A stretch of DNA of 64,000 nucleotides. Source: Okibacterium fritillariae. GTDB lineage: Bacteria > Actinomycetota > Actinomycetes > Actinomycetales > Microbacteriaceae. Below, piece after piece: positions 1 through 64,000 of this stretch. How positions within the stretch are numbered: the stretch's first letter is position 1; every line of letters starts with the position of its first letter. Location of the stretch: contig NZ_FUZP01000003.1 in NCBI RefSeq assembly GCF_900167575.1, forward strand, positions 310,001 to 374,000, written 5' to 3'. The notes under the pieces are model-generated. The model was not told the DNA's origin and searched no databases. It worked only from the letters and a program-made list of their open reading frames with translations. A program made the position numbers and the translations under genes.

Positions 1-1624
1 CGAGATCGAGGGCTGGCCGGGAGAGCTGAACCCAGCCTCAGTGCGGGCAATCGTGGTGCATTCCGATATGACTCGCACGGGATGGCTGGAAACCTCCAAC
101 CCGCTGCTCAACCAGCTGCACTCAAATGCTGTTTGGTCGATGCGCGACAACTTCGTGGGAGTACCGACCGACTGCCCGCAACGCGACGAACGCCTCGGCT
201 GGACTGGTGACATCAACGCCTTCGCTCCAACAGCTGCGTTCCTGTATGACGTGCGTGGGGTCTTGGGTTCTTGGTTGCGCGATCTGGCCGCGGAACAACA
301 GGAGAAAGGTTTCGTGCCATGGGTGGTGCCGGATGTGCTCTCCACCCCATCGTCGCCGACAGCCCTATGGAGTGATGTGGCCGTAAGCCTTCCGTGGGCA
401 CTCTTCCGCGAATATGGCGATCCCCAGATCCTCGAGGATGCATACGACTCGATGACCGCGTTCATTCGCCAGGTGGCCGATCTCCTCGATGACAACGGAT
501 TGTGGAGCAGCGGTTTCCAATATGGTGACTGGCTTGACCCGGATGCACCGGACGACAATCCGGCCGGCGGCAAAACCGACCGGCACCTCGTCGCGGCGGC
601 CTACCTGTGTCGGACCACGCGCGAAATGGCTGAAACGGCGAGGATTCTCGGCCGCACCGCTGACCACGCGGAATTCTCGGATCTCGCCGCTCGGGTGCGT
701 GGGGCGTTCCATGACGAGTACGTCAGCCCCTCCGGCCGGGTCGTCAATGAAACAGCCACCGCCTACGCCCTCGCCATCACTTTCGACATCCTCGACGACG
801 CGCAGAAGAAGCACGCCGGCGTTCAACTCGCGAAGATCGTCGCAAAAGCAGGGTTCCGCATCTCGACCGGATTCGCGGGCACACCGCTCGTCACAGATGC
901 TCTGTCATCAACCGGGCACCTCGATGAGGCCTACCTTTTGCTCCTGGAAACAGGGTGCCCCTCGTTCCTCTACCCCGTCACCATGGGCGCGACCACAATC
1001 TGGGAGCGGTGGGATTCTGTGCGCCCGGACGGCACCATCAACCCGTCCGGCATGACGTCGCTAAACCACTATGCGCTCGGAGCTGTTGTTGACTGGATGC
1101 ATCGCACGATCGGCGGCCTCAATGCCCTCGAACCGGGTTACCGTCGCATGCGCATTGCCCCGCAGCCCGGCAAGAACCTGACGAACGCAACCCTCCGACA
1201 CCTCACCACGTTCGGTGAGGTGCGCATTGCCTGGGCACTCGAGGATGCCACCATGACCGTCGACCTCCAGATCCCGGAGGGGACGACCGCCGAAGTCCTG
1301 CTCCCTTTGCACGCCGAGAACGACGCCATCGAGATCGGCGCAGGCACACACCATTTCGAGTATGAAGCCGACGTCGCAGCCAACCTCTCGGTATTCACCT
1401 TGGACTCCACCCTCGGCGACGTGGCTGCAGACGCGAACGCCTGGCGTCTCTTCATGGACACGTTTGGGAGCTTCTACCCCGGTGTGCCTCTGGACGGCAC
1501 GGCACCTGAAGCCGCCACCATGTCGATCGCAACCATGCTCGACTACGTTCCCGGTGCCTCCGATGAATTTCGCACAGCCATTTCCAACACTTTGACCGCC
1601 GCCTCAACGGGAGCATCCGCATGA
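1..1624 (+). CDS. alpha-L-rhamnosidase, GH78 family (5' end outside window)
   Basis: The reading frame is open to the left edge, so the N-terminal part is missing. The visible part starts with the family-typical stretch around VVHSDMTRTGW, followed by DCPQRDERLGWTGD near bases 166-213. In studied GH78 enzymes that block carries the carboxylates around the catalytic site, including the Glu of RDERLGW. An (alpha/alpha)6-barrel region and a C-terminal beta-sandwich follow. These enzymes release terminal alpha-L-rhamnose. No signal peptide can be judged. The stop overlaps the next start by ATGA, so it is translationally coupled to the GH3 gene. An unusual tail from about base 1384 (FTLDSTLGD...) resembles the tail of the GH3 neighbour. 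The family call is firm; the natural substrate is not known. Confidence 0.93.
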   Translation, partial: EIEGWPGELNPASVRAIVVHSDMTRTGWLETSNPLLNQLHSNAVWSMRDNFVGVPTDCPQRDERLGWTGDINAFAPTAAFLYDVRGVLGSWLRDLAAEQQEKGFVPWVVPDVLSTPSSPTALWSDVAVSLPWALFREYGDPQILEDAYDSMTAFIRQVADLLDDNGLWSSGFQYGDWLDPDAPDDNPAGGKTDRHLVAAAYLCRTTREMAETARILGRTADHAEFSDLAARVRGAFHDEYVSPSGRVVNETATAYALAITFDILDDAQKKHAGVQLAKIVAKAGFRISTGFAGTPLVTDALSSTGHLDEAYLLLLETGCPSFLYPVTMGATTIWERWDSVRPDGTINPSGMTSLNHYALGAVVDWMHRTIGGLNALEPGYRRMRIAPQPGKNLTNATLRHLTTFGEVRIAWALEDATMTVDLQIPEGTTAEVLLPLHAENDAIEIGAGTHHFEYEADVAANLSVFTLDSTLGDVAADANAWRLFMDTFGSFYPGVPLDGTAPEAATMSIATMLDYVPGASDEFRTAISNTLTAASTGASA

Positions 1625-3888
1625 CTATCGACATCAGCGCACTGACGCTTGCCCAGAAAGCCTCCCTTCTCTCCGGGCAGGACTTCTGGTCCACGAAAGC
1701 CATCGAGGAATTTGGCATCCCTTCGATCGTGCTCACGGACGGTCCCCACGGCATCCGGCGACAGGACGGCGAAGCCGATCACCTCGGCATCAATGACGCA
1801 TTGCCCTCGACCTGCTTCCCACCCGCGGTGGCTGTCGGTTCGAGCTGGGACCCTGACGTTGCCGCACAACTCGGCGCCGCTGTGGGGCGGGAAGCCAACG
1901 CATTCGGTGTCGCCGTTGTGCTCGGTCCCGGGGTCAACATCAAGCGATCACCGCTGTGTGGACGCAACTTCGAGTACTACTCGGAGGACCCGCTGATTTC
2001 CGGTGTCCTCGGCGCCGCTCATGTCAACGCGATGCAAGCAGTTGGTCCCGGGGCATCCGTCAAGCACTTCGCCGCCAACAATCAAGAGCACGAGCGCATG
2101 CGGATCAGCGCCGATGTCGACGAACGCACACTGAGGGAGATCTACCTCCCCGCCTTCGAACGCATTGTCACCGAAGCCGCACCCGCAACGGTCATGGCTT
2201 CCTACAACAAAATCAATGGCGTCTACGCCTCGCATAATCCGTGGCTGCTCACCGAAGTTCTCCGCGACGAATGGGGATTCGAAGGCGCGGTGGTTTCTGA
2301 CTGGGGCGCAGTTAGCGACCGCGTCGCCGGCGTAGCCGCGGGAATGGACCTCGAAATGCCCGGCAGCGGTGGCGCCACCGACCAGGCAATCGTTGACGCG
2401 GTCACACGTGGTGAACTCTCCGAAGCTCTCGTCGATGATGCGGTTCGTCGAGTCCTTGCCCTTACCGCGCGTCACCGCACACCCACCGGCCAGTTCGATG
2501 TCGATAGCCATCACGCGCTCGCCCGTCAGCTGGCAGCCGACTCTGTAGTCCTGTTGAAGAACGACGGGGACGTCCTGCCCATCAGCAATGTCTCGCGAGT
2601 AGCTGTGATCGGTTCTTTCGCCACCGAACCCCGATTCCAGGGTGGCGGTAGCTCCCACATCAATCCGACACGCACCGACGCTGCTCTCGATACCATTCGC
2701 GACCTCGCCCTAGAGCGTGGCATTACCGTCGAACATGCTGACGGCTTCGCCCTGGCCGAAGACCCGGACGTCGACACACGGCGCGCCCTCGCTGTTGAAG
2801 TGGCCGCCCGCTCAGACGTCACTATCGTCTTTGCCGGTCTCAGCGACCGCGAAGAATCCGAAGGCTTCGACCGCGAAACACTTTCGCTGCCGACAGCGCA
2901 GCTTGCCGTCATCCGCGATGTCGCCGCCGTTTCGGCTCGAACGGTCGTCGTGCTCTCCAACGGCGGAGTCGTCTCTCTCGAAGGCTGGCATGACGATGTT
3001 GACGCTATTCTCGAAGGCTGGCTGCTCGGCCAGGCAGGCGGTTCGGCCATCGCCGACGTGCTCTTCGGTGTCGTGAACCCTTCCGGCCATCTCGCCGAGA
3101 CAATCCCGTTGCGGCTTCAGGACAACCCCAGCTGGAACAATTTCCCCGGTGAGCAAGGCCATGTGCGATACGGCGAGGGCGTCATGGTCGGATACCGCCA
3201 CTACACGACTGCTGATGTGCCCGTCCGCTACCCGTTCGGCCACGGGCTGAGTTACACCACATTCGCAACTACCGCCTTGGTCACTGAGATCACCGGGCCA
3301 GACACCGCCACCGCTCGCGTCACCGTCACAAACACCGGTGCCCGGACCGGCAAGCACGTCGTGCAGGTGTACGTCGCAACGACGGCGGGGCCGGTGCGTC
3401 GACCGGTGCGCGAGCTGCGCGCTTTCCGTAAGGTCACACTGGAACCTGGCGAAACCCAAACCGTTGAACTCGCTCTTGATCGCCGTGCGTTCGCCTACTG
3501 GGACATCGAGCTCGATCGCTGGGTTGTTGCCCCAGGCGAATACACAGTGCAGATTGGCGAAAGCTCAGCAAGCATCTTCGCCGAAGAGACGCTGGCTTTG
3601 ACCGGCGACGTGATCATTCGCCCTCTCACCATGGACTCAACAGTTGGTGATTGGTTCGCGCATCCGCGTGTCGGGCCGGCTCTCATGCAGGGTTTGACTG
3701 CCGGGATGTCTGAAGAACAGGCGCAGCAAGCAGATCAGAACCCCGATGGCCTCAAAATGGTCGAATCGATGCCGATGCAACAGTTCCTGGCTTTCACCGG
3801 TGGCGCATTCCCCGTTGAAATGCTCGAGCAACTCATGACATTGAGCTACACCACCGAGGATCAGGACGCTGTCAACGAGCTGGTCTGA
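1621..3888 (+). CDS. GH3 family beta-glycosidase (beta-glucosidase-like)
   Basis: This 755-residue protein has the full GH3 plan: an (alpha/beta)8 domain, an (alpha/beta)6 sandwich domain and a fibronectin-III-like domain (about residues 560-650, around HVVQVYVA and ELRAFRKV). The nucleophile is expected at Asp227 in VVSDWGAV; KHFAANNQEHER and SYNKINGVY are conserved substrate-site blocks. No signal peptide is visible, so it probably acts inside the cell on short imported glycosides. ATGA overlap with the GH78 gene suggests both work on one rhamnose-containing plant glycoside. A roughly 85-residue tail after the Fn3-like domain (LTMDSTVGDW...) also occurs in shorter form in the GH78 protein. 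The exact sugar specificity cannot be read from sequence. Confidence 0.93.
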   Translation: MTIDISALTLAQKASLLSGQDFWSTKAIEEFGIPSIVLTDGPHGIRRQDGEADHLGINDALPSTCFPPAVAVGSSWDPDVAAQLGAAVGREANAFGVAVVLGPGVNIKRSPLCGRNFEYYSEDPLISGVLGAAHVNAMQAVGPGASVKHFAANNQEHERMRISADVDERTLREIYLPAFERIVTEAAPATVMASYNKINGVYASHNPWLLTEVLRDEWGFEGAVVSDWGAVSDRVAGVAAGMDLEMPGSGGATDQAIVDAVTRGELSEALVDDAVRRVLALTARHRTPTGQFDVDSHHALARQLAADSVVLLKNDGDVLPISNVSRVAVIGSFATEPRFQGGGSSHINPTRTDAALDTIRDLALERGITVEHADGFALAEDPDVDTRRALAVEVAARSDVTIVFAGLSDREESEGFDRETLSLPTAQLAVIRDVAAVSARTVVVLSNGGVVSLEGWHDDVDAILEGWLLGQAGGSAIADVLFGVVNPSGHLAETIPLRLQDNPSWNNFPGEQGHVRYGEGVMVGYRHYTTADVPVRYPFGHGLSYTTFATTALVTEITGPDTATARVTVTNTGARTGKHVVQVYVATTAGPVRRPVRELRAFRKVTLEPGETQTVELALDRRAFAYWDIELDRWVVAPGEYTVQIGESSASIFAEETLALTGDVIIRPLTMDSTVGDWFAHPRVGPALMQGLTAGMSEEQAQQADQNPDGLKMVESMPMQQFLAFTGGAFPVEMLEQLMTLSYTTEDQDAVNELV

Positions 3889-3897
3889 TGACATGAG

Positions 3898-5100
3898 TTG
3901 AAAAGGGCTATCGAAGATGTTCGCGTGGTGAGCGAGAACCCGAAGGGTCCCACGGGTCGCCGTCTGGGCGACCCGTGGGAACTCCTTCTGGATGGCATCG
4001 GGCTTTTTGTCACCGTGTCCTTCATCGGCGGTATCCTCCGTTCGGACACGAACCATACCGAGATCGTCCTGGCTGTCATTGCATGGGCAATCAGCGTGAG
4101 CCGCCGAATTCAGCCGGTCGCCGCTCTGATTGCCGCCACCGTGCTTTGTGTGATCTTCGCTCATCTTGAACAGCCAGCTGCGCTCTATTTGTGGTGCTTC
4201 GCACAAATTTGCCTATTTACCGTCGCACTCACGCGCTCAAGTCGCACGGTCATCATGTGCTCCGTGCTGCAGGGCTTGGGCTTGTACGGCAGTTTGGTCA
4301 TCGCACTCAGTATCGGCCCGCTTGAGCTCACGGCGTTGGGTCTCATCGCATGGACGGCGGCCTCGGCGGGCTTGGGTTCAGCCATTCGCTTACAGCGCGT
4401 CCATGTGAGGGACATCCTCGACCGTGCCGAGACAAATCTGGAGTCTCGGCGGAGGGATGTGGAACAGCGGATTACTCTTGAGCGCCTGCGAATTGCGGCC
4501 GATCTCCACGACGTACTCGCCCATAACATCGCGGTCATAAGCGTTCATGCCGGAGCAGCGGAAGCACAGCTTGCCCAGCATCCCGAGAGGACTTCCGCCT
4601 CCCTGCAGGCAATCCGCGGTGCCGCAGCCCGAACTCTCGATGAGCTTCAGGGCCTGGTCGGTGTGCTTCGAGAACCAGGCAGTAGCGGAAAGGCGATCGC
4701 GACGCCGTCACCTGACATCGAGAACATCACCAAACTGCTCACAACGTTCCGGGAAATCGGTCTATCTATCAACGCCGACATCCAGACAGTTCCGCATCAC
4801 ATGTTGACCCCAACGGTCGAGGTCGCCACCTAACGTGTGCTCCAGGAAGCGCTCACAAACGCGCACAAGCACGGGAAAGGCCGCGTCGATATCCGAATTA
4901 CACGCGATCCGGGCGGGCTCCGCGTGACTGTCAGGAACGCAATTGCCACCTCCTCACCAAAACGAGTCGATGGTGGCTTCGGTCTCATCGGCATGCGGGA
5001 GCGCATCATCTCCGCCGGCGGCTCGCTCGACGTCGAAAATCACCTGGGCGTGTTCACGCTCAACGCAACACTCCCGCTCAACCCGGAACAAGACACATGA
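3898..5100 (+). pseudogene. sensor histidine kinase (NarL-type partner) interrupted by an in-frame TAA
   Basis: The frame starts at TTG 3898, ten bases after the GH3 stop (GTG 3925 and GTG 3928 are alternatives), and encodes four or five membrane helices to about residue 163. A HisKA_3 dimerisation domain follows with the phospho-acceptor in DLHDVLAH (His204). A TAA at 4831-4833 stops translation after 311 codons. The same frame continues as RVLQEALTNAHKHG and GGFGLIGMRER, the N and G boxes of the ATPase domain, to 5100. Relatives have Tyr before RxxQEALTN, so TAC to TAA is the simplest explanation. GTG 4837 could restart an 87-residue ATPase fragment. It may be a true nonsense mutation, a sequencing error or read through. 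The 3' end overlaps the response regulator by ATGA. Confidence 0.88.
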
Positions 5101-5762
5101 TTCGCATACTCATCGCCGACGACCAACCACTTATCCGAATGGGCCTTCGCGGAATGCTCGAAGCCCGGAACAATTTTGAGGTGGTCGGCGAGGCGACAGA
5201 TGGGGAACAAGCCCACTTACTGAGCCGTGACCTGCTCCCCGATGTGGTGCTGATGGACCTTCGAATGCCGCGCGTCGACGGAATCGAAGCGATCTCACGG
5301 ATCCGCCGCGATCCTCGACTACGGCTCGTTCGGGTAGTCGTTCTGACGACTTTCGAAGACCAGGAAAATGTCGTTGCTGCTCTCACAGCGGGCGCTGTCG
5401 GGTTTCTGAGCAAGAGCGTTGGGCCGAGTGAACTTGCTGACAAGATCAGCGCCGTTGCTGCTGGCGGTCCGGGGCTCTCAGACGATGCGACGCTGGCGCT
5501 ACTCGACAATCTGAAGACGCCGAGGCCCGAAGTATTGCAGAGCGGGCAACACATAGAACTCTCCGCACTCACTGACCGCGAACAGATGATTGTCGCTCGC
5601 GCTGCACACGGAGTCAGCAACGACGACATCGCCAAAGAACTTTTCATCTCCCCATACACGGTCAAGACTCACATCAATCGAGCGATGACAAAACTCGGTG
5701 CACGGGATAGATCTCAGCTCGTTGTGATCGCCATTGAAGCAGGACTCGGCCGCCCCCGTTAG
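5097..5762 (+). CDS. response regulator, NarL/LuxR family
   Basis: This 221-residue protein has an N-terminal receiver domain with acidic pocket IADDQ, phospho-acceptor Asp54 in DVVLMDLRMP and a conserved Lys in FLSKSVGP. The C-terminal LuxR-type helix-turn-helix (about 152-214) contains LTDREQMIVARAAHG and SPYTVKTHI. It should bind DNA when phosphorylated by the kinase directly upstream, whose frame it overlaps by ATGA. That kinase carries an internal stop, so this regulator may now be uncoupled, be phosphorylated by another donor, or depend on read-through. The MMPL gene 141 bases downstream is a likely target. It appears intact. Confidence 0.95.
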   Translation: MIRILIADDQPLIRMGLRGMLEARNNFEVVGEATDGEQAHLLSRDLLPDVVLMDLRMPRVDGIEAISRIRRDPRLRLVRVVVLTTFEDQENVVAALTAGAVGFLSKSVGPSELADKISAVAAGGPGLSDDATLALLDNLKTPRPEVLQSGQHIELSALTDREQMIVARAAHGVSNDDIAKELFISPYTVKTHINRAMTKLGARDRSQLVVIAIEAGLGRPR

Positions 5763-5903
5763 CGCCCGCTACCATGAACGCAGTACGGCGATCGCCCCGA
5801 ATGAACGATGATCCGATCCCGCCAGACGACGAAAGGTCGCTGGCCCATCTCCAAGCTGGAAGAGCCCGACTGTCGGGCAGCTTTTTGGAGAGGACATATC
5901 CCC

Positions 5904-8153
5904 TTGGCCCGCTTGCTTTACCGCGTCGGACGATTCAGCGCCCGGCATCGACTACTCACCTTCCTCACCTGGACCCTGACTCTGGTCGTACTTGCCGTGA
6001 TCACACTCACCGGCATGAAATTCAGTGACGGAGCATTTGAGATCCCCGGGACCGAATCCAGTACCGCGCTCAACACCGTCGAACGGGAATTCCCCGACAC
6101 CGCGACGCAACCCGGAACCGGCTCCCTGCAAGTCGTTGTGCAAACCCGCGACGACGAGAACGTCACGGACCCAGCCGCGGCAGCTCGAATCATCGAGCTG
6201 CGGGAAAACCTCTCCGGACTGCCTCATGTCGAAACCGTGAGTGACCCCCTCGATCCAGCAAATCCATATATCTCCCCCGACCTCAGCACGGCTGTTCTCT
6301 CAGTCGACCTTTCCGGCATCACCGACGCGAACGCGGAAACCGTCTACGACGAGGTGCTCGAAGCCGCCGAAAACCAGCGCGATGAGGACTGGAAAACTGT
6401 CGAAGTCGGCGGTTCGCTAGGCAGCGGAGTGCCCGAGATACTCGGACCGAGCGAGATTGTTGGCGTAGCTATTGCCTTCCTTGTTCTGGTTCTCACGTTC
6501 GGTTCGCTCAGAGCGGCGGGTGCCAATATGGTTGGCGCCATCGTGGGTGTCGGGGTCGGAATCCTCGGCGTTCTCGCTAGTTCCGCGTTGTACCCCATCG
6601 GATCCATCACCCCAATTCTGGCTGTCATGCTGGGGCTGGCAGTGTCGATCGACTACGGTCTCTTCGTCCTCGCGCGGTTTAGAGCTGAGCTGCGGGCGGG
6701 GAGAGAGATCGACGACGCCATCGGTATCTCGGTCGGCACCGCAGGCTCATCCGTCGTGTTTGCCGGCACCACCGTGATCATCGCGTTGACCGGACTCGCC
6801 GTCGTAAACATCCCTTTCATCACGGAAATGGGGTTAGCCGGTGCGGTGGCCGTGCTCATCGCAATCTTGATGGCGCTCACCCTTCTGCCTGCCTTGATGA
6901 TGTCGATGGGCCACAACGTTCTCCCCCGCAAAGAGCGTTCGCGTTACAAACGGTCGGTTGCCCCAACACGGGAGAGCGGCCTCGTTTCACATCGCGGCAA
7001 GGAGCAGAACACGAGGATCGGGTATCTCGAACGATGGGGAGCATCGGTGGTCAAACATCCCCTCATCTCAGTGACTGGAGCTGTGACGCTTCTGGTCATC
7101 CTGGCGGTGCCCGTGCTGTCTCTGAAGACCTCACTGTCCATGCCGGGCGGCGAAGACCCCGAGTCGACCCAGCGTGCCGCTTACAACCTCATCGCCGAAA
7201 AGTTCGGCGATGGAGCACAGAATCCGCTCATTGTGTTGGCCGAGGGTCAAGCCATTTCAAAAGCACAACCCGACATCATGTCGACATTGGAATCGATTCA
7301 TGATGTTCAAACCGTATTTCCATCCGGAGTCAGCACCACGGGCGACACCGCCATCTTCACGGTCATCCCTGAGAGCGGTGCAGTCGATGAAGCGACGAAG
7401 GATCTCGTCCGAGACATCAGAGAATCCTCAAACGCGGTTCCGGGCGTTTCACTGCAGGTCACAGGTGTGACGGCTGTTGGAATCGACGTCGATCAGAAGC
7501 TTGGTGATGCTCTCGTTCTTTACATCGTCCTCATCGTCGGGCTGTCACTCATCCTGATGATGATCATGTTCCGGTCTATTCTTGTGCCTCTTATCGCGAC
7601 CGCAGGATTTCTGCTTTCGCTCGGGGCAGGGCTCGGCGTGACCGTGGCGGTTTTCCAATGGGGATGGCTCGGCTCTCTGTTCGCGGCACCACTCGGTAAT
7701 CCGCTCCTCAGCCTTCTCCCTATCCTCATCGTCGGCATACTCTTTGGCCTTGCGATGGACTACCAGGTGTTCTTGGTCTCACGTATCCATGAGGCCCACT
7801 CGAAGGGTCTCCCCGCTCGAGAAGCGATCCTGGACGGGTTCGGACGCACCGCATTCATCGTCGTCGCCGCGGCGACGATCATGGCCGCGGTGTTCGGCGG
7901 ATTTGCGCTCAGCCCATCGTCGTTGGTCGCGTCAATAGCGCTCGCACTTGCGGTTGGGGTCGTTGCGGACGCGTTCCTTGTTCGAATGGTGATCGTTCCG
8001 GCGATCCTGTCTCTCACGGGCGAAGCCGCCTGGTGGCTACCGAAATGGCTCGGCAGAGCACTCCCACACATAGATGCCGAAGGTTCCGCGCTCGAGGCTC
8101 CGACGGTATCGACGGTACCGGACGACTTTGAAACCACATCGAGGGTGCAATAA
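5904..8153 (+). CDS. MMPL/RND family transporter
   Basis: The frame is open further upstream, but TTG 5904 is the best start. It lies nine bases after a strong GGAGAGGA at 5887-5894 and gives the usual short cytoplasmic N-terminus (MARLLYRVGR) before the first membrane helix. The 749-residue protein has two halves, each with one large extracytoplasmic domain and a bundle of membrane helices, about eleven or twelve in all. Asp-Tyr pairs of the proton pathway are seen in AVSIDYGLFVLARFRAE and LAMDYQVFLVSR. MMPL proteins export lipids, siderophores or drugs in exchange for protons. Position behind a two-component system suggests stress- or drug-induced export. The substrate is not known. Confidence 0.92.
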   Translation: MARLLYRVGRFSARHRLLTFLTWTLTLVVLAVITLTGMKFSDGAFEIPGTESSTALNTVEREFPDTATQPGTGSLQVVVQTRDDENVTDPAAAARIIELRENLSGLPHVETVSDPLDPANPYISPDLSTAVLSVDLSGITDANAETVYDEVLEAAENQRDEDWKTVEVGGSLGSGVPEILGPSEIVGVAIAFLVLVLTFGSLRAAGANMVGAIVGVGVGILGVLASSALYPIGSITPILAVMLGLAVSIDYGLFVLARFRAELRAGREIDDAIGISVGTAGSSVVFAGTTVIIALTGLAVVNIPFITEMGLAGAVAVLIAILMALTLLPALMMSMGHNVLPRKERSRYKRSVAPTRESGLVSHRGKEQNTRIGYLERWGASVVKHPLISVTGAVTLLVILAVPVLSLKTSLSMPGGEDPESTQRAAYNLIAEKFGDGAQNPLIVLAEGQAISKAQPDIMSTLESIHDVQTVFPSGVSTTGDTAIFTVIPESGAVDEATKDLVRDIRESSNAVPGVSLQVTGVTAVGIDVDQKLGDALVLYIVLIVGLSLILMMIMFRSILVPLIATAGFLLSLGAGLGVTVAVFQWGWLGSLFAAPLGNPLLSLLPILIVGILFGLAMDYQVFLVSRIHEAHSKGLPAREAILDGFGRTAFIVVAAATIMAAVFGGFALSPSSLVASIALALAVGVVADAFLVRMVIVPAILSLTGEAAWWLPKWLGRALPHIDAEGSALEAPTVSTVPDDFETTSRVQ

Positions 8154-8178
8154 GAGACACGCAGACGGGCGTCGGCGT

Positions 8179-8210
8179 CCAGGGATTTGAGGGAGCGCTC
8201 AGGTCCCTGG
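8179..8210. terminator. likely hairpin terminator between convergent genes
   Basis: CCAGGGA (8179-8185) pairs perfectly with TCCCTGG (8204-8210) across an 18-base loop, between the end of the MMPL gene and the end of the aldolase gene on the other strand. No clear T-run follows, as is common in high-GC actinobacteria. It may serve both genes. Confidence 0.5.
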
Positions 8211-8241
8211 TTGCTGGCGTCCGATCCGCGTCTAGTCCCTA

Positions 8242-9003
8242 TCAGACTTGGTAAGTTCTCAAGGTAGTACCGGCGTCGTGACCCAACACCGAAGCAGCCC
8301 CGAGGGCGAGCAACGCAGAGTCGGTGGCGACCGCGACTCGACTGAAACCGATAGACCGCAACGCCTCTGCGCGCGTGGGGTCCCCCGCGAAAGCACCTGT
8401 TTGCTTCTGTGTTCGTCGCGCGGCGGCGACGATCCGGGGAAGAGGGTCATCAGCGTGCTGAGCTTTCAGAAGGTCCGTGACATCGACTCCGAGGCCGATT
8501 GCAAGATCGAAGGGTCCGACAAAAACTGCGGCCACCCCCGGCACAGCAAGGATCTCTTCAGCTGCTTCAACCCCCGCGGGTGTCTCGAGCATCACCCAGA
8601 CTTCGGGATTCGAAGCGGCCGGCGTGGGCGCGACGTGGCCCCATTGGCTGACGAGTGAGCCCCAGCTGCGCCGCCCGTTCGGGGGATAATAGGCGGCCGC
8701 GACAGCCTGCTGTGCTTGCTCGACGGTTTCGATCATCGGGACGATGACGATGTCAGCCCCGAGGTCGAGCGCTCGTCCGATCCGGGCATCAGAGAGTTCT
8801 GCCACCCGTACTGCAACCATCGGAGACTGTGGGAGCGTGGAAAGCATTTGCATCGTCGACATCAGGGACGTGTCGTCGAATGCGCCGTGCTGCATGTCCA
8901 GCCCGATCCAGGCGAATCCACTTTGACCGATTTGCGCGACGGTTCGGGGCTCACCCAAAACGCACCACACGCCGTCTGCTGTGTCGTGTTTTGAACCACT
9001 CAC
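8242..9003 (-). CDS. HpcH/HpaI family aldolase
   Basis: The longest frame starts at ATG 9135, but GTG 9003 is preferred. GGATGGAGG sits seven bases before it, and the resulting 253-residue protein has family length with an early GVWCVLGEP block. Other family blocks are GLDMQHGAFD, VPMIETVEQA, VMLETPAGVEAAEEI and GPFDLAIGLG; the Glu and Asp of the last two are the usual metal ligands. Such class II aldolases split 2-keto-3-deoxy acids into pyruvate and an aldehyde, and 2-keto-3-deoxy-L-rhamnonate is one known substrate. That would fit the rhamnosidase nearby, but four genes lie between and the substrate is unproven. It is transcribed alone. Confidence 0.85.
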   Translation of the reverse strand: MSGSKHDTADGVWCVLGEPRTVAQIGQSGFAWIGLDMQHGAFDDTSLMSTMQMLSTLPQSPMVAVRVAELSDARIGRALDLGADIVIVPMIETVEQAQQAVAAAYYPPNGRRSWGSLVSQWGHVAPTPAASNPEVWVMLETPAGVEAAEEILAVPGVAAVFVGPFDLAIGLGVDVTDLLKAQHADDPLPRIVAAARRTQKQTGAFAGDPTRAEALRSIGFSRVAVATDSALLALGAASVLGHDAGTTLRTYQV

Positions 9004-9391
9004 TTTTTGGCCTCCATCCGCGGTAACCCGGCTGCTGAGCTCGCCCGAGACATTTGTTCTTCTGGTGAACCCGTGCCGGAACGTAATTGCATCCACCGCC
9101 AGGAGGGACACATCTTGGTTGTCTGGCACCGACATTGAACGCGATCTTTGTAAACACTACCGAGACGGCCCACCCATCAATGGTGTTCTACAGTCCTGAG
9201 GTGAGGCGTTCGGTGGGACGCACGGCGGCCAAGACAATGCCGAAGCCATCCGCGCCGCGATTCAGATCTGGATCGATGGGAACCTGAGATAGGGCGTTCG
9301 AAGTTGCGCCGCGACGAATGGCCTGAGCGCCGACGAGAACGACTCGACGTGTAGGACTCGCATGAGGGCGGCGCCGGCCACTCGTGGTCCG
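9004..9391. other. 388-base intergenic region
   Basis: This stretch lies between the aldolase start and the end of the next minus-strand gene, so it should contain the aldolase promoter. The only further content recognised is a possible gene remnant at 9188-9361. No strong inverted repeat or convincing promoter boxes were found. Confidence 0.5.
9188..9361 (-). pseudogene. possible 3' remnant of a nucleotidyltransferase-like gene
   Basis: Read on the minus strand, this frame ends in TAG at 9188-9190. It has a coding-like stretch containing RRVVLVGAQAI followed by PIDPDLNRGADGFG. The VLVGAQAI block resembles the start of small nucleotidyltransferase-like proteins (AbiEii/MNT type). There is no start codon with a ribosome site, and the translation turns to arginine/proline-rich noise upstream. 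It is best read as a decayed fragment and could be chance. Confidence 0.25.
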
Positions 9392-9934
9392 TCAGACGCT
9401 CGGGCGCCCGGCGACCGGCGCCCACACCCAGTTCTTGTCGTCGACGCGCGCGCCGCGGGCAAATGTGACGGAGCCGGTCGAGACGGCGATTCCGGATGCC
9501 GCAGCGGCCTGTTCGACGGCCCGCGCGAAGGCCGTCCACTCCTTCGCCCCCTGCGGGAAGCCCAGGTAGTCGCGGAACCGGCTCACGCTCAACACGCTCG
9601 CACCCGAGGACGGCTCGGTGGTGAGCTGCGCGACGACGTCATCCTTCTCGACCCACTTGATCGCCCAGCCGCCGCCGACGTGCGCGCCAGCCTTGCGGGG
9701 CATCGTCGCCACAGCCGCGTCGACCACGTGATGCGCGGCGGCCTCGTCGGCGTGGATGACGACCGTGCGGCCGAGGGCCTCGAGCACGCCGGGCAGCTTG
9801 CCGGCCGCATACTTCTCGCCGGCCTCACGACCGGCCGCATTCGCCCGACGTTTGAGGACCGGGCGAGCAATGGGCCATCCGATCAACATCACGAGGATGA
9901 GGACGGCGAGCAGGATAATTCCGATGTTGTCCAT
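9392..9934 (-). CDS. hypothetical membrane-anchored protein
   Basis: The start is taken at ATG 9934 (MDNIGIILLAV), giving 180 residues. The longer frame adds only a low-quality extension, and neither start has a good ribosome site. One N-terminal membrane helix (about residues 3-22, IGIILLAVLILVMLIGWPIA) is followed by a basic stop-transfer segment and a soluble domain with no cysteines or recognised motifs. Coding quality is good. It sits downstream of, and may be transcribed with, the kinase-GNAT-membrane protein operon. Family and function are unknown. Confidence 0.7.
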   Translation of the reverse strand: MDNIGIILLAVLILVMLIGWPIARPVLKRRANAAGREAGEKYAAGKLPGVLEALGRTVVIHADEAAAHHVVDAAVATMPRKAGAHVGGGWAIKWVEKDDVVAQLTTEPSSGASVLSVSRFRDYLGFPQGAKEWTAFARAVEQAAAASGIAVSTGSVTFARGARVDDKNWVWAPVAGRPSV

Positions 9935-10003
9935 GATGGTGAGTAACGCTATCGGCGGGCCACCTCGCGCACCATGGGCACCTGTGCCCACCTTGCCAAC
10001 TCG

Positions 10004-10303
10004 CTATCCGGGCGGGAAGTCGAAGAGGAGCTTTGTCGCAGCCACGAGGGCCATGACGCCCAACATCACCACGTGAGCCCAGCGCGGCGCTCGACCCACC
10101 GACCAGGAGACGGGCTTCTTGTACCAGGGCAGGCGGACCGGATCGCCGACCCAGGTCGTTCCGTCGTGGAACATCCACCACTCGGAATCACCGGGGTATC
10201 GGTAATAGCTGGCGACGGCGATCTCTGGGCTGTCGGGGAACTCCCCCTCTGCGGGCTTATCCGTGTCAGCTGGACTGACCCCCCGACGCGGGCCCTCGCT
10301 CAT
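10004..10303 (-). CDS. small hypothetical protein with one C-terminal membrane helix
   Basis: ATG 10303 is chosen because it overlaps the stop of the upstream GNAT gene as ATGA, which implies coupling. The 99-residue product has an acidic N-terminus and a compact aromatic segment (YYRYPGDSEWWMFHDGTTW). That segment resembles the short DUF2510-type module of actinobacterial membrane proteins, although the match is by eye. A hydrophobic helix (AHVVMLGVMALVAATKLLF) lies close to the C-terminus. It is the third gene of a tightly packed minus-strand operon. Function is unknown. Confidence 0.68.
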   Translation of the reverse strand: MSEGPRRGVSPADTDKPAEGEFPDSPEIAVASYYRYPGDSEWWMFHDGTTWVGDPVRLPWYKKPVSWSVGRAPRWAHVVMLGVMALVAATKLLFDFPPG

Positions 10304-10812
10304 TCCTGCAGCATCCACAGCGTTTCGCCATCCTGCATCTCGGATGTCGGCGCCAGCCCCAGACGCCGAGCCACTCGAGCGGAACCTTCATGCCCAGGGT
10401 GAATATGGGCACGGATGTCGGTCACACCGCGTCCCCGGAGCCATCCGGCCATGCCCTCCGCCGCCTCCGAGGCAAAACCCTGGCGTTGCATCGAGGACGC
10501 GATCAGCCAGGCTAAATCCGCACGGGCACCCTTAGCGCGCTCCACAACTGTCGCCTGAACGTAGCCGATCACACGGCCGCCTGCGTTTTCGCGGATCACC
10601 CAGTTCAGCCATCCCTCGGTGCCATCCGGCGAGCGCCCCTCCACCTGGCGTCGGTAGCGCTCCCGCAGAGCACGTTCCGAGGGCGGCTCTCCGCCAATGA
10701 ACGTATACAAATCATCGGAGGCGAGGACGCCGATCATTTCCGGCGCGTGTTCCACCGTCAACGGCTCGAGAACGCATCGTGCGGTCACGATGGAGGTTGC
10801 CGACAGGTTCAT
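10300..10812 (-). CDS. GNAT family N-acetyltransferase
   Basis: ATG 10812 is preferred over the longer frame because it overlaps the stop of the upstream kinase gene as ATGA and the extension is arginine-rich shadow. The 170-residue protein has the RimJ/RimL-like GNAT layout: an opening TARCVLEPLT strand, the VIGYVQATV strand, the acetyl-CoA loop region MQRQGFASEAAEGMAGWL, and a late block HPGHEGSARVARRLGL. In that block a His stands where many relatives have Asn (NxxSxxVxxKLG). These enzymes acetylate amino groups of proteins, amino acids or antibiotics. The substrate is unknown. Confidence 0.85.
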   Translation of the reverse strand: MNLSATSIVTARCVLEPLTVEHAPEMIGVLASDDLYTFIGGEPPSERALRERYRRQVEGRSPDGTEGWLNWVIRENAGGRVIGYVQATVVERAKGARADLAWLIASSMQRQGFASEAAEGMAGWLRGRGVTDIRAHIHPGHEGSARVARRLGLAPTSEMQDGETLWMLQE

Positions 10813-11390
10813 CGTTCTCCGAGGGACTCGTAAAGGACCGTCGCGGATCGGCGGGGGTCGAAACCGTTGCTGAAGTCGATCTCGTTCGGGATCCAAACAT
10901 CGCGCCACAGCGATTCGTGGGTGCGGCCGAGCTTTCTGTCGCGATCCATCCCGCGGGTCGCGGCCGTGTCGAGGTCGACGTCGCACCACACGGCTACGTC
11001 GAGGAGAGGGACGACCTCGGGGTGGAAGAGTCCGATCAGATCGACCACGAGCACGTCGGCGACCGGAAGGGACTCCGGGTCGCCCAGGGCACGAGCCGAC
11101 CAGTCATAGCGGCGAAATTCACTGGGGCGCCGCTCTCGGAAAGGCTCGATCACGGAAGCGACCAGACGAGACCGGTCGACGCCATCCCAGTCGGTCGATC
11201 GAACATGAGACCGAGCCGGATCGAGGAAATCGTCGCCCCGCATTCTCACCGCGCCGGGCAGGGCTGCCACGAGTTCCCGGGCCAGTGTCGACTTGCCCGA
11301 CCCGCAGTATCCCGAAACGCCGACGACAACAGGGCGAGCAGAGTCACGCGAGCGACCGGAGATGTGGTCGATGAGGTCGCGGCTCTGCAT
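10809..11390 (-). CDS. uridine kinase-like P-loop NTPase
   Basis: This 193-residue protein has a Walker A motif GYCGSGKST at about residues 26-34, and GDDFLDPARS, the position of the acidic base in nucleoside kinases. A strand ADVLVVDLIGLFHPEV follows, and an Arg-rich lid (TRGMDRDRKLGR). The layout matches small uridine/cytidine kinase-like or phosphoribulokinase-like proteins. It is the first gene of an operon with the GNAT and membrane protein genes (ATGA overlaps). The phosphate acceptor could be a nucleoside or another small metabolite. No membrane segment or signal peptide is seen. Confidence 0.82.
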   Translation of the reverse strand: MQSRDLIDHISGRSRDSARPVVVGVSGYCGSGKSTLARELVAALPGAVRMRGDDFLDPARSHVRSTDWDGVDRSRLVASVIEPFRERRPSEFRRYDWSARALGDPESLPVADVLVVDLIGLFHPEVVPLLDVAVWCDVDLDTAATRGMDRDRKLGRTHESLWRDVWIPNEIDFSNGFDPRRSATVLYESLGER

Positions 11391-11490
11391 GGCCCCAGGC
11401 TACAAGCCCGCTGAGGTTCGCCGATCCGCCTCCGTTAGACGTTTGGCTAACTGAACGGTGACGAGACAGCGACGCTGCACAGAGTGTCGG

Positions 11491-11724
11491 TTAGAAGTTC
11501 ACCATGAGACGCCAGCGATACGGGACGCCATTGATGTAGGCATCGACCGTGCAGAACTGCTCGATTGTGGCGCTTTGCGCGTAGCGGTCGGCCGCTTGAG
11601 AGCAGGTGCCCAATGACTCGTAGTAGTAGACGGCCTGAGTGGCCTGGGCGGGCTGGATGCCTGCAAAAAGCAGTCCCCCGGCGACCGCTGCGACCGCCGC
11701 TGCTTTCAGTGATTTACGTTTCAT
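11491..11724 (-). CDS. small secreted protein with two cysteines
   Basis: The long frame to 11985 is not convincing. ATG 11724, shortly after a GATGGGGA-like ribosome site, starts a textbook signal peptide: KRK, a hydrophobic core AAAVAAVAGGLLFAG, then QPAQA before TQAVYYY. The precursor has 77 residues and the mature part about 49. Two cysteines (GTCSQ, EQFCTV) could form one disulfide. The mature part is aromatic-rich (YYYES, YRWRLMVNF). It is a single gene with its own upstream region. Function is unknown; a small extracellular factor or inhibitor is possible but unproven. Confidence 0.7.
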   Translation of the reverse strand: MKRKSLKAAAVAAVAGGLLFAGIQPAQATQAVYYYESLGTCSQAADRYAQSATIEQFCTVDAYINGVPYRWRLMVNF

Positions 11725-11985
11725 GATCGTCCCCATCCTGATTCGTGTTCCCCGGCCCCAACCGGTCGAGGCATGCAAACACCCTTCCACAGACCCCGCA
11801 CTCTTGTCACCCGTTCGGGGGTATTGGGAGGCTCGCGCGGCACCGCTTACCCGAAAGTGCGTATGCGGCGGCCCTTGAAGCACGGTTGTCGACGGGGGAA
11901 GCTTGTGGGGGGTTGTTGCGCGTGAGCAGGCGGCGGCCGTTACGAGCGGCGAGACATCCGCCGTCATCATCGAGGAGGACTTCAC

Positions 11986-12855
11986 GTGAGCGATGCCCAG
12001 ACGAATGCAGCTGCAGCCACACTGGCCGTCACCGGATCAACCGGCGTGGTCGGCGGGCTCGTGGCCCGCGCTCTCGCTGATCATGGCGTGCCCCAGCGGC
12101 TTCTCGTGCGTGACCCGGCGAAAGCACCGCAGTTGGCGGGAAGCACCGTGCACCGCTCCAGCTATGGCGATGCCTCGGCGGCGGCCGAAGCGCTCAAGGG
12201 GGTCGAGACCCTGTTCATGGTGTCCGCGTCTGAAAGCGCCGATCGGCTCGAGCAGCACCGCACGTTCGTCGATGCGGCCGCCTCGGCTGGCGTTCGCCAC
12301 ATCGTGTACACATCGTTCGTGGCTGCAGCCCCCGACGCGATCTTCACGCTCGCCCGCGACCACTTCGCCACCGAGGAACACATCAAGGCGTCCGGGATGT
12401 CGTGGACCTTCCTGCGCGACAGCTTCTACATCGACTTCATGGAAGCCCTCGTCGGCGAAGACGGCGTCATCCGCGGACCCGGCGGCACCGGCCGCGTCGC
12501 ACTCGTCTCGCGCGCCGATGTTGCCCGCACGGCCACCACTGTGCTCCTCGATCCCGCCGCACACGCCGGGCGCACCTACGACATCACCGGCCCCGAGGCG
12601 CTGAGCTTCGCCGACGTCGCCGCCACGATCAGCCGCATCCGCGGGCGCGACGTGACCTTCTACGACGAGAGCATCGAGGAGGCCTACGCATCGCGAGCCC
12701 CCTATGGAGCGCCCGACTGGCAGGTGGACGCCTGGGTGAGCACCTACACCGCAGTGGCCAGCAACGTCATGGCGCCCGTGAGCGACGCCGTCGAGACCAT
12801 CACCGGCGAGGCCCCGGAAAGCCTCGAGACCTTCTTGCAGCGAACGCCGCGCTGA
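11986..12855 (+). CDS. NmrA-like NAD(P)-binding oxidoreductase (quinone reductase type 2-like)
   Basis: GTG 11986 follows a strong GAGGAGGA site. The 289-residue protein begins with a Rossmann strand and the NAD(P)-binding loop TGSTGVVGGLVARAL, then LLVRDP at the adenine-phosphate site. Later blocks are HIVYTSFVAAAPD and TGPEALSFADVAATI. The last is typical of the YtfG/QOR2 branch of atypical short-chain dehydrogenases, which reduce quinones with NADPH or act as redox sensors. The classical YxxxK pair is absent, as expected for this branch. It is a single gene convergent with the membrane protein downstream. Confidence 0.88.
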   Translation: MSDAQTNAAAATLAVTGSTGVVGGLVARALADHGVPQRLLVRDPAKAPQLAGSTVHRSSYGDASAAAEALKGVETLFMVSASESADRLEQHRTFVDAAASAGVRHIVYTSFVAAAPDAIFTLARDHFATEEHIKASGMSWTFLRDSFYIDFMEALVGEDGVIRGPGGTGRVALVSRADVARTATTVLLDPAAHAGRTYDITGPEALSFADVAATISRIRGRDVTFYDESIEEAYASRAPYGAPDWQVDAWVSTYTAVASNVMAPVSDAVETITGEAPESLETFLQRTPR

Positions 12856-12886
12856 CGGGGCATCCGGAGCCCTCCATGCGGCTGCG

Positions 12887-13240
12887 CTACGGGCGGGGTC
12901 GACGCACGCTTCGTAGTTCCAACGCTAAAATCGCGACGCCAACGGGAACGAGGATCCCGAAATCCCACCAGGGTTCGGGGAGGAATACGGATCTCAGCGA
13001 CCCGTTTCCATCCGAGGAGACACAGGTTGTGCCGAGAGGCACAAACGAGTGCACCTGATAGACGCCCTCTGAGACATCCGTATCGATTGGAGCCTGTAGG
13101 CAGGTTTGGGCAGCGACGCCCCAGTACGTTCGTTGGTGATAGAGCGTGGTCGCTATGAGCCACAGAACGAAGAACGCGTAGAGCGCGAAGAGCGCGAGAA
13201 CTCGCACGCGTTTCATAGGGCCCAGCCACCGCCAGATCAT
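12887..13240 (-). CDS. hypothetical membrane protein, two helices
   Basis: ATG 13240 after GGGGGAACCTG gives 117 residues; ATG 13216 is an alternative. Two membrane helices are visible: VLALFALYAFFVLWLIATT near the N-terminus and WDFGILVPVGVAILALEL near the C-terminus. Between them is a loop of about 50 residues with two cysteines (AQTCLQAP, GTTCVSS) that probably faces outside. A basic tail (RSVRRPRP) stays inside. No known family was recognised. It is transcribed alone and divergently from the SIR2-like gene. Confidence 0.65.
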   Translation of the reverse strand: MIWRWLGPMKRVRVLALFALYAFFVLWLIATTLYHQRTYWGVAAQTCLQAPIDTDVSEGVYQVHSFVPLGTTCVSSDGNGSLRSVFLPEPWWDFGILVPVGVAILALELRSVRRPRP

Positions 13241-13440
13241 CAGGTTCCCCCTGAAGCATCGCGCTTCAGCAGTCAACACATTGTCAGTCCCTCATGGTGA
13301 TTTTCAAGCTGATGAATGACGCAAACGGCCTGGGCAGCCCCAACGTCCTGACTCTCCACAGTTCAAGTGAGGGGTGTATCTTTTCCCGCCGGCAGAGGAT
13401 AGGAAGGTACTAATACATCAGCGGCGGAGGGGATCACGAC

Positions 13441-14847
13441 ATGAGCGCACCAGATTTATCGGACGAGATCATGTCTCAGCTGAAGGAATCGGGTGCCGAA
13501 AAACACGTCACTCTACTTCTTGGTGCCGGAGCGTCAACGACCTCCGGCCTCCCGGGGTGGGACGAACTGACGGTACGCCTTCTTATGGGCAGCGGGATAG
13601 TGCCAAACGAAGAGACGGCCAATCTGCTTCTGAAGAGGCAGGACCCTCTCATCGTGGTGGAAGCTGCTCGCGCGATGCATCCAGATGATTGGGTACGCAA
13701 AGTCAGATCAGCCTTGTATCGAGGCGTCGTCTCAACCGAGTTTTCTCCGTTGCATCTCGCCGCAGTATCGCATCTTCTCGGCGGAGACCGAGGCGATACA
13801 AGTCTGTTGACGCTGAACTTCGACACCCTTCTCGAAGAGGCAATCGAAAGAGAGACGGGGGAGGATGTGCTCTCCGTCTCGGACTCCGCAGATAGCGGCG
13901 AGCTATTCACCGTCCATCATCTCCATGGGGTCGTGAGCCCGACGGGCACCAAGGACGTGATCTTGGCGCTTACGGACTTTCTCGAGGTGGTGAATACGGC
14001 GGACTCGTGGCAACTCGAGTACCTTCGCTCCGCTGTGACTCGCGGTGCCGTGATCATCGCGGGGACCTCCTATCGCGACCCAGACGTCAGGCAGTGGTTG
14101 CATGCTGCGCGGCAACATTCGCCGGCCGATCATGCCGTCCTGGTTTTGCTGGCCAGGCAAGGGTTCGATGTCAGCAGCGCGGAATTCGCGAATCTTAAAG
14201 ATGCACTCTTCAAACAATGGGAGGCCGTTGGATTGCGAGCCGTTCTTCTCGATGACCATTCAGACGCGGCCCAGGTCATCCGCGAGCTGAGACACGTTAA
14301 CGATCCGTCATATATGGCACCCCAGGAGAGAGCCGCGATGATTTGGAAGCATCATTGCGAGCACTTCGAGGCGCTGCAATCGGAGTACGTGGAAGCACTA
14401 CGTTTGGATTCAACAGAGATGCGATCAATGTTGGATGTGGATCTCTTGAACATGACCATTTGGCTTTCCAACGGAAAAAAGGAGCTCGTCCGCTGGGCGG
14501 CGGAAGACCGGATATACCTTGACCTGGATAGCCTTCGCGCGGTACAAACTGGCTACGACAGCTCCTGGATTGCAGGGCAAGCCCTGGGGGCCGACACTCT
14601 CCTTATCAAGGACGTTGAGCCTTCGGGCACACGGCGTTGGAAGTCGGTGCTTGCCATCCCAATCCCAGCTCCTCACCCTCATCTCCCCACAATGACTGCT
14701 GCGGTCCTGACGATCGGTTTGCCCGGACGCGCCAATCAGTATGAGGACTCGAAAGTTCTTTGGTTGGGGTTGCTTTCTGAGATCGCAGACTCATGGAGCA
14801 CGCGCATCACACACGCTGTTTTCGAGGACAACAGAGCTAGTATCTAG
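13441..14847 (+). CDS. SIR2-like NADase-type protein with C-terminal GAF-like domain (putative defence protein)
   Basis: This 468-residue protein starts at ATG 13441 behind GGAGGGG. Residues 20-285 look like the SIR2_2 fold. VTLLLGAGAST (Gly28-Gly30) is the nucleotide loop, LTLNFDTLLEEA carries Asn126 and Asp128, VHHLHG carries His162, and GTSYRDPDVRQWL is the last cofactor block. In bacterial immune proteins such domains destroy NAD+ after phage sensing; the zinc-binding cysteines of deacetylase sirtuins are absent. Residues 330-458 resemble a GAF sensor fold (WIAGQALGADTLLI, WKSVLAIPIP, AAVLTIGLPG). A 58-residue gene follows 20 bases downstream. Third-position GC is visibly lower than in flanking genes, suggesting transfer. 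The SIR2-like call is good; the GAF call and the role are inferences. Confidence 0.83.
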   Translation: MSAPDLSDEIMSQLKESGAEKHVTLLLGAGASTTSGLPGWDELTVRLLMGSGIVPNEETANLLLKRQDPLIVVEAARAMHPDDWVRKVRSALYRGVVSTEFSPLHLAAVSHLLGGDRGDTSLLTLNFDTLLEEAIERETGEDVLSVSDSADSGELFTVHHLHGVVSPTGTKDVILALTDFLEVVNTADSWQLEYLRSAVTRGAVIIAGTSYRDPDVRQWLHAARQHSPADHAVLVLLARQGFDVSSAEFANLKDALFKQWEAVGLRAVLLDDHSDAAQVIRELRHVNDPSYMAPQERAAMIWKHHCEHFEALQSEYVEALRLDSTEMRSMLDVDLLNMTIWLSNGKKELVRWAAEDRIYLDLDSLRAVQTGYDSSWIAGQALGADTLLIKDVEPSGTRRWKSVLAIPIPAPHPHLPTMTAAVLTIGLPGRANQYEDSKVLWLGLLSEIADSWSTRITHAVFEDNRASI

Positions 14848-14867
14848 AGACAAACAGGGGAGGACGC

Positions 14868-15044
14868 ATGGCAGAGAACAGAAGCTCGTTCCAGAACCTT
14901 GGCGGCGGCGTTTACCGGGTCGGCGGCGCTCACAGAAGTGCGGTCACCGGGCGCTACGTCAATTCATCCGCAGCCGCTAGCAACCCGCGCACGACAAGCA
15001 CAGAGCACAATAATTCACACGGTTCCAAACCTTCACAGGGCTGA
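14868..15044 (+). CDS. 58-residue protein with SAVTGRYV motif
   Basis: ATG 14868 lies six bases after a strong GGGGAGGA, and 20 bases after the SIR2-like stop, so the two genes are very probably one transcript. The product opens with MAENRSSFQN and a Gly-rich stretch, then carries GAHRSAVTGRYV and ASNPRTTSTE, and ends in a polar Asn/His/Ser/Gly tail. A short arrangement of GRYV followed by a few Ala and NPRTT-x-TE is, from memory, widespread in small unannotated actinobacterial proteins. It has no signal peptide, membrane helix or cysteine. It could be a partner, ligand or regulator of the SIR2-like protein; this is inference. Confidence 0.72.
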   Translation: MAENRSSFQNLGGGVYRVGGAHRSAVTGRYVNSSAAASNPRTTSTEHNNSHGSKPSQG

Positions 15045-15432
15045 GTCCTGAGGGAAGACTGTGCGGCGTGCGCTCCAGCGGGTCGCGCAGAACGCTAGGT
15101 TGACGAGTCTGGGTTGATGCGCGTGACGAGTCGCGTTTGTCGGCCATTGCGCGGTGTGACACACCGCAGATAGTGGTCGCGAAGTCGTTCAGCGACATGT
15201 CCATGGTGTTGAGCACGTGGATTTAGTGGGTGAGTCACTTCAGGGCAGATTGTTGGTCTTCTCGCCGCAACCAACGCCGGTCTGCCGCGGTCACTCGTCC
15301 GACCTCCTCTGGCGGGCAAGCAAGCATGTCAGCCTTTGTACGCCCCGGCGATCCACTCCCCCTGCGTTATCACCACAGGTAGCCTGCGCTCACTGCCTCG
15401 TCACCGCTGACGCAAGACACGCCGGTTCGAGT
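15045..15432. other. 388-base intergenic region with decayed gene fragment
   Basis: No intact gene was found here, between convergent genes. Bases about 15069-15106 (gcgctccagcgggtcgcgca and onward) closely match bases about 15661-15700 of the neighbouring membrane-protein gene, with small deletions, so this looks like a decayed partial copy. A perfect 17-base palindrome lies at 15151-15167. The rest shows short broken frames only. Confidence 0.55.
15151..15167. repeat. perfect 17-base palindrome
   Basis: GCGGTGTG and CACACCGC are perfect inverted arms around one central A. It lies in a gene-free convergent region, so it could be a terminator stem, a regulator site or part of a lost element. 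Confidence 0.55.
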
Positions 15433-16329
15433 TCACGCTGAGGTGCCGGCCTGGGCTTCGGCGAGATCTCGTCGAACTTCGTCTCGGATGCTGCGGCGGT
15501 CGTTGTGGAGGTAGAAGAGGACGTAGGCGACGAGCGAGAGGGCGATGCCGGCGCAGAAGACGACGGATGAGGGCGCCAGTTTGAGGTCGGCGGCGCGGAT
15601 GATGAGGGCGAGGACGATCGCGACGAGGCTGACGATCTGGGCCTGGAAGACCGCGCGGAAGGCGCTCCAGCGGGGGTCGCGCAGGAGCGCGAGGTTGACG
15701 ATTCCGGGAAGGGTGAGGGCGGCGCCCATGACCTGGGCCGTGAGCGGGGTGAGCGTCCAGGGCCACGCCGCGATGAGGGCATCCGCTTGGAAGAAGAGGG
15801 CGAGACCCGTGGCCAGCGACGCGACACCGATGGCCGCGAGGACGATGCGGGTGGGGAGGGGGACGCGGTAGTCGCGGGGGGCGTCGGTGCCGTCATCCGT
15901 GTGTCTGTTGACGATCATCAGGATGACGACGAGCACGGGGGTCGTGAGGTAGAGGGCGAACCAGACGATGAACGAGATGTGGCCGGGGTGGAATTTGTCG
16001 AGGTGGAGGAGGGTCGCGATGAGGAGGAGCGTGGCGAAGACGAGGACCGCCGGGATGCCGCGGTTGACGGCGCGCCAGTTGTTGGGGCGTGCGGCGGCGG
16101 CGAAGAACCAGATGCCGCCGAGGTAGGCGCTCGCGAGGAACATGGCGGTGAGGGGCGGCTCGATGGTCCAGGCGAAGAGGGCGTCTGTGGTGCCGGGGAG
16201 GAGGTAGAGGAGGACGAAGGCGGCCGCGAGGAACGGGAGGAGGAAGGCGGCGAGGAGGCGGGTGTAGAGCTCGGCGCCGGTGGGGCGGGCGGCGGAATGC
16301 TTGTCGACCACCGCTGTGCTCTCGGTCAT
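15433..16329 (-). CDS. multi-pass integral membrane protein of unknown function
   Basis: This 298-residue protein has about eight hydrophobic segments, for example LLAAFLLPFLAAAFVLLYLL, PVLVVILMIV and IVSLVAIVLALII, and no signal peptide or catalytic motif. The N-terminus (MTESTAVVDKHSAAR) and the C-terminus (DEVRRDLAEAQAG) are polar. Its start overlaps the stop of the DUF4062-STAND gene as ATGA, so both are translated from one message. That pairing suggests that the membrane protein acts with the large ATPase, either as an effector or as a sensed partner. The alternative is an unrelated channel or housekeeping protein. A decayed partial copy of this gene lies just beyond its 3' end. Confidence 0.8.
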   Translation of the reverse strand: MTESTAVVDKHSAARPTGAELYTRLLAAFLLPFLAAAFVLLYLLPGTTDALFAWTIEPPLTAMFLASAYLGGIWFFAAAARPNNWRAVNRGIPAVLVFATLLLIATLLHLDKFHPGHISFIVWFALYLTTPVLVVILMIVNRHTDDGTDAPRDYRVPLPTRIVLAAIGVASLATGLALFFQADALIAAWPWTLTPLTAQVMGAALTLPGIVNLALLRDPRWSAFRAVFQAQIVSLVAIVLALIIRAADLKLAPSSVVFCAGIALSLVAYVLFYLHNDRRSIRDEVRRDLAEAQAGTSA

Positions 16330-19106
16330 GAACGGGCCGCCTGTTCGAGGTCGGAAACGGTTTCGGTTTCGGCTCCGGCTCCGGCTTCGGCTTCGGCTTC
16401 GTCCGGAACGGGAGGCCGCGGCGTTGGAGGGCTCACGGCGAGCGCGACCGCTGCGGCTGGGAGGAGCAGGCGGCCACGCTCTTGGGCCGCGAGCAGTTGC
16501 GCCGCGGCATCGCCCGCCAGGATGGGCGCGATGGCTTGCTGGTGGAACGAGAACGTCGGCACGTTGTAGAGGCCCGACCGCTCGCGCAGCGCTTCCGAGG
16601 CTCCGAGGAGGAGGCCGGCCCGCTCGACGTCTCCGTCGGCCGCGGCGACCGCGACGGCACCCTCGAGGCCGTACGCCATGCCCTCGGTGTGCCCGACGAG
16701 CGCCGAGGCGCTGAGACTTTCTCGGAACAGCACGCGGGCGGTGTCGACATCCCCGAGCATGAGGTGCGCCCAGCCCAGGTGGTTCTCGGCGATGGCGGCA
16801 CTGAGGTCGTCGCCCTGCCGCCGCGCGACCTCGAGGCTCTCTTCGAAACGGTTGAGCGCCCGGCGCAGCTTCTGGTCGAAGATGGCCACACGGCCGAGCG
16901 TCACGAGCACGAGCGCCTCACCCCACGTGTCGCCGGCCGAGCGCGTGAGGGTGAGGGATCGTTCGAGTTCATCCTCGGCTTCGGCGGGTTCGGGCGGCGT
17001 CGTGGTGAGGAGCGCGAGCGCCAGGGATGTCCGGGCGAGCGCCTCCCCCGAGCGATCGTCGGCGGCGTGAAAGAGCGTCGAGCTCTCGGTCAGACCCGGG
17101 ATGACCTCGACCGGCTGCTGCCAGAACGTGATCGCGCGGCTGTAGTAGAGCGCGGCGGCCCGGCTCGAGTCGTCGACGGCGTCACCGGATGCGAGCAGCT
17201 CATCCATCCAGCCCCGCACCTCGTTGAGCAACCCGCCCATCCACCAATAGACGTAGAGGTCCCAGGCGAGGCGGGCCAGGCGATCCCACTCGCGGTGCTC
17301 GATCAAGTAGTGCACGGCGGCGCGCAGGTTGTCGCGGTCGTCGGCGAGCTGACGCATGGTCGCGTTCTGGGTGCGGCCGCGCAGGAGCGGTACCGACGCG
17401 TGACCCAGGTCGGCGAAGTAGCGGGCGTGGGCGCGGTGGGTGGCGGCACCGGCATCCGATGCTTCGAGACCTCGGCGGGCATAGTCGCGCACCGAGCCGA
17501 ACAGGGTGAAGCGCGCATCCTCGCCGTGGTCTTGTTGGCGGATGAGGCTCGAATCGGCGAGCGCGCCCAGGCTCTCGAGCACGTCGACGTCGACGCCTTC
17601 ACCCGCGGCGCCGTCACCCGCAACGCCTCCCCCGACGGCACCGTCACCCGCTGTGCCGTCACCCGCGACGCCGCCACCCGCGACGGCCTCGGCTGCGGTG
17701 AGCGAGAAGCCGCCCGAGAACACGCCCAGCCGCTGCAGCAGGGTTTTCTCGCGCGGGGGCAGCAGCTGCACGCTCCACTCGATGGTGTCCTCCAGGCTGC
17801 GTTGCCGCGCGGGCAGGTGCGGGGTGCCCGAGACGAGGCCGCGGTGCTGTTCGAGGCGCGTGAGAACAACGGATGGGGGCAGCAAACGGATGCTCGCCGC
17901 CGCCAGTTCGAGCGCCAGCGGCACGCCGTCGAGTTTGCGGCAGATGCCGACGACGGCCGCCACGTTGTCGTCGGTGACGACGAACTCGGGGGCCACCGAG
18001 CGGGCCCGCTGCACGAAGAGTTGCACGGCCGCCGATTCGAGCACCGATGCGACATCCCGATCGCCGGCCGCGGGGAGCGCGAGCGGGCCGAGGTCGACGC
18101 GGTATTCGCCGAGCACGCGCAGCACCGTGCGACTGGTCACGAGGAACGACAAGCCGGGGAGCGCGGCGAGCAGGGCGATCAGGGCGGGCGTGGCGCCCAT
18201 GACCTGCTCGAAGTTGTCCGCGATGATGAGCACGCGGCGGCCCCGCAGCGCGGTGGTGAGCGTGTCGACGAGGGGTTCGGCACCCGTGTCGCGCACGCCG
18301 AGCGCATCGGCGATGGCCGCGGGCACCTGGTCGGCGTCGTGCGCGGCGGCGAGCGAGACGAAGACGACACCATCCGGGAATTCCTCACGAACCGAGCGGC
18401 CCAGTTCGATCGCGAGGCGGCTCTTGCCGACGCCACCCGGGCCGGTCAGCGTGACGAGGCGCACGCCATCCTGCAGCAGGAGGGAACGGGCCCGCTCGAA
18501 CTCGCGGTCGCGCCCGAGCAGCGAGGTCAGCGGGGCCGGGATGGCGCCGGCACCGTTCTCCGAGGGCAAATATTGCTGCGGCGGCGCGATCACGGCGGCG
18601 GCGCCGTCGGCCGACGCGTTCAGGGAGGCGTCGAAGCGGTCGGCCAGCAGGGTGGCCAGGTCGGCCTCGACCAGCTCGCGCAACTCCTCCACCGTGTCGA
18701 ACGATTTATAGGATGCGCGGTCGTCGTTCTTGATGCGCTGCAGCAACTCGACCAGGCGCGGCTCGAGCACGTCGTCGGTCGACTTGATGTAGATCAGGCG
18801 CGGCATCGCGGGCGGCGCGAGGTTGTATTCATCCTCGAGACCCGAGACGGTCTCATCAGGCGCGACCCAGCCGTAGCGGCGCCAATAGATGCCGAGGAAG
18901 ATCTCGCTGCGCTGCAGGTAGGAGCGATAGAGATCGCGCGGGGGATGCGGGCGAGCCCCGAGCTCGAACATGACGGGGGCCAGCCGCATCCGCTCGATCG
19001 CGCCGCGCACGGCCTGACGCTCCTCGGCCAGGTCGCGCAGCGTCGAGCTGACGAAGACGCGGAGAAGTTGATCGGGGGTTCTGATCGAAACGGGAGTGAG
19101 ATTCAT
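16326..19106 (-). CDS. DUF4062 - STAND (NB-ARC-like) ATPase - TPR protein
   Basis: ATG 19106 (MNLTPVSIRTPDQLLRVFVSS) is chosen over a twelve-codon longer frame; the product has 926 residues. DUF4062 spans about 15-100 (RVFVSSTLRDLAEERQAV, SEIFLGIYWRRYGW). A STAND ATPase follows: Walker A TGPGGVGKSRLA (221-232), Walker B RRVLIIADNFEQV, VTSRT and GVPLALELAA. A Gly/Ala/Asp linker of imperfect repeats (475-505) leads into helical repeats of TPR type up to about residue 880. No DNA-binding domain is seen, unlike LuxR/AfsR regulators of similar layout. STAND proteins oligomerise after ligand binding; many defend against phage, others regulate. It is coupled by ATGA to the membrane protein gene. Confidence 0.88.
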   Translation of the reverse strand: MNLTPVSIRTPDQLLRVFVSSTLRDLAEERQAVRGAIERMRLAPVMFELGARPHPPRDLYRSYLQRSEIFLGIYWRRYGWVAPDETVSGLEDEYNLAPPAMPRLIYIKSTDDVLEPRLVELLQRIKNDDRASYKSFDTVEELRELVEADLATLLADRFDASLNASADGAAAVIAPPQQYLPSENGAGAIPAPLTSLLGRDREFERARSLLLQDGVRLVTLTGPGGVGKSRLAIELGRSVREEFPDGVVFVSLAAAHDADQVPAAIADALGVRDTGAEPLVDTLTTALRGRRVLIIADNFEQVMGATPALIALLAALPGLSFLVTSRTVLRVLGEYRVDLGPLALPAAGDRDVASVLESAAVQLFVQRARSVAPEFVVTDDNVAAVVGICRKLDGVPLALELAAASIRLLPPSVVLTRLEQHRGLVSGTPHLPARQRSLEDTIEWSVQLLPPREKTLLQRLGVFSGGFSLTAAEAVAGGGVAGDGTAGDGAVGGGVAGDGAAGEGVDVDVLESLGALADSSLIRQQDHGEDARFTLFGSVRDYARRGLEASDAGAATHRAHARYFADLGHASVPLLRGRTQNATMRQLADDRDNLRAAVHYLIEHREWDRLARLAWDLYVYWWMGGLLNEVRGWMDELLASGDAVDDSSRAAALYYSRAITFWQQPVEVIPGLTESSTLFHAADDRSGEALARTSLALALLTTTPPEPAEAEDELERSLTLTRSAGDTWGEALVLVTLGRVAIFDQKLRRALNRFEESLEVARRQGDDLSAAIAENHLGWAHLMLGDVDTARVLFRESLSASALVGHTEGMAYGLEGAVAVAAADGDVERAGLLLGASEALRERSGLYNVPTFSFHQQAIAPILAGDAAAQLLAAQERGRLLLPAAAVALAVSPPTPRPPVPDEAEAEAGAGAETETVSDLEQAARS
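17597..17687 (-). repeat. imperfect repeat encoding a Gly/Ala/Asp-rich linker
   Basis: GCCGTCACCCGC and close variants recur with 10-18-base spacing inside the STAND gene. In protein they give repeated A-G-D-G and V-A-G-D-G units between the ATPase and helical regions. Copy number could change by slippage without breaking the frame. Confidence 0.6.
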
Positions 19107-19517
19107 GAAGCATCCGATGTGAGCGCTCTCGTGACCGCACACAGGCGGCGTGAAAAATGAGGATGTCCGTGGCGACGGCTTCGGCGAGAGGACCCCGTGA
19201 GGCGCAGGCGGCCTCGAACGGGTGCAGTCGATCAGGCGCGATCGACCGGGCGGGATGCCGTCACCCTATCCCGCGCTCCCCCTGCGCGGCCATCGTCCTC
19301 AAGTACAGGAAACCTCACCCCCGGGGTGGGTACGAAGTACCACGACGCGTCACGCGCCGCTCGTCGAGCGGCACACCGGCCCACAGCGACGTTCGACGGT
19401 CGCGACAGGAGGGCACCTGCGGAAATCCGCCAAATACTCGCGGAATCCCGCTAGGGCGAGGGGCGTCAGAAGCACCGGTGTCGGATGATCTTGACGGCGG
19501 GCACTCCGGTCGCCAGC
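19107..19517. other. 411-base divergent intergenic region
   Basis: This region separates the STAND gene (minus) from the glyoxalase-like gene (plus) and should hold both promoters. It contains GGTAC-GAA-GTACC at 19329-19341, an inverted repeat that almost extends to GTGGGTAC/GTACCAC, and next to it CACCCC-C-GGGGTG at about 19316-19328. No ribosome-site-preceded small gene was recognised. Confidence 0.5.
19329..19341. promoter_or_regulatory. inverted repeat upstream of the STAND gene
   Basis: GGTAC and GTACC flank the central GAA, about 220 bases upstream of the STAND start and 180 before the glyoxalase gene. It is a possible operator. The regulator is unknown. Confidence 0.35.
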
Positions 19518-19967
19518 ATGAGCCACATGACCATCTTCATCACGTGCCCGGTCGAGAGCGTCGAACGCGCGACCGCCTTCTACACGGCCCTCGGCTGGCA
19601 GCGCAACGACGAGATGTCGGGGCCCGATGCGTCCTGCTTCGCGATCGCGCCGGAGCAGTACATCATGCTCGGCAGCCGGGCGATGTACGCCAGCGTCGGA
19701 GCCACCGAGGACCTCGTCGGCGGGCCCGACACCCCCTCGAAGGTCACGGTCTCGTTCGATCTAGGCAGCCAGGAAGCCGTCGACGAGCTCGTCGAACGCG
19801 CGGGGGCAGCGGGCGGCCGCATCGGCGACACGGATGACTACCCCTTCATGTATCAGCGCCAATTCGACGACCCGGATGGCTACCACTACTCGCCGTTCTG
19901 GATGAAGCCGGCGGTTGACGGGGATGCCGCCTCGGACGACCGCACGGGAGTCGACGCAGGCTCATAA
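19518..19967 (+). CDS. VOC family (glyoxalase/bleomycin resistance-like) protein
   Basis: ATG 19518 is preferred over ATG 19485 because it gives the compact family start MSHMTIFITCPVESVERAT. The 149-residue protein contains FYTALGWQRNDEMSG and a final FDDPDGYHYSPFWM, the glyoxalase-like beta-alpha-beta-beta-beta layout. Its closest look is to the uncharacterised lactoylglutathione-lyase-like group rather than true glyoxalase I. The first metal position (usually His) is not clear, so metal use and substrate cannot be stated. It is a single gene downstream of the STAND promoter region. Confidence 0.82.
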   Translation: MSHMTIFITCPVESVERATAFYTALGWQRNDEMSGPDASCFAIAPEQYIMLGSRAMYASVGATEDLVGGPDTPSKVTVSFDLGSQEAVDELVERAGAAGGRIGDTDDYPFMYQRQFDDPDGYHYSPFWMKPAVDGDAASDDRTGVDAGS

Positions 19968-20014
19968 GCGGCCTCGCATGAAGGCTCGCGAGCCGGCCGG
20001 CCGGCGACTAATTT

Positions 20015-20563
20015 TTACGGTCGCGGCGGGCGGAGCCCAGACATCAGGACGGCGAACAGCAGCCGGCCACGGGGGTCGTCGGCCGTTGCCCCGAGCGTGC
20101 GCGCCGAATAAGCGAGACCGCACAGCAGCGCCAGCAGGTCGTCCGGCTCCAGGTCAGCGCGAAGGCGCCCACCGGTTGCCTCGCGCCCCATGAAAGACGA
20201 CAAAGCCTCGATCAACTCGTCGCGCAGTTCGCCGGTGCGCTCAAGAGCACATTCGGCGCGTGAGATCACGGTCTCGAACAGCGGGTCGCCCAGGAGAAGT
20301 GCGAAGTACTTCTCGAGCACCGAGTCGACGGATGCCGCACTCGACGGTTGCAGCATCGCGCGCAGTTCGTCGAACCGATCCCAAACCAGGGTTTCTTCGA
20401 GCGCCTCCACCGAGGCGAAGTGCCGGTAGACGGTGGCCACGCCCGTGTCAGCCGCGCGGGCGATGGCGTTGAGCGCCAGGGCCTCTCCGCGCGCGTGGGC
20501 GGCCGCCGCGGCATCCAGAATGCGCTGCCGGTTGCGCACGACGTCTCTCCGCTGCGTTTCCAC
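20015..20563 (-). CDS. TetR family transcriptional regulator
   Basis: This 182-residue protein has an N-terminal TetR helix-turn-helix (RQRILDAAAAAHA, then ADTGVATVYRHFASVEALEE) and an all-helical ligand domain ending in CGLAYSARTLG and LLFAVLMSGLRP. It is divergent from the SDR gene with 81 bases between. That gap holds a clear inverted repeat, so autoregulation and control of the SDR are likely. The ligand is unknown. The C-terminal pattern resembles the SCO1712-like group; this is a visual judgement. Confidence 0.9.
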   Translation of the reverse strand: METQRRDVVRNRQRILDAAAAAHARGEALALNAIARAADTGVATVYRHFASVEALEETLVWDRFDELRAMLQPSSAASVDSVLEKYFALLLGDPLFETVISRAECALERTGELRDELIEALSSFMGREATGGRLRADLEPDDLLALLCGLAYSARTLGATADDPRGRLLFAVLMSGLRPPRP

Positions 20564-20578
20564 CTTTCCACTCTAGCG

Positions 20579-20617
20579 AAACGTATAGACTTTCCGTTCG
20601 GATAGCTTATCCGTTTA
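20579..20617. promoter_or_regulatory. candidate TetR operator between divergent genes
   Basis: AAACGTATA (20579-20587) and TATCCGTTT (20609-20617) are near-perfect inverted arms. Within this span CGGATA-GCT-TATCCG (20599-20613) is a perfect 15-base palindrome. Placement between the tetR and SDR starts is classic for a TetR site. Confidence 0.62.
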
Positions 20618-20644
20618 GAGTGTCACTCGAGTGAAAGGAATGAG

Positions 20645-21409
20645 ATGCCCGCATCTCTTCGTCCCGTTGCCCTGATCACGGGGGCGAGTTCCGGCATCGG
20701 CCGGCAGTTCGCCCAGGACTATGCCGCGAAGGGGTTCGATCTAGTCGTCGTCGCGCGGTCGCGAAGCGCCCTCGACTCCCTTGCCGCCGAATTGACCGAC
20801 ATCCACGGGAACGAGGTCGTCGTGCACGCGGGAGACCTCTCGCAGGCGTCGGATGTCGCCACGCTCGTCGAGGCGATCGCGAAACTGCCCCGTCTGGACC
20901 ATGTGATCTTCAGCGCCGGCTCCGCACCCGAGGGAGACCTCACGCGCATCGACCCCGCCGCCTTGCGGAGCATGATCGGCCTCAATATCGCCGCATTGAC
21001 GCTGGTGAACCAGGCCGCCATCATCCGGATGCGGGCTGCCGGTCGTGGCGCGATCATCAATATCGCGAGCGTCGCGGGTTATCAAGCGACGCCCTACCTC
21101 GCCGCCTATGGGGCCTCGAAGTCCTACGTGCGCCTGTTCAGCGAGGCCATCTCGGAAGAGAATCGGAAGCACGGCATCCGCGTTCTGTCGGTGTCCCCCG
21201 GCGATACCGTCACGCCCATGAACCCCGGTGCCGCGAAGGGGAAACGCCAACCTCAGGATGTCGTCGACACGGCATGGGCGGCGCTCCACGGTTCGGCGCC
21301 ATCGGTGGTGGATGGCGGGAGCAACAGAATGCTGGCGGCGCTCGCGAGAGTCCTTCCGACCCGTACCGGACTGCGCATCGCCGAGAAGATGTTCCGCGAC
21401 AAGGCATGA
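20645..21409 (+). CDS. short-chain dehydrogenase/reductase
   Basis: This 254-residue protein starts at ATG 20645 after GAAAGGAATGAG. It has the cofactor loop TGASSGIGRQFA, the FSAG variant of the NNAG block, a catalytic Ser in NIASVAG, and YGASKSYVRLF with the Tyr-x-x-x-Lys pair. Classical SDRs oxidise or reduce alcohols and ketones with NAD(P). Arg in VVARSRSAL suggests NADPH. The C-terminal part (RVLPTRTGLRIAEKMF) is like DltE-type relatives. It is probably repressed by the divergent TetR protein. The substrate is unknown. Confidence 0.92.
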   Translation: MPASLRPVALITGASSGIGRQFAQDYAAKGFDLVVVARSRSALDSLAAELTDIHGNEVVVHAGDLSQASDVATLVEAIAKLPRLDHVIFSAGSAPEGDLTRIDPAALRSMIGLNIAALTLVNQAAIIRMRAAGRGAIINIASVAGYQATPYLAAYGASKSYVRLFSEAISEENRKHGIRVLSVSPGDTVTPMNPGAAKGKRQPQDVVDTAWAALHGSAPSVVDGGSNRMLAALARVLPTRTGLRIAEKMFRDKA

Positions 21410-21456
21410 GCTGAGGCATCCAAAACACTTGCTTAACCGGATGGCATGTGAAATGG

Positions 21457-21471
21457 TTTCCAACATGGAAA
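21457..21471. promoter_or_regulatory. perfect palindrome over the start of the membrane-protein gene
   Basis: TTTCCA-ACA-TGGAAA is a perfect inverted repeat that includes the ATG at 21465. A regulator bound here would block transcription or translation of the two-gene operon. The winged-helix protein encoded as its second gene is the obvious candidate. Confidence 0.6.
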
Positions 21472-21947
21472 GTCACTACGAAGACTCTCGCTACCCCGCC
21501 GACGACCGCAATCGGGATGCGCGCGAAGCGCTGGGCGCGCTCCAGTCAGACCGCTCAGCCCTGGCGGATCGGGTCGCGACACCGGGCTGGTACTACCCGC
21601 TCCTCGCCCTCGCGACCGCTGCCATCGTCGGCTCGCCCATCGGCACCGGGACGATCTGGCAATCCCTGCTGGTCACGTTCGCCTCGCTCGGCATCGTCTT
21701 TCTCGCGCTGGCCTATCAAAAGAAGACGGGCGTGACGATCACCCACACGGCCGGACCGCGCAGCCTCACCGTCGCCATCGTCATGGGTGTCGTCATCGTG
21801 CTGCTGCTCGGGGTGTCGTTCGCCCTCGCCGCCACCGGGAACGGCGTGTGGATCATTGCGAGCGCCCTCGCAGCATTCCTGGTGATGTGGCTGGGCGGCC
21901 GCGCCTATGACCGTGCCTTCGATCGGGAGCTGCGGCGTGGCCGATGA
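21465..21947 (+). CDS. membrane protein paired with a winged-helix regulator
   Basis: The chosen start gives MESHYEDSRYPADDRNRDA and 160 residues; ATG 21453 and ATG 21441 are alternatives and none has a clear ribosome site, so leaderless translation is possible. A charged helical N-terminus (REALGALQSDRSALADRV) precedes four membrane helices (YYPLLALATAAIVG, LLVTFASLGIVFLAL, LTVAIVMGVVIVLLLGV, GVWIIASALAAFLVMWL). The gene overlaps the following regulator by eleven bases. This membrane protein plus small regulator layout is common in Actinobacteria. The function is not known. Confidence 0.75.
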   Translation: MESHYEDSRYPADDRNRDAREALGALQSDRSALADRVATPGWYYPLLALATAAIVGSPIGTGTIWQSLLVTFASLGIVFLALAYQKKTGVTITHTAGPRSLTVAIVMGVVIVLLLGVSFALAATGNGVWIIASALAAFLVMWLGGRAYDRAFDRELRRGR

Positions 21948-22254
21948 TGCCCGCTTCTCGGAAGCGATCCACGCGCCGAACCGCCTGCGCATCTGCGGCC
22001 TCTTGCGCCCCGTCGACAGCGCCGAGTTCTCGGTTCTGAAAGACACGCTCGGGCTGTCGGAGGCAAACCTCTCGAAGACGGTCCGCAGCCTGGTCGAACT
22101 CGGCTTCGTGACGGTGAAGAAGTCGACCTCCTCGAGCCGCACCGACAAGCGCCTCACCACCACGCTCAGCCTGACGCCGCTCGGGCAATACACGTTCGAC
22201 GCCCACATCGTGGCGCTGCAGCGGCTGGCCGCCGAGGCGCTGGGCGACCAGTAG
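21937..22254 (+). CDS. winged-helix transcriptional regulator (MarR/ArsR-like)
   Basis: GTG 21937 after CGGGAG starts a 105-residue protein (VADDARFSEAIHAPNRLRI). An upstream ATG at 21907 would only add residues translated from the preceding gene. The single domain has the winged-helix pattern of small MarR-like proteins: IHAPNRLRICGLL, FSVLKDTLGLSEANLSKTVR as the recognition helix region, then the wing TVKKSTSSSRTDKRLTTTL and LTPLGQYTF. It overlaps the membrane-protein gene and probably represses the operon through the palindrome over the first start codon. Confidence 0.87.
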   Translation: MADDARFSEAIHAPNRLRICGLLRPVDSAEFSVLKDTLGLSEANLSKTVRSLVELGFVTVKKSTSSSRTDKRLTTTLSLTPLGQYTFDAHIVALQRLAAEALGDQ

Positions 22255-22296
22255 GCGTCTGAAAGATGGCACCGGTGCGGCCTCCGCGGCACATCG

Positions 22297-22356
22297 GTCA
22301 GCAGACAGCGGTCGGCAGCCGCCGCGGCGCAACAGTCAGCAGTCGGCAGTCAGCAG
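22297..22356. repeat. short degenerate direct repeats
   Basis: CAGTCAGCAG occurs twice (22333-22342, 22347-22356), with a GTCAGCAG copy at 22297 and many GTCGGC variants between and after. The stretch fills the gap between two convergent genes. It may act as a weak terminator or be a relic of slippage. Confidence 0.5.
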
Positions 22357-22402
22357 GCGGCGGTCGGCGGTTGGCGGGTGGCCTGGCGCGAGAAGGCGCA
22401 CC

Positions 22403-22633
22403 TCACGCGTCCGCGTCGCTTGAGGACACGCGCGGGCCCGGACGGTTGCGGCGGCCGAGGGCCTGGGCCGCGACGTTGGGGTGGTAGCCGAGGTCGCGGA
22501 TGGCTTCGAGAACCCTGATCCGAGTGTCGTTCGCGACATAGGCGTCGTGGTTGATGACTCTCGACACGGTTTGACGGGAGACGCCTGCGCGGTCGGCGAC
22601 ATCCGCGATCGTGGGGGCTCGGTGTTCCGTCAT
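22403..22633 (-). CDS. truncated LacI-type regulator: DNA-binding domain only
   Basis: ATG 22633 overlaps the stop of the MFS gene as ATGA, so it is translated with it. The 76-residue product has an intact LacI helix-turn-helix and hinge: TIADVADRAGVSRQTVSRVI, then TRIRVLEAIRDLGYHPNVAAQAL. It ends with a short polar tail (SSSDADA) instead of the roughly 270-residue ligand and dimerisation domain. It is either a remnant of a full repressor or a functional mini-protein competing for operator DNA. The separate full-length LacI protein divergent from the MFS gene is a plausible partner in that competition. Confidence 0.75.
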   Translation of the reverse strand: MTEHRAPTIADVADRAGVSRQTVSRVINHDAYVANDTRIRVLEAIRDLGYHPNVAAQALGRRNRPGPRVSSSDADA

Positions 22634-23952
22634 CGATCGGCGCCCGGGGTGGCGGTGCGGGTCGTGGTGCGGGTGGCGAGGACGCGAGCGAAGATCAGGA
22701 CGAGCAGGCCCGCGACGGGGACGAGGATGAGGCCGAAACGCAGCGAAGATGCGTCGGCGATGGCGCCCACGAGGGGCGGCGAGAGCAGGAAACCGAGGCG
22801 GAGGAGCCATCCGACGATCGTGAGGCCCGCGCCGGGTTTGAAGCCGGGCAGCTCGTCGGCGGCCTGCATGGCGCCCGGGATGAGCGTTGCGACGCCGAAG
22901 CCGGCCAACCCGAAGCCGACGATGGTTCCGGGGATGCTCGGGAACGCGAGCGCGGCCCCCATTCCCACCAGCACGAGCGCGCCGCCGAGGCGGGCGATCG
23001 CGCGCTGGCCGAAACGGTCCACCATGCGGTCGCCGAGCAGGCGGCCGACGAACTGCATGCCCTGCAGCGAGATGAAGCCGAGGCCCGCGACGAACGCGGA
23101 GGCGCCCAGGCTGTCGGAGAGGTAGATGGCGGACCAGGAGCTGCCGGCATCCTCGACGATGGCGCCGCCGGCCGCGATGACGACGAGCGCGAGCAGGGTG
23201 GCGTAGCGCCAGGCGGTGCCGCCGGGCTTCGCGGTTGCGGACGGGGATGCGGCCGGGGACGGGGATGCGGTCGACGCGGGGAGCGGCTCGGCGAGCGACC
23301 CGGCGAGCGGCTCGGCCACGGTGGGCGCGGCATCCGGAGTCGGCTCAGGCCCTGCCAACAGCCAGCGGTAGGACGCGACCGCGGCGACGCTGAAGAGGAC
23401 CGCCGAGATCGTGAGGTGCAGGAGCAGCGGCACGCCGAGAGCCGCCGCGGCCGCACCCATCACGCCGCCGATGACCGCGCCGATCGACCAGATGGCGTGG
23501 AAGGAGTTGATGATCGACCGCTTGTAGAGCCGCTGCACGCGCAGGCCGTGTGAGTTCTGCGCGACGTCGGTGATCGCGTCCATCGCGCCCGCCAGGAAGA
23601 GCGCGAGGGCGAGGACGATCCAGCCGGGGGCAACTCCCACGAGCAGGAGCCCGATCGCGGTGATGACCGTCGCCGCGATGGCGACCCGTGACGAGCGGAA
23701 GCGGCGGATGAGCATGCCAGCCGTCAGCCCGAGCAGGAGCGCGCCCAGCGGGTAGGCCGCGACGGCCGCGCCGAATGCGGTGTTCGTGAGGCCGAGGTCA
23801 TCCTTGATCTCGGGATAGCGCGGGAGGAGGTTCGAGATCAGCGCGCCGTTCGTGAAGAACAGGATGCCGACGGCGATGCGGGCGCGACGGGCCTCTCGGT
23901 GATCGAGCGAAGAGGAGCCGGGGGCGGCGGAGGAAGACAGGGGAAGCTCCAA
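22630..23952 (-). CDS. MFS transporter
   Basis: This 440-residue protein has twelve predicted membrane helices with a long Ala/Ser/Pro/Thr loop between helices six and seven (around residues 205-245). The opening block GILFFTNGALISNLLPRYPEI and the loop between helices two and three (GMLIRRFRSSRVAI) fit the fucose/YbjJ-like branch of major facilitators. The cargo is unknown but is likely a sugar or related solute. A full LacI gene is divergent across a 16-base palindrome, and a mini LacI gene is coupled downstream, so expression is probably substrate-induced. Confidence 0.9.
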   Translation of the reverse strand: MELPLSSSAAPGSSSLDHREARRARIAVGILFFTNGALISNLLPRYPEIKDDLGLTNTAFGAAVAAYPLGALLLGLTAGMLIRRFRSSRVAIAATVITAIGLLLVGVAPGWIVLALALFLAGAMDAITDVAQNSHGLRVQRLYKRSIINSFHAIWSIGAVIGGVMGAAAAALGVPLLLHLTISAVLFSVAAVASYRWLLAGPEPTPDAAPTVAEPLAGSLAEPLPASTASPSPAASPSATAKPGGTAWRYATLLALVVIAAGGAIVEDAGSSWSAIYLSDSLGASAFVAGLGFISLQGMQFVGRLLGDRMVDRFGQRAIARLGGALVLVGMGAALAFPSIPGTIVGFGLAGFGVATLIPGAMQAADELPGFKPGAGLTIVGWLLRLGFLLSPPLVGAIADASSLRFGLILVPVAGLLVLIFARVLATRTTTRTATPGADR

Positions 23953-23964
23953 TCGAGATGAGCA

Positions 23965-23980
23965 CCGTGAACGTTCACGG
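23965..23980. promoter_or_regulatory. perfect LacI-type operator palindrome
   Basis: CCGTGAAC-GTTCACGG is a perfect 16-base palindrome with the central CG typical of LacI-family operators. It lies 13 bases before the MFS start (minus) and 32 bases before the LacI start (plus), so it can govern both genes. Confidence 0.78.
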
Positions 23981-24011
23981 CGTAGGCGACGCTAGCAGTA
24001 CACTCGAGTCC

Positions 24012-25028
24012 ATGGCAAGAGAACGCGGCGCGAGCACGATCCTGGACGTCGCGGCGCGAGCCGGCGTCTCACGCCAGACCGTGACGCGGGCCCTCAACGA
24101 CATGGTCGACGTCAGCGCCGCGACGAAGGCTCGCGTATTGGCCGCGGCAAACGAGCTCAACTACCGCCCGAACCGGAGCGCCCAGAGCATGGTGCAGGGG
24201 CGCACGACCACGATTGGGCTGGTACTCGAAGACCTGAGCAACCCATATTTCGCCGAGCTCGCCTCGGCACTCACGCGCGTCGCGGCCGAGCGCGGCTGGA
24301 GTGTGCTGCTCTGCGATATCGGCACCGATCGCGAGAAGGGTCGCGCGCAGCTCGCCTCGATCGCCTCGCGTGTCGATGCGCTCGCATTGACCGGATGCCG
24401 CTCCGACACCTTCTCCCTCCTGCCCGCCGCGGTGCTGCGCGAGGGCGGCCTGGGCCTGCCACTCATCATGCTCGACGGCCCCGCTCATCCCCGGCTCGAC
24501 GCCCGCGTCGTGCTCGACGGCGCCTCGGGCGTGACCGCCGCGCTCGACCACCTCGTCGCGTCCGGCCGACGTCGCATCGCGTTCATCGACTCCGACGACG
24601 CGGGCTCGCGGGAACGACGCGACGTGTATGAAACGTATGTCGGCGAACACGGGCTCGATTGGCCGGGCCGCCCCCTGATCTCGGCCGACGAGTCCCTCGA
24701 CGGCGGCATGACGGCCACCGAACGCCTCCTGCGCGAGGCCCCCGACACCGACGCGATCCTCGTCTACAACGACGTCATGGCCATGGGGGTGCTGAAAACC
24801 CTCAGCCGGCTCGACGTCCCCGTGCCGAGCAAGGTGGCCGTCGTCGGCATCGACGGCCTCGACATCGGCCGCCTCAGCAGCCCCGAACTCACGACGCTGG
24901 CCATCGACAAGACCGCCTTCGCCGAGGCAGCCGTCGGCCTGCTCGAACAGGTCCTCGACCGAACGGGCCCGCCCGGGATGCTCGAGGCCCTGGTCGGTCT
25001 GCACCTTCTCGTGCGCGAATCCGCCTGA
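24012..25028 (+). CDS. LacI family transcriptional regulator
   Basis: ATG 24012 (MARERGASTILDVAARAG) is preferred to ATG 23958, whose extension would run through the operator palindrome. The 338-residue protein has the LacI helix-turn-helix (ILDVAARAGVSRQTVTRAL), hinge region NYRPNRSAQSM and a periplasmic-binding-like core: IGLVLEDLSNPYFAEL, DALALTGC, RIAFIDSDDAGSRERRD and VVGIDGLDIGRLSSPELTTL. It probably senses the solute carried by the divergent MFS transporter and binds the palindrome between the two genes. Confidence 0.93.
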   Translation: MARERGASTILDVAARAGVSRQTVTRALNDMVDVSAATKARVLAAANELNYRPNRSAQSMVQGRTTTIGLVLEDLSNPYFAELASALTRVAAERGWSVLLCDIGTDREKGRAQLASIASRVDALALTGCRSDTFSLLPAAVLREGGLGLPLIMLDGPAHPRLDARVVLDGASGVTAALDHLVASGRRRIAFIDSDDAGSRERRDVYETYVGEHGLDWPGRPLISADESLDGGMTATERLLREAPDTDAILVYNDVMAMGVLKTLSRLDVPVPSKVAVVGIDGLDIGRLSSPELTTLAIDKTAFAEAAVGLLEQVLDRTGPPGMLEALVGLHLLVRESA

Positions 25029-25032
25029 AACG

Positions 25033-25512
25033 CTACTCGGGCGCGGACAACCGGGCGCGCTTGATGGCCTCGGCCCGGGTGTCGCGCGTCAGGATCATGA
25101 CATCCCCGGGGAAGCTGACGATCATGCAGCCCAGAGCGCCGTTCACAGGATTGCCGTCGGCGTCGGCCAGGTAGCCCTGCCAGTAGTCGCGGCCGAATCG
25201 TTCGCAGATCACGTTGCCGACGTCGCCCGGTTGCACGATATAGCGGAGGGCGCCGTCGGGCAGCTCCGTGGCGTCGCCCGTGGCGAATTCGGTCGGGCCC
25301 GAGTCGACGAATTGGTTGGTGGGCACCGGGGAGGGCGTCGGCGTTGCGGTCGGCGTCGCGGATGATGCATCCGTCGTCGTCGAGGTCGGTGCCGGTGAGT
25401 CGCCCCGCTCGGGGCTGAGCAGCGTGCAGCCCGCCAGCACAGTGACGAGCGCCGCGGCGACGATCACGTTGCGGGTGACCACGCGAAGGTGACGAGGATG
25501 TATCGAGCGCAT
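25033..25512 (-). CDS. lipoprotein with LysM-like domain
   Basis: ATG 25512 starts a 159-residue protein with lipobox VTVLAGC (Cys29), then a Ser/Thr/Pro-rich spacer (TPTATPTPSPVP). The C-terminal domain has RYIVQPGDVGNVICERFGRD, which resembles the start of a LysM peptidoglycan-binding motif (Y-x-V-x-x-G-D), and two cysteines (Cys103, Cys129). It is expected to be lipid-anchored outside the membrane and contact the cell wall. It is the last gene of a PadR-HAAS protein-lipoprotein operon, with two bases between stop and start. The LysM call is by motif only. Confidence 0.72.
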   Translation of the reverse strand: MRSIHPRHLRVVTRNVIVAAALVTVLAGCTLLSPERGDSPAPTSTTTDASSATPTATPTPSPVPTNQFVDSGPTEFATGDATELPDGALRYIVQPGDVGNVICERFGRDYWQGYLADADGNPVNGALGCMIVSFPGDVMILTRDTRAEAIKRARLSAPE

Positions 25513-25514
25513 CG

Positions 25515-26435
25515 TCAGTCCGGTCGCTTGCAGGTGCTGTCGATGCGCTGCTGCTCCTGGTCGCTCAGCGCAGCCGAGGTCGTGTCGGGGAACCATCCCT
25601 GGTTCGGCCACTGGCTCACGAAGTCCTCGCGGCTGGGCGCCTTGGCGTTCGTGATTCCGTTGGCCTCGTAGCAGGGCACGAGGTATTCGGTCAGGTAGCT
25701 GTAGAGATAGTCGAGCTGGGCGGTCGTCATCGGCGCGACCGGTTTCGTGGGGTAGCCCGCCCAGCAGGTGAACGAGGCGACCTCTTCGGCCTCGGTCGAG
25801 GTGCTCGTGCCCACACTGACGGGTCCGCCACCGCCGACCGTCGAGCCGAGGTCCACGGGCAGGCCCGCGGCGGTGAGGCATCCGAGAAGGGCCGTCGAGT
25901 CGTTCGGGTCGCGGTATTCCTGGAACGGGTCGGCGGGGCGCACGGCGTCGGGATAGGTGGCCGTGACGGCATCCCACTGACGGTCCTGTTCTTCGAGGCG
26001 CAGCTTCTCGAGCTCGTCGGGGCCGGGCGTGGCCGGGGCGGGCGACGGGCCCAGATCGGTCATGGGGAACGCGCTTGCCGAGGGGCCAGCCGGCTGCGCG
26101 TCGCGATCAGGTCTTGGGCCCGACAGCCAGCCCGAGACCGAGGCCGCGACGACGAGGGCGACCACCACGACGACCGCGACGGCGCCGACGATCCAGAGGG
26201 CCCGCCGCCGAGGGGCCGGCCGGGCGTCGGCGCGACTCTCTCCCAGCGCGGCAGCCGCGATCGCCTCGGGGTCGTCGAAGGAGCGGACCCGATCGACGGC
26301 CTCCTGCGGCTCGAGGCCCGCCAGCTCTTCGGTGATGCCGGCTCGGATCGCCGAGGCGACATCGCGTGGCACGGGCCGCAGCGCACGGTCGAGGCGTTTC
26401 AGGTAGGCCTGCGCCTCGGGGGGAACGGTGGTCAT
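25515..26435 (-). CDS. membrane protein with HAAS/DUF1700-like N-terminal domain
   Basis: ATG 26435 overlaps the PadR stop as ATGA, giving 306 residues. Residues 1-70 (AYLKRLDRALRPVP...AGITEELAGLEPQEAVDRV) resemble the HAAS/DUF1700 helical domain often encoded beside PadR regulators. One membrane helix follows (IVGAVAVVVVVALVVAASVS). The outer part of about 190 residues has four cysteines (LLGCLTAAG, FTCWAGY, VPCYEAN, STCKRPD), which could form two disulfides. It is probably a PadR-linked envelope sensor. The outer-domain function is unknown. Confidence 0.78.
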   Translation of the reverse strand: MTTVPPEAQAYLKRLDRALRPVPRDVASAIRAGITEELAGLEPQEAVDRVRSFDDPEAIAAAALGESRADARPAPRRRALWIVGAVAVVVVVALVVAASVSGWLSGPRPDRDAQPAGPSASAFPMTDLGPSPAPATPGPDELEKLRLEEQDRQWDAVTATYPDAVRPADPFQEYRDPNDSTALLGCLTAAGLPVDLGSTVGGGGPVSVGTSTSTEAEEVASFTCWAGYPTKPVAPMTTAQLDYLYSYLTEYLVPCYEANGITNAKAPSREDFVSQWPNQGWFPDTTSAALSDQEQQRIDSTCKRPD

Positions 26436-26764
26436 GCGTCGTCTCCTGCCACGATGTCTTGCACGGAACGGGTGAACGGCTCCCACTGGCGGCGGAATTC
26501 GCTCAGCTCGGCCTCCCCGGCGGGGGTGAGTTTGTAGTACTTGCGCACGGGCCCCGACCCGCTTTCGCCGGCGTAGGACGTGATCAGGCCGCGATCTTTC
26601 AGGCGCCCGAGCACGGGGTAGAGGGTGCCGATGCTCGCGATCATGCCGCGCTCGACCAGCTCCTCGGACAGCCGCCAGCCATACATCGGCTCGCGCGACA
26701 GGATGCCGAGCGCGCAGTATTCCACGACGCCCTTCCGGATCTGCGCCCCCACATCAGCTGTCAT
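26432..26764 (-). CDS. PadR family transcriptional regulator
   Basis: This 110-residue protein has the short PadR layout: a winged helix (VVEYCALGILSREPMYGWRL, IGTLYPVLGRLKDRGLI, RKYYKLTPAGEAEL) and a C-terminal dimerisation helix (FRRQWEPFTRSVQDIV). ATG 26764 is used; ATG 26773 is a possible alternative. It starts an operon with the HAAS protein (ATGA overlap) and lipoprotein. An inverted repeat directly upstream probably serves in self-repression. Confidence 0.93.
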   Translation of the reverse strand: MTADVGAQIRKGVVEYCALGILSREPMYGWRLSEELVERGMIASIGTLYPVLGRLKDRGLITSYAGESGSGPVRKYYKLTPAGEAELSEFRRQWEPFTRSVQDIVAGDDA

Positions 26765-26768
26765 GTTT

Positions 26769-26789
26769 TGCATGTTAGCGTGCAATGCA
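26769..26789. promoter_or_regulatory. candidate PadR operator
   Basis: TGCAT (26769-26773) and ATGCA (26785-26789) are inverted arms around an 11-base centre that itself contains TGCA. This matches the paired ATGxAT/ATxCAT style of PadR sites and lies directly before the padR start. Confidence 0.5.
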
Positions 26790-26870
26790 TAGTAGTGACA
26801 AGCGGGCACGCAAAAAGGGGCGCCGCCGATCGGCAGCACCCCTTCTGACGTGGCGTTGGATGTGGCTCGA

Positions 26871-27905
26871 CTACGGCCGGATGAGCACCTTGAGTGCCTC
26901 GCGGTCATCCATGAGGCGGTAGGCCTCGGCGATATCGTCGAGCGGCAGTTCGCGGTCGAAGACGCGGCCCGGGTCGATGGTGCCGTCGAGCACCTGCGGG
27001 ATGGCGGCCTCGAGGTAGGCGCGCACGGTGGCGGGCCCGCCGGTGAGCGTGACGTTCTTGCCGAAGAGCGAGCCGAAGCCCACGGGGGCGTCCTCATACT
27101 GCGGAACGCCGACGCGGCTGATCGTGCCGCCGGGGCGGATGATTCCGTAGGCCTGCTCATAGGCGGGCATGTGGCCAACGGCCTCGAGAACGACGTGCGA
27201 GCCTTCGCCGCCAGTGATCTCCCTCACCTTCGCGACACCCTCTTCTCCGCGCTCGGCAACCACGTGGGTGGCGCCGAACTCGCGACCGAGGTCGGTGCGC
27301 GCGGTGTGGCGGCCCATCAGGATGATCGTCTCGGCACCGAGCTGCTTCGACGCGAGCACGGCCGAGAGCCCGACGGCGCCGTCTCCGATCACCGTGACGG
27401 TCTTGCCCGGGCCGACCTCGCCGCGGATGGTGGCGTGATAGCCGGTGAGGTAGACATCCGACAGGGTGAGGAGCGAGGGCATGAACGACTCGTCCGTGCC
27501 CGCGGGGATCTTCACGGCCGTGCCATCCGCCTGCGGCACCAGCAGCTTCTCGGCCTGCGTCGCCGAGGACGCTCCGTCGAAGAAACCGCCGTGAACGCAG
27601 GACGTCGTGACACCGTCCTGGCAAAAAGCGCACGTGCCGTCAGACCAGGCGAAGGGGACGATCACGGTGTCGCCGATGGCGAGGGTCGAGACATCCGTGC
27701 CGATCTGCTCGATGACGCCGATGGCCTCGTGGCCCATGCGTCGCCCCTCGGGCGTGTCCCCGAGGTCGTGATAGGGGTGGAGGTCGGAACCGCAGACGCA
27801 CGCATGGGTGACGCGGATGATGGCATCCGTCGCTTCGCGCAGTTCAGGCTCGGGCACCTCGACGACGCGGACGTCGCCGGATTTGTACATCAATGTGGCT
27901 CGCAT
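26871..27905 (-). CDS. zinc-dependent alcohol dehydrogenase (MDR family)
   Basis: This 344-residue protein has the GroES-like catalytic domain with HACVCGSDLHPYH and GHEAIG (catalytic zinc ligands) and the Rossmann block VTVIGDGAVGLSAVLA. The structural-zinc loop reads DGTCAFCQDGVTTSC, with Asp where the first of four cysteines usually stands, so that site may be weak or use Asp. RHTARTDLG after the second strand suggests NADP. It is the third gene of a minus-strand operon with a cupin and a carboxymuconolactone-decarboxylase-like protein, a set often seen in detoxification of aldehydes or quinones. The substrate is unknown. Confidence 0.92.
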   Translation of the reverse strand: MRATLMYKSGDVRVVEVPEPELREATDAIIRVTHACVCGSDLHPYHDLGDTPEGRRMGHEAIGVIEQIGTDVSTLAIGDTVIVPFAWSDGTCAFCQDGVTTSCVHGGFFDGASSATQAEKLLVPQADGTAVKIPAGTDESFMPSLLTLSDVYLTGYHATIRGEVGPGKTVTVIGDGAVGLSAVLASKQLGAETIILMGRHTARTDLGREFGATHVVAERGEEGVAKVREITGGEGSHVVLEAVGHMPAYEQAYGIIRPGGTISRVGVPQYEDAPVGFGSLFGKNVTLTGGPATVRAYLEAAIPQVLDGTIDPGRVFDRELPLDDIAEAYRLMDDREALKVLIRP

Positions 27906-27929
27906 GAGCTTTCCTTTCGAAGTGTGTGG

Positions 27930-28340
27930 TCAGTGAGACGAGGTGCCGGTGAAGTCGTCGTCGGTGATGTGCTCGAGCCACCTCGTGGTGGCGGACGGGT
28001 CGTCGCCGTTCTCGAGCATGGCGATGTGCTCCATGAACACGCCCGGCGCCGCGGCGTGGAAATGCTCCTCACCCGGCGGTGTGTAGATCGTCTGGCCCGG
28101 GTGCACGTCGATGATCTGGCCATCGCGCGTGCCGAAGCGGCCGACACCCGCGGTGACCCGCAGGTACTGACCCTTCTCGTGGGAGTGCCACGCGGTGCGG
28201 GCGCCGGGTGCAAACCGCACGGTGGCGACGACCAGGTGTTGCCCGTCTTCGTGCGGCAGCGCGATCGGGTCGAGCCACACGTCGCCCGCGAACTGCTCAG
28301 GCGGGTTCTTCGTGGTGGGGGTGGCGGGTTCGATGTTCAT
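27930..28340 (-). CDS. cupin domain protein
   Basis: This 136-residue single-domain cupin has motif 1 as AWHSHEKGQYLRVTAGVGRF and motif 2 as HPGQTIYTPPGEEHFHAA. The His residues in HSH, the Glu, and the late His match metal-binding positions. Such proteins may be enzymes, sensors or metal-dependent scavengers. Nine bases separate it from the CMD-like gene upstream and 24 from the ADH gene downstream, so all three are one operon. The length and context resemble cupins fused or linked to AhpD-like proteins. Confidence 0.88.
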   Translation of the reverse strand: MNIEPATPTTKNPPEQFAGDVWLDPIALPHEDGQHLVVATVRFAPGARTAWHSHEKGQYLRVTAGVGRFGTRDGQIIDVHPGQTIYTPPGEEHFHAAAPGVFMEHIAMLENGDDPSATTRWLEHITDDDFTGTSSH

Positions 28341-28349
28341 GTCGCGGCC

Positions 28350-28682
28350 TTACTCGTCGGCGCCGAAGATGTCTTTGGCGACACCCATCGCGGCCATGCC
28401 GTTGGGCCAGCCGGCGTAGAGGGTCACGTGGGTGATCGCCTCGATGAGCTCGTCCGGGGTGACACCGTTCTCGACGGCGCGCCCGAGGTGGAAGCGCAGC
28501 TGCTCGGTGTGCCCGCCGGCCGTGAGCACGGCGACGGTGATGAGGCTGCGGTCGCGGGCCGACAGCTCCGGCCGATTCCAAACGTCGGCGAAGAGCACGT
28601 CGTCGGTGAGTTCGGCGAGTTTCGGGGCGAAATCTCCGAAGAGGTTCCTCCCGCCGCCGACCTGGAGGGGTTGCTCTGACAT
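28350..28682 (-). CDS. carboxymuconolactone decarboxylase family protein
   Basis: ATG 28682 (MSEQPLQVGGGRN) gives 110 residues; the six residues of the longer frame look untranslated. The body carries WNRPELSARDRSLITVAVL and HLGRAVENGVTPDELIEAITH, the core CMD helix pair. The CxxC of AhpD peroxidases is absent, so this is the non-redox branch. It begins the CMD-cupin-ADH operon. An inverted repeat lies 42 bases upstream. Confidence 0.92.
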   Translation of the reverse strand: MSEQPLQVGGGRNLFGDFAPKLAELTDDVLFADVWNRPELSARDRSLITVAVLTAGGHTEQLRFHLGRAVENGVTPDELIEAITHVTLYAGWPNGMAAMGVAKDIFGADE

Positions 28683-28723
28683 GTCTGTCCTTCCTGCCAC
28701 GGTGAGTGACGAGTTCTGTCTGT

Positions 28724-28737
28724 CGAGGTGATCCTCG
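28724..28737. promoter_or_regulatory. inverted repeat in the CMD-cupin-ADH promoter
   Basis: CGAGG-TGAT-CCTCG is a perfect inverted repeat 42-55 bases upstream of the CMD start. It is a possible operator. The TetR gene just beyond (28831-29382) could encode its binder. Confidence 0.35.
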
Positions 28738-28830
28738 TTAACTGAACCGCGTCAGGCGCCGGTAAGGAAGGTCGCGTCTTGCCCGGTACTCGCAGAACCC
28801 CCTTCGATTCGCGCTCTCCTCGGCGACCGG

Positions 28831-29382
28831 TCAGGGGCGCAGGATGCGGCGCACCGCCTCCACGACGAGTGCATCGTCGGGTCGCGTCACGTCGAGAGCG
28901 CGGTGGATGGTGAGCCCCTCGATCAGGGCGTCGAGCAAGCGTGCGGTCGACGGGTCGAAGTGCCGTTCGAGGGCGGCCCGGCTGCGAGCCATCCAGGTTT
29001 GAGTGATCGTGCGATATTCGGGTCGACGGGCCGCGAGCGTGTAGAGCTCGTGCGTGAGGACAAGGTCGCGGTCGGTGCCGAAGGTGTCGTGCAGGATGAT
29101 GTCGACCACGGCGCGCTCGGCCTCCTCCTCGGATGTCGCACTGTCGAGGCGGCGCGCGAACTGTGTCGCGACCTGATCGGCGAAGAGCGTGAACGCCTCG
29201 CGCAGGAGCTCGTCCATCCCGGCGAAGTGGTAGGTCATGGACCCGAGTGGGACATCGGCCGCCGCGGCCACGCGCCGGTGGGTCGTGCCGTCGACCCCGA
29301 CATCGGCGATCACGTCGAGGCAGGCGTCGATCACGCGCTCACGTCGATGCGGATCAGTGCGGCGCGGCGCCCGTGCCTGCAT
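28831..29382 (-). CDS. TetR family transcriptional regulator
   Basis: ATG 29382 shares one base with the stop of the acetyltransferase gene (TGATG), which supports this start over the arginine-rich longer frame. The 183-residue protein has a TetR helix-turn-helix (RRERVIDACLDVIADVG, TTHRRVAAAADVPLGSMTYHF) and a helical ligand domain (TFGTDRDLVLTHELYTLAARR). The TetR_C pattern is like that of the RutR/YcdC- or PaaR-like groups. It is coupled to the maltose-acetyltransferase-like gene, and may also act on the operon 130 bases downstream. Confidence 0.9.
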   Translation of the reverse strand: MQARAPRRTDPHRRERVIDACLDVIADVGVDGTTHRRVAAAADVPLGSMTYHFAGMDELLREAFTLFADQVATQFARRLDSATSEEEAERAVVDIILHDTFGTDRDLVLTHELYTLAARRPEYRTITQTWMARSRAALERHFDPSTARLLDALIEGLTIHRALDVTRPDDALVVEAVRRILRP

Positions 29383-29975
29383 CACCGCGGCTCGTCGATG
29401 TCGCGGATCACGCGGGCGGGGTTGCCGACCGCGACGACGCCGGCCGGGATGTCGCGCGTGACGACCGAGCCGGCGCCGATCACGCTGTCCGAGCCGATGG
29501 TCACGCCCGGGCACACGATGACGCCGCCGCCGAGCCACACGTTGTCGCCGATCGTGATGGGCCGGGCCCCCTCGATCTTGTCGCGGCGGGGCTGCGCGGC
29601 GACGGGATGCGTCGGCGTGAGCAGTTGCACGTTCGGGCCGATCTGGCAGTCCTCACCGATGGTGATGGTGGCGACGTCGAGGGCCGTGAGGTTGTAGTTG
29701 ACGAAGGTGCGCGCGCCGATGTGGATGTGCTCGCCGTAGTCCACGAAGAGGGGCGGCTTCACGACGGCGTCCGGGCCGAGCGACCCCAGAAGCTCGACGA
29801 GCAGGGGGCGGGCGGCCGCCTCATCCGCGAGGGTGGCTCGATAGTAGGCGTCGGCCAGGCGATCCGCGCGGCCGGCCCGGCGGGCCATCTCGGGGTCGTC
29901 GGCGATGTAGTCGTCACCGGCGAGCATCCGCTCGTAGTTGCTGCGGGAATCTCCGGGGAAGTGGTCGATCGTCAT
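29382..29975 (-). CDS. sugar O-acetyltransferase (maltose/galactoside acetyltransferase-like)
   Basis: ATG 29975 (MTIDHFPGDSRSNYERMLAG) gives 197 residues and the standard Mac N-terminal domain. A left-handed beta-helix of hexapeptide repeats follows, with the catalytic region LTPTHPVAAQPRRD (His) and the terminal GNPARVIRDI. YNLTALDVATITIGEDCQIG and GVIVCPGVTIGSDSVIGAG are typical turns. It transfers acetyl from acetyl-CoA to sugars, perhaps for detoxification. It is co-transcribed with the TetR gene, behind a possible TetR operator. Confidence 0.92.
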   Translation of the reverse strand: MTIDHFPGDSRSNYERMLAGDDYIADDPEMARRAGRADRLADAYYRATLADEAAARPLLVELLGSLGPDAVVKPPLFVDYGEHIHIGARTFVNYNLTALDVATITIGEDCQIGPNVQLLTPTHPVAAQPRRDKIEGARPITIGDNVWLGGGVIVCPGVTIGSDSVIGAGSVVTRDIPAGVVAVGNPARVIRDIDEPR

Positions 29976-29977
29976 GT

Positions 29978-29989
29978 GTACAAGTGTAC
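29978..29989. promoter_or_regulatory. candidate TetR operator
   Basis: GTACA-AG-TGTAC is a perfect 12-base inverted repeat two bases before the acetyltransferase start. It overlaps CAAG-TGTACG-CTTG (29981-29994). Its position suggests self-repression of the acetyltransferase-tetR operon. Confidence 0.5.
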
Positions 29990-30036
29990 GCTTGGGCCGT
30001 GGTCGGCCCGGCCGCGCTGAGGAGAGGACATCCGCC

Positions 30037-30624
30037 ATGACCGATATCGACTGGAACTCGGGCGCCTGGACGACACCTCCGGCGCGCGTGGAGATCACCG
30101 ACGACGGCATGCGCGTGACCGCGGTCGAGGAGAGTGACGCCTGGCGCATAACGTCCTACGGCTTCATCCACGACACCGAGCACGCCCTGCTCGTTACGTT
30201 CGAGCAAAACTCGGCCATGGAGGTCGCGTTCCACCTCGACTTCGAAGCCCAATTCGATCAGGCGGGCATCTTCGTCAAGGTCGACGACACCACCTGGATC
30301 AAGACCGGCGTCGAACGCAGCGACGGCGAAGACAGCCTCGGCGCGGTCGTGACGCGCGGCATGTCCGACTGGTCACTCTCCCCCATCCCCGGCTGGCATG
30401 GCCGCCTCGTCACGATTCGCGCCAGCCGATCCGGGGATGCCCTGACCATCCGTGCCCGCGTCGATAACGAAGCTTGGCGGCTCGTTCGCGTCGCGCCCCT
30501 CGACCCCGATGCGGCGGTCACGGCGGGCCCGATGTGCTGCGCACCATCCCGAGCCGACCTCACGGTGCACTTCACGTCCTGGCGCGTCGTGGAGGCCGAC
30601 GAGAGCCTGCACCCCGAGGACTGA
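30037..30624 (+). CDS. DUF1349 family protein
   Basis: ATG 30037 after GAGGAGAGG gives 195 residues; the longer frame crosses the divergent promoter. The protein matches the DUF1349 concanavalin-like fold, with DWNSGAWTTPPARV, DQAGIFVKVDDTTWIKTGVE, LSSPIP-like SLSPIPGWHG and MCCAPSRADLTVHF. Family members are cytosolic and of unknown biochemical role, possibly carbohydrate-binding. It is divergent from the acetyltransferase gene. Confidence 0.9.
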   Translation: MTDIDWNSGAWTTPPARVEITDDGMRVTAVEESDAWRITSYGFIHDTEHALLVTFEQNSAMEVAFHLDFEAQFDQAGIFVKVDDTTWIKTGVERSDGEDSLGAVVTRGMSDWSLSPIPGWHGRLVTIRASRSGDALTIRARVDNEAWRLVRVAPLDPDAAVTAGPMCCAPSRADLTVHFTSWRVVEADESLHPED

Positions 30625-30688
30625 GCACTACTCGGATCGCGGAACGGAGAATTCTCAGCGGTGTCGGGCGCTGTGCGAGGATCGAAGG

Positions 30689-33688
30689 GTGACGACCGAG
30701 GACCCGGCACAGCCGCCCGCAGACGCGGCGGGGGCTGACGCTTCAGACGAACGCATCCCTGACCCGGCCCCGAAGCACAGCCCGTTGTGGGTCGTATTGT
30801 CGCGGTGGTTGCTGGCGCTCGAGGCCTGGTTGCGGTCGAAGGGCGGCCCCGGGCTGCGCTACAGCCTGCGCGGGTTCTGGGCGCTCGTGGCGTTCGCCGG
30901 CATCGTGTTGCTCGTCGGCCCCGTCATCAACAAACCGCTCACGCTCGACGACATCACCGAGTCGGCCTCCAACGTCACCGACACGTGGATCGCGCGGCAG
31001 TTCACCGCCGACTACCGCGTCAGCCGCACCGACGACGGCCGCATGGACGTGCAGGTCGAAGAGCGCATCACCGCACAATTTCCGGATGCGGCGAGCGACG
31101 CGGGTGACGGCGCGGGCGGCGAGCGCGGCATCCAGCGCACCCTCGCGAGCCAGTACCAGGGCCATGCGCTCACACCGGACGCCATCGAAGCCACGCTGGA
31201 TGGCACGACACTCGACGTAGGCCGCTCGGAGACACCCACCCAGGTGCGCCTGACGCTCGAGGGCGACGACACCCTGCAGGGCACCCACGAATTCGTGTTG
31301 CGCTATAACCTGCACGACCTGGCCTTTTCGTCGATCGACCCCGACACGGGCCGCCCGGTCGACCAGCTGAAATGGGATGTCTTCGGCCCGTCCTGGCCGC
31401 AGGGACTCTCGGGCCTCGACGTCTCGGTCACGATCCCACGCGACGTGGACGAGCAGCTCATCCGGCAGCCGCGCAGCAGCCTGACCTGGCTCATGGTGGC
31501 GGGCGGCGTCTGGCTCGACCCGGAACCGCAGGCCGCGACGGGTTCGGCCGACGACGTCACCTACCGCTTCATCTCGGACGAGAACGTGCCGCCGCACGCG
31601 CACGCCGGTTTCGTGATGTCGTTCGAGCCCGGGGCCTTCACGATGCCCCCGCAGACGCCGCTCTACTGGGTGCAGGTCTACGGCCCGATCGCGCCGCTCG
31701 CCTTCCTCGCGCTGACCTTCTTGCTCGCCTTCGCGGCGCGCGCCGTCGCCTGGGGTGACGCGCGCGGTCGGCCCTGGTTCGTGGCGCAGCACGAACCGCC
31801 GCCCGGCATCAGCCCACATCTGGCGGCCCAGGTGTTGCGCCGTCCGCGTGCGGCCCAGCTCGCGGCGGCACTCAGCGCCGCCCAACGGCGCGGGCTCGAT
31901 TCGGATGAGCGCACCTCACGCTTTGCCGAGGCGGCCCGCGTCGCCCGGGGCACCGGCACCATCGGCGACCTCCCTCTTGCGCTGCTGCGATCGGCCGTCG
32001 CCTCCGAACGCCGCACCCAGCTGACGATGGGACTGCGCCGCATCCCGCGTGGTTTCGTGCGCGACCTCTTCATCGCGGCACCGCTCGCGCTCACGGTCGT
32101 GCAGTGGGGGTTGCTGCGCCAGCTGTCCTATCAGGCCACGCTGTCGGTGGTGTGGTGGCCGGTGGCCTTCGTCGTCGCGTCCTCCGTGCTCGCGCTCTTG
32201 GTGCTGACCATCGCCCTCTCGGCGCGGCCTCTCACCCGGCGCGGCGCGTTGGTGAAGCAGCATCTGCGCGGCGTGGGCGTGTACTCCGAGCGCATGCAGC
32301 TCACCGCGCGCGGCCCCGTCGGCGACCGCCTCCTGCCCTATGCCGTGCTGTTCGGCCCGCCGCGCCCGGTCGGCAAGCGTGTCGCCGCGCTCATCGCGGG
32401 CAGCATCGGCGAGACGGCCCGCGCCCGCGAATCCCGGGGCGACTTCTCGTCGGCGTCCTCCCTCTCGGCGGGTGCCCGCACCGCGATCCGCGGCCTCTCG
32501 CTTCTACTCGTTGCCAGTTCGATCGTCGCGGTCGCCGTGCTGCCGAACCCCTACCCGGGCCCGGTCGCCTACCGTTCCTACAGCGGCGACGTGACCGGCA
32601 CGCTCTTCATGAAGGTGCAGTCCTTCGACGCCGTCGCAGAACTCACGCGCGCGGATGACGGCGGCGCCCGTCTCGCGGTTGCCGAAACCGTGACCGTGTC
32701 ATTCGGCGACGAGGGCGCCCGGGTTCCCCAATTCGCCCAGCAGTGGCGCAGCAGCATCGACGGCTACGACCTGGGCCTCGAGGTGTCGAGCGTGACCGTC
32801 GATGGCGAGCCCGCAAAATTCTCCGTGACCCCGGATGCCGACACCCTCCTGCTCGCCACCGAGCTGTCCCAGGTGCTGACCGGAACTCACGACATCCGCA
32901 TCGAATACGCCCTCACCTCGCCCGTTGTGCCGGCCGAGGATTCTTCAGGCATCGCCGTTGATCGAATGGCCTGGGGCGCCCTGCTGACCGGATGGGCGAA
33001 CGACGCGAACTGGGGCGACGACCCCGCTCCCTCTCCGCTGCGACTCGAGCTGCGCGTGCCCGACGAGCTTGCCGCGGAGCAGACGGCCGGTGGCTGGAAC
33101 ACGGCCGGTAGCGAGTCATCCGGCACCTCTGGCCTGCCCGGCGCCCCGGGCGAGGCAGTCATCCCCTTCGGTGAGTTCGAGGCGACACCCGGCACGAAGG
33201 TCCCCTCTGTCGAGGAATCCTCAGATGCGGAGGGCATCCAGACGCACGTTCTCGAACTGAAACGCAATGGTGAGTCCGGCTACCCCTCCGAGCTCACGGA
33301 TGACGATGCGGGAGCAACCCTCGACTTCCCGGCCGGCACGTTTGACCGCCCGAATACCGAGCAAGTGCGCACGCCCGAGCAGCAGACGTCCGCCGCCGTG
33401 ACGCTCGCCGTGTTCGTGCTCGGCGGCCTCGGCTCTGTGCTCGGTCTCGCCGTCGCATTCGCCGGAGCCCGGAGAAGCCCAGGCATGTTCCGCCGCGGCA
33501 TCCCCCGCGACCTCGCCCGCTGGCTGATGCCCTCCGTCGTCCTGTCGGGCGCCATCCTCTTCGTCTGGCTCAGCGCGCAAATGCCCGGCGACGAGCCCAC
33601 GTTCCTGCCGCTCGCGCTCATCACGCTCGCCTCGGTGGTGCTGGGGGTGACGGGACTCGTGCTCACCCGAGCATCCCGAAACCGGTGA
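30689..33688 (+). CDS. DUF2207 membrane protein with two ectodomains
   Basis: GTG 30689 gives 999 residues; the longer frame is the tail of the preceding gene read out of frame. After an acidic N-terminus and a first membrane helix (WALVAFAGIVLLVGPVI), a DUF2207-type outer domain follows (QFTADYRVSRTDDGRMDVQ, YNLHDLAFSSID, FSFEPG-like MSFEPGAFTMPP). Then come a membrane helix, a cytoplasmic stretch, two more helices, and another helix. A second related outer domain begins near VQSFDAVAELTRADDGGARL (FAQQWRSSIDGYDLGLEV, GTHDIRIEYAL). Three C-terminal membrane helices close the protein. Duplication of the ectodomain is unusual, since typical members have one. Function is unknown. Confidence 0.82.
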   Translation: MTTEDPAQPPADAAGADASDERIPDPAPKHSPLWVVLSRWLLALEAWLRSKGGPGLRYSLRGFWALVAFAGIVLLVGPVINKPLTLDDITESASNVTDTWIARQFTADYRVSRTDDGRMDVQVEERITAQFPDAASDAGDGAGGERGIQRTLASQYQGHALTPDAIEATLDGTTLDVGRSETPTQVRLTLEGDDTLQGTHEFVLRYNLHDLAFSSIDPDTGRPVDQLKWDVFGPSWPQGLSGLDVSVTIPRDVDEQLIRQPRSSLTWLMVAGGVWLDPEPQAATGSADDVTYRFISDENVPPHAHAGFVMSFEPGAFTMPPQTPLYWVQVYGPIAPLAFLALTFLLAFAARAVAWGDARGRPWFVAQHEPPPGISPHLAAQVLRRPRAAQLAAALSAAQRRGLDSDERTSRFAEAARVARGTGTIGDLPLALLRSAVASERRTQLTMGLRRIPRGFVRDLFIAAPLALTVVQWGLLRQLSYQATLSVVWWPVAFVVASSVLALLVLTIALSARPLTRRGALVKQHLRGVGVYSERMQLTARGPVGDRLLPYAVLFGPPRPVGKRVAALIAGSIGETARARESRGDFSSASSLSAGARTAIRGLSLLLVASSIVAVAVLPNPYPGPVAYRSYSGDVTGTLFMKVQSFDAVAELTRADDGGARLAVAETVTVSFGDEGARVPQFAQQWRSSIDGYDLGLEVSSVTVDGEPAKFSVTPDADTLLLATELSQVLTGTHDIRIEYALTSPVVPAEDSSGIAVDRMAWGALLTGWANDANWGDDPAPSPLRLELRVPDELAAEQTAGGWNTAGSESSGTSGLPGAPGEAVIPFGEFEATPGTKVPSVEESSDAEGIQTHVLELKRNGESGYPSELTDDDAGATLDFPAGTFDRPNTEQVRTPEQQTSAAVTLAVFVLGGLGSVLGLAVAFAGARRSPGMFRRGIPRDLARWLMPSVVLSGAILFVWLSAQMPGDEPTFLPLALITLASVVLGVTGLVLTRASRNR

Positions 33689-33719
33689 GCGTTGTGCGCC
33701 CGTTCGAGGCGCAGGCCCA

Positions 33720-34568
33720 TTAGGAGAGGTCGCGACGGGCGCGTCGACGCTCGCTCACGATGAAGACGATGAGCAAGACGAGACCCGTAACAGTGATGAG
33801 GTAGGTGCTCAGCGAGGCGAGAATGCTGAGCGGGTTTCCCTTCGACGGATGACCGGCGAACATGATCACCGTCGGGTCGGTCGAGGCGTGCAGCAAGATG
33901 GGCCAGATCAGGCGGCCCGTCAGGCGCAGCGCCAGATACATGATGAGGCCGAAGAAGAACGTGTAGACCACCTGAGTGGCCGTCGTCGACAATCCTTGGT
34001 CGGTGGTGAAGAAGTTGCCGGCGTGCAGAGCGGCAAACACCGCCGAAGACACCAGCGCCACCGCGATCTCGCCGTGGCCGGCCTTGCGCATGAAGTTGAC
34101 GACGAATCCGCGGGTCAGAAGCTCCTCGGCGAGCCCCACGAAGAGGCCCGTGAACAGCCACGACGCGATCAACGCCGCGCCCGCCGACTGCGTGTCGATC
34201 GACAGGAGCGCCGAGACGTTGATGAGGAGGACGACGACGATGCCGATCCACATCCATCGGCGGCCGCGAACCGGCTGCGGCCCGAAGAGCTCGCGCACCC
34301 AACCGAGCGAGGCCGCGAAGCCGAGCAGCACAGCCCCGCCGAGGATGATCGGCAGGCCCGTGCCGAGGAACACATCCATGGCGCTGCCCAGCTCACCGCG
34401 AACGCTACCGCCCGCCGGGAAGACGGCGTTCACGGCAATCGACAGCAACTGATAGATGCCGTAGTAGACGGCCGCGAGGAGCACCCCGCGCCACCACCCG
34501 CCCCGCTCCCAGAAGCGTTTCCACGGCGACCGCGGCTCGGGGGCGATTGTCGGTGTCGTGTCGCTCAT
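33720..34568 (-). CDS. CPBP family intramembrane metalloprotease (CAAX protease-like)
   Basis: This 282-residue protein has about eight membrane helices. The three catalytic motifs of the Abi/CPBP family are in order: FVGLAEELLTRGFVVN (Glu-Glu-x3-Arg), VSSAVFAALHAGN (His) and WPILLHASTDP (His). In eukaryotes relatives cut prenylated proteins; in bacteria roles include peptide maturation and bacteriocin immunity. It is convergent with the DUF2207 gene and 75 bases upstream of the ABC exporter end. No target peptide was recognised nearby. Confidence 0.93.
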   Translation of the reverse strand: MSDTTPTIAPEPRSPWKRFWERGGWWRGVLLAAVYYGIYQLLSIAVNAVFPAGGSVRGELGSAMDVFLGTGLPIILGGAVLLGFAASLGWVRELFGPQPVRGRRWMWIGIVVVLLINVSALLSIDTQSAGAALIASWLFTGLFVGLAEELLTRGFVVNFMRKAGHGEIAVALVSSAVFAALHAGNFFTTDQGLSTTATQVVYTFFFGLIMYLALRLTGRLIWPILLHASTDPTVIMFAGHPSKGNPLSILASLSTYLITVTGLVLLIVFIVSERRRARRDLS

Positions 34569-34643
34569 GGCGAGCCTCTCCTCTGGCGGACCGGAATGAC
34601 ACCAACGCTAGCGGCTCCTGCGCACCCGAACAGGCAACGATTC

Positions 34644-35456
34644 TCACCCCTCGCGGATGTCCCAGCGGAACAGCCGCGCAGCGAGGAGCGTCGCGACGAC
34701 CGTGGCCGCGGCCATGAGCGCCCACAGCACGTAGACGCTGGTAAAGGGCGTATAGCCCGACAGGTCGGCGCCGGCCGCTTGGATGAACCAGGCGGTGGGG
34801 ATGGCGTTCAGCACGGGCACCAGCCAGTCGGGAAAGAGCGACGGCGGGAACACGGTGCCCGAGGTGAGCAGCACGACGATCGGGATGAGCCCCGTGAACT
34901 GGTTCGCCACCTCGGCGTTGCGCAGCCGCGACGCCAGCAGGTAGCCGAACGAGAACAGCATGACGAGGCCGAGCAGCAGCGTGACGCTGAGACGCAGCGT
35001 CTGCAACGGGTCGAGATAGCCGCGCGCGATCGCGATCGCCAGGATGACGACGGCCTCGGCGGCCCCGAGCGCGAAACGGGCGGGGGTCTGCGCCAGCAGG
35101 AACGTGAGCCGCTTGAGCGGTGTGGTGCCGAGCAGCCGCAGGGTTCCGCGTTCGCGCAGGGCGACGAGGGGCACGGTCGTTCCCGTGATGGCGATGGCGA
35201 GATAGCCGACGACGATGCAGGTGGCCAGGTTCAGGCGCAGATAGTCACCGCCCGGGACATCCGAGCTGCCGGCCAGCACCGCGTTGAGCCACACGATCAG
35301 CAGCAGGAAGAAGCCGAACATGAACATCATCGACGCCACGATCTTGCCGTTGCGCAGCAGCTCGAGCGCGCTCGCGCGACTGACCTCGACGAAGGGTGAT
35401 CGGCGCGCCGGGCCGGCGGCACGCGGGCGGACGGTGGGCGGCGTGACGGCGCTCAT
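34644..35456 (-). CDS. ABC-2 type transporter permease
   Basis: This 270-residue protein begins with a basic region (SRASALELLRNGKIVAS) and has six membrane helices, including FGFFLLLIVWLNAVLAG and TGLIPIVVLLTSGTVFPPSLFP, the latter a usual ABC-2 signature region. It forms the membrane half of an exporter whose ATPase is encoded directly upstream with ATGA overlap. Cargo could be a drug, lipid or peptide. There is no dedicated regulator beside it. Confidence 0.92.
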   Translation of the reverse strand: MSAVTPPTVRPRAAGPARRSPFVEVSRASALELLRNGKIVASMMFMFGFFLLLIVWLNAVLAGSSDVPGGDYLRLNLATCIVVGYLAIAITGTTVPLVALRERGTLRLLGTTPLKRLTFLLAQTPARFALGAAEAVVILAIAIARGYLDPLQTLRLSVTLLLGLVMLFSFGYLLASRLRNAEVANQFTGLIPIVVLLTSGTVFPPSLFPDWLVPVLNAIPTAWFIQAAGADLSGYTPFTSVYVLWALMAAATVVATLLAARLFRWDIREG

Positions 35457-36445
35457 TCGGCGCTCCCCTCGGTATGAGTGGGCGCGGGGCCGGATGCCCC
35501 GTTCTCGGCCAGCTCGACGAACAGGTCCTGCAACGAGCTGCGATGCACCGCGAACTCGCGCGCCTGCAGCCCCGGCGTGAAGGTGATGGCGCGCAACAGG
35601 CTGTCCGGGTCATCCGTTTTCACGACGACACGGATGCCGCCCGCCACGTTCTCGGTCGACACCGCGTTGGCCCCCTCCATCCGCTCGACCGGGCCGAGGT
35701 CGGTGCCCGCCGACACCACGAAGCGCACCGCGCTCTCGCCCGCGCTCTGGCGCACGAGCTCGGCCGGCGAACCCGACGCGACGATCTCGCCGCGCACCAG
35801 GATGGCCACCCGATCGCACAGGGCCGTGGCCTCCTCCATGTCGTGCGTGGTGAGCAGCACCGTGACGCCGCGGTCACGCAGCGCCCGGATGGTCGACCAC
35901 AGGTGCAGGCGGGCGCTCGGGTCGAGCCCCGCGGCCGGTTCGTCGAGGATGACGAGCTCGGGGTCGCCGATGAGCGCCACCGCCAGCAGCAGCCGGCGCG
36001 TCAGACCGCCCGACAGGTGCTTCGCGCGGATGCCCTGGTCGGCGGTCAAACCGACCTCGGCGAGGAGGGGTTTGAGGGGCGCGGGCTGCGCGTGGAACGA
36101 CGCGAACAGGCGCAGCGTCTCGGCGACCGTGAGGTGGTCGAAGAGGCTGGCGGCCTGCGGTTGCACGGCCACCCGGGCGGTGAAGGCGGCCCGGTCGGCG
36201 ACGGGATCGAGGCCGAGCACGCGCACCGAACCCGACGTTGCGGCGCTCAGACCCGCGAGGCAGTCGATGGTCGTCGTCTTGCCGGCACCATTGGGCCCCA
36301 GGATGCCGAACACCTCGCCGCGCGCGATCGACAGGTCCACGCCGCGCACCACCTCGGCGTCACCGAAACTCTTGGTCAGCGCGCGCACGTCGATGGCGGT
36401 GTCGTGCCGCGGGTCGTGGCCCGCTCGGTCGTCGTCGATCCCCAT
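35453..36445 (-). CDS. ABC transporter ATP-binding protein (DrrA-like)
   Basis: This 330-residue protein has Walker A GILGPNGAGKTTTIDCLAGL, the Q-loop in VAVQPQAASLFDHLTV, signature HLSGGLTRRLLLAVAL (LSGG), Walker B ELVILDEPAAGLDP and the switch His in LLTTHDMEEA. The C-terminal domain of about 90 residues is of the DrrA type. It powers export with the ABC-2 permease encoded downstream. It is divergent from the DivIVA-like gene across 194 bases. Confidence 0.95.
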   Translation of the reverse strand: MGIDDDRAGHDPRHDTAIDVRALTKSFGDAEVVRGVDLSIARGEVFGILGPNGAGKTTTIDCLAGLSAATSGSVRVLGLDPVADRAAFTARVAVQPQAASLFDHLTVAETLRLFASFHAQPAPLKPLLAEVGLTADQGIRAKHLSGGLTRRLLLAVALIGDPELVILDEPAAGLDPSARLHLWSTIRALRDRGVTVLLTTHDMEEATALCDRVAILVRGEIVASGSPAELVRQSAGESAVRFVVSAGTDLGPVERMEGANAVSTENVAGGIRVVVKTDDPDSLLRAITFTPGLQAREFAVHRSSLQDLFVELAENGASGPAPTHTEGSAE

Positions 36446-36489
36446 GATCCGACGCTACCGACCCGGCGCGCGCGGCACCTCCACCGGCA

Positions 36490-36596
36490 GGCGGAGCGGC
36501 CTCCGCCGAGGGGCATCGAACCGGTGCGGCCCGGCGCCCGCGCCTGCACCGCGCTCGCCTCGGTCATGGCGCTCGTCCCGCTCATTCCGCTCATCC
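36490..36596. repeat. hairpin and 9-base tandem repeat in a divergent intergenic region
   Basis: GGCGGAG-CGGC-CTCCGCC (36490-36507) can form a hairpin. Further on, CGCTCGTCC, CGCTCATTC and CGCTCATCC (36570-36596) are three 9-base tandem units close to the DivIVA-like gene promoter. Either could be regulatory; no function is known. Confidence 0.5.
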
Positions 36597-36639
36597 CGCG
36601 CACCGCATGGCAGGATCGAGGAAGACCAGAGGGGGATGC

Positions 36640-36909
36640 ATGCGTTCAGAGGATGTCGCGGCCAAGAAGTTCGGCACCACGCGGTGGCGCGAGGGCTACG
36701 AGCCGCGCGACGTCGACGAGTTGATGGAGCGCGTGCGCGAGACGCTCGCCGGCTATGAGCGACGTCGGTCGATCAACCCGATCACGTCCGTCGAGGTCGT
36801 GGAGGCGCTCTTCGCGCCGACGAAGTTCCGCGAGGGGTACGACCAGGACCATGTCGATGACTTCCTCGACGAGATCGTGGCGGCGCTCCGCGAGCACGAG
36901 GCGCGCTGA
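36640..36909 (+). CDS. small DivIVA-domain protein with two domain copies
   Basis: ATG 36640 after AGAGGGGG gives 89 residues. Two halves each resemble the N-terminal DivIVA domain: KKFGTTRWREGYEPRDVDEL and LFAPTKFREGYDQDHVDDFL. Both show the F-x-x-x-x-x-R-x-G-Y-x-x-x-D-V-D core. There is no long coiled coil as in Wag31/DivIVA. Such miniproteins are frequent in Actinobacteria and may bind curved membrane or DivIVA itself. The stop touches the start of the GrpB gene, so both are co-translated. Confidence 0.85.
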   Translation: MRSEDVAAKKFGTTRWREGYEPRDVDELMERVRETLAGYERRRSINPITSVEVVEALFAPTKFREGYDQDHVDDFLDEIVAALREHEAR

Positions 36910-37545
36910 ATGACCGGCGACTCCCCTGCTAGCGCCAGCCCAAGCCCCAGCTCTAGCGCCCGCTTCAACTCCAGCTCCACCGCCAGCCCCGTCCCCCGTC
37001 GAGCGGATGTCGCCGGTCTCGAGCTCGTGGGCGGCCCCGAGGCCCTGCGCGTGGGCCTGCACGACTACGACGAGCGCTGGCCCGAGATCTTCGAGCAGCA
37101 CCGCCAGCGCATCGCGGATGCCCTCGCCCCCGCATCCATCGACATCGCGCACATCGGCTCGACCTCCGTGCCCGGCCTGGCGGCGAAACCGATCGTCGAC
37201 ATCGTCGTTGCCGTCGCCGACATCACGGCCGAGGAGGACTACCTCGACGCCCTGCTGGCGGCCGGCTACGCGCTGCGCGTGCGGGAACCGAGGCATCGGA
37301 TGGTGCGCACGCCCGAGCGCGACATCCACGTGCACATCTACGAACGCGGCAACGCGGCCATCGACGAATACCTGCTGTTGCGCAACCATCTGCGCTCCGA
37401 CGCCGCCGACCGCGCGCTCTACGAGAGCACGAAACGCGCCCTCATGTCGCGGCAGTGGGACGACATGAACGCCTACGCCGATGCCAAGACCGACGTCATC
37501 CTCGAGATCAAGGCGCGGGCGCGGACTAGGCTGGCTTCGAGGTGA
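36910..37545 (+). CDS. GrpB family nucleotidyltransferase-like protein
   Basis: This 211-residue protein has a Ser/Ala/Pro-rich N-terminus (about 30 residues) and then the GrpB/DUF429-like nucleotidyltransferase fold: HIGSTSVPGLAAKPIVDIVV (the G-S and D-x-V catalytic core), RDIHVHIYERG and NHLRSDAADRALYESTKRAL. Family members are thought to be nucleotidyl transferases, and substrates are largely undefined. It begins directly at the stop of the DivIVA-like gene. Its 3' end overlaps the convergent SGNH hydrolase gene by 20 bases. Confidence 0.9.
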   Translation: MTGDSPASASPSPSSSARFNSSSTASPVPRRADVAGLELVGGPEALRVGLHDYDERWPEIFEQHRQRIADALAPASIDIAHIGSTSVPGLAAKPIVDIVVAVADITAEEDYLDALLAAGYALRVREPRHRMVRTPERDIHVHIYERGNAAIDEYLLLRNHLRSDAADRALYESTKRALMSRQWDDMNAYADAKTDVILEIKARARTRLASR

Positions 37546-38824
37546 AGTAGACGTAGAGGATGGCGGCGATGACGTCGTATCCGTGACTGTTGGGGTGGAT
37601 GCCATCCGACATGAACTCGGTCGTGGCCGAAGTCGCCCCGAAGTACTTGGGGATGTATTTACCGAGGTCGAAGAAACCGACTTTGGCGTTGGGGTTCGCT
37701 TCCAAGAAAGCCGCCACGGCGTCCGTCTGGGCTTTCACATAGTCCGACCACGGCAGCGTCCGCTTCGCCCCGAACTCGTACGGCATGATGATGAGCTTCG
37801 TCGCGGCCGGCTTCTTGGCGTGCATGAGCGTCAGGTAATTGATCGTGTGTGTGGTCACATCCGCGGGTGGGACCTGGTTCGCGTAGTCGTTCGTGCCCCA
37901 CATCGAGGCGATGAGGTCGGGCTCATAGCGCACGAGGCTGTTCGCCCATCCGCTACTTCCCGTGCCCGTGCCGAGCCCTACTGGCGCGCCCGACGCCGCC
38001 GAGAACTGCCACGTCATCGAACCCGATTGGCTCGACTCGATTGCCTGGAATCCCGCCTTCTCGTCGCTGTCGTAGATGTCGAATCCCTCGATGAACACGC
38101 CTCCCGTCACGGCAGTGACCGTCACGGTCCGCTGTGCGGAGGCGATCGGGTCCATCGTGAATGTGCCCTCGGCGACCGAGCCGGGTGCGACCGGTTTCGG
38201 CGCACCGGATCCAATTTGCACGGAGAACGTGGTGCCGGCCGACTGCGCCCGGTAGGCGATGCGGATCGACGTGAACTTCTGCGTGAAAGACATCGATGTG
38301 ATGACGGTCGGCTCGAGCAGCACCGAACGGCGCCCGAGGCCTTCCTGCGTGCTGCGCTTACCGTTGTAGGTGCTCGCCTGGATGTCGATGACGTTGTTGT
38401 TCTTCCCGTAATACGTCAGATAGGTGGCGGTCACGGGCTTCGGCACAGCCCCCGAGAATTGATACCGCGCGGGCACATAACCGAGGCCGCCCAGCGGTTG
38501 CTGCTTCGAGCGACGCAACCGGTCGAGCAGCAGCGCGGGGTAACCCTCCTGCGGGTTGGCGGCCCCATACGCCTCGGTGATGGAGTCGCCGTTGAAGACG
38601 ATGCTCGCCGTCCCCGTTGCTACTTTCTGGAAGAATCCGGCCAGCGGATCGGTGGGCGCATAGGTGAGGCTCGCCGGGATGTAGGGCCGCGTGGCGGCGG
38701 CGAAAGCCGGCTGCCCGACGCCGCCGGCGAGCAGCAGACCGGCCGCTCCGGCCGCGGCGCCCTGGAGGAGCGATCGTCGTGTGAAGGCCCGGCCCGGCGC
38801 CTCGGATGGGTGGTTCGTGGACAT
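37526..38824 (-). CDS. exported SGNH/GDSL hydrolase (probable glycan esterase)
   Basis: ATG 38824 gives 432 residues with a Tat signal peptide: TRRSLLQGAAAGAAGLLLAG, then a VGQPAFA cleavage site. SGNH blocks are IVFNGDSITEAYGA (nucleophile Ser), SMWGTNDYANQ (Asn region) and MSDGIHPNSHGYDVI (Asp and His). Between blocks I and III lies a beta-sandwich-like insertion of about 130 residues (TSIRIAYRAQSAGTTFSV, GGVFIEGFDIYD), as in carbohydrate esterases of the CE2/CE3 style. It probably removes acetyl groups from a polysaccharide outside the cell and belongs with the glycan locus downstream. Confidence 0.88.
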   Translation of the reverse strand: MSTNHPSEAPGRAFTRRSLLQGAAAGAAGLLLAGGVGQPAFAAATRPYIPASLTYAPTDPLAGFFQKVATGTASIVFNGDSITEAYGAANPQEGYPALLLDRLRRSKQQPLGGLGYVPARYQFSGAVPKPVTATYLTYYGKNNNVIDIQASTYNGKRSTQEGLGRRSVLLEPTVITSMSFTQKFTSIRIAYRAQSAGTTFSVQIGSGAPKPVAPGSVAEGTFTMDPIASAQRTVTVTAVTGGVFIEGFDIYDSDEKAGFQAIESSQSGSMTWQFSAASGAPVGLGTGTGSSGWANSLVRYEPDLIASMWGTNDYANQVPPADVTTHTINYLTLMHAKKPAATKLIIMPYEFGAKRTLPWSDYVKAQTDAVAAFLEANPNAKVGFFDLGKYIPKYFGATSATTEFMSDGIHPNSHGYDVIAAILYVYFTSKPA

Positions 38825-39003
38825 GTTTTCCCCGCTGTCTGTCGACCCGATGATGGATGCGCGGGGTCGACAAGCACCGCCCCCCACGGTCATCCGTGGC
38901 CCGTCGGCGTCGCTCCACTCCCCCTGCGAAGGCCACCATAGGTCACGATCGCCGCGAGCGGAATAGGGGATTTCGAACGGCCCGCGAGACACGGCCCGCC
39001 GGC

Positions 39004-39996
39004 TCAGCTCGCGACGCGGGCCAAGGTGCGCCCCTCCACGAGTTCGCACGACAGCCGTGACTGACGCGGATGATCGGCCGGGCTCGAGAGCATATCGACG
39101 GCCAAACGGCCCATCTCGCGCCGCGGCAGGCGGAAGCCCGTGAGGCCGTCCGGGGCGTCGATCGAGCCCGACAGGCTGACGAGGGAGAACACCTCGGGAA
39201 CCGCCAGACCGCGCTCGTCGAGCGCCGCGACCAGGCGGTGGAGGAAGTCATCCTGCTCGACGAAGACGACCGTCGCGCGCGCGGCCTCGATGGCGCGGAT
39301 CCACTCGTGCGGGTCGCCTTCGGGCGCGACATGTGTGCCGGCCTGGCCGACGTGCGTGTCGAAACCGGCGGCCCGGTCGACGTAGGACTCGGGGCCCGTT
39401 CCGTGGCCCAGGTAGACGAAGCGCTCGTGCCCGAGCCCGCGCGCCCGCTCGACAAGCCCGCCCACGGCGTTCTCGTAGTCGGCCGCGACGTAGGGCACGG
39501 GACCACCGACGTCGTTGCGGCGACCGATCGAGACGAACGGAAAACCGCTGCCCATCAAGAACTGCAGCTCCTGCGACGGCATGTTCTGGCCGAGCAGGAT
39601 GCAGCAATCCGCGAGCCTCAGCCGCGTGACACCGGCACTCAAGCCGAGGTTCGAACCCGTGGCCCGCCCGCTCGTCAGCAGCAGCAGGTCGTGGTCGAGC
39701 CGCTGCGCCTCCTCCTCGATGCCCGCCAGGAACGGGTAGAAGAAGTCCTCGCGGTCGGCCGGGAACAGCGCCTCGTACGTGTAGACGCCGATCATGCGAT
39801 TGCCCATCTGCTTCAGGCGTCGCGCGATGGGGTCGGCCACATATCCGGTCTCCTGGATGATGCGCAGCACCCGCGCACGCGTGGCCTCGGGCACCCGCGC
39901 CAGATTCTCGTCGCGCTCGTTGAGCACGAAGGACACGACCGTTTGGCTGACGCCCGCGAGCTTGGCGATGTCGCGCTGCGTGACCCGGAAGTTCAT
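39004..39996 (-). CDS. LacI family regulator of the glycan locus
   Basis: ATG 39996, behind AGGGTGG, starts a 330-residue LacI protein. The helix-turn-helix is VTQRDIAKLAGVSQTVVSFV, the hinge is TGYVADPIARRLKQM, and the ligand core includes IGVYTYEALFPADREDFFYP and FVYLGHGTGPESYVDRAAGF. The following effector domain is somewhat shorter than average. A perfect 14-base palindrome lies 19 bases upstream in the promoter shared with the beta-helix gene. It is likely to repress the surrounding genes until an oligosaccharide binds. Confidence 0.93.
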   Translation of the reverse strand: MNFRVTQRDIAKLAGVSQTVVSFVLNERDENLARVPEATRARVLRIIQETGYVADPIARRLKQMGNRMIGVYTYEALFPADREDFFYPFLAGIEEEAQRLDHDLLLLTSGRATGSNLGLSAGVTRLRLADCCILLGQNMPSQELQFLMGSGFPFVSIGRRNDVGGPVPYVAADYENAVGGLVERARGLGHERFVYLGHGTGPESYVDRAAGFDTHVGQAGTHVAPEGDPHEWIRAIEAARATVVFVEQDDFLHRLVAALDERGLAVPEVFSLVSLSGSIDAPDGLTGFRLPRREMGRLAVDMLSSPADHPRQSRLSCELVEGRTLARVAS

Positions 39997-40014
39997 AACC
40001 ACCCTCTTCGTCGA

Positions 40015-40028
40015 GTAATAGGTATTAC
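40015..40028. promoter_or_regulatory. perfect LacI operator palindrome of the glycan locus
   Basis: GTAATA-GG-TATTAC is a perfect inverted repeat between the divergent lacI (start 39996) and beta-helix (start 40103) genes. It is AT-rich against a GC-rich background, which makes chance unlikely. Confidence 0.75.
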
Positions 40029-40102
40029 GTCTTGACGGTACCAGATGGATGCCGCAGGCTCCTCGTAGGCCGCACGCGCCCCCGGACTGAAAGGCTACGA
40101 CG

Positions 40103-41611
40103 ATGTCAAAGAAGACACCACGCTCGAGCGACACCACCCACGAGAACGCACCCACCCCGACGGGGCTGGGATCGGCACGCCGCAACTTCCTGACCGCCTC
40201 GGCGGTGGCCGCGGCGGGAGCCGTCGCCTCGGTCGCGAGCATCGGGTCGCCGGCCAACGCCGCCACCGACACCTCCCTGGCGGGCAAGCCGAAGCCGCCA
40301 AAGGGCCCGAAGCCCACCGCCGTGACCGTCACCGAGGGCCCCATCTCGCCCCTCGACCCCGAGTTCGGTTTCGTCGACGTGGCCGGGGCCGACAACACGT
40401 CAGCCGTTCAAGCCGCCATCAACAAAGCCATGACGGCACCGGGCGGCGAGGTATCGCTGCCCGCCGGCCAGATCCACGTGCGCGGCTTGTCGGTCGACTA
40501 CCGCAACAGCCCCGTGCAGCCGGTGAACGGCCAGCCCTACGGCTACGCGGGCCCCAAGATCATCGGCGCGGGCATGCGTCAGACGAAGATCATCCAGATC
40601 GCCGGCGCCACCGAGGACATCTTCACCGTCACGGGGCAGGTGGGCGACAAGGCCGGCCCCGCCAACAACAACAAGGCGACCGGCGTCGTGCTGGCCGACT
40701 TCGAGATGACGGGCACCACGGGCGGCGGCCACGGGCTCTACCTGCGCTCGCTCGTGAACTGCGAGTTCCGCAACCTGTGGATCCAGAAAACCGGCAAATC
40801 GGGCATCTTCCGCGAGCGCGCGACCTTCGTCTCGGGTGTCAACGACGAGTACTCCTACGCCAACGCGTTCAACAAGATCAAGATCGTGTCGCCCGGCGGC
40901 TGGGGCGTGCAGGACTCGGGGCTGGCGTCGATCGGCGGTTCGATGACCAACGTCGAGGCCATCAGCCCGGGGCTCGGCGGGTTCCTGCTGGCGCCCACCA
41001 ACATGACGCTGCTCGACTGCCAGGCCATCGGCGGCACGGTCGGGCTGCAGTCGGTGCGCAACCAGAACCGCAAGTCCGTGAACTCGGGGCTGACCCTGCT
41101 GAACTTCCGCTCCGAGGGGTCGCGCAACGGCTACGAGATCAAGATCGACGCGGGCATCAGTCACATGATCGTCAACCCGAACTTCTTCCCCACGTCGGGC
41201 GCGCATTGCCTCGGCGTCGGCGTCGACGGGCAGGGCTCGGACTTCTACGTGCGCAACCTCACGGTCGTGGGCGGCTACTTCGGCGTCATCCGCAGCCAGT
41301 TCCCCACCGCCAAGGCCATCGTGCTCGGGCCGGATGCGCGGTCCACCCGTTTCATCACGCCCACCATCGAGTTCGGCTCGGGCGTCGACGACGAGGCCTC
41401 CCTCATCGTGGACAACGGCTACCGGTCATCCTTCGACCTGCCGGGCTACACGAGCATGGCGGCCGCCGGTTACACCACGCAGAACCGTTTCGCCGGCTCC
41501 GTGCCCACGCCCGCGGCCGGTTCGGTCAACGAGGGGTGGGAACAGAACGGCAGCGGATGGCGCAAGGTGGCCGTGTTTCCCGATGGACGTCGCGTGACCA
41601 TCGCCTCCTGA
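40103..41611 (+). CDS. exported right-handed beta-helix protein (polysaccharide lyase-like)
   Basis: This 502-residue protein has a Tat signal peptide (ARRNFLTASAVAAAGAVASV, cleaved near SPANAATD). The body starts with DVAGADNTSAVQAAINKAM, the hallmark opening of Pectate_lyase_3/GH28-like parallel beta-helices, then IIGAGMRQTKIIQIAG and helix turns rich in Asn and Gly. Catalytic residues cannot be assigned. It could be a lyase, glycosidase or binding protein acting on the outer glycan. The gene is divergent from lacI and is followed 56 bases later by the GH38 gene. Confidence 0.82.
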   Translation: MSKKTPRSSDTTHENAPTPTGLGSARRNFLTASAVAAAGAVASVASIGSPANAATDTSLAGKPKPPKGPKPTAVTVTEGPISPLDPEFGFVDVAGADNTSAVQAAINKAMTAPGGEVSLPAGQIHVRGLSVDYRNSPVQPVNGQPYGYAGPKIIGAGMRQTKIIQIAGATEDIFTVTGQVGDKAGPANNNKATGVVLADFEMTGTTGGGHGLYLRSLVNCEFRNLWIQKTGKSGIFRERATFVSGVNDEYSYANAFNKIKIVSPGGWGVQDSGLASIGGSMTNVEAISPGLGGFLLAPTNMTLLDCQAIGGTVGLQSVRNQNRKSVNSGLTLLNFRSEGSRNGYEIKIDAGISHMIVNPNFFPTSGAHCLGVGVDGQGSDFYVRNLTVVGGYFGVIRSQFPTAKAIVLGPDARSTRFITPTIEFGSGVDDEASLIVDNGYRSSFDLPGYTSMAAAGYTTQNRFAGSVPTPAAGSVNEGWEQNGSGWRKVAVFPDGRRVTIAS

Positions 41612-41667
41612 CCCCGTTTTCTGCCCACGTTTTTCCCCGCACATCCTCCTCACCAGAAAGTCCCCCG

Positions 41668-44600
41668 ATGCACTTCAGTCGTTCCCAGGTCGAACTCCGC
41701 GTTGCCCGCTTCCGATCCGAGCGGATCCTTCCGGCGCTCTACCGCGAACGGTCACCGCTGACCATCACGGCGTGGGATGTCCCGGACGAACCCGTCCCCT
41801 TCGCCACCATGCGCGAGCACGCCGCCCAGTTCCGCCCTGTCACGATCGGCGAGGCCTGGGGCAAGCCGTGGGGCACGGTGTGGTTCCGCGTGACGGGCGA
41901 GCTGCCGGCGAGCTGGACCGATGAGGCACGCACGAACGCCGAACTGGTCGTCGATCTCGGCTACACGGGCGCCCAGTCGGGCTTCGAGGCCGAGGGCACG
42001 GTCTACTCCCCCGACGGGCGCATCGTGAAGGCCGTCGAACCCTTCAACCAGGCGGTTCCGCTCGATGGCGTCACCTCGGTCGACCTGTTCATCGAGGCCG
42101 CCTCCAACCCCAACGTGACGGGCGATTGGTCGTTCGCGCCCACGCCCTACGGCGACAAGGCCACGGCCGGCACCGACCCGATCTACCGGCTCGCGCGGCT
42201 CGAGATCGGCCTGCGCGACCACGCCGTGTGGGAGCTCGAACAGGATCTGCGCGTGCTCGTGCAGCTCGCGGCCGAACTGCCCGAGGCGTCGCAGCGCGCG
42301 GCATCCATTCTGCACGCCCTCGACCGCGCCATCGACGCGCTCGACCCGGCCGACGTGCGCGGCACGGCCGACGCTGCCCGAGAGATCCTCGCCCCCGCAC
42401 TGGCGGCCCCCGCGTCGTCGAGCGCCCACCACCTGCACGCCGTCGGGCACGCCCACATCGACTCGGCGTGGCTGTGGCCGACGCGCGAGACCGTGCGCAA
42501 GGTGGCGCGCACGTTCTCGAACGTGTGCGACCTGATCGATCGCAATCCCGACTTCGTGTTCGCCGCGTCATCCGCCCAGCAGTATGCCTGGCTGAAGGCG
42601 TCCTACCCCGAGCTGTTCGAGCGCGTGCGCGCGCACGTGGCCACGGGCAACTTCGTTCCCGTCGGCGGCATGTGGGTCGAATCGGACACCAACCTGCCGG
42701 GCGGCGAGGCGTTGGCCCGGCAGTTCGTGGCCGGCAAGCGATTCTTCCTCGAGGAATTCGGCATCGACACCGAGGAGGTGTGGCTGCCCGACTCGTTCGG
42801 CTATTCGGCGGCCCTGCCCCAGATCGCCGCGGCGGCCGGAGCGCGCTGGTTCCTGACCCAGAAGATCTCGTGGAACGAGACCAACGTCATGCCGCACCAC
42901 ACGTTCCGCTGGGAGGGTATCGACGGCACCCAGATCTTCACGCACTTCCCGCCCGTCGACCTCTACAACTCCGACCTTTCGGGCGAGGACCTCGCTCGCG
43001 CCGAGCGGCAATACGCCGAGAAGGGCCGCGGCACCATGTCGCTCGTGCCCTTCGGCTACGGCGACGGCGGCGGCGGGCCCACGCGCGAGATGCTCGCGAC
43101 GGCGGCCCGCACCGAAAGCCTCGAGGGGTCGCCGACCGTCGAGCTGTCCAGCCCGCGACGCTTCTTCGAAGAGGCCGAGGCCGAATACCCGGCGCCGCCC
43201 GTGTGGTCGGGTGAGCTCTACCTCGAGTTCCACCGCGGCACCTACACGTCGCAGGCCCGCACCAAACAGGGCAACCGGCACTCGGAGCACCTGCTGCGCG
43301 AGGCCGAACTGTGGGCCACCACGGCGGCCGTGCGGGCGGGTGCCGCCTACCCCGTCGAGGCGCTGACCGAGGCCTGGCACACCGTGCTGCTGCAGCAGTT
43401 CCACGATGTGCTGCCCGGCACCTCGATCGCCTGGGTGCACCAGGAGGCCGAGCGCAACTATGCGCGCGTGGCCGCCGTGCTCGAGGACATCATCGCCGCG
43501 TCGATCGCCGCCCTCGCGGGCAGCGGTGACGAGACCCTGCGGGTGAACGCGTCGCCGTTCGCCGTCGACGGCGTGCCCGCACTCGGGGGCGGCGCGCCGC
43601 TCGCGCAGCAGACGGGCACGGCCGCCATCACCCGCCAAGACGGCGTTGTCGGCAGCAACGGCGGTGCCGACACCGCTCAGTACGTGATCGAGAACGAGCA
43701 CCTGCGCGTGGTGGTCGACCACCGGGGGCTCATCACGTCGATCGTCGACACGCGTCGGCAGCGCGAGGTCGTGCCCGCCGGGCAGACCGCCAACCTGCTG
43801 CAGCTGCACCGCGACACCCCGAACAAATGGGATGCCTGGGACATCGACGACCACTACCGCCGCCACACCGAGAACCTGACCGCGGCAGCCTCCGTCGAGA
43901 TCGTGTCGCTCGATGGCGCTTTGGGCGGTGGCCAGGCGGGTGGCTCGGGTCAGGCGCTCAAGATCTCGCGCTCCTTCGGCTCGTCGACCGTCGAGCAGCT
44001 GGTCTCGGTGCCCGCCGATGCGGCGACCATCGACATCCGCACCACCATCGATTGGCACGAGTCGCAGAAGTTGCTGAAGCTGGCGTTCCCGCTCGACGTG
44101 CACGCCGAGCGCGCGGCCTCCGAGATCCAGTTCGGGCACGTCTACCGTCCCACCCACACGAACACGTCGTGGGATGCGGCGCGCTTCGAGACATCCGCCC
44201 ACCGCTGGGTGCACGTCGGCGAGCGCGACTTCGGCGTGGTCATCGCCAACGACGCCACCTACGGCCACGACATCGGTCGCACACGTGGCGACGCGTCCCA
44301 AGGCCGCCGCACGCGCTCGGATGCCACGACCGTGCGCCTCTCGCTGCTGCGCGCACCCGTGTTCCCCGACCCGGCCGCCGACCAGGGCCTGCACACGCTC
44401 AACGTCTCGGTGGGCATCGGCGCGACGATCCCGGATGCGGTCGAGGCCGGCTATCGGCGCAACCTGCCGTTGCGCACGCTGAACGGTGTGGCCGAGACAT
44501 CCATCGCGCCGCTCGTCGTGTCGTCGAATCCGGCCATCGTGGTCGAGGCCGTGAAGCTCGCCGAGGATGGCAGCGGCGACGTCATCGTGCGGCTCTATGA

Positions 44601-44784
44601 GTCGACGGGGGCCCGCGCCCGGGGCACGCTCGACGCTGCCTTCGACGTGGCGCGCATCGACGAGACCGACCTGCTCGAACGCACCCTCGACGCTGCGGAC
44701 GGACTCGTCGGCACCGACGGGGCTTCGGCCGAGCTCGACGTGCGCCCCTTCCAGATCGTGACCCTGCGCTTCGTGCGACCGTAG
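41668..44784 (+). CDS. alpha-mannosidase, GH38 family
   Basis: ATG 41668 (MHFSRSQVELRVARFRSERI) gives 1038 residues; the frame stays open far upstream only as shadow. The catalytic domain contains HAVGHAHIDSAWLWPTRE (zinc ligands His and Asp), WLPDSFGYSAALPQI (nucleophile Asp) and FHDVLPGTSIAWVHQEA (late zinc His). C-terminal beta domains follow (ENEHLRVVVDHRGLITSIVD). It has no signal peptide, so it acts in the cytoplasm on imported mannose-containing oligosaccharides. It is the key hydrolase of this locus. Two insertion loops are Gly-rich. Confidence 0.95.
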   Translation: MHFSRSQVELRVARFRSERILPALYRERSPLTITAWDVPDEPVPFATMREHAAQFRPVTIGEAWGKPWGTVWFRVTGELPASWTDEARTNAELVVDLGYTGAQSGFEAEGTVYSPDGRIVKAVEPFNQAVPLDGVTSVDLFIEAASNPNVTGDWSFAPTPYGDKATAGTDPIYRLARLEIGLRDHAVWELEQDLRVLVQLAAELPEASQRAASILHALDRAIDALDPADVRGTADAAREILAPALAAPASSSAHHLHAVGHAHIDSAWLWPTRETVRKVARTFSNVCDLIDRNPDFVFAASSAQQYAWLKASYPELFERVRAHVATGNFVPVGGMWVESDTNLPGGEALARQFVAGKRFFLEEFGIDTEEVWLPDSFGYSAALPQIAAAAGARWFLTQKISWNETNVMPHHTFRWEGIDGTQIFTHFPPVDLYNSDLSGEDLARAERQYAEKGRGTMSLVPFGYGDGGGGPTREMLATAARTESLEGSPTVELSSPRRFFEEAEAEYPAPPVWSGELYLEFHRGTYTSQARTKQGNRHSEHLLREAELWATTAAVRAGAAYPVEALTEAWHTVLLQQFHDVLPGTSIAWVHQEAERNYARVAAVLEDIIAASIAALAGSGDETLRVNASPFAVDGVPALGGGAPLAQQTGTAAITRQDGVVGSNGGADTAQYVIENEHLRVVVDHRGLITSIVDTRRQREVVPAGQTANLLQLHRDTPNKWDAWDIDDHYRRHTENLTAAASVEIVSLDGALGGGQAGGSGQALKISRSFGSSTVEQLVSVPADAATIDIRTTIDWHESQKLLKLAFPLDVHAERAASEIQFGHVYRPTHTNTSWDAARFETSAHRWVHVGERDFGVVIANDATYGHDIGRTRGDASQGRRTRSDATTVRLSLLRAPVFPDPAADQGLHTLNVSVGIGATIPDAVEAGYRRNLPLRTLNGVAETSIAPLVVSSNPAIVVEAVKLAEDGSGDVIVRLYESTGARARGTLDAAFDVARIDETDLLERTLDAADGLVGTDGASAELDVRPFQIVTLRFVRP

Positions 44785-44806
44785 CCGCCCGGTTCGCAGA
44801 GACGAT

Positions 44807-44859
44807 ACGCCGAAACGCCTGGCCTCCCCTCAGAAGGGATCGGCCAGGCGTTTCGGCGT
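44807..44859. terminator. strong bidirectional terminator
   Basis: An 18-base perfect stem (44807-44824 with 44842-44859, containing GCCGAAACGCCTGGCC) and a 17-base loop lie between the convergent GH38 and esterase genes. It can end transcription from both sides. Confidence 0.85.
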
Positions 44860-44899
44860 GCAGCGCGCGGTGCGCGAGAAAGCGGTCAGGCCAGAACCG

Positions 44900-45874
44900 T
44901 CAGGCCAGAGCGGTCGTGAACACCTCGAGCGACAGCGCGCGATCTTCGATGCCGCCGCCCTCGTGACCGTTATACGGCCACACCGTGATCTGCTTCGGCC
45001 CGGCGTACTCGTTGAACGATGCGAAGACCGTCGACGGCGGGCAGATGGGGTCCATGAGCGCGACGGTGTACCAGACAGGCGTGCGAGCACGGCGCGCGAA
45101 GTTCACGCCGTCGACATAGGCGACCGTGGTGGCGACATCCTCGACACGGGCCCGCTGGTTGGCCAAGAAGTGGGCGATCTCGGCATAGGGGTTCTCGTTC
45201 GTGATGGTCGTGGCCCGCATGACATCCGAGAGAAACGGCACGAACGCCACGGCAGCGCGCAGATCGTCGCACAGGGCCGCGGCCGCGATGGCGAGCGCGC
45301 CGCCCTGGCTCCCACCCACGACCCCGACGCGCGCGGCGTCGACGATGGGCAGTGCGCGCACCTCGTCGACCGCCAACACGGCGTCGGTGATGAGGCGCCG
45401 GTAGTAATAGGTATCGGGATGCTCGATGCCCGCCGTCATCTTGCCGGGGAACGACGGCCCCGCACCGTGCGGATCGGGCGTGTGGCCGGTGGCCTGCCCG
45501 CGACCGGCACCCTGCCCGCGCGAGTCGACCACGACGTGCACGAAACCCGCCGACGCATATAAGAGGTGCGACAGCGGGTTGCCGCGGCCGGCGCCGTAGC
45601 CCAGGTATTCGACGACGGCCGGCAGCGGGGGTCCGTCGGCGGCACCCGCCGGCGCGATGACCCAGGCGCGGATGCGGTCACCCCCGAACCCCGAGAACTC
45701 GAGGTCGCTGATCTCGACCGCGGTCAGCGGGCTGCGGAACGGCCGGCTCGTCTGCGGGGCGCGCGCGGCGCGGGAGTCGGCCAGGGTGCGCGCCCAGAAG
45801 TCGTCGAAGTCGTCGGGGCGGGAAACGGCGCTGCGAAACTCTCGCAGCGCCGCCTCGGGCAGATCGGTGAACAT
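44900..45874 (-). CDS. acetyl xylan esterase/cephalosporin-C deacetylase-like hydrolase (CE7)
   Basis: This 324-residue alpha/beta hydrolase has RPDDFDDFWARTLADS at the start, DSRGQGAGRGQATGHTPDP, and the nucleophile elbow VGVVGGSQGGALAIAAAAL (Ser in GGSQGG). ALMDPICPPSTVFASFN carries the acid Asp and PYNGHEGGG the His. These match CE7 enzymes, which are cytosolic and remove acetyl groups from short sugars. It is the last gene of the five-gene minus-strand operon (12 bases after the permease). Together with the exported SGNH protein it implies an acetylated substrate. Confidence 0.93.
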   Translation of the reverse strand: MFTDLPEAALREFRSAVSRPDDFDDFWARTLADSRAARAPQTSRPFRSPLTAVEISDLEFSGFGGDRIRAWVIAPAGAADGPPLPAVVEYLGYGAGRGNPLSHLLYASAGFVHVVVDSRGQGAGRGQATGHTPDPHGAGPSFPGKMTAGIEHPDTYYYRRLITDAVLAVDEVRALPIVDAARVGVVGGSQGGALAIAAAALCDDLRAAVAFVPFLSDVMRATTITNENPYAEIAHFLANQRARVEDVATTVAYVDGVNFARRARTPVWYTVALMDPICPPSTVFASFNEYAGPKQITVWPYNGHEGGGIEDRALSLEVFTTALA

Positions 45875-45886
45875 GCAGCGATCCTC

Positions 45887-46828
45887 TCAGCCTTTCAGGC
45901 CCGAATGGGCGAGCCCCTCGACGAACTGCCGTTGGGCGATGAGGAACACGATCAGCACGGGCACCACGGTCATGGTCGCCGCCGCCAGCTGCGTGTCCCA
46001 CATCTCGCCGCCATAGGCGTCGGTGAAACGCGTCAGCGCCTGCGGCAACGTGAAGAGCTCGGGGCTCGTCAGGTAGACCGTCGGCTCGAGGTACATGTTC
46101 CACGAGCCGAGGAACGTGAGGATGGCGACCGCCGATAGAGCCGGTTTGGCCAGCGGCAGGCAGATGCGCCACCAGATGGCCACGCGGCCCAGGCCGTCGA
46201 GCCGCGCCGCCTCCTCCAGCTCCACGGGCAGCGAGATGAAGAACTGTCGCATGATGAAGGTTCCGAGCACCGCGGGGGCGCCGAACGCGGGCACGAGCAG
46301 CAGCGGCAGGTGCGTGTTGATCAGCCCCAGCGTCTTGAAGATCTGGAACAGAGGAATGATCGTCACCTCGCTCGGCACCAGCAACCCCAGCAGCACGATC
46401 AGGAACAGCGTGTTCTTGAAGGGGAACGGGATGCGCGCGAACGCGTACCCCGCGAGGCTCGACACCAGCATCGTCACCACCGTGACCGCGATCGCGATGT
46501 AGAGGCTGTTGACGTATTGCTGCGCGAACGGCTGGAACGTGAAGGCCTCGGCATAGGCATCCACCGTCGGGTTGGCCGCGAAGAGCGTGGGCGGTGACGC
46601 GAAGATCTCGTTGAGCGGTTTGAACGACGACGTGATCATCCAGATGGTCGGCACGGCGAAGGGGATGACCAGCACGATCAACGCGCCGATCAAGATCACC
46701 GAACGCCAACGGCTGCGGATGCGGCGCTCCCGCGTGGTGACGAGCGGGTCGGGCTCGATCGGGCGACCAGCGCCACGACCGGGGCCCCGAGCATCCGACC
46801 GTGTTCTGAGTGTCGGCTCAGTCTTCAT
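45887..46828 (-). CDS. carbohydrate ABC transporter permease (MalG-type)
   Basis: This 313-residue protein has six membrane helices and the CUT1 permease EAA loop in ELEEAARLDGLGRVAIWWRI. It opens with a long basic N-terminus (RSDARGPGRGAGRP, REERIRSRW-like RERRIRSRWRS) and ends in FVEGLAHSGLKG, the typical C-terminus of MalG-like proteins. It overlaps the partner permease by eleven bases. No dedicated ATPase gene is present, as is usual for actinobacterial CUT1 systems that share MsiK. Confidence 0.95.
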   Translation of the reverse strand: MKTEPTLRTRSDARGPGRGAGRPIEPDPLVTTRERRIRSRWRSVILIGALIVLVIPFAVPTIWMITSSFKPLNEIFASPPTLFAANPTVDAYAEAFTFQPFAQQYVNSLYIAIAVTVVTMLVSSLAGYAFARIPFPFKNTLFLIVLLGLLVPSEVTIIPLFQIFKTLGLINTHLPLLLVPAFGAPAVLGTFIMRQFFISLPVELEEAARLDGLGRVAIWWRICLPLAKPALSAVAILTFLGSWNMYLEPTVYLTSPELFTLPQALTRFTDAYGGEMWDTQLAAATMTVVPVLIVFLIAQRQFVEGLAHSGLKG

Positions 46829-47723
46829 AGAAAACCCACTTTCGTCGGAGCTGCCACTGCACGACCGTGAGCACGAGCACGAAGCTCAGGAGCATCAACG
46901 CGAGGGTCGAACCGTAGCCGATGTCGTTGAACTGGAACGCCTGCTGGAAGACGTAGTAGACGAGCACGGTGGTGGACAGGTCGGGGCCACCCTCGGTGAG
47001 CACCGCGACCTGCGCGAACGCCTGCAGCGACCCGACGATCGTGATGATGGCCGTGAGCAGCAGCGTGGGCGAGATGAGCGGCAGCGTGATGCGGAAGAAC
47101 ACGGCCGCGGGGCTGGCGCCATCCACGCGCGCGGCCTCATACAGCTCGCGCGGCACGCCCTGCAGCGCCGACAGGAACAGGATCATGTTGACGCCCACGC
47201 TGCGGATGACCTGCGTGATGATGACGGCGAACATGGCGGTCGGGCCCTGCTGCAGCCAGTTGGGGCCGTCGACCCCGAACATGAGCAGCAGGTTGTTGAT
47301 GGCGCCGTTGTCCTGCAGCAGGAAACCCCACACGAGGGTCCACGCCACGACCGAGATGACGACGGGCGAGAAGAACAGGGTGCGGAACAGGGCACCGCCG
47401 CGGATCTTGCGGTTGAGCAGCACCGCGAGCCCGAGGCCGACCGCCAGGTTCAGGACGACGACGCCGCCCGAGAAGATGGCCGTGGCCCCGAGCACCGCGG
47501 GCAGTTGGGGATCGGCGATCGCGCGGGCGTAGTTGTCGCCCCCGACGAACGTCAGGTTCCCGGTGAAGATGTTCCACTCGTTGAGGCTGAACCAGATGCC
47601 GAGGCCCACCGGGATCAACACGAAGGCGATGATCCCGGCGAACTGTGGCGCGATGAAGACGTACCCGGCAACGACGTCACGCCGTTTGGTGGTCCAGAAG
47701 CTGCGCTGACGCGTTGTCGGCAT
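46818..47723 (-). CDS. carbohydrate ABC transporter permease (MalF-type)
   Basis: This 301-residue protein has six helices (GYVFIAPQFAGIIAFVLIPV first) and the EAA motif LYEAARVDGASPAAVFFRIT. The loop DNGAINNLLLMFGVDGPNWL is typical of UgpA/MalF-type partners. It lies three bases after the binding-protein gene and overlaps the second permease. Together they should import the oligosaccharide delivered by the lipoprotein. Confidence 0.95.
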   Translation of the reverse strand: MPTTRQRSFWTTKRRDVVAGYVFIAPQFAGIIAFVLIPVGLGIWFSLNEWNIFTGNLTFVGGDNYARAIADPQLPAVLGATAIFSGGVVVLNLAVGLGLAVLLNRKIRGGALFRTLFFSPVVISVVAWTLVWGFLLQDNGAINNLLLMFGVDGPNWLQQGPTAMFAVIITQVIRSVGVNMILFLSALQGVPRELYEAARVDGASPAAVFFRITLPLISPTLLLTAIITIVGSLQAFAQVAVLTEGGPDLSTTVLVYYVFQQAFQFNDIGYGSTLALMLLSFVLVLTVVQWQLRRKWVFYED

Positions 47724-47726
47724 GGT

Positions 47727-49019
47727 CTACTCGGCTGTCAGCAGCGGCTTGAGGGCGACGCACATCTCGTCGAGCACCCCGTCGACATCCGCATCGGGTG
47801 TCCACATGCGGTCGAGCACGGTCTTGCCGGTCTGCGCGATCTTGGCGGGACCCGTGTGCACGGGCGGCGACACGGCCTCGGGCAGTTCGTCGACCACGAC
47901 GCGCTCGAGCTGTTCGGCCGAGAGCTTCGTGTTCACGGCGGCCAGCTTCTCGCCCGTGAGCAGCGATTCGCGGGGCGGCGGGAAGAACTGCGCGAGCTTG
48001 GCCGAGTTGGTCGGGTTGGTCAGGAACGCGAGGAAGTCGGTGGATTCCTGCGGGTGCTTGCTCGAGGCGAGCACGCCCATGCCGGCCTGGCCGAGCACCG
48101 AGTACTCGCCGGCGGGTCCGGCGGGCAGCGGGTAGATGTCGTACTCGAACGAGCCGTCGAGCAGCGAGGCGCGCGACACCTGGGCCGTCGTGAAGGCCGA
48201 GTCGCCGGCGAAGAAGTCCGCCGTCACGCCCGGTCCGGGCATCGACTTGTCCACGTAGATGGCGTCGTGCAAGAACTGGAACGCGTCGACCATCTCGGGC
48301 GTGTTCATCTGGCACGTGTCGCCCTTGGCGTTCCAGGCCTCGGCGCCCCAACCGGTCCACACGCTCGGCAGCGTCAGCCACGACGAGTAGTCGAAGTCGC
48401 GGATGACGAAGCCGGCCTTGCCCGTCTTCTCATTGACGGCCGAACCCATCGTCGACACGTCGTCCCAGGTCAGACCCTCGGGGTCGAACGTCTGTCCCGC
48501 CTCGGCCAGCAGCGTCTTGTTGATGTAGAGGGCGAAGGGCGAGTTCGAGAAGGGGTAGGCGTAGAGCTGCCCGTCCTGCGAGAACGACTTGGCCACGCTC
48601 GGCAGGATGTCGTCGAAGTCGTAGCCGTCGGTGGCTTTGAAGGGTTCGGTGAGCGGCACGAGGGCATCCGAGACGATGAGGTCCTTGGCGATGTCACCCA
48701 CCCACGCCATGTCGGGGGCGTTGCCGCCGGCGATCTGCGTGGTGAGCGTCGTGTTGTAGTCGGCGAAGGGCAGCGACTCGAACGTGATCGAGCCGATCTC
48801 GGGGTGGCTCTGCTTGTATTCGTCGGCGACGGAGTTGAAGAGTTCGAGCTGCTTCGCGTCGGAACTCCACACCGACATGCGCAGGTCGACGCTTCCCGCC
48901 GCAGCCGTCGTCGGCGCGGTGGACGGGGAGCCGCCCGAACACGCCGTGATGAGCAACGCGCTCGCCGCCATCGCGGCGATCGTCGTCAGCTTCTTTGCTG
49001 TTGTCATTGCCTCTCTCAT
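47727..49019 (-). CDS. extracellular sugar-binding lipoprotein of the ABC importer
   Basis: The 430-residue product carries a lipoprotein signal: AKKLTTIAAMAASALLITAC with lipobox Cys. ATG 49007 is an alternative start that loses four residues. The mature part is a family 1 solute-binding protein (VDLRMSVWSSDAKQLELFN, QIAGGNAPDMAWVGDIAKDL, GLTWDDVSTM, VLASSKHPQESTDFLAFL). It should capture oligosaccharides outside the membrane. It sits six bases after the FAD oxidoreductase gene and three before the first permease. Confidence 0.95.
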   Translation of the reverse strand: MREAMTTAKKLTTIAAMAASALLITACSGGSPSTAPTTAAAGSVDLRMSVWSSDAKQLELFNSVADEYKQSHPEIGSITFESLPFADYNTTLTTQIAGGNAPDMAWVGDIAKDLIVSDALVPLTEPFKATDGYDFDDILPSVAKSFSQDGQLYAYPFSNSPFALYINKTLLAEAGQTFDPEGLTWDDVSTMGSAVNEKTGKAGFVIRDFDYSSWLTLPSVWTGWGAEAWNAKGDTCQMNTPEMVDAFQFLHDAIYVDKSMPGPGVTADFFAGDSAFTTAQVSRASLLDGSFEYDIYPLPAGPAGEYSVLGQAGMGVLASSKHPQESTDFLAFLTNPTNSAKLAQFFPPPRESLLTGEKLAAVNTKLSAEQLERVVVDELPEAVSPPVHTGPAKIAQTGKTVLDRMWTPDADVDGVLDEMCVALKPLLTAE

Positions 49020-49025
49020 TTCTCG

Positions 49026-50651
49026 CTAGTAGCCCAGGATCTCGGGCCAGTGGATCTCGATACCGGCCGCCTGGAGGTGTTCCTGGAAGTCGGACGTGAG
49101 GTGGTCGTCGTCGTGCACCGCGCGGGGCGTCGTGCCGCCCTCGAGGCAGAACACCGCCAGGTGGCCGGCGGATTCGCCGATGTTCCACTCGACGGGGTGC
49201 AGCCGGTAGGCGCCGTTCGTGATGTGCGTGGTGCCGATGTTCTTCGACGCCGCGATCAGGTTCGACGTCGACGAGGGGATGAGCGCACCCAACGGAATCT
49301 CGAACGGGCTGCACTCGACGTCGATGTAGTTGTCGCCGCCCGTCGACGGGTGCAGGTCGATGCGATACATGCCGACGCCGATCGATTTGTCGAAGGTCGC
49401 GGGCCCGGCGGTGCCGCGACTCGCCACCGAGATGTCCTGCTCGACGATGGTCGTGAGCGCCCGGATGCGACGCGATTCGCGGATGTAGGGCGCCTGGGCG
49501 AGACCGTCCGGGGTGCCGAGCACGTCGCCGCGCAGCCGCAGCCCGGGCCAGCCGGCTCCGCCGTCGGGGCGAGGCGCCTCGGTCTGCAACCAATAGAAGT
49601 AGGAGAGCGAGAGCTGGCGGGCGGCCTCGAGGTGGGTGGCGGCATCCGCGTTGTCGAGGATGGATGCCTCGAGGTAGTCGAGCATGGGCCAGTTCGCGAC
49701 CACGATGTCGCTGTCGTAGGCGCCCGGCGTGAAGTTCGAGCGGGCGAGGATGCGGCGGAACATCCACAGGTCGGAATCGCCGCCCGAGAGGCTCTGGTCG
49801 GAGTCGCGGCCGTCGACGAGCGCCGGGTTCACGACCATGGTGCGCTTCTCGGGCGTGAGCGTGCGCGGGTTCGGGGCGGTGAACGACAGCAGACGGTCGC
49901 CCCAGAACGGCGGCTCATAGCTGCGCCAGAAGTCGTAGTCGGCGGGGCGGTCGATGGTGTTGTCGCCGTCGGTGTGGTCGAAGGCGAAGCACCACGTAAT
50001 GGCCTGCACGTTGTCGGGTTGAGCGGATGCGGGGGCGCTCGGCTCGTGCGTCTCCGAGCGGGCCTCGGCTCCCGTGACGTAGTCGGTGCCCGTGAGGGGC
50101 AGGAGTTCGCCCGTCTCGGTGGCGTCGAGGATGTAGGGCGCCGTGATGGTGATGGTGTCGGCGTCTGCGCGGTGCGAGTCGACGCGGGTGACCGTGACGC
50201 TCGAGACGGTTCCGTCGTGGTGCTCGGCGGCGATCGCCACATAGGGCTGCAGCACGACGAGTCGGCCACTCGAGCGGTGGGGCGCGAGCATCCGCTCGAT
50301 GACGGCGGCCGCGACGCGCGGTTCGTGGCACAGCTTGCTCACGAGGCCGGCGCCGGGGTTTAGACGCGGGTTGAGCCGGGCCTCGGCCGTGAGCGGGTAG
50401 TTGTCGCGGTAGTAATCGCGGATGCCCTCGCGCAGGGCCCGGTAGGACGCCGTGACACCGAACTGCTCGACCCATTTGTGCTCGTCGGGCGGAACGGCCT
50501 GAGAGGTGAGCTGGCCGCCGAGCCAGGCGAACTCGTCGGTGAGGACGGCCCGCCGGCCCGAGCGCACGACCGCCAGGGCCGCGGCCACGCCGCCGAGTCC
50601 GCCGCCGATGATCACGACATCTGTGGTGATCGTGTGGCTGGTCGCCTTCAT
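49026..50651 (-). CDS. FAD-dependent oxidoreductase (FAD_oxidored family)
   Basis: This 541-residue protein has the dinucleotide fold DVVIIGGGLGGVAAALAVVR and the second FAD block TDEFAWLGGQLTSQAVPPDE (WxGG-x3-Q). Further blocks are APYILDATETGELLPLTG and the late ASKNIGTTHITNGAYRLHP, typical of the group often labelled xanthan-lyase-like or FAD_oxidored. There is no signal peptide. It opens the five-gene importer operon, so it probably oxidises the imported sugar or a linked group; the exact reaction is unknown. Two imperfect operator-like repeats lie upstream. Confidence 0.9.
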   Translation of the reverse strand: MKATSHTITTDVVIIGGGLGGVAAALAVVRSGRRAVLTDEFAWLGGQLTSQAVPPDEHKWVEQFGVTASYRALREGIRDYYRDNYPLTAEARLNPRLNPGAGLVSKLCHEPRVAAAVIERMLAPHRSSGRLVVLQPYVAIAAEHHDGTVSSVTVTRVDSHRADADTITITAPYILDATETGELLPLTGTDYVTGAEARSETHEPSAPASAQPDNVQAITWCFAFDHTDGDNTIDRPADYDFWRSYEPPFWGDRLLSFTAPNPRTLTPEKRTMVVNPALVDGRDSDQSLSGGDSDLWMFRRILARSNFTPGAYDSDIVVANWPMLDYLEASILDNADAATHLEAARQLSLSYFYWLQTEAPRPDGGAGWPGLRLRGDVLGTPDGLAQAPYIRESRRIRALTTIVEQDISVASRGTAGPATFDKSIGVGMYRIDLHPSTGGDNYIDVECSPFEIPLGALIPSSTSNLIAASKNIGTTHITNGAYRLHPVEWNIGESAGHLAVFCLEGGTTPRAVHDDDHLTSDFQEHLQAAGIEIHWPEILGY

Positions 50652-50668
50652 TCACTGCCCCTTCGCAG

Positions 50669-50682
50669 GTAATTCGTATTGT
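50669..50682. promoter_or_regulatory. possible second operator of the glycan LacI regulator
   Basis: GTAATTCGTATTGT matches the perfect palindrome at 40015-40028 in 10 of 14 positions and lies 18 bases upstream of the FAD oxidoreductase start. Confidence 0.45.
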
Positions 50683-50749
50683 GAGCCGATCGGGGTCGGT
50701 CCTGTGCGACTCTAACCGCTCGAATACCCGGAGCAAAGCACCCGACAGA

Positions 50750-50765
50750 GGTAATCTTCATTGCC
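50750..50765. promoter_or_regulatory. imperfect inverted repeat upstream of the importer operon
   Basis: GGTAAT-CTTC-ATTGCC has five of six paired positions in its arms and shares the GTAAT core with the 40015 operator. It lies about 100 bases upstream of the FAD gene, a position compatible with DNA looping or with the end of the SulP transcription unit. Confidence 0.35.
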
Positions 50766-50799
50766 CGATCGGACCCCCGAACGGGACCTCACCCGGCGG

Positions 50800-52338
50800 C
50801 TAGTGGCCGCCGCCCAGGTTGCCCGCCAGGCGCGTGCGCAGCGAGGTGCTCGCCTCATTGAGGCCCGTGACGGTCACCGTTTTGCCGTGGCGCTCGTATT
50901 TGCTGATGATGGCGTCGAGCGCGGCGACGGTCGAGGCATCCCAGATGTGCGATCCCGACATGTCGATGGTCACGCGCTCGGGGTCGTCGGCGTACTCGAA
51001 TTGGGTCGTGAGGTCGTTGCTCGAGGCGAAGAAGAGCTCGCCATCGACGCGGTAGTACACCGTGGTGTGGCTGCCCGCATCCGAGGCGACCTCGCGGATG
51101 TCGCGCGTCACGGTTGCGAAGTGCGCCACCCGCCGCGCGAACAACACCATGGCCGCCAGCACACCGACGATGACGCCGATGGCCAGGTTGTGCGTGATCA
51201 CGACGACGGCCACCGTGACCACCATGACGAGCGTCTCGCTCTTGGGCAGGGCCTTCAGCGTGGACGGTTTGATGCTGTGCCAGTCGAACGTGCCCACCGA
51301 CACCATGATCATGACGGCCACGAGCGCGGCCATCGGGATGACGGCCACGATGTCGCCGAACACCACGACGAGGATGAGCAGGAACACGCCCGCGAGGAAC
51401 GTCGAGATGCGCGTGCGGGCCCCCGACGCCTTCACGTTGATCATGGTCTGGCCGATCATGGCGCAACCGCCCATGCCGCCGAAGACGCCCGACAGCATGT
51501 TGGACACACCCTGGCCCCAGGCCTCGCGGGTCTTGCGGGAGTGCGTGTCGGTCACGTCATCCACGAGCTTGGCGGTCATGAGCGATTCGAGCAGGCCGAC
51601 GAGGGCCATGGCGAGCGCGTAGGGCGCGATGATCGCGAAGGTCTCGCCCGTGAGCGGCACATTCGGGATGAAGAGCTCGGGCAGGCTGCGCGGCAATTCG
51701 CCCTGGTCGCCCACCGTCGGCACGTTGAGCGCGGTCACGACCGTGGCCACCGTGAGCAGCACGATCGCGACGAGCGGGGCCGGCACCACCTTGGTCAGCC
51801 GCGGCAGAAAGACGAGGATGACGAGGCCGATCGCCACGAGCGGGTAGACGAGCCACGGCACGCCGATCAGGTGCGGCACCTGCGCCGTGAAGATGAGGAT
51901 GGCTAGCGCGTTCACGAAGCCGACCATGACGCTGCGCGGGATGAACCGCATGAGCTTGGCCACCCCGAGCACGGCGAGCAACACCTGGAAGATGCCCGCC
52001 AGGATGACCGTGGCGATGAAATAGTCCATGCCGTAGTCGCGCGCGACGGGCGCGATGACGAGGGCGACCGCGCCCGTGGCCGCCGTGATCATGGCGGGGC
52101 GTCCGCCGAGGAACGCGATCGAGACCGCCATGACGAACGAGGAGAAGAGCCCGACGCGCGGGTCGACGCCGGCGATGATCGAGAACGAGATGGCCTCGGG
52201 GATGAGGGCCAGCGCGACGACGAGGCCGGCGAGCACCTCGCGCGTCAGGATGCGGGGCGTCTTCAACGCCGTGAGCACCGACGGCTCTGGCCGGTAGCGA
52301 TTCGCGTCTGACGGGGACTTTTTCTGGGTGATAGCCAC
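50800..52338 (-). CDS. SulP family anion (sulfate/bicarbonate) transporter with STAS domain
   Basis: GTG 52338 is chosen because AAAGGAG lies five bases upstream; the longer frame runs through a hairpin leader. The 512-residue protein has eleven to fourteen membrane segments, with VALALIPEAISFSIIAGVDP as the first SulP signature and GGMGGCAMIGQTMINVKASG in the transport core. A C-terminal STAS domain (about 415-505) includes VTIDMSGSHIWDASTVAALD. Substrates in this family are sulfate, bicarbonate or other small anions. It is divergent from the SDR operon across 221 bases. Confidence 0.94.
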   Translation of the reverse strand: MAITQKKSPSDANRYRPEPSVLTALKTPRILTREVLAGLVVALALIPEAISFSIIAGVDPRVGLFSSFVMAVSIAFLGGRPAMITAATGAVALVIAPVARDYGMDYFIATVILAGIFQVLLAVLGVAKLMRFIPRSVMVGFVNALAILIFTAQVPHLIGVPWLVYPLVAIGLVILVFLPRLTKVVPAPLVAIVLLTVATVVTALNVPTVGDQGELPRSLPELFIPNVPLTGETFAIIAPYALAMALVGLLESLMTAKLVDDVTDTHSRKTREAWGQGVSNMLSGVFGGMGGCAMIGQTMINVKASGARTRISTFLAGVFLLILVVVFGDIVAVIPMAALVAVMIMVSVGTFDWHSIKPSTLKALPKSETLVMVVTVAVVVITHNLAIGVIVGVLAAMVLFARRVAHFATVTRDIREVASDAGSHTTVYYRVDGELFFASSNDLTTQFEYADDPERVTIDMSGSHIWDASTVAALDAIISKYERHGKTVTVTGLNEASTSLRTRLAGNLGGGH

Positions 52339-52355
52339 AGTGGCTCCTTTATGCT

Positions 52356-52399
52356 GGGGCACCTCGCGAGGGGCCGTTATTGACGTGTCGAGGCGCCCC
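52356..52399 (-). promoter_or_regulatory. hairpin in the SulP 5' leader
   Basis: GGGGC-a-CCTCG (52356-52366) pairs with CGAGG-c-GCCCC (52389-52399), ten base pairs with one mismatch and a 22-base loop, just upstream of the SulP ribosome site. It could be an attenuator or an operator. CCGATATCGG at 52418-52427 is a further perfect palindrome in the same divergent region. Confidence 0.42.
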
Positions 52400-52559
52400 G
52401 TTGCGCGGCCCACCGGGCCGATATCGGTCGATGTGGTGGGGAAAGAAGAGGGTCGTCGAAGAGGTGGTGACGACATCCCCACTCTACGCGGGCGTTAAAC
52501 CCCAAGTCGGCGAAGCGCAAGGCCGTGCGCGGGGAGCGGCGCAAACCTAGTGTGAAGTC

Positions 52560-53459
52560 ATGACTTCAGGCGATCAGTACACCTTCGGAAACCCCGTCGA
52601 ACGATACGGACGGGTCGAGCCCCCCGTGCAGCACCAGCCCGAGCCCGGCGTGCAGGCGCAGATGACGCCCGTGCCCGACCTGGGCGAGAAGACCTACCGC
52701 GGCAGCGGACGCCTCGCGGGCCGCAAAGCGCTCATCACGGGCGGCGACTCGGGCATCGGTGGCGCGGTGGCCATCGCTTTCGCACGCGAGGGGGCGGATG
52801 TCGTCATCGTGCACCTGCCCGCCGAGCAGGAAGACGCCGACCACATCCTCGGGCTGATCAAGGATGCCGGCACCACCGGTCACGCGATCGCCGCCGACAT
52901 CAGCGACCCTGCCCGGTGCCGCGCGATCATCGACGAGACCGTGCGCGTGCTCGGCGGCCTCGACATCCTCGTCAACAATGCCGGCAAGCAGGTGGCCGTC
53001 GACCGCCTCGAAGACCTGAGCGACGAGCAGTTCGAGCAGACCTTCCGCACCAATGTGTTCGCCAACTTCTGGCTCACGAAGGCGGCGCTCCCCCACCTGC
53101 CCGCCGGCGCCAGCATCGTCAACACGGCGTCGCTCGAGGCCTACAAGCCCGCGCCCGACCGCCTCGACTACGCGGCCACGAAGGCGGCGATCAACAACTT
53201 CTCGAAGGGTCTGTCGCAGCAACTCGCGCCGCGCGGCATCCGCGTGAACGTCGTGGCCCCCGGCCCCGTCTGGACCGCGCTGCAGGTGTCGGGCGGCGTC
53301 TCGGACGAGCAGATGAAGGCCTTCGACGACGAGAGCACCTACCAGCGTTCCGGCCAACCGGCCGAGCTGGCGCCCGCCTACGTGTTCCTGGCTTCGGCCG
53401 AGTCGAGCTACGTCTCGGGCGAGACGCTGAACGTCAACGGCGGCATGGTCACTCCGTGA
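52560..53459 (+). CDS. SDR family oxidoreductase (YhdF/GSP39-like)
   Basis: This 299-residue protein has the N-terminal extension of the general-stress SDR group (YTFGNPVERYG, GEKTYRGSGRLAG), then cofactor loop ITGGDSGIGGAVAIAFA, LVNNAGKQVA, catalytic Ser in ASIVNTASLEAY and YAATKAAINNFS with the Tyr-Lys pair. The end ETLNVNGGMVTP is typical. It starts the SDR-hydrolase/subunit 3-GMC operon and overlaps the next gene by GTGA. It may work with the GMC enzyme on one sugar or polyol; this is inferred only from position. Confidence 0.93.
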   Translation: MTSGDQYTFGNPVERYGRVEPPVQHQPEPGVQAQMTPVPDLGEKTYRGSGRLAGRKALITGGDSGIGGAVAIAFAREGADVVIVHLPAEQEDADHILGLIKDAGTTGHAIAADISDPARCRAIIDETVRVLGGLDILVNNAGKQVAVDRLEDLSDEQFEQTFRTNVFANFWLTKAALPHLPAGASIVNTASLEAYKPAPDRLDYAATKAAINNFSKGLSQQLAPRGIRVNVVAPGPVWTALQVSGGVSDEQMKAFDDESTYQRSGQPAELAPAYVFLASAESSYVSGETLNVNGGMVTP

Positions 53460-54871
53460 GCGCCGGCACGACAACGACTGAGCACGTCTGCACCGTCTTC
53501 TTCCTTCCCGGATTGGGCTTCAGCGCCGCGGCCGCCGCTCCGCTCGCGGCCGAACTGGGCGACCGTTTCCGCGTCATCGGCATCGACCTACCCGGTCAGG
53601 GCTCGGCACCCGACGCCGCGAACGGCTCGGTGGCGGCGCAGGTCGACGCCGCCGTGGCAACCATCGAAGCCGAGATCGACGGCGGGCCGTGGATGCTTGC
53701 GGCCCACAGCATGGGCGGCAAAGTCGCGGCCCTGGTGATCGCACGCGTCTTCGATGGCCGCGCCGAGGCCTTCGGGCTCGCGGGCGCCGTGCTGCTCGCG
53801 CCCTCCCCACCGACGCCCGAACCCATGGACGACGACAAGCGCGCCGAGATGCTGGCGTGGGTGGCCGACGGTCCTCTCGACGAGGCCGCCGCCCGCGAGT
53901 TCGTCTCGCAGAACGTGGCGAGCCCCCTCTCCGCGGCCGACGAGAAGGCCGCCGTCGAGCAGGTGCGTGCGACATCCGTGCTGTCCTGGCAACGCTGGCT
54001 CGACGTGGGCAGCCTCCAAGACGTGTCGGCCGAGATCGGCACGCTCGACCTGCCCGTGACCGTGCTGGGCGGCGAGGATGACGACGACCTGGGGTCACTC
54101 GCGCAGTCACGTCTCATCGCGGACGTCTACCCGCGGGCGCGTTTCGTGTCGCTGCCCGAGACCGGACACCTGCTGCCCTATGAGCGACCCGCCGAGGTGG
54201 CGGCCGAGGTGGTGCGCCTCTGGGAGGCTGTGGCCGCGGCATCCCCGACGATTCCTCGCGACTGGGGTCTCGTGATCGCCTCGGGGCGCACCGGCCGCGA
54301 GGCCCGCGCCCTGCTCTCGCGCCGCATGCTCGCCGACGACCCGGACTACCGCCCGCGCGCGCTCACCCCCGGGCAGCTCGACACGTTGCGCTCGCTCGCC
54401 GACCGCTTGTTGCCGCAAGACGGCCCCGGACACATCGACCTCGCGGCGCGCATCGACCGCGACCTGGCCGATGGGCGCACCGACGGCTGGCGTCCCGCGA
54501 AACTGCCCGACGACCCGACCGCCTACCGCCTGGGTCTCGCCGCCCTGGCCGATGCCTGGCCGCACGACGCAGCCGAGCAGGATGCCCTCATCCGCGGAAT
54601 CATCGACGGCGACGGCATCCCCGGCGGCCCGTGGGAAGGCGACATCGTGCGCCGCTGGTTCGAAGACGTGCGCAACGATCTGACGCGCGTGTGGCTCGCG
54701 CATCCGGCCTCGCTCGCCCGCATCGGCTACGACGGTTTCGCCACGAGCGGCGACCACGCCGAACCCGCGGGCTATGTGGCCCTCGCGGCCGGTCGACGCG
54801 ACCCGTGGGAGCCCGCAGACCTCGGCGATCTCGGGGATATCACGCACGACGACAGGGAGCACACCGCATGA
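53456..54871 (+). CDS. alpha/beta hydrolase fused to a gluconate 2-dehydrogenase subunit 3-like domain
   Basis: GTG 53456 overlaps the SDR stop (GTGA) and gives 471 residues. Residues 10-262 form an alpha/beta hydrolase: VFFLPGLGFSAAAAAPL, nucleophile Ser in LAAHSMGGKVAAL, an acid near TVLGGEDDDDLGSL and His in PETGHLLPYERP. Residues 285-471 resemble the small Gluconate_2-dh3 subunit (LTPGQLDTLRSLADRLLPQ, RRWFEDVRNDLTRVWLAHPA, RIGYDGFA). That subunit normally stands alone, often with a Tat signal, as chaperone or partner of a GMC-type flavoprotein. Here it lacks a signal and is fused. The GMC partner follows with ATGA overlap. Confidence 0.85.
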   Translation: MSAGTTTTEHVCTVFFLPGLGFSAAAAAPLAAELGDRFRVIGIDLPGQGSAPDAANGSVAAQVDAAVATIEAEIDGGPWMLAAHSMGGKVAALVIARVFDGRAEAFGLAGAVLLAPSPPTPEPMDDDKRAEMLAWVADGPLDEAAAREFVSQNVASPLSAADEKAAVEQVRATSVLSWQRWLDVGSLQDVSAEIGTLDLPVTVLGGEDDDDLGSLAQSRLIADVYPRARFVSLPETGHLLPYERPAEVAAEVVRLWEAVAAASPTIPRDWGLVIASGRTGREARALLSRRMLADDPDYRPRALTPGQLDTLRSLADRLLPQDGPGHIDLAARIDRDLADGRTDGWRPAKLPDDPTAYRLGLAALADAWPHDAAEQDALIRGIIDGDGIPGGPWEGDIVRRWFEDVRNDLTRVWLAHPASLARIGYDGFATSGDHAEPAGYVALAAGRRDPWEPADLGDLGDITHDDREHTA

Positions 54872-56409
54872 ACCTCACCGACATGCGCACCTATGCCGAG
54901 GACGACGTCGTCGACGTGGTCGTGGTCGGCACCGGCGCGGGCGGGGCACCCCTGCTGGCGCGGCTCGCCGAACGCGGACTGCGCGTCGTGGCCCTCGAGG
55001 CCGGCCCCAACTTCGACCCCGACGACTACACCAACGACGAGGTCGAGGCTCCCCGCATCAACTGGATGTCGGAGCGTCTGAGCGGCGGCGACACCCCGAC
55101 CGCATTCGGCCCCAACAACAGCGGCTTCGGCGTGGGCGGAAGCACCCTGCACTGGGGTGCCTTCACGCCGCGCCCCGACCCGCGCGACCTGTCGCTGCGC
55201 ACCGAGACGGGCGAGGGCGCCGATTGGCCCATCGATCCCGCCGAGCTGACCGGCTACCTCGCCGAGGTCGAGCGGGTCATCGGTGTGTCCGGCCCGACGC
55301 CCTACCCGTGGGACCCCGAGCGCGAATACCTCGAGCCGCCCGTCGACCGCAACGCCTCCGCCGACATCGTGGCCCTCGGCTGCGAGCGCCTCGGCATTCG
55401 CGCGACCGATGCGCCCGCCGCCATCCTGAGCCGCGAGCGCGACCAGCCGCATCACGGGGCCCGGGCGGCGAGCAACAACCTGGGGTCGATTCACCAGGGC
55501 GAGCGCTATGGAACCAAGGCCACCACGGCCATCACCTACCTGCCGGCTGCCGTCGCGAACGGCGCCGAGATCCGCCCCGACGCCATGGTGCACGGCATCG
55601 AGCTCGACGCGCTCGGCCGCGTGTCGGCCGTCGTCTACCGCCAGGATGGTCGCGAGCACCGGCAGCGCTGTGCCGCTCTCGTTCTGGCGGGCGGCGGCAT
55701 CGAGACGCCGCGGCTGCTGCTGAACACGGGCCTCGCCAACTCGAGCGGACAGGTGGGGCGCAACTTCCTGGCCCACGGCGCCGTGCAGGTGTGGGGTCGT
55801 TTCGAGGAGCAGGTGCGCGGCTATCGCGGCTACCCGTCCGCCCTCATCAGCGAGGACTTCGTGCGCCCGTCAGACGCGGACTTCGCGGGCGGCTACCTCA
55901 TCCAGAGCCTGGGCGCGATGCCCCTCACCTACGCCACCTCGCTCGTGCGCGGCGGCGGGCTGTGGGGCGACGAGCTTGTCGACGCCCTGCACGCATCCCG
56001 GTATTCGGCGGGCATCGGCATCAACGCCGAGTGCCTGCCCTCCGAGGACAACCGCCTCGTGCTCTCTGACGAGCGGGATGACTGGGGTGTCCCGCGCGCG
56101 ATCGTGTCGTTCACTCCCGGCGACAACGAGAAGGCCATCGACGAGCACGCCACGGCGACGATGACGCGCATCCTCGAGGCGGCCGGAGCCCTCGACACGC
56201 GGGTTCTCGCCCGCACCGCGCACACGCTCGGCACGTGCCGCATGAGCGTCGACCCCGCCGAGGGTGTCATCGACGGCGACGGCCGCAGCCACGACATCCC
56301 CAACCTCTGGATCTCGGACAACTCCACGTTCCCGAGCGCCCTGAGCGCCAACCCCGGCCTCATCCAGATGGCCCTGTCGCTGCGCACGGCCGATCGGATG
56401 CTGCGCTGA
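54868..56409 (+). CDS. GMC family oxidoreductase (gluconate dehydrogenase large subunit-like)
   Basis: ATG 54868 after CAGGGAG gives 513 residues. The FAD fold is VDVVVVGTGAGGAPLLARLA, followed by SGFGVGGSTLHWGAF. The GMC C-terminal domain shows HTLGTCRMSVDPAEGVID and LWISDNSTFPSALSANPG. Membrane-linked relatives hold a cysteine-rich segment around the GAK-ST block that binds an iron-sulfur cluster; here the segment reads NNLGSIHQGERYGTKATT without cysteine. With no signal peptide and no cytochrome c gene, it is probably a cytosolic oxidase or dehydrogenase using another acceptor. It partners the fused subunit 3 encoded upstream. Confidence 0.9.
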   Translation: MNLTDMRTYAEDDVVDVVVVGTGAGGAPLLARLAERGLRVVALEAGPNFDPDDYTNDEVEAPRINWMSERLSGGDTPTAFGPNNSGFGVGGSTLHWGAFTPRPDPRDLSLRTETGEGADWPIDPAELTGYLAEVERVIGVSGPTPYPWDPEREYLEPPVDRNASADIVALGCERLGIRATDAPAAILSRERDQPHHGARAASNNLGSIHQGERYGTKATTAITYLPAAVANGAEIRPDAMVHGIELDALGRVSAVVYRQDGREHRQRCAALVLAGGGIETPRLLLNTGLANSSGQVGRNFLAHGAVQVWGRFEEQVRGYRGYPSALISEDFVRPSDADFAGGYLIQSLGAMPLTYATSLVRGGGLWGDELVDALHASRYSAGIGINAECLPSEDNRLVLSDERDDWGVPRAIVSFTPGDNEKAIDEHATATMTRILEAAGALDTRVLARTAHTLGTCRMSVDPAEGVIDGDGRSHDIPNLWISDNSTFPSALSANPGLIQMALSLRTADRMLR

Positions 56410-56453
56410 CCGTGTCGGCGGTCGCGCCCGGTGTGCCCGCCGTGACCGTTTGG

Positions 56454-56483
56454 CGGCTCCACCCCCGCGCTAGGGTGGAGCCG
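56454..56483 (+). promoter_or_regulatory. hairpin covering the ribosome site of the LacI gene
   Basis: CGGCTCCACCC (56454-56464) pairs perfectly with GGGTGGAGCCG (56473-56483) over an 8-base loop. The right arm contains the GGTGGAG ribosome site and ends on the G of the GTG start. It may lower LacI translation and may also act as a terminator for the upstream GMC operon. Confidence 0.65.
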
Positions 56484-57505
56484 TGAGCACACCGCCGATT
56501 CGCCGCAAACGCGCGACGATTCACGATGTCGCCATCGAGGCGGGGGTATCTCGCGGCACAGTCAGCCGCGTCGTCAACGGCGAGCGATATGTCTCGGCCG
56601 AGGCGCGTGAGGCCATCGAGTCGGCCATCGCCAAGGTCGGCTATGTGCCCAACACGGCAGCCCGCAACCTGGTCATGCAGCGCACGCAGGCCGTCGGTTT
56701 CGTGGTTCACGAGCCGCACAGCCTGTTCGTCGACGACCCCAACATCGGCAACATCCTGCTGGGCGCCAACGAGGCCCTGAGCGAGGCCGACCATCAGCTC
56801 GTGTGCCTGGTCGTCGATTCGGAGCGCGACACCGACCGCATCACGCGCTATCTCTCGGGCGGTTTCGTCGACGGCGTCATCATGGTGTCGGCGCGCCAGA
56901 ACGACCCGATCACGCGCGTCATCGAGCGCCTGGGCCTGCCCGCCACCTTTGTCGGGCACCCACCCGATCTGCGCGCCCTCCCCTTCGTCGGCATCGACAA
57001 CCGCAAAGCCGCTGCGGATGTCACGGCCGAGCTCGTGGGCCGGGGCCGTCGTCGCATCGGCATGATCGCCGCGGCGCTCGACCGCGATTCGGGCTCCGAC
57101 CGCCTCGCCGGTTTTCGGGATGCCCTGGGCGACCGTTTCGACGAGTCCCTCGTGGTCGACGTCCCCCTCTATTCCTATGACGACGGCTTCGAGGGCATGA
57201 GCGTGCTGCTCGGCCGGGACCCGTCGATCGACGGCGTGTTCGCCGCGTCGGATGCCGTGGCGGCGGGCGCTCTCGAGGCGCTGCGCGTCTCGGGCCGCCG
57301 CGTTCCCGACGATGTGTCGCTCGTCGGTTTCGACGATTCGGCGTGGGCGCTGCGCTGTCATCCCCCTCTCACGACCGTGCACCAGCCGGCCGCCGCGGTG
57401 GGCCAGCGCGCCGCCGAGGTGCTGCTCGCTCAGCTGCGCGGTGAGGATGTCTCACTCGAGGGCTCGCTCGTGCCCACCTCGGTCGTCCGCCGCGGCACGG
57501 TCTAA
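56483..57505 (+). CDS. LacI family transcriptional regulator
   Basis: GTG 56483 starts a 340-residue LacI protein with helix-turn-helix ATIHDVAIEAGVSRGTVSRV, hinge VGYVPNTAARNLVMQ and a sugar-binding core (VGFVVHEPHSLFVDDP, VDGVIMVSARQNDP, FVGIDNRKAAADVTAEL, SLVGFDDSAWALRCHPPLTT). It lies 73 bases after the GMC gene on the same strand and is a likely regulator of that operon. Its ribosome site is inside a perfect hairpin. It is convergent with clpB. Confidence 0.93.
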   Translation: MSTPPIRRKRATIHDVAIEAGVSRGTVSRVVNGERYVSAEAREAIESAIAKVGYVPNTAARNLVMQRTQAVGFVVHEPHSLFVDDPNIGNILLGANEALSEADHQLVCLVVDSERDTDRITRYLSGGFVDGVIMVSARQNDPITRVIERLGLPATFVGHPPDLRALPFVGIDNRKAAADVTAELVGRGRRRIGMIAAALDRDSGSDRLAGFRDALGDRFDESLVVDVPLYSYDDGFEGMSVLLGRDPSIDGVFAASDAVAAGALEALRVSGRRVPDDVSLVGFDDSAWALRCHPPLTTVHQPAAAVGQRAAEVLLAQLRGEDVSLEGSLVPTSVVRRGTV

Positions 57506-57516
57506 TCCCGGGGGTA

Positions 57517-59676
57517 CTAGTCGGCCGGCTCGGGAGCGATCGCCGATACGGTGAGCGCGTCGGCGGCCGCGTCGAGGTCGACGCGCACGGTGTCGCCGTC
57601 GCGGATCTGGCCGGCCAGGATGCCCGTCGCGAGCCGGTCGTCGATCTCGTTCTGCATGAGTCGTCGCAGCGGCCGGGCCCCGTAGATGGGGTCGTAGCCG
57701 CGCTCGGCCAGCCAGCTGCGCGCGTCGGGGGTGACGGCGAGCTCGAGACGGCGTTCGCCGAGGCGGCGCTGCAGCCGCTCGATGTAGAGCTCGACGATCT
57801 GGCCGAGGTCTTCTTCGCTGAGCGTCTGGAACACGACGATGTCGTCGAGTCGGTTGACGAACTCGGGCTTGAAGGCCTGGCGCACCATCTGCTGCACGGC
57901 CTCCTCTTTGGCGGCCGGGTCGAGCGTCGGGTCGACGAGGTATTGCGAGCCGAGGTTGGAGGTCAGGATCAGGATGGTGTTGCGGAAGTCGACCGTGCGG
58001 CCCTGGCCGTCGGTGAGCCGACCGTCGTCGAGCACCTGCAGCAGGATGTCGAACACCTCGGGGTGTGCCTTCTCGACCTCGTCGAGCAGCACGACCGAGT
58101 AGGGGCGTCGGCGCACGGCTTCGGTGAGCTGGCCGCCCGCCTCGTAGCCGATGTATCCCGGAGGGGCACCGACGAGCCGCGAGACCGAGTGCTTCTCGCC
58201 GTATTCGGACATGTCGATGCGCACGAGGGCTTTTTCGTCGTCGAACAGGAACTCGGCGAGCGCCTTGGCCAGCTCGGTCTTGCCCACACCGGTGGGCCCG
58301 AGGAACAGGAACGACCCGGTGGGCCGATCGGGGTCGGAGATGCCGGCCCGCGTGCGGCGCACGGCGTCGGACACCGACCGCACGGCACGCTTCTGCCCGA
58401 TCAGCCGCTTGGCGAGCTCTTGTTCGAGGTGCAGCAGCTTCTCGGTCTCGCCCTGCAGCAGGCGGCCGACCGGGATGCCGGTCCAGGCCGCGATGACGGC
58501 GGCGATGTCTTCGCTCGTGACCTGGTCGTTGACCATGCGCGGCTCGGTGTTCTCGACGAGCTCGGCTTCGGCCAGCTCGCGTTGGATGACGGGGATCTCG
58601 CCGTAGAGCAGACGTGAGGCCTGCTCGAGGTTGCCCTCGCGCTGGGCCCGGTCGGCCTTGATGCGCGCGGCGTCGAGTTTCTCTTTCAGTTCACCCACGC
58701 GGTTGAGCTGCGACCGTTCGCGATCCCACCGCGCCTCGAGCTCGAGCAGCTCGGCTTCGCGCGTGCGCAGATCCTCGCGCAGCGTCTCGAGGCGTTGCTT
58801 GGACGCGTCGTCTTTCTCCTTCTTGAGCGCGAGTTCTTCGAGCTTCAGCCGGTCGACGCTGCGGCGCAGCTCGTCGATCTCGACGGGGGCCGAGTCGATC
58901 TCCATGCGCAGCCGGCTCGCGGCCTCGTCGATGAGGTCGATGGCCTTGTCGGGCAGCTGGCGGGCCGGAATATAGCGGTTGGACAGCGAGGCCGCCGAGA
59001 TGAGCGCCGAGTCGGCGATCGTCACCTTGTGGTGGGCCTCGTAGCGCTCCTTCAGACCGCGCAGGATGGCGACGGTGTCGATGACCGACGGCTCCCCGAC
59101 GAAGACCTGCTGGAACCGCCGCTCCATAGCGGCGTCTTTCTCGATGTATTCGCGGTATTCGTCGAGCGTTGTGGCGCCGATGAGCCGCAGCTCACCGCGG
59201 GCCAGCATGGGCTTGAGCATGTTGGCGGCCGCCACCGAGCCCTCGCCCGCGCCGGCACCCATGAGCGTGTGCAGCTCGTCGATGAACGTGATGACCTGGC
59301 CGTCGGCGTCGTTGATCTCTTTCAGCACCGCCTTGAGGCGCTCCTCGAACTCGCCGCGGTACTTCGCACCGGCCACGAGCGCGGCGAGGTCGAGCGAGAC
59401 GATCTGCTTTCCCTTCAGCGAATCGGCCACGTCGCCCGCGACGATGCGCTGCGCGAGCCCCTCGACCACGGCCGTCTTTCCGACTCCGGGCTCACCGATG
59501 AGCACCGGGTTGTTCTTGGTGCGCCGTGTGAGCACCTGGCTGACGCGCCGGATCTCGGCGTCTCGCCCGATGACGGGGTCGAGCTTGCCGGATGCCGCGA
59601 CGTCGGTGAGATTGACGCCGTATTGCTCGAGCGCGCTCTTCTGGTCTTCCTGCGGCGGCATCTGCCCAGCTTGCAT
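57517..59676 (-). CDS. clpB: ATP-dependent disaggregase ClpB without N-terminal domain
   Basis: ATG 59676 follows GGGAGGAG at the right distance and gives 719 residues; ATG 59721 would lie inside the regulatory repeat. The Clp_N domain of full ClpB (about 860 residues) is absent: the protein begins with a short Gln-rich leader and enters NBD1 at [13 protein letters not shown]. Walker A motifs are GEPGVGKT and GPTGVGKT. The coiled-coil M-domain runs from about 280 to 400. Arg fingers and the [15 protein letters not shown] pore loop are in place. It rescues aggregated proteins with DnaK/DnaJ. A HAIR-type HspR site lies directly upstream. Confidence 0.97.
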
Positions 59677-59702
59677 GTGGTTGATCTCCTCCCAGAGATA
59701 AG

Positions 59703-59721
59703 TTGAGTCGTTGTGACTCAA
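59703..59721 (-). promoter_or_regulatory. HAIR element (HspR binding site) of clpB
   Basis: TTGAGT-N7-ACTCAA fits the HspR-associated inverted repeat (CTTGAGT-N7-ACTCAAG) except for the outer base on each side. It lies 27 bases before the clpB start. HspR represses clpB and dnaK in Actinobacteria and is lifted under heat shock. Confidence 0.88.
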
Positions 59722-59763
59722 TTTTACCTCGCGCCGACCGAGAATGGTAGGACGGGGGGGGGA

Positions 59764-60966
59764 TCAGCGACTGTGGAGAACGGATTCGTAGAGGCGCAGC
59801 ATCCGGCCCGTTTGATAGCTCTGGCGAAACTCGACCGCCTCGGCCGGCACGATCGTGGGCCATGAACCCGAGCGGATGTCGGCTGCCGCGGCCACCAGCG
59901 CATCGGCGAGCGCCCGCACCGAACCATCCTGCGGTTGCCGGAACACACCCGGGGGCAGCTCGCCCGCGATATTGGGGTCGCTCACGATCGAGGGCGTTCC
60001 CACGGCCGCGGCCTCGAACACCGTCATGCCCTGCGTCTCGAAACCGATCGACGTCTGCACGAGCGCGTCGGCAGCACGGATGCCCGCAAGTGAATCGGCA
60101 TAGGGCACCTTGCCCATGAACCGGACGGTCGAGCGCAGGCCCGCCGCCTCGGCCCGCTCGACGAACGCGCGCGCCTTGGCGAGCAGCAGCCCCCCGCCGT
60201 AGAGGCGGTACTCGGCGTCGACATCGGCCAGCCGCACGGCCTCGAGGAACTCCATCAACCGTTTCTCGGCGCTCATGCGCCCGGTCCACAAGAAGATCGG
60301 CCGGCGCTCCTCGGATGGCTCACCCGCGACATCCCGCGCCAGCACCTGCTCCACGACCTCGTCGTCGACGCCGTTCCAGATGACCTCGACGTGCGGGGCC
60401 ACACCCTTCTGCTCGAGCAACCGGGCGAAATGGCCGGACGGCGCGGTCACAGCATCCGCCCGCAACGCCAACTCGTTGAGATAGCTCCACGCCGAGGGCG
60501 CCAGCGTCGACCGCTTGCGCAACACCCGATGCTGCCACCACAGCAGGCCGCGAATCGCCAGGCGGGGAAAAGGCACCACCTGTTCGATGCCGAACTCCAT
60601 GTGGTTGTGCATGGTGTGCACCACCGGCAGCCCGTGCCGCTCGGCGAAGCGATAGCCGATCAGCGCGCCCCAGAAATCGCCCTGCACGTGCACGAGGTCG
60701 ACGGGGGCGTGGGCCGGGATGCGCGCATCGATGAACCGATCCGTGCCGCGCCCGGGCAACGTCAGCGAGTATTCGCGATCCACCGTCACGGGCACCGACG
60801 GCAGGTCGAGATAGCCCGCATCGCCCGGATGCTGGCGGTGCATGCGCGGCGCCACGACCGTGACGGTGTGTCCCGCCCGCTCGAGAAAACGCTTCTGCAA
60901 CCGGATGGAGACCTGCACGCCCCCGAGCGAGTCGGCGTGTTGATCGGTGACGATCAGAATGTGCAT
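59764..60966 (-). CDS. glycosyltransferase family 4 protein
   Basis: This 400-residue GT-B protein has an N-terminal domain starting MHILIVTDQHADSLGGVQVS and a C-terminal domain with IWNGVDDEVVEQV, FLWTGRMSAEKRLMEFLEA and SIGFETQGMTVFEAAAVGTP (the E-x7-E nucleotide-sugar motif). VHTMHNHMEFGIEQVV carries the active-site His. It is similar in look to mannosyl- or glucosyltransferases of actinobacterial phospholipid or glycolipid synthesis. Donor and acceptor are unknown. It is upstream of clpB on the same strand, but clpB has its own promoter. Confidence 0.93.
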   Translation of the reverse strand: MHILIVTDQHADSLGGVQVSIRLQKRFLERAGHTVTVVAPRMHRQHPGDAGYLDLPSVPVTVDREYSLTLPGRGTDRFIDARIPAHAPVDLVHVQGDFWGALIGYRFAERHGLPVVHTMHNHMEFGIEQVVPFPRLAIRGLLWWQHRVLRKRSTLAPSAWSYLNELALRADAVTAPSGHFARLLEQKGVAPHVEVIWNGVDDEVVEQVLARDVAGEPSEERRPIFLWTGRMSAEKRLMEFLEAVRLADVDAEYRLYGGGLLLAKARAFVERAEAAGLRSTVRFMGKVPYADSLAGIRAADALVQTSIGFETQGMTVFEAAAVGTPSIVSDPNIAGELPPGVFRQPQDGSVRALADALVAAAADIRSGSWPTIVPAEAVEFRQSYQTGRMLRLYESVLHSR

Positions 60967-61034
60967 CGAGAACCTCCGGAAGACCTCGTCAGCCTATCGG
61001 GAACACCCTGCGCGGCATCCGTGTTGACCTCGAC

Positions 61035-61682
61035 ATGACTACTCTCGGACTTATCGGCGCAGGCAACATCGGTTCCCAGCTCGCCCGCCTCGCGGCGGCC
61101 AACGGCTACGACATCGTGATCAGCAACTCGCGCACCCCCGACACGCTTAGCGACCTCATCCACGAATTGGGCGACAACGCCCGTGCGGCCACCCCGATCG
61201 AGGCCGCAGAGGCCGCAGACATCGCCGTCGTCACCATCCCTCTGAAGGCCATCGACCAGGTGCCCGTCGAACAGCTCGAGGGCAAGATCGTGATCGACAC
61301 CAACAACTACTACCCGCAGCGCGACGGCAACATCGCCGAGCTCGACGACGAGTCGACGACCGTCTCCGAGATGCTGCAGAAGCTCCTGCCCGGCAGCTAC
61401 GTCGTCAAGGCGTTCAACAACATCGCGGCCGCCGACCTCACCGCCGACGCCCGCCCGGCCGACGCCGACGACCGCCGCGCGCTGCCCATCGCGGGTGACG
61501 ACGAAGACTCCAAGGCGAGCGTCGTGACGTTCATCGAGAAGCTCGGCTTCGACGTCGTCGACGCGGGCCCGCTGGCCGAGGGATGGCGCTTCCAGCGCGA
61601 CACCCCCGCCTACGGCCTCAAGATGACGGCCGAAGAAATCCACCCGAAGCTCGCCGAGGCCAAGCGCTACCGCGACATGTAA
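61035..61682 (+). CDS. NAD(P)-binding reductase (F420-dependent NADP reductase-like)
   Basis: This 215-residue protein begins with TTLGLIGAGNIGSQLARLAA, the GxGxxG dinucleotide loop, and contains SNSRTPDTLSDLI, VVTIPLKAIDQVP and VVKAFNNIAAADL. These are the blocks of the NADP oxidoreductase, coenzyme F420-dependent family. Arg in SNSRTP favours NADPH. Whether F420 is used cannot be seen, and related proteins use NADPH only. It is a single gene divergent from the glycosyltransferase and ends at a strong hairpin. Confidence 0.92.
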   Translation: MTTLGLIGAGNIGSQLARLAAANGYDIVISNSRTPDTLSDLIHELGDNARAATPIEAAEAADIAVVTIPLKAIDQVPVEQLEGKIVIDTNNYYPQRDGNIAELDDESTTVSEMLQKLLPGSYVVKAFNNIAAADLTADARPADADDRRALPIAGDDEDSKASVVTFIEKLGFDVVDAGPLAEGWRFQRDTPAYGLKMTAEEIHPKLAEAKRYRDM

Positions 61683-61713
61683 TCGGATGTCTGAGCCGCA
61701 GGGCTCATGACGC

Positions 61714-61753
61714 CACAGGGGCTCGCCGGGTGAGAACTCGTCGGGCCCCTGTG
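61714..61753. terminator. bidirectional terminator hairpin
   Basis: CACAGGGGC (61714-61722) and GCCCCTGTG (61745-61753) form a perfect nine-base stem between the convergent reductase and DUF2017 genes. A 22-base loop with partial inner pairing separates the arms. Confidence 0.75.
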
Positions 61754-61768
61754 TTCGTGGGGGTCGCG

Positions 61769-62728
61769 TTAGGCCGGCAGGCTCTCCGAGAGCGCCGTGA
61801 CCAGCGAGTCTTGAACCCAGCCCAGCCAGTCGTAGATGTCGAAGATCGCCGCGGCGTCTTCGTCGGTCGGCTCGGGCTCGTCGCCGTCTTCCTCGATGCC
61901 GAGGCGGGCGGCGAGCGTCAGCCGCAGGTCGGTCAGCGAGCGAATCCACGCCTGCACCTGCGCCGGGTTCAGCCGCACGAGCACATCGTCGGCGCCCGAC
62001 AGGGTCGCGGCGATCGCCTCGGGGTCGCGCCCGTTCACGAGCGACGCGATCAGGTCTTCCACGTTCTGCAGCTTGCGATCGGTCGACGATTCGATCGTGT
62101 AGCGCCGGAAATCGACGGATGCCTCGGGGTCCTCCGGGTAGGCGTCGGGAAAGAGCCGCCGCACGGCCGGGTCGTCCCAGACCGGGTCGAGGTCCCCCTC
62201 GGAAACGTCCGCGAAGATGCGGCCGTCATCGTCGCGGAATTCGGCGTCGGGATCGAAGAATGTGCCGGAATCCGAGTCGGCGTCGGAGTCGGAGTCGGAG
62301 TCGGAGTCGGAGTCGAAGCCGAATTCCGAGTCGAAGCCCAGTTCGCTCGACGACTCGGAGTCGCTGTTTCGGCTCGAACTGTCAGCCGTTTCGGAGCTTG
62401 GCCGCCCGTCATCCAGGCTGCCCCCGTGTTCGCCCGCCGCGAAGCCATCATCGGCTCCACGCGCAGCATCGCCGCCGGCCGCACCATCAGCACCGTCTGA
62501 ACCGGCCGCGCCGTTCGGGCCCGCCGATCCAGAACCCCAGCCCCGCGACCCCAGGATGCGCGCGGCCTCGTCTTCGTGAAAACCGTCCGTCGAGTCATCC
62601 CGAGCCCGCTCGCTGACGGCCTCGAGCAGCGACCGGAACTGCATGCCCAGATCGGCCAGCAACATGACCTCGCCCGGCGTCAACTCGGCCGCGAGCAGCC
62701 CGTCGGCGAGGGCGCTGAAACCCTTCAC
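61769..62728 (-). CDS. DUF2017 family protein with a long acidic insert
   Basis: GTG 62728 overlaps the clpS stop (GTGA) and gives 319 residues; typical members have about 180-200. The N-terminal part (KGFSALADGLLAAELTPGEV) and C-terminal part (PAVRRLFPDAYPEDPEASVD, RLNPAQVQAWIRSLTDLRL, WLGWVQDSLVTAL) are standard. Between them is a disordered segment of about 120 residues rich in Gly/Ala, then Ser/Asp, including an SD repeat from a six-base tandem array. DUF2017 genes lie next to clpS across Actinobacteria, so a role in ClpS/ClpAP-type proteolysis is likely but undefined. Confidence 0.9.
   Translation of the reverse strand: MKGFSALADGLLAAELTPGEVMLLADLGMQFRSLLEAVSERARDDSTDGFHEDEAARILGSRGWGSGSAGPNGAAGSDGADGAAGGDAARGADDGFAAGEHGGSLDDGRPSSETADSSSRNSDSESSSELGFDSEFGFDSDSDSDSDSDADSDSGTFFDPDAEFRDDDGRIFADVSEGDLDPVWDDPAVRRLFPDAYPEDPEASVDFRRYTIESSTDRKLQNVEDLIASLVNGRDPEAIAATLSGADDVLVRLNPAQVQAWIRSLTDLRLTLAARLGIEEDGDEPEPTDEDAAAIFDIYDWLGWVQDSLVTALSESLPA
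62273..62320 (-). repeat. six-base tandem repeat encoding Ser-Asp
   Basis: Five perfect GGAGTC units (62285-62314) are flanked by degenerate ones (GAGTCGGCGTC, GGAGTCGAAG). Each unit encodes one Ser-Asp dipeptide on the minus strand. The array can change in steps of two residues without breaking the frame. Confidence 0.85.
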
Positions 62729-63021
62729 TCCTCGACCCGCGACAGCGTGGCCCACAGGCCGAAGTCGTGCAGCGCCTCGACGTGGCGTTCCATCTCTTCA
62801 CGGTTGCCCGTGGCCACGACCGCGCGGCCGTCGTTGTGCACGGCCAGCATGAGGGCCTCGGCCTGTTCGCGGCTGTAGCCGAAATAGCTGCGGAACACGT
62901 AGGAGACGTAGGACATCAGGTTGACTGGGTCGTTCCACACCACGACCTGCCACGGCCGCGAGAGCGCCGAGGCCAGGTCGACACCCTGTTCGGTGTCGAG
63001 GTCGGGCGTGGCAAAATCCAT
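62725..63021 (-). CDS. clpS: ATP-dependent Clp protease adaptor ClpS
   Basis: This 98-residue protein has the ClpS core PWQVVVWNDPVNLMSYVSYV with the Asn-Asp pair of the N-degron pocket, AEALMLAVHNDGRAVVATG with the conserved His, and EEMERHVEALHDFGLWATL. The N-terminal 20 residues are the flexible arm. It delivers N-end-rule substrates to ClpC/ClpA-type unfoldases. Its stop overlaps the DUF2017 start (GTGA), and a methyltransferase gene ends four bases upstream. Confidence 0.97.
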   Translation of the reverse strand: MDFATPDLDTEQGVDLASALSRPWQVVVWNDPVNLMSYVSYVFRSYFGYSREQAEALMLAVHNDGRAVVATGNREEMERHVEALHDFGLWATLSRVEE

Positions 63022-63025
63022 GTCT

Positions 63026-64000
63026 TCAGCTTTGCACGGTCGGCGGAACGGCGCGACCGGGTTGATTTCGGGCGCGCGAGCGCGTGACCGTGAACTTAGT
63101 GTTGCGGCCGCGCTGCTCGGTGGGGCCGACGAGGCGTTCGAGGGCCGGGCGGTAGCCGAGGTGGGTGTTCCAGACCGTCCACAGCTCGCCGCCGGGCTTC
63201 AGCACGCGGGATGCGTCGGCGAAGAGTTTGAGCGCGATGCCCGCGTGCACCGTCGAGCCCACGTGGAACGGCGGGTTCAGCACGATCAGGTCGGCCGACG
63301 CGTCGGGTTGGGAGGCGAGGGCGTCGTCGCGCACCACCTCCACGCGGTCGGCGACGCCGTTCAGGCGGGCGGTCTCGCGGGCCGAGCGCACGGCCGCAGC
63401 TGACTGGTCCGTGGCGATCACGCGCAGCTCGGGCCGGGCGCGGGCAAGCGAGGCGGCCAGGATGCCGGTGCCACAACCCAGATCGATGGCGTACCGAGCG
63501 TCGGGCGCCATGTCCGGGAGGAACTCGAGCAGGTAGCGCGTGCCGATATCGACGCGCGTGCCACCGAAAGCGGCGCCGGCGGCGGCGACCCAGAGGTCGA
63601 GGGCGTCGTCGTGGCGGGAGGCGAGGGTGAGAGGGGATCGACCCTTGATGTCCTCGCCTGTGGCCGTCCCGGTCGTGGCCTCGCCCGCCTCTGTACTCAT
63701 GAACCTGATCGCGTCGACATCGGCATCAGCGTCGACATCCGCATCAGCATCGGCATCGGCATCGGCGGAAACCGCGCCTGCAACCCGCGGCTTGCTCGCG
63801 ATCAGCAGGCGCGACTTCTGGCGCGCCCGAGACACCCGCACGTCGCCGAAGTGCTTCGAGAGCACCTCGTTCATGGCCATGCTCATGTGTTTGATGCGTC
63901 CGCCGGCGATGACGACGACGTCGGGGTCGGCCGCGCGCGCAATGAGGGCGGCGAGTTCGTCGAGGGCATCCAGCTGGCGCGGGAGTTGGAGGAGGACGAC
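63026..64000 (-). CDS. class I methyltransferase, RlmG/RsmC-like (5' end outside window)
   Basis: The frame continues past ATG 63886 to the window edge with family-like sequence (VVLLQLPRQLDALDELAALI and VVVIAGGRIKH), so the start lies outside. The C-terminal half has the SAM loop AIDLGCGTGILAASLA, VIATDQSAAAVRSA and the NPPFHVGS motif of N2-guanine RNA methyltransferases. FKLL-like domain duplication is as in RlmG/RsmC: a degenerate N-terminal half and an active C-terminal half. An Asp/Ala/Val-rich repeat (from 63711-63768) joins the halves. It probably methylates 16S or 23S rRNA guanine. Confidence 0.88.
   Translation of the reverse strand, partial: VVLLQLPRQLDALDELAALIARAADPDVVVIAGGRIKHMSMAMNEVLSKHFGDVRVSRARQKSRLLIASKPRVAGAVSADADADADADVDADADVDAIRFMSTEAGEATTGTATGEDIKGRSPLTLASRHDDALDLWVAAAGAAFGGTRVDIGTRYLLEFLPDMAPDARYAIDLGCGTGILAASLARARPELRVIATDQSAAAVRSARETARLNGVADRVEVVRDDALASQPDASADLIVLNPPFHVGSTVHAGIALKLFADASRVLKPGGELWTVWNTHLGYRPALERLVGPTEQRGRNTKFTVTRSRARNQPGRAVPPTVQS
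63711..63768 (-). repeat. degenerate tandem repeat encoding an Asp-Ala/Val linker
   Basis: Six-base units (GCATCG, GCATCA, ACATCC, GTCGAC variants) encode ADADADADVDADADVDA between the two methyltransferase halves. This is the second in-frame acidic repeat within 1.5 kb. Confidence 0.7.

Follow-up and report, generated by a model that had tools for sequence, protein, structure and literature searches.

A SIR2-GAF gene and its conserved small partner gene as a candidate mobile, NAD+-depleting conflict module of Actinomycetota

The window, a 64,000-nucleotide stretch of Okibacterium fritillariae DNA (contig NZ_FUZP01000003.1), contains a gene for a 468-residue protein, here called SIR2-GAF, followed by a gene for a 58-residue protein, here called the mini. 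The features of the locus, in window coordinates, are as follows.

13000..15488, no strand: low-GC stretch that holds the cassette, 56-59% GC; synteny with the sister species starts at 15489
13425..13431, + strand: putative ribosome-binding region of the SIR2 gene, GGAGGGG-like, read from the sequence itself
13441..14847, + strand: SIR2-GAF gene, ATG start, 468 aa, predicted NADase effector
13441..14295, + strand: SIR2 domain, residues 1-285, from alignment to BcThsA and 24 relatives
13816-13818 and 13924-13926, + strand: codons of the catalytic residues Asn126 and His162, respectively, from the BcThsA alignment
14305..14844, + strand: long helix and GAF domain, residues 289-468, from AlphaFold2, Foldseek, and HHalign
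14857..14863, + strand: ribosome-binding site of the mini gene, GGGGAGG, read from the sequence itself
14868..15044, + strand: mini gene, ATG start, 58 aa, conserved partner of SIR2-GAF; SIR2-specific N-terminal segment SFQNLGGGVYRV, then the family motif RSAVTGRYV

The original prediction had described a tiny gene 20 bases downstream of the SIR2 gene with a ribosome-binding site of its own, and both the 20-nt gap behind the SIR2 gene stop and the GGGGAGG upstream of 14868-15044 bear this out. Neither an Rfam element nor a terminator was found within the locus. The pair of ORFs is not a chance feature, as relatives were found in about 20 genera and every one has a small gene directly downstream.

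The motifs quoted earlier for the larger protein (LLLGAGAST, LTLNFDTLLEEA, HHLHG, and GTSYRDP) were all found in SIR2-GAF, and its assignment to SIR2_2 was upheld by Pfam with an E value of 3.9e-17. An AlphaFold2 model of the 468-residue protein, for which 24 relatives served as input, had a mean pLDDT of 89.6, and when the full model was compared to the PDB with Foldseek, the top matches were exclusively NADase effectors (ThsA, SPARSA, KomC/KomBC, DSR2, and SIR2-HerA). A profile search aligned Asn126 with the asparagine of the ThsA TTNYD motif and His162 with the histidine of ThsA MHG, and both residues were invariant among the 24 relatives; the 8bto chain in the ThsA alignment has alanine where Asn126 falls. 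A Cys4 zinc site is a feature of the deacylase sirtuins. That site is absent here, as had been predicted, because the whole protein contains a single cysteine. SIR2-GAF thus presents the features of SIR2_2 NADase effectors, namely, a Rossmann fold of the SIR2 kind, the catalytic Asn and His, and no zinc Cys4, and the fold match, the invariance of Asn126 and His162, and the missing zinc site together argue for NADase chemistry. We conclude that SIR2-GAF, as modeled, belongs by fold and active site with the SIR2 NADase effectors and is predicted to hydrolyze NAD+.

The C-terminal part of the protein was modeled separately. AlphaFold2 returned a GAF fold for residues 289-468 alone, with a pLDDT of 92.7 and with strands and helices in GAF order. 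Foldseek comparison of this part to the PDB indicated that the best matches were all GAF domains (1ykd, 2vjw, 1mc0, 5hl6, and 1f5m), the leading ones scoring at E values of 7e-5 to 6e-4 with a probability of 1.00; 1ykd and 1mc0 are cyclic-nucleotide-binding GAFs. HHalign against 15 GAF_2 sequences from related genomes produced a collinear alignment (P = 1.4e-4). The GAF-like region proposed earlier for residues ~330-460 is therefore confirmed by both the structure model and the Foldseek matches, with membership in the GAF superfamily judged by fold and not by an HMM match. In Pfam scans the C-terminal third had no match and no Pfam GAF model detected the domain, and an hmmsearch of PDB sequences with a profile of the GAF region found nothing. 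Among 297 class genomes, the C-terminal domain was not found joined to other effectors, and a single weak partial match appeared. A match to the C-terminal region at locus L011 was rejected, as it falls in an unrelated phosphotransacetylase-like frame. Because Pfam gave no match and the domain was not found elsewhere in the 297 class genomes, we regard this part of the protein as a divergent GAF that goes with this SIR2 family.

The mini gene was examined across homologous loci. A small ORF of 42 to 75 codons that bears [TS]G[RK][YF] lies directly after the SIR2-GAF stop in 27/27 intact loci, versus 2/364 for the control, which consisted of other coding-like ORFs from the same loci. No intact SIR2-GAF gene among the loci examined was without a small downstream gene, the divergent loci L044 and L051 also have such an ORF, and in L029, L030, and L047 the stop and start codons overlap by 4 bp. 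Pairwise dN/dS values for the mini were mostly 0.12 to 0.20, with one pair at 0.55, so the mini is translated and has been held under purifying selection. Moreover, the distance matrices of SIR2 and mini were correlated with a Mantel r of 0.87, a value reached in 0/5,000 permutations and due in part to shared ancestry. The SIR2 gene was broken in three decayed loci, by one nonsense codon in L033, by two stops in L041, and by IS truncation in L026, and the mini was intact in 3/3, which is weak evidence because the mini is a small target. Minis that partner SIR2 carry an N-terminal segment of the SxQxLGxGxYRV type, with the clade-specific versions SFQSLGNGVYRV, RNAKTGSYTVRV, and VRKVSSNTFRVSS. 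Searches of the mini against Pfam, NCBIfam, PADLOC, and PHROGs gave no significant match. Tight linkage and co-conservation of the kind seen in type II toxin-antitoxin pairs are thus found for SIR2-GAF and the mini.

Full-length relatives of SIR2-GAF, at 34 to 62% identity, occur sporadically in Actinomycetota in about 20 genera, and 7/400 genomes of the family, including that of the window, carry one. The 26 named actinobacterial loci with relatives come from Cryobacterium, Clavibacter, Microbacterium, Arthrobacter, Georgenia, Mycetocola, Agrococcus, Propionibacterium, Aeromicrobium, Hoyosella, Blastococcus, Geodermatophilus, Curtobacterium, Nesterenkonia, Frigoribacterium, and further taxa, as far out as an Atopobiaceae bin. 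Relatives also reside on plasmids of Paenarthrobacter and Rhodococcus, most of which are conjugative or mobilizable, and none was found in the phage and viral contig collections searched. Lower third-position GC had earlier been taken as a hint of mobility, and that hint gained support from the dip to 56-59% GC at the cassette versus 65-72% in the flanks, from the conjugative or mobilizable plasmids, and from recombinases nearby. The sister species matches the gene order of the window only from 15489 to the right, and with this one-sided match no clean case of an empty cassette site was found there. A decayed partial copy of part of the neighboring membrane-protein gene (15053-15113 and 15645-15708) is found just downstream of the mini gene, a hint that recombination or duplication left a scar where synteny breaks off. 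Also near the cassette, on the minus strand at 16329-19142, is a gene for a 938-aa STAND-like protein with DUF4062, NB-ARC/AAA, and TPR parts. The sister species carries this gene too (about 91.5% DNA identity), which makes it a stable neighbor that lies outside the acquisition.

Gene neighborhoods were compared among the homologous loci. No third gene was widely common to them, resolvases being found in 7 loci and Fic in 4, and the unit therefore consists of two genes. Among the neighbors, dedicated defense models matched SoFic in three proteins and IetAS in two loci, and there were matches to Uzume and to a number of candidate (PDC) families. At a PADLOC threshold of E ≤ 1e-56 the neighbors matched SoFic, IetA, IetS, UzuA, dGTPase, and three PDC families; control genes, which were taken from genomes other than those of the neighbors, gave a cysteine-desulfurase-type and DNA-methylase-type set at that threshold among the matches listed, and the control matches listed overall were mostly generic ATPase, desulfurase, and methylase. 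Whether the pair is conserved and enriched beside defense genes had been named as a point to check; its conservation stood, and the enrichment was modest and is only suggestive. The cassettes of Curtobacterium (L046) and Frigoribacterium (L050) have the same S8-peptidase/AAA (IetAS) defense pair as their neighbor, at ~9.6 to 13.4 kb of these loci. Fic/SoFic-type genes are located a few kilobases from SIR2-GAF, upstream or nearby, in L027, L035, L037, and L047.

Our proposed reading, to which we give a probability of roughly 0.5, is that these two genes make up a mobile conflict module of Actinomycetota that depletes NAD+, in which the GAF domain acts as the switch and the mini as a regulator, most likely a labile inhibitor. 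The SIR2 domain would be an NADase rather than a deacylase and would normally be held off. The GAF switch, linked through a long helix of a kind that favors oligomerization, would respond either to a small molecule or to a protein. The mini would be a dedicated, antitoxin-like regulator of SIR2-GAF, its N-terminal segment binding the cognate protein and its SAxTGRYV half doing the job of a wider family. Infection, or loss of the element, would remove or override the mini, and the SIR2 domain would then destroy NAD+, causing a growth stop or cell death that blocks phage spread or enforces retention of the element. Reading the mini as an inhibitor draws on the decay pattern and the toxin-antitoxin-like anatomy, and an antiphage or addiction role is suggested by the mobility of the cassette and by what SIR2 proteins of this type are known to do (PMC10981675, PMC11204291, PMC11559045). 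The analysis shows the folds (as predictions), the conserved catalytic residues, the constant pairing, the co-variation, the selection, and the mobility; that the SIR2 domain acts as an NADase, that the mini inhibits it, what triggers the module, and that it works against phages are inferences. Several observations speak against this reading: the SIR2-GAF gene precedes the mini, a toxin-first order that is the less common one, related minis occur without SIR2, the enrichment near defense genes is modest with a control drawn from other genomes, and the phage and viral contigs searched do not carry the module.

In one alternative, the mini activates SIR2-GAF or serves as its sensor adaptor, such that SIR2-GAF is silent alone and its NADase is turned on when the mini, or a phage-modified or phage-bound mini, docks on the GAF domain. 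Strict pairing and co-variation would fit any obligate partner, and known SIR2 effectors such as ThsA and DSR2 stay inactive until something switches them on, in the case of DSR2 a tail-tube protein. The decayed loci, however, lose SIR2 and retain the mini. Constitutive production of the mini from the shared operon is also probable, which would be odd for a trigger unless the mini were modified. We regard activation by the mini as less likely than inhibition but as a serious alternative. A second alternative, which we consider unlikely, is that the GAF domain is a second-messenger receptor comparable to SLOG in ThsA, activated by a cyclic nucleotide or an NAD-derived signal from another source in the cell, with the mini as an accessory or a regulator of expression. 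Such a receptor would be in keeping with ThsA as the closest SIR2 match and with the presence of 1ykd and 1mc0, the cyclic-nucleotide binders, among the top GAF matches, but the lack of a third gene common to the loci leaves it with neither a cyclase nor a TIR partner, and GAF ligands are too diverse for the fold to point to any one of them.

SIR2 is also a deacylase fold, and the protein could in principle be a cellular regulatory enzyme, either an NAD-dependent deacylase or an NAD sensor, with no role in conflict. That reading is very improbable given NADase-type motifs, the missing zinc Cys4, best matches that are NADase effectors, plasmid carriage, and an occurrence as sporadic as 7 full-length genes in 400 family genomes. 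Finally, the mini could be an unrelated small gene hitchhiking downstream of SIR2-GAF, as its family does occur without SIR2, an idea that the 27/27 versus 2/364 pairing, the Mantel r of 0.87, and the SIR2-specific N-terminal segment make hardly credible.

The preferred reading, a two-gene NADase module controlled by the mini, was compared to known systems. ThsA of Thoeris, the best match of SIR2-GAF in both PADLOC and the PDB, resembles it in the N-terminal SIR2 NADase fold, the catalytic Asn and His, a length of ~480 aa, and a C-terminal sensor of small-molecule type. The sensor is SLOG in ThsA and GAF in SIR2-GAF, and neighbor clustering across the loci indicated that the TIR gene thsB is not conserved beside SIR2-GAF, where the mini gene is found instead. 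DSR1 and DSR2 share an N-terminal SIR2 NADase domain and a structural match but are ~1,000 to 1,260 aa long with a helical-repeat C terminus, whereas SIR2-GAF has 468 aa and an obligate mini; the Dsr1 model scored SIR2-GAF at 16.7 bits versus a cutoff of 1,400. A SIR2 NADase effector domain is likewise shared with KomC of KongMing, SIR2-APAZ of SPARSA, and SIR2-HerA of Nezha, but their partners KomA/KomB, short Ago, and HerA are not common to SIR2-GAF loci. Type II toxin-antitoxin systems are similar in having two genes, a tiny partner, mobility, sporadic occurrence, and a toxin-like gene that decays first; they differ in that the mini matches no known antitoxin family, and the toxin and antitoxin roles here are putative. 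As originally predicted, an arrangement with GAF in place of SLOG, HEPN, or STAND is unlike described systems: no description of SIR2 joined to GAF in defense was found in the literature searched, a coverage that excludes most subscription papers and preprints.

Known bacterial NADase effectors sense their triggers through SLOG, STAND, Argonaute, HAM1-like, or large helical parts, and GAF is a common small-molecule receptor of bacterial signaling. A GAF domain would thus be a new input for NAD-depleting suicide. Moreover, the constancy of the mini makes for a compact system of ~1.6 kb in which sensor, effector, and regulator could be separated in one experiment.

The SAVTGRYV mini had been put forward as a partner of SIR2-GAF; it is conserved in that position, but it is not unique to it, because the SAxTGRYV half also occurs without SIR2. 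In those cases RSAxTGRYV is often accompanied by TAARHPxTTVTE and is at times in tandem. Nearly all SIR2-free matches start at profile position 20 to 24, indicating that they do not have the N-terminal SxQxLGxGxYRV-type segment. The RSAxTGRYVxxxTAARHPxTTVTE family, encoded on plasmids and chromosomes of mycobacteria and other actinobacteria, resembles the C-terminal half of the window mini but is without the SFQxLGxGxYRV segment and has sigma-like or XRE-ImmA/IrrE genes as partners. No name for the wider family was found in Pfam, NCBIfam, or PHROGs, as far as searched. From these sequence patterns, we infer a fit between the N-terminal segment and the cognate SIR2-GAF, with the C-terminal half doing the common job of the mini family.

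A sigma-70-region-4-like protein is encoded near the mini in L061, L062, L091, L092, L094, and L095. XRE and ImmA/IrrE genes, usually divergent, are near the mini in L060, L093, L097, L099, L102, and L140, with ImmA/IrrE assigned by similarity or annotation in all six loci and XRE checked in some of them, and a HigBA-type pair is near the mini in L137. We tentatively suggest that SAxTGRYV minis are a general plug-in (an antitoxin, a trigger, or a protease-sensitive switch) of several actinobacterial conflict modules and that the added N-terminal segment adapts one branch to SIR2-GAF. If so, SIR2-GAF would be the first case of an NADase effector under the control of a GAF domain. On the mobile elements of actinobacteria, the wider mini family connects NADase modules with sigma-like and XRE-ImmA/IrrE ones.

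Several smaller observations concern the neighbors of SIR2-free minis. An unnamed protein of ~271 to 404 aa with a weak sigma-70 region 4 match is encoded just upstream of or near tandem-motif minis in mycobacterial and other actinobacterial elements, and the two may possibly form a separate two-gene regulatory module. A DUF2188-like small protein adjoins the mini, XRE, and ImmA/IrrE genes in L102, an annotated DUF2188 protein is near the mini in L061, and a DUF3892 protein is near the mini in L137. On a Rhodococcus plasmid (L138), a TIR-domain gene on the plus strand at 223-1833 (WP_100199326.1) lies ~2 kb upstream of a stand-alone mini.

Follow-up and report, generated by a model that had tools for sequence, protein, structure and literature searches.

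What kind of enzyme is encoded by a gene pair of Okibacterium fritillariae in which a Gluconate_2-dh3 subunit is fused to an alpha/beta hydrolase and the accompanying GMC flavoprotein has lost a set of cysteines that its relatives retain? The pair was analysed within a window of 64,000 nucleotides (contig NZ_FUZP01000003.1, positions 310,001 to 374,000). A sequence-only reading of this DNA had located both genes correctly and had proposed a cytosolic, cytochrome-free version of a usually membrane-bound dehydrogenase that oxidises a sugar to a lactone, which the hydrolase then cleaves.

Gene organization

The features of the locus, in window coordinates, are:

52560..53459, + strand: SDR oxidoreductase (YghA-like), which opens a three-gene overlapping unit; of the NCBIfam PRK06128/PRK07985 type, with scores below those cut-offs
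53456..54871, + strand: alpha/beta hydrolase and Gluconate_2-dh3 fusion gene, 471 aa (Pfam, relatives)
53486..54250, + strand: alpha/beta-hydrolase domain, about residues 11-265 (Pfam, Foldseek esterase matches)
53708-53710, 54080-54082 and 54167-54169, + strand: hydrolase triad codons Ser85, Asp209 and His238
54329..54823, + strand: Gluconate_2-dh3 (hitchhiker/gamma-subunit-like) domain, about residues 292-456 (PF13618)
54868..56409, + strand: GMC flavoprotein, 513 aa (Pfam GMC_oxred_N/C)
55471..55503, + strand: ex-iron-sulphur loop of the GMC protein, residues 202/205/208/212 (90-sequence alignment)
56483..57505, + strand: LacI-family regulator, the 3' neighbour (Pfam), only possibly a local regulator

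The GTG start codon of the fusion gene overlaps the SDR stop codon, and the fusion gene is joined to the GMC gene by an ATGA overlap, a type of junction found between these two genes in 62 of the 76 loci. Among the same 76 loci, a close LacI gene at that 3' place occurs only in the window and in its nearest relative (L028).

The fusion protein

Both Pfam domains of the fusion lie in a single open frame. Abhydrolase_6 matches residues 14-250 (E 1e-20) and Gluconate_2-dh3 (PF13618) matches residues 307-419 with 26.8 bits against a cut-off of 23.4 (E 7e-6). The architecture is kept in the 11 other sequences of alignment A1 at 40-87% identity, and the search for further fusions that had been suggested from the sequence yielded 76 called loci. 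Since the same architecture is conserved in these relatives, the fusion is neither a sequencing artefact nor a chance event. PF13618 matches 11 of the 12 aligned domains at E 0.01, and just 7 of the 12 full-length fusions at E 0.001. A profile of the domain (A5) gave only chance-level matches in the PDB (best E 0.14) and did not recover the solved gamma subunits, so that membership in the Gluconate_2-dh3 family rests on modest Pfam scores. Structure prediction of the fusion from eight near sequences reached a moderate mean pLDDT of 63.5; the Gluconate_2-dh3 domain is helical in the predicted model, and the Foldseek matches of the model are alpha/beta hydrolases (esterases, MenH and others) that single out no one substrate.

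The GMC flavoprotein and its lost cysteines

The GMC protein scores above the Pfam cut-offs for both GMC_oxred_N and GMC_oxred_C. Its nearest solved relatives are the fructose dehydrogenase large subunit (PDB 7w2j, 8k6k), which is the best full-length match (E 8e-40), and the FAD-glucose dehydrogenase alpha subunit; the match to these catalytic subunits spans the whole length of the protein (E 8e-40 to 6e-38). It falls far below the NCBIfam cut-offs for pyranose oxidase (48 vs 545) and MftG (56 vs 387). Prediction of its structure from eight near sequences gave a mean pLDDT of 35. His95, at the position of covalent FAD attachment, and the catalytic pair His452/Asn495 are invariant in 12 of 12 aligned sequences; their equivalents in Burkholderia glucose dehydrogenase are His105, His476 and Asn519 (PMC6719666).

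Residues 202, 205, 208 and 212 of the window protein are S, L, I and E at positions occupied by C, C, C and C in relatives, bearing out the claimed loss, and four cysteines remain elsewhere in the protein. The 3Fe-4S ligands of the Burkholderia enzyme are Cys212/218/222 (PMC6719666). The ligand columns of the GMC family show this 6/4 spacing and are occupied in the window by S202, I208 and E212, with which a cluster would be absent. All three columns are Cys in 58 of 90 aligned sequences and none is Cys in the other 32, in every one of which the last ligand position is Glu or Asp. The tree places two separate losses of the ligand cysteines, and a tree with a single cysteine-less clade was rejected (AU p=0.008). 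The CGxCH loop of the cysteine-keeping members resembles a CxxCH heme c motif. This assignment was rejected because A, S or R replaces the first Cys of the loop in 16 of these 58 sequences, whereas the three ligand columns are conserved.

A cytosolic, cytochrome-free family

Fructose dehydrogenase has a cytochrome subunit. At none of the 76 loci was a c-type cytochrome found at a distance of up to about five genes; CxxCH matches near the loci belong to the GMC loop itself, to a zinc alcohol dehydrogenase, or to UvrA-like, HNH-like or thioredoxin-reductase-like proteins (the latter identified by eye). A simple hydropathy and motif scan detected neither a twin-arginine motif nor a convincing signal helix in the window fusion or GMC protein. 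The two absences noted earlier therefore hold within these scopes, and the enzyme pair is probably cytosolic, although a distant, unrecognised electron carrier may exist elsewhere. Since no locus has a nearby c-type cytochrome, the description "cytosolic and cytochrome-free" applies family-wide: the view of the pair as a cytosolic relative of membrane-bound dehydrogenases stands, for the family at large and not for the window alone. Because most family members keep the 3Fe-4S cysteines, the cysteine loss is, judging from the sequences, an event separate from and later than the cytosolic, cytochrome-free state of the family.

Occurrence and neighbouring genes

Of 398 genomes sampled from the Microbacteriaceae, a family of soil bacteria, 71 have the fusion/GMC pair, which also occurs in fused form on four proteobacterial plasmids (Comamonadaceae, Sphingomonas, Methylobacterium). 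On three Deinococcus plasmids each of the three parts has its own gene and these genes are clustered, in one plasmid as a contiguous Gluconate_2-dh3, GMC and hydrolase series. The hydrolase is thus part of a fusion protein in both Actinomycetota and Pseudomonadota, and in Deinococcus it has its own gene within the cluster, which upholds the earlier view of it as a true partner.

Directly 5' of the fusion gene and in the same orientation, 29 of the 76 fusion loci have an SDR gene. It overlaps the fusion gene through a GTGA/ATGA-type junction in 25 of these 29, and in the window's clade it is usually 5' of the pair. It was considered as a cause of the cysteine loss and rejected: L128 and L144 have an upstream SDR together with all cysteines, and no member of the second cysteine-less clade has an SDR upstream. 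With two losses only, no test of this association has power.

Gfo/Idh/MocA enzymes have been linked to 3-keto-glycosides. In two Deinococcus clusters the GMC and hydrolase genes are separated by genes for such an enzyme and for a family 1 glycosidase, and GH15-type neighbours occur at 8 of 77 family loci (one of these scanned) and in the Comamonadaceae record. All three kinds of neighbour are missing from the window and from most loci.

Comparison with known systems

The gamma-alpha complex of Burkholderia cepacia FAD-glucose dehydrogenase (PDB 6a2u/8grj) likewise combines a GMC catalytic subunit with a Gluconate_2-dh3-type partner. It shares the His/Asn pair and the covalent-FAD His with the window protein, and its 3Fe-4S loop aligns to the window loop. 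Unlike the B. cepacia enzyme, the window pair lacks the cluster cysteines, the inter-subunit disulphide cysteine and the glucose-contact asparagines, has no Tat signal or nearby cytochrome gene, and carries a fused hydrolase. Fructose dehydrogenase also retains the loop cysteines in the alignment, in contrast to the window protein. Other actinobacterial GMC and Gluconate_2-dh3 pairs (L034-L037, L146-L154) have adjacent genes as in the window, but they retain three cluster cysteines, lack the hydrolase fusion and reach no more than about 350-440 bits against the profile of the family. Deinococcus psychrotolerans (L166) has the same three parts, and its hydrolase shares the APSPPTPEPM and GHSMGGK motifs; it differs in having three separate genes and in retaining the cluster cysteines. 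A full-text search of open-licence literature returned no paper describing a fusion of this kind or a natural loss of the cluster.

Proposed function

We propose, with a probability of about 0.6, that the family is a cytosolic heteromeric FAD enzyme formed by the GMC protein and the Gluconate_2-dh3 subunit, with an accessory hydrolase and with direct flavin reoxidation where the cysteines are absent. The GMC protein would oxidise an alcohol or sugar by means of His452/Asn495. The Gluconate_2-dh3 domain would bind it as a permanent structural subunit, having given up a Tat-hitchhiker role, and the fused hydrolase would be an accessory that some lineages can do without, acting on an ester-type compound that enters or leaves this pathway. 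Most family members would have a 3Fe-4S cluster where electrons leave the flavin, and it would hand them to some cytosolic acceptor. The cluster ligands disappeared together in the clade of the window and, independently, in one further lineage, so that there the reduced FAD would have to give its electrons directly to O2 or to a small soluble compound, for instance a quinone. The most likely function of the window pair is that of a cytosolic, FAD-dependent dehydrogenase or oxidase of alcohols or sugars whose flavin would deliver electrons directly to a soluble acceptor. The SDR encoded in this operon probably acts on the carbonyl product with NAD(P).

The pair might instead oxidise a glycoside or polyol to a keto-sugar, like a glucoside 3-dehydrogenase; the keto product would then go to the SDR or to a Gfo/Idh/MocA enzyme, and the hydrolase would take off acyl groups. 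We regard this as a tentative possibility: it draws on the glycosidase, GH15-type and Gfo/Idh/MocA neighbours, the last linked to 3-keto-glycosides in PMC11239390, but neither the window nor the majority of loci has such neighbours, and no substrate residue supports it. It is rather unlikely that the hydrolase occupies the cytochrome-docking face, giving a self-contained cytosolic two-step enzyme, and that the GMC protein, after two relay losses in which the last ligand became Glu/Asp, is a true O2 oxidase.

The original proposal, an aldose dehydrogenase yielding a sugar lactone with the fused hydrolase as its lactonase, fared poorly and is improbable. Relationship to FAD-glucose dehydrogenase, a Ser-Asp-His triad intact in 77 of 85 aligned hydrolase sequences and weak similarity to 3-oxoadipate enol-lactonase are all consistent with it. 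However, Asn474/Asn475, which contact glucose just before the catalytic His of the Burkholderia enzyme (PMC6719666), are replaced by Thr450-Ala451. The hydrolase scores 39 against a PcaD cut-off of 256, no better than for MenH, and is far under the NCBIfam cut-offs of all other named enzymes too. Its catalytic residues are moreover gone in 7 of 77 loci, from at least six lineages, in which the Gluconate_2-dh3 and GMC parts persist. Finally, although a conserved cofactor site was lost in one branch, it is highly improbable that the GMC protein without these cysteines has degenerated or is a remnant that no longer catalyses a reaction, given its invariant catalytic and FAD residues, the 78-96% identity of the seven other cysteine-less sequences in the 12-sequence alignment to the window's, and the retained SDR operon overlap.

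FAD-glucose dehydrogenases with a 3Fe-4S relay serve in direct-electron-transfer glucose sensors. The double relay loss, together with close relatives that keep the ligands, provides natural pairs in which to probe the need for the cluster and what sets dehydrogenase versus oxidase behaviour; if the GMC protein became a true oxidase after relay loss, these would be natural before-and-after pairs. The fusion of the hydrolase in two phyla and its clustering in a third point to an undescribed enzyme partnership.

The fusion and its GMC partner

An overlapping three-gene run on the plus strand encodes an SDR oxidoreductase, a protein in which an alpha/beta hydrolase is fused to a Gluconate_2-dh3 domain (PF13618), and a GMC flavoprotein; a regulator gene follows.

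52560-53459, plus strand: SDR oxidoreductase
53456-54871, plus strand: alpha/beta hydrolase and Gluconate_2-dh3 fusion, 471 amino acids (Pfam)
54868-56409, plus strand: GMC flavoprotein, 513 amino acids
from 56483: LacI regulator, after the GMC gene

The fusion matches Abhydrolase_6 (75 bits) and Gluconate_2-dh3 (26.8 bits; cut-off 23.4) in Pfam. Among solved proteins, the GMC protein is closest to the fructose dehydrogenase and FAD-glucose dehydrogenase catalytic subunits. The O. fritillariae genome holds no second member of this particular GMC family. A PF13618 family search of the same genome gave no match, although the window domain lies above the cut-off in the Pfam scan; the domain evidently escaped the initial six-frame scan, a sign of how easily Gluconate_2-dh3 is overlooked. 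Near the operon, a divergent minus-strand cluster (45005-50651) contains an acetyl xylan esterase (45005-45874), sugar-type ABC transporter genes including a solute-binding protein (47730-49007), and a FAD_oxidored protein (49029-50651). Further along, at 57520-59721 on the minus strand, lies a Clp-type AAA+ ATPase of 734 amino acids for which Pfam reports both AAA modules and D2-small, and no Clp N-terminal domain.

By our count, 71 of 398 sampled Microbacteriaceae genomes contain a place scoring at least 570 bits with the GMC profile, the next best being 442 bits. Sampling 396 genomes at order level and 394 at class level yielded two additional Microbacteriaceae (G640 and G695) and G562, which belongs to another family; the other matches were weaker (about 370-440 bits). 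The 77 family loci fetched comprise all 71 places plus L022, L023, L027 and L143-L145. A hydrolase/Gluconate_2-dh3 gene was called next to the GMC gene in 76 of them; in the exception, L132, the fusion open frame is present and was missed by the gene caller or the clustering. The two genes share an ATGA-type overlap in 62 of 76 loci. The pairing is more than chance, and, judged from sequence, fusion and GMC protein are a real, conserved enzyme pair. At outgroup GMC/Gluconate_2-dh3 loci (L034-L037, L146-L153) a small conserved protein (cluster 4, 13 loci) adjoins the pair; the one copy scanned, from L036, had no Pfam match.

Loss of the iron-sulphur ligands

According to PMC6719666, the 3Fe-4S cluster of Burkholderia glucose dehydrogenase is bound by Cys212, Cys218 and Cys222, and Cys213 is bonded to the small subunit. 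The window protein, whose numbering is that of Burkholderia minus ten throughout (His95 for His105 included), has S202, I208 and E212 instead. Among 90 aligned GMC sequences all three cysteines are present in 58, none in 32 and a mixture in 0, as cluster loss predicts. The last ligand column is acidic in every cysteine-less sequence (Glu 27, Asp 5), and among the 58 keepers column 205, the fourth cysteine position, is variable (C 42, R 13, A 2, S 1). Within the loop of cysteine-keeping members such as L031, CGxCH resembles a haem-c motif and could be taken for one in motif scans. The Pfam matches and this alignment bear out the parts named by the sequence-only reading, a fused hydrolase/Gluconate_2-dh3 protein and a cysteine-poor GMC partner.

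A tree of 87 GMC rows, built with the loop columns removed and omitting the partial sequences of L022, L142 and L159, requires two state changes and places the window protein in a large cysteine-less clade of 27 rows. A second tree has 57 rows, eight of them from plasmids and 49 chosen by hand from the 90. There, a small cysteine-less clade is surrounded by cysteine-keeping sequences of Sphingomonas, Methylobacterium and Deinococcus, and a tree constrained to unite its 20 cysteine-less rows was 92 log units worse (AU p 0.008). Both trees are quick ones, with long branches meeting near the root of the second. Of 76 loci, 29 have an SDR gene immediately upstream of the pair in the same orientation, and 27 of these 29 are cysteine-less. 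The other two, L128 and L144, keep the cysteines and sit on the sister branch, so the SDR probably joined the operon before the cysteines went; with two losses, a statistical link between SDR and cysteine loss cannot be claimed.

The hydrolase and its plasmid relatives

Of 85 hydrolases aligned, from the 77 family loci and from eight relatives on plasmids, 77 retain Ser85, Asp209 and His238. Seven of the eight exceptions (L027, L105, L110, L117, L120, L128 and L139) are shortened fusions of 324-359 amino acids that lack the nucleophile motif, with the Gluconate_2-dh3 domain still joined and the GMC gene following. The eighth, L140, retains Ser and His, its deviation probably being an alignment shift. 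Because L105 and L110 form the only sister pair among these seven in the tree, the hydrolase decayed independently at least six times, which suggests that its activity is useful but dispensable.

Outside the family, annotated plasmids of one Comamonadaceae strain, two Sphingomonas and Methylobacterium bullatum carry the same fusion with a GMC neighbour, and the hydrolase is a gene of its own on three Deinococcus plasmids. Gluconate_2-dh3, GMC and hydrolase genes are contiguous in D. psychrotolerans; a Gfo/Idh/MocA enzyme and a family 1 glycosidase intervene in D. gobiensis and D. actinosclerus. GHSMGGK occurs in these stand-alone hydrolases, and APSPPTPEPM as well in the two whose full sequence was read. 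That the hydrolase is fused in some lineages but encoded by its own gene within the cluster in others makes a good case that the three parts work together. On a Roseomonas mucosa plasmid (L169), a stand-alone hydrolase relative lies beside a GH15 gene, with no GMC or Gluconate_2-dh3 annotated nearby.

Location and proposed function

A simple hydropathy and motif scan of the window's proteins picked up neither a twin-arginine motif nor a clear signal-like segment, and no c-type cytochrome is encoded within about five genes at 76 loci, in keeping with the earlier proposal of a cytosolic, cytochrome-free enzyme. Four family fusions have an RR pair within the first 45 residues, by eye inside the hydrolase fold.

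The conserved catalytic and flavin residues suggest that the GMC protein should be an active FAD-dependent oxidiser of an alcohol or sugar, which would work in complex with the fusion's Gluconate_2-dh3 domain. Lacking the cluster, it would pass flavin electrons directly to O2 or a small acceptor, and the SDR and hydrolase would process either its product or a substrate in protected form. The pathway originally envisaged, in which an aldose is oxidized to a lactone that the hydrolase then cleaves, is possible, but it is opposed by the hydrolase decay and by the missing glucose-contact asparagines, replaced by Thr450-Ala451 in the window protein. GH15 (trehalase-like) neighbours in 8 of 77 family loci, glycosidases near the pair on plasmids of proteobacteria and Deinococcus, and Dps-type (starvation-protection) genes next to both Sphingomonas copies hint at glycosides or stress physiology. 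Seven loci of the cysteine-less clade (L029, L081, L082, L086-L088 and L091) have a zinc alcohol dehydrogenase and an adjacent metallo-beta-lactamase-fold protein near the pair, presumably resembling mycothiol-dependent formaldehyde detoxification genes.

Among open-licence full texts we found no paper on the fusion or on natural cluster loss, and passages of PMC8070244, PMC7105596 and PMC10551460 have no direct bearing on the family. What makes the pair interesting is not a sugar-lactone pathway but that a family already cytosolic has repeatedly lost all of its iron-sulphur ligands.
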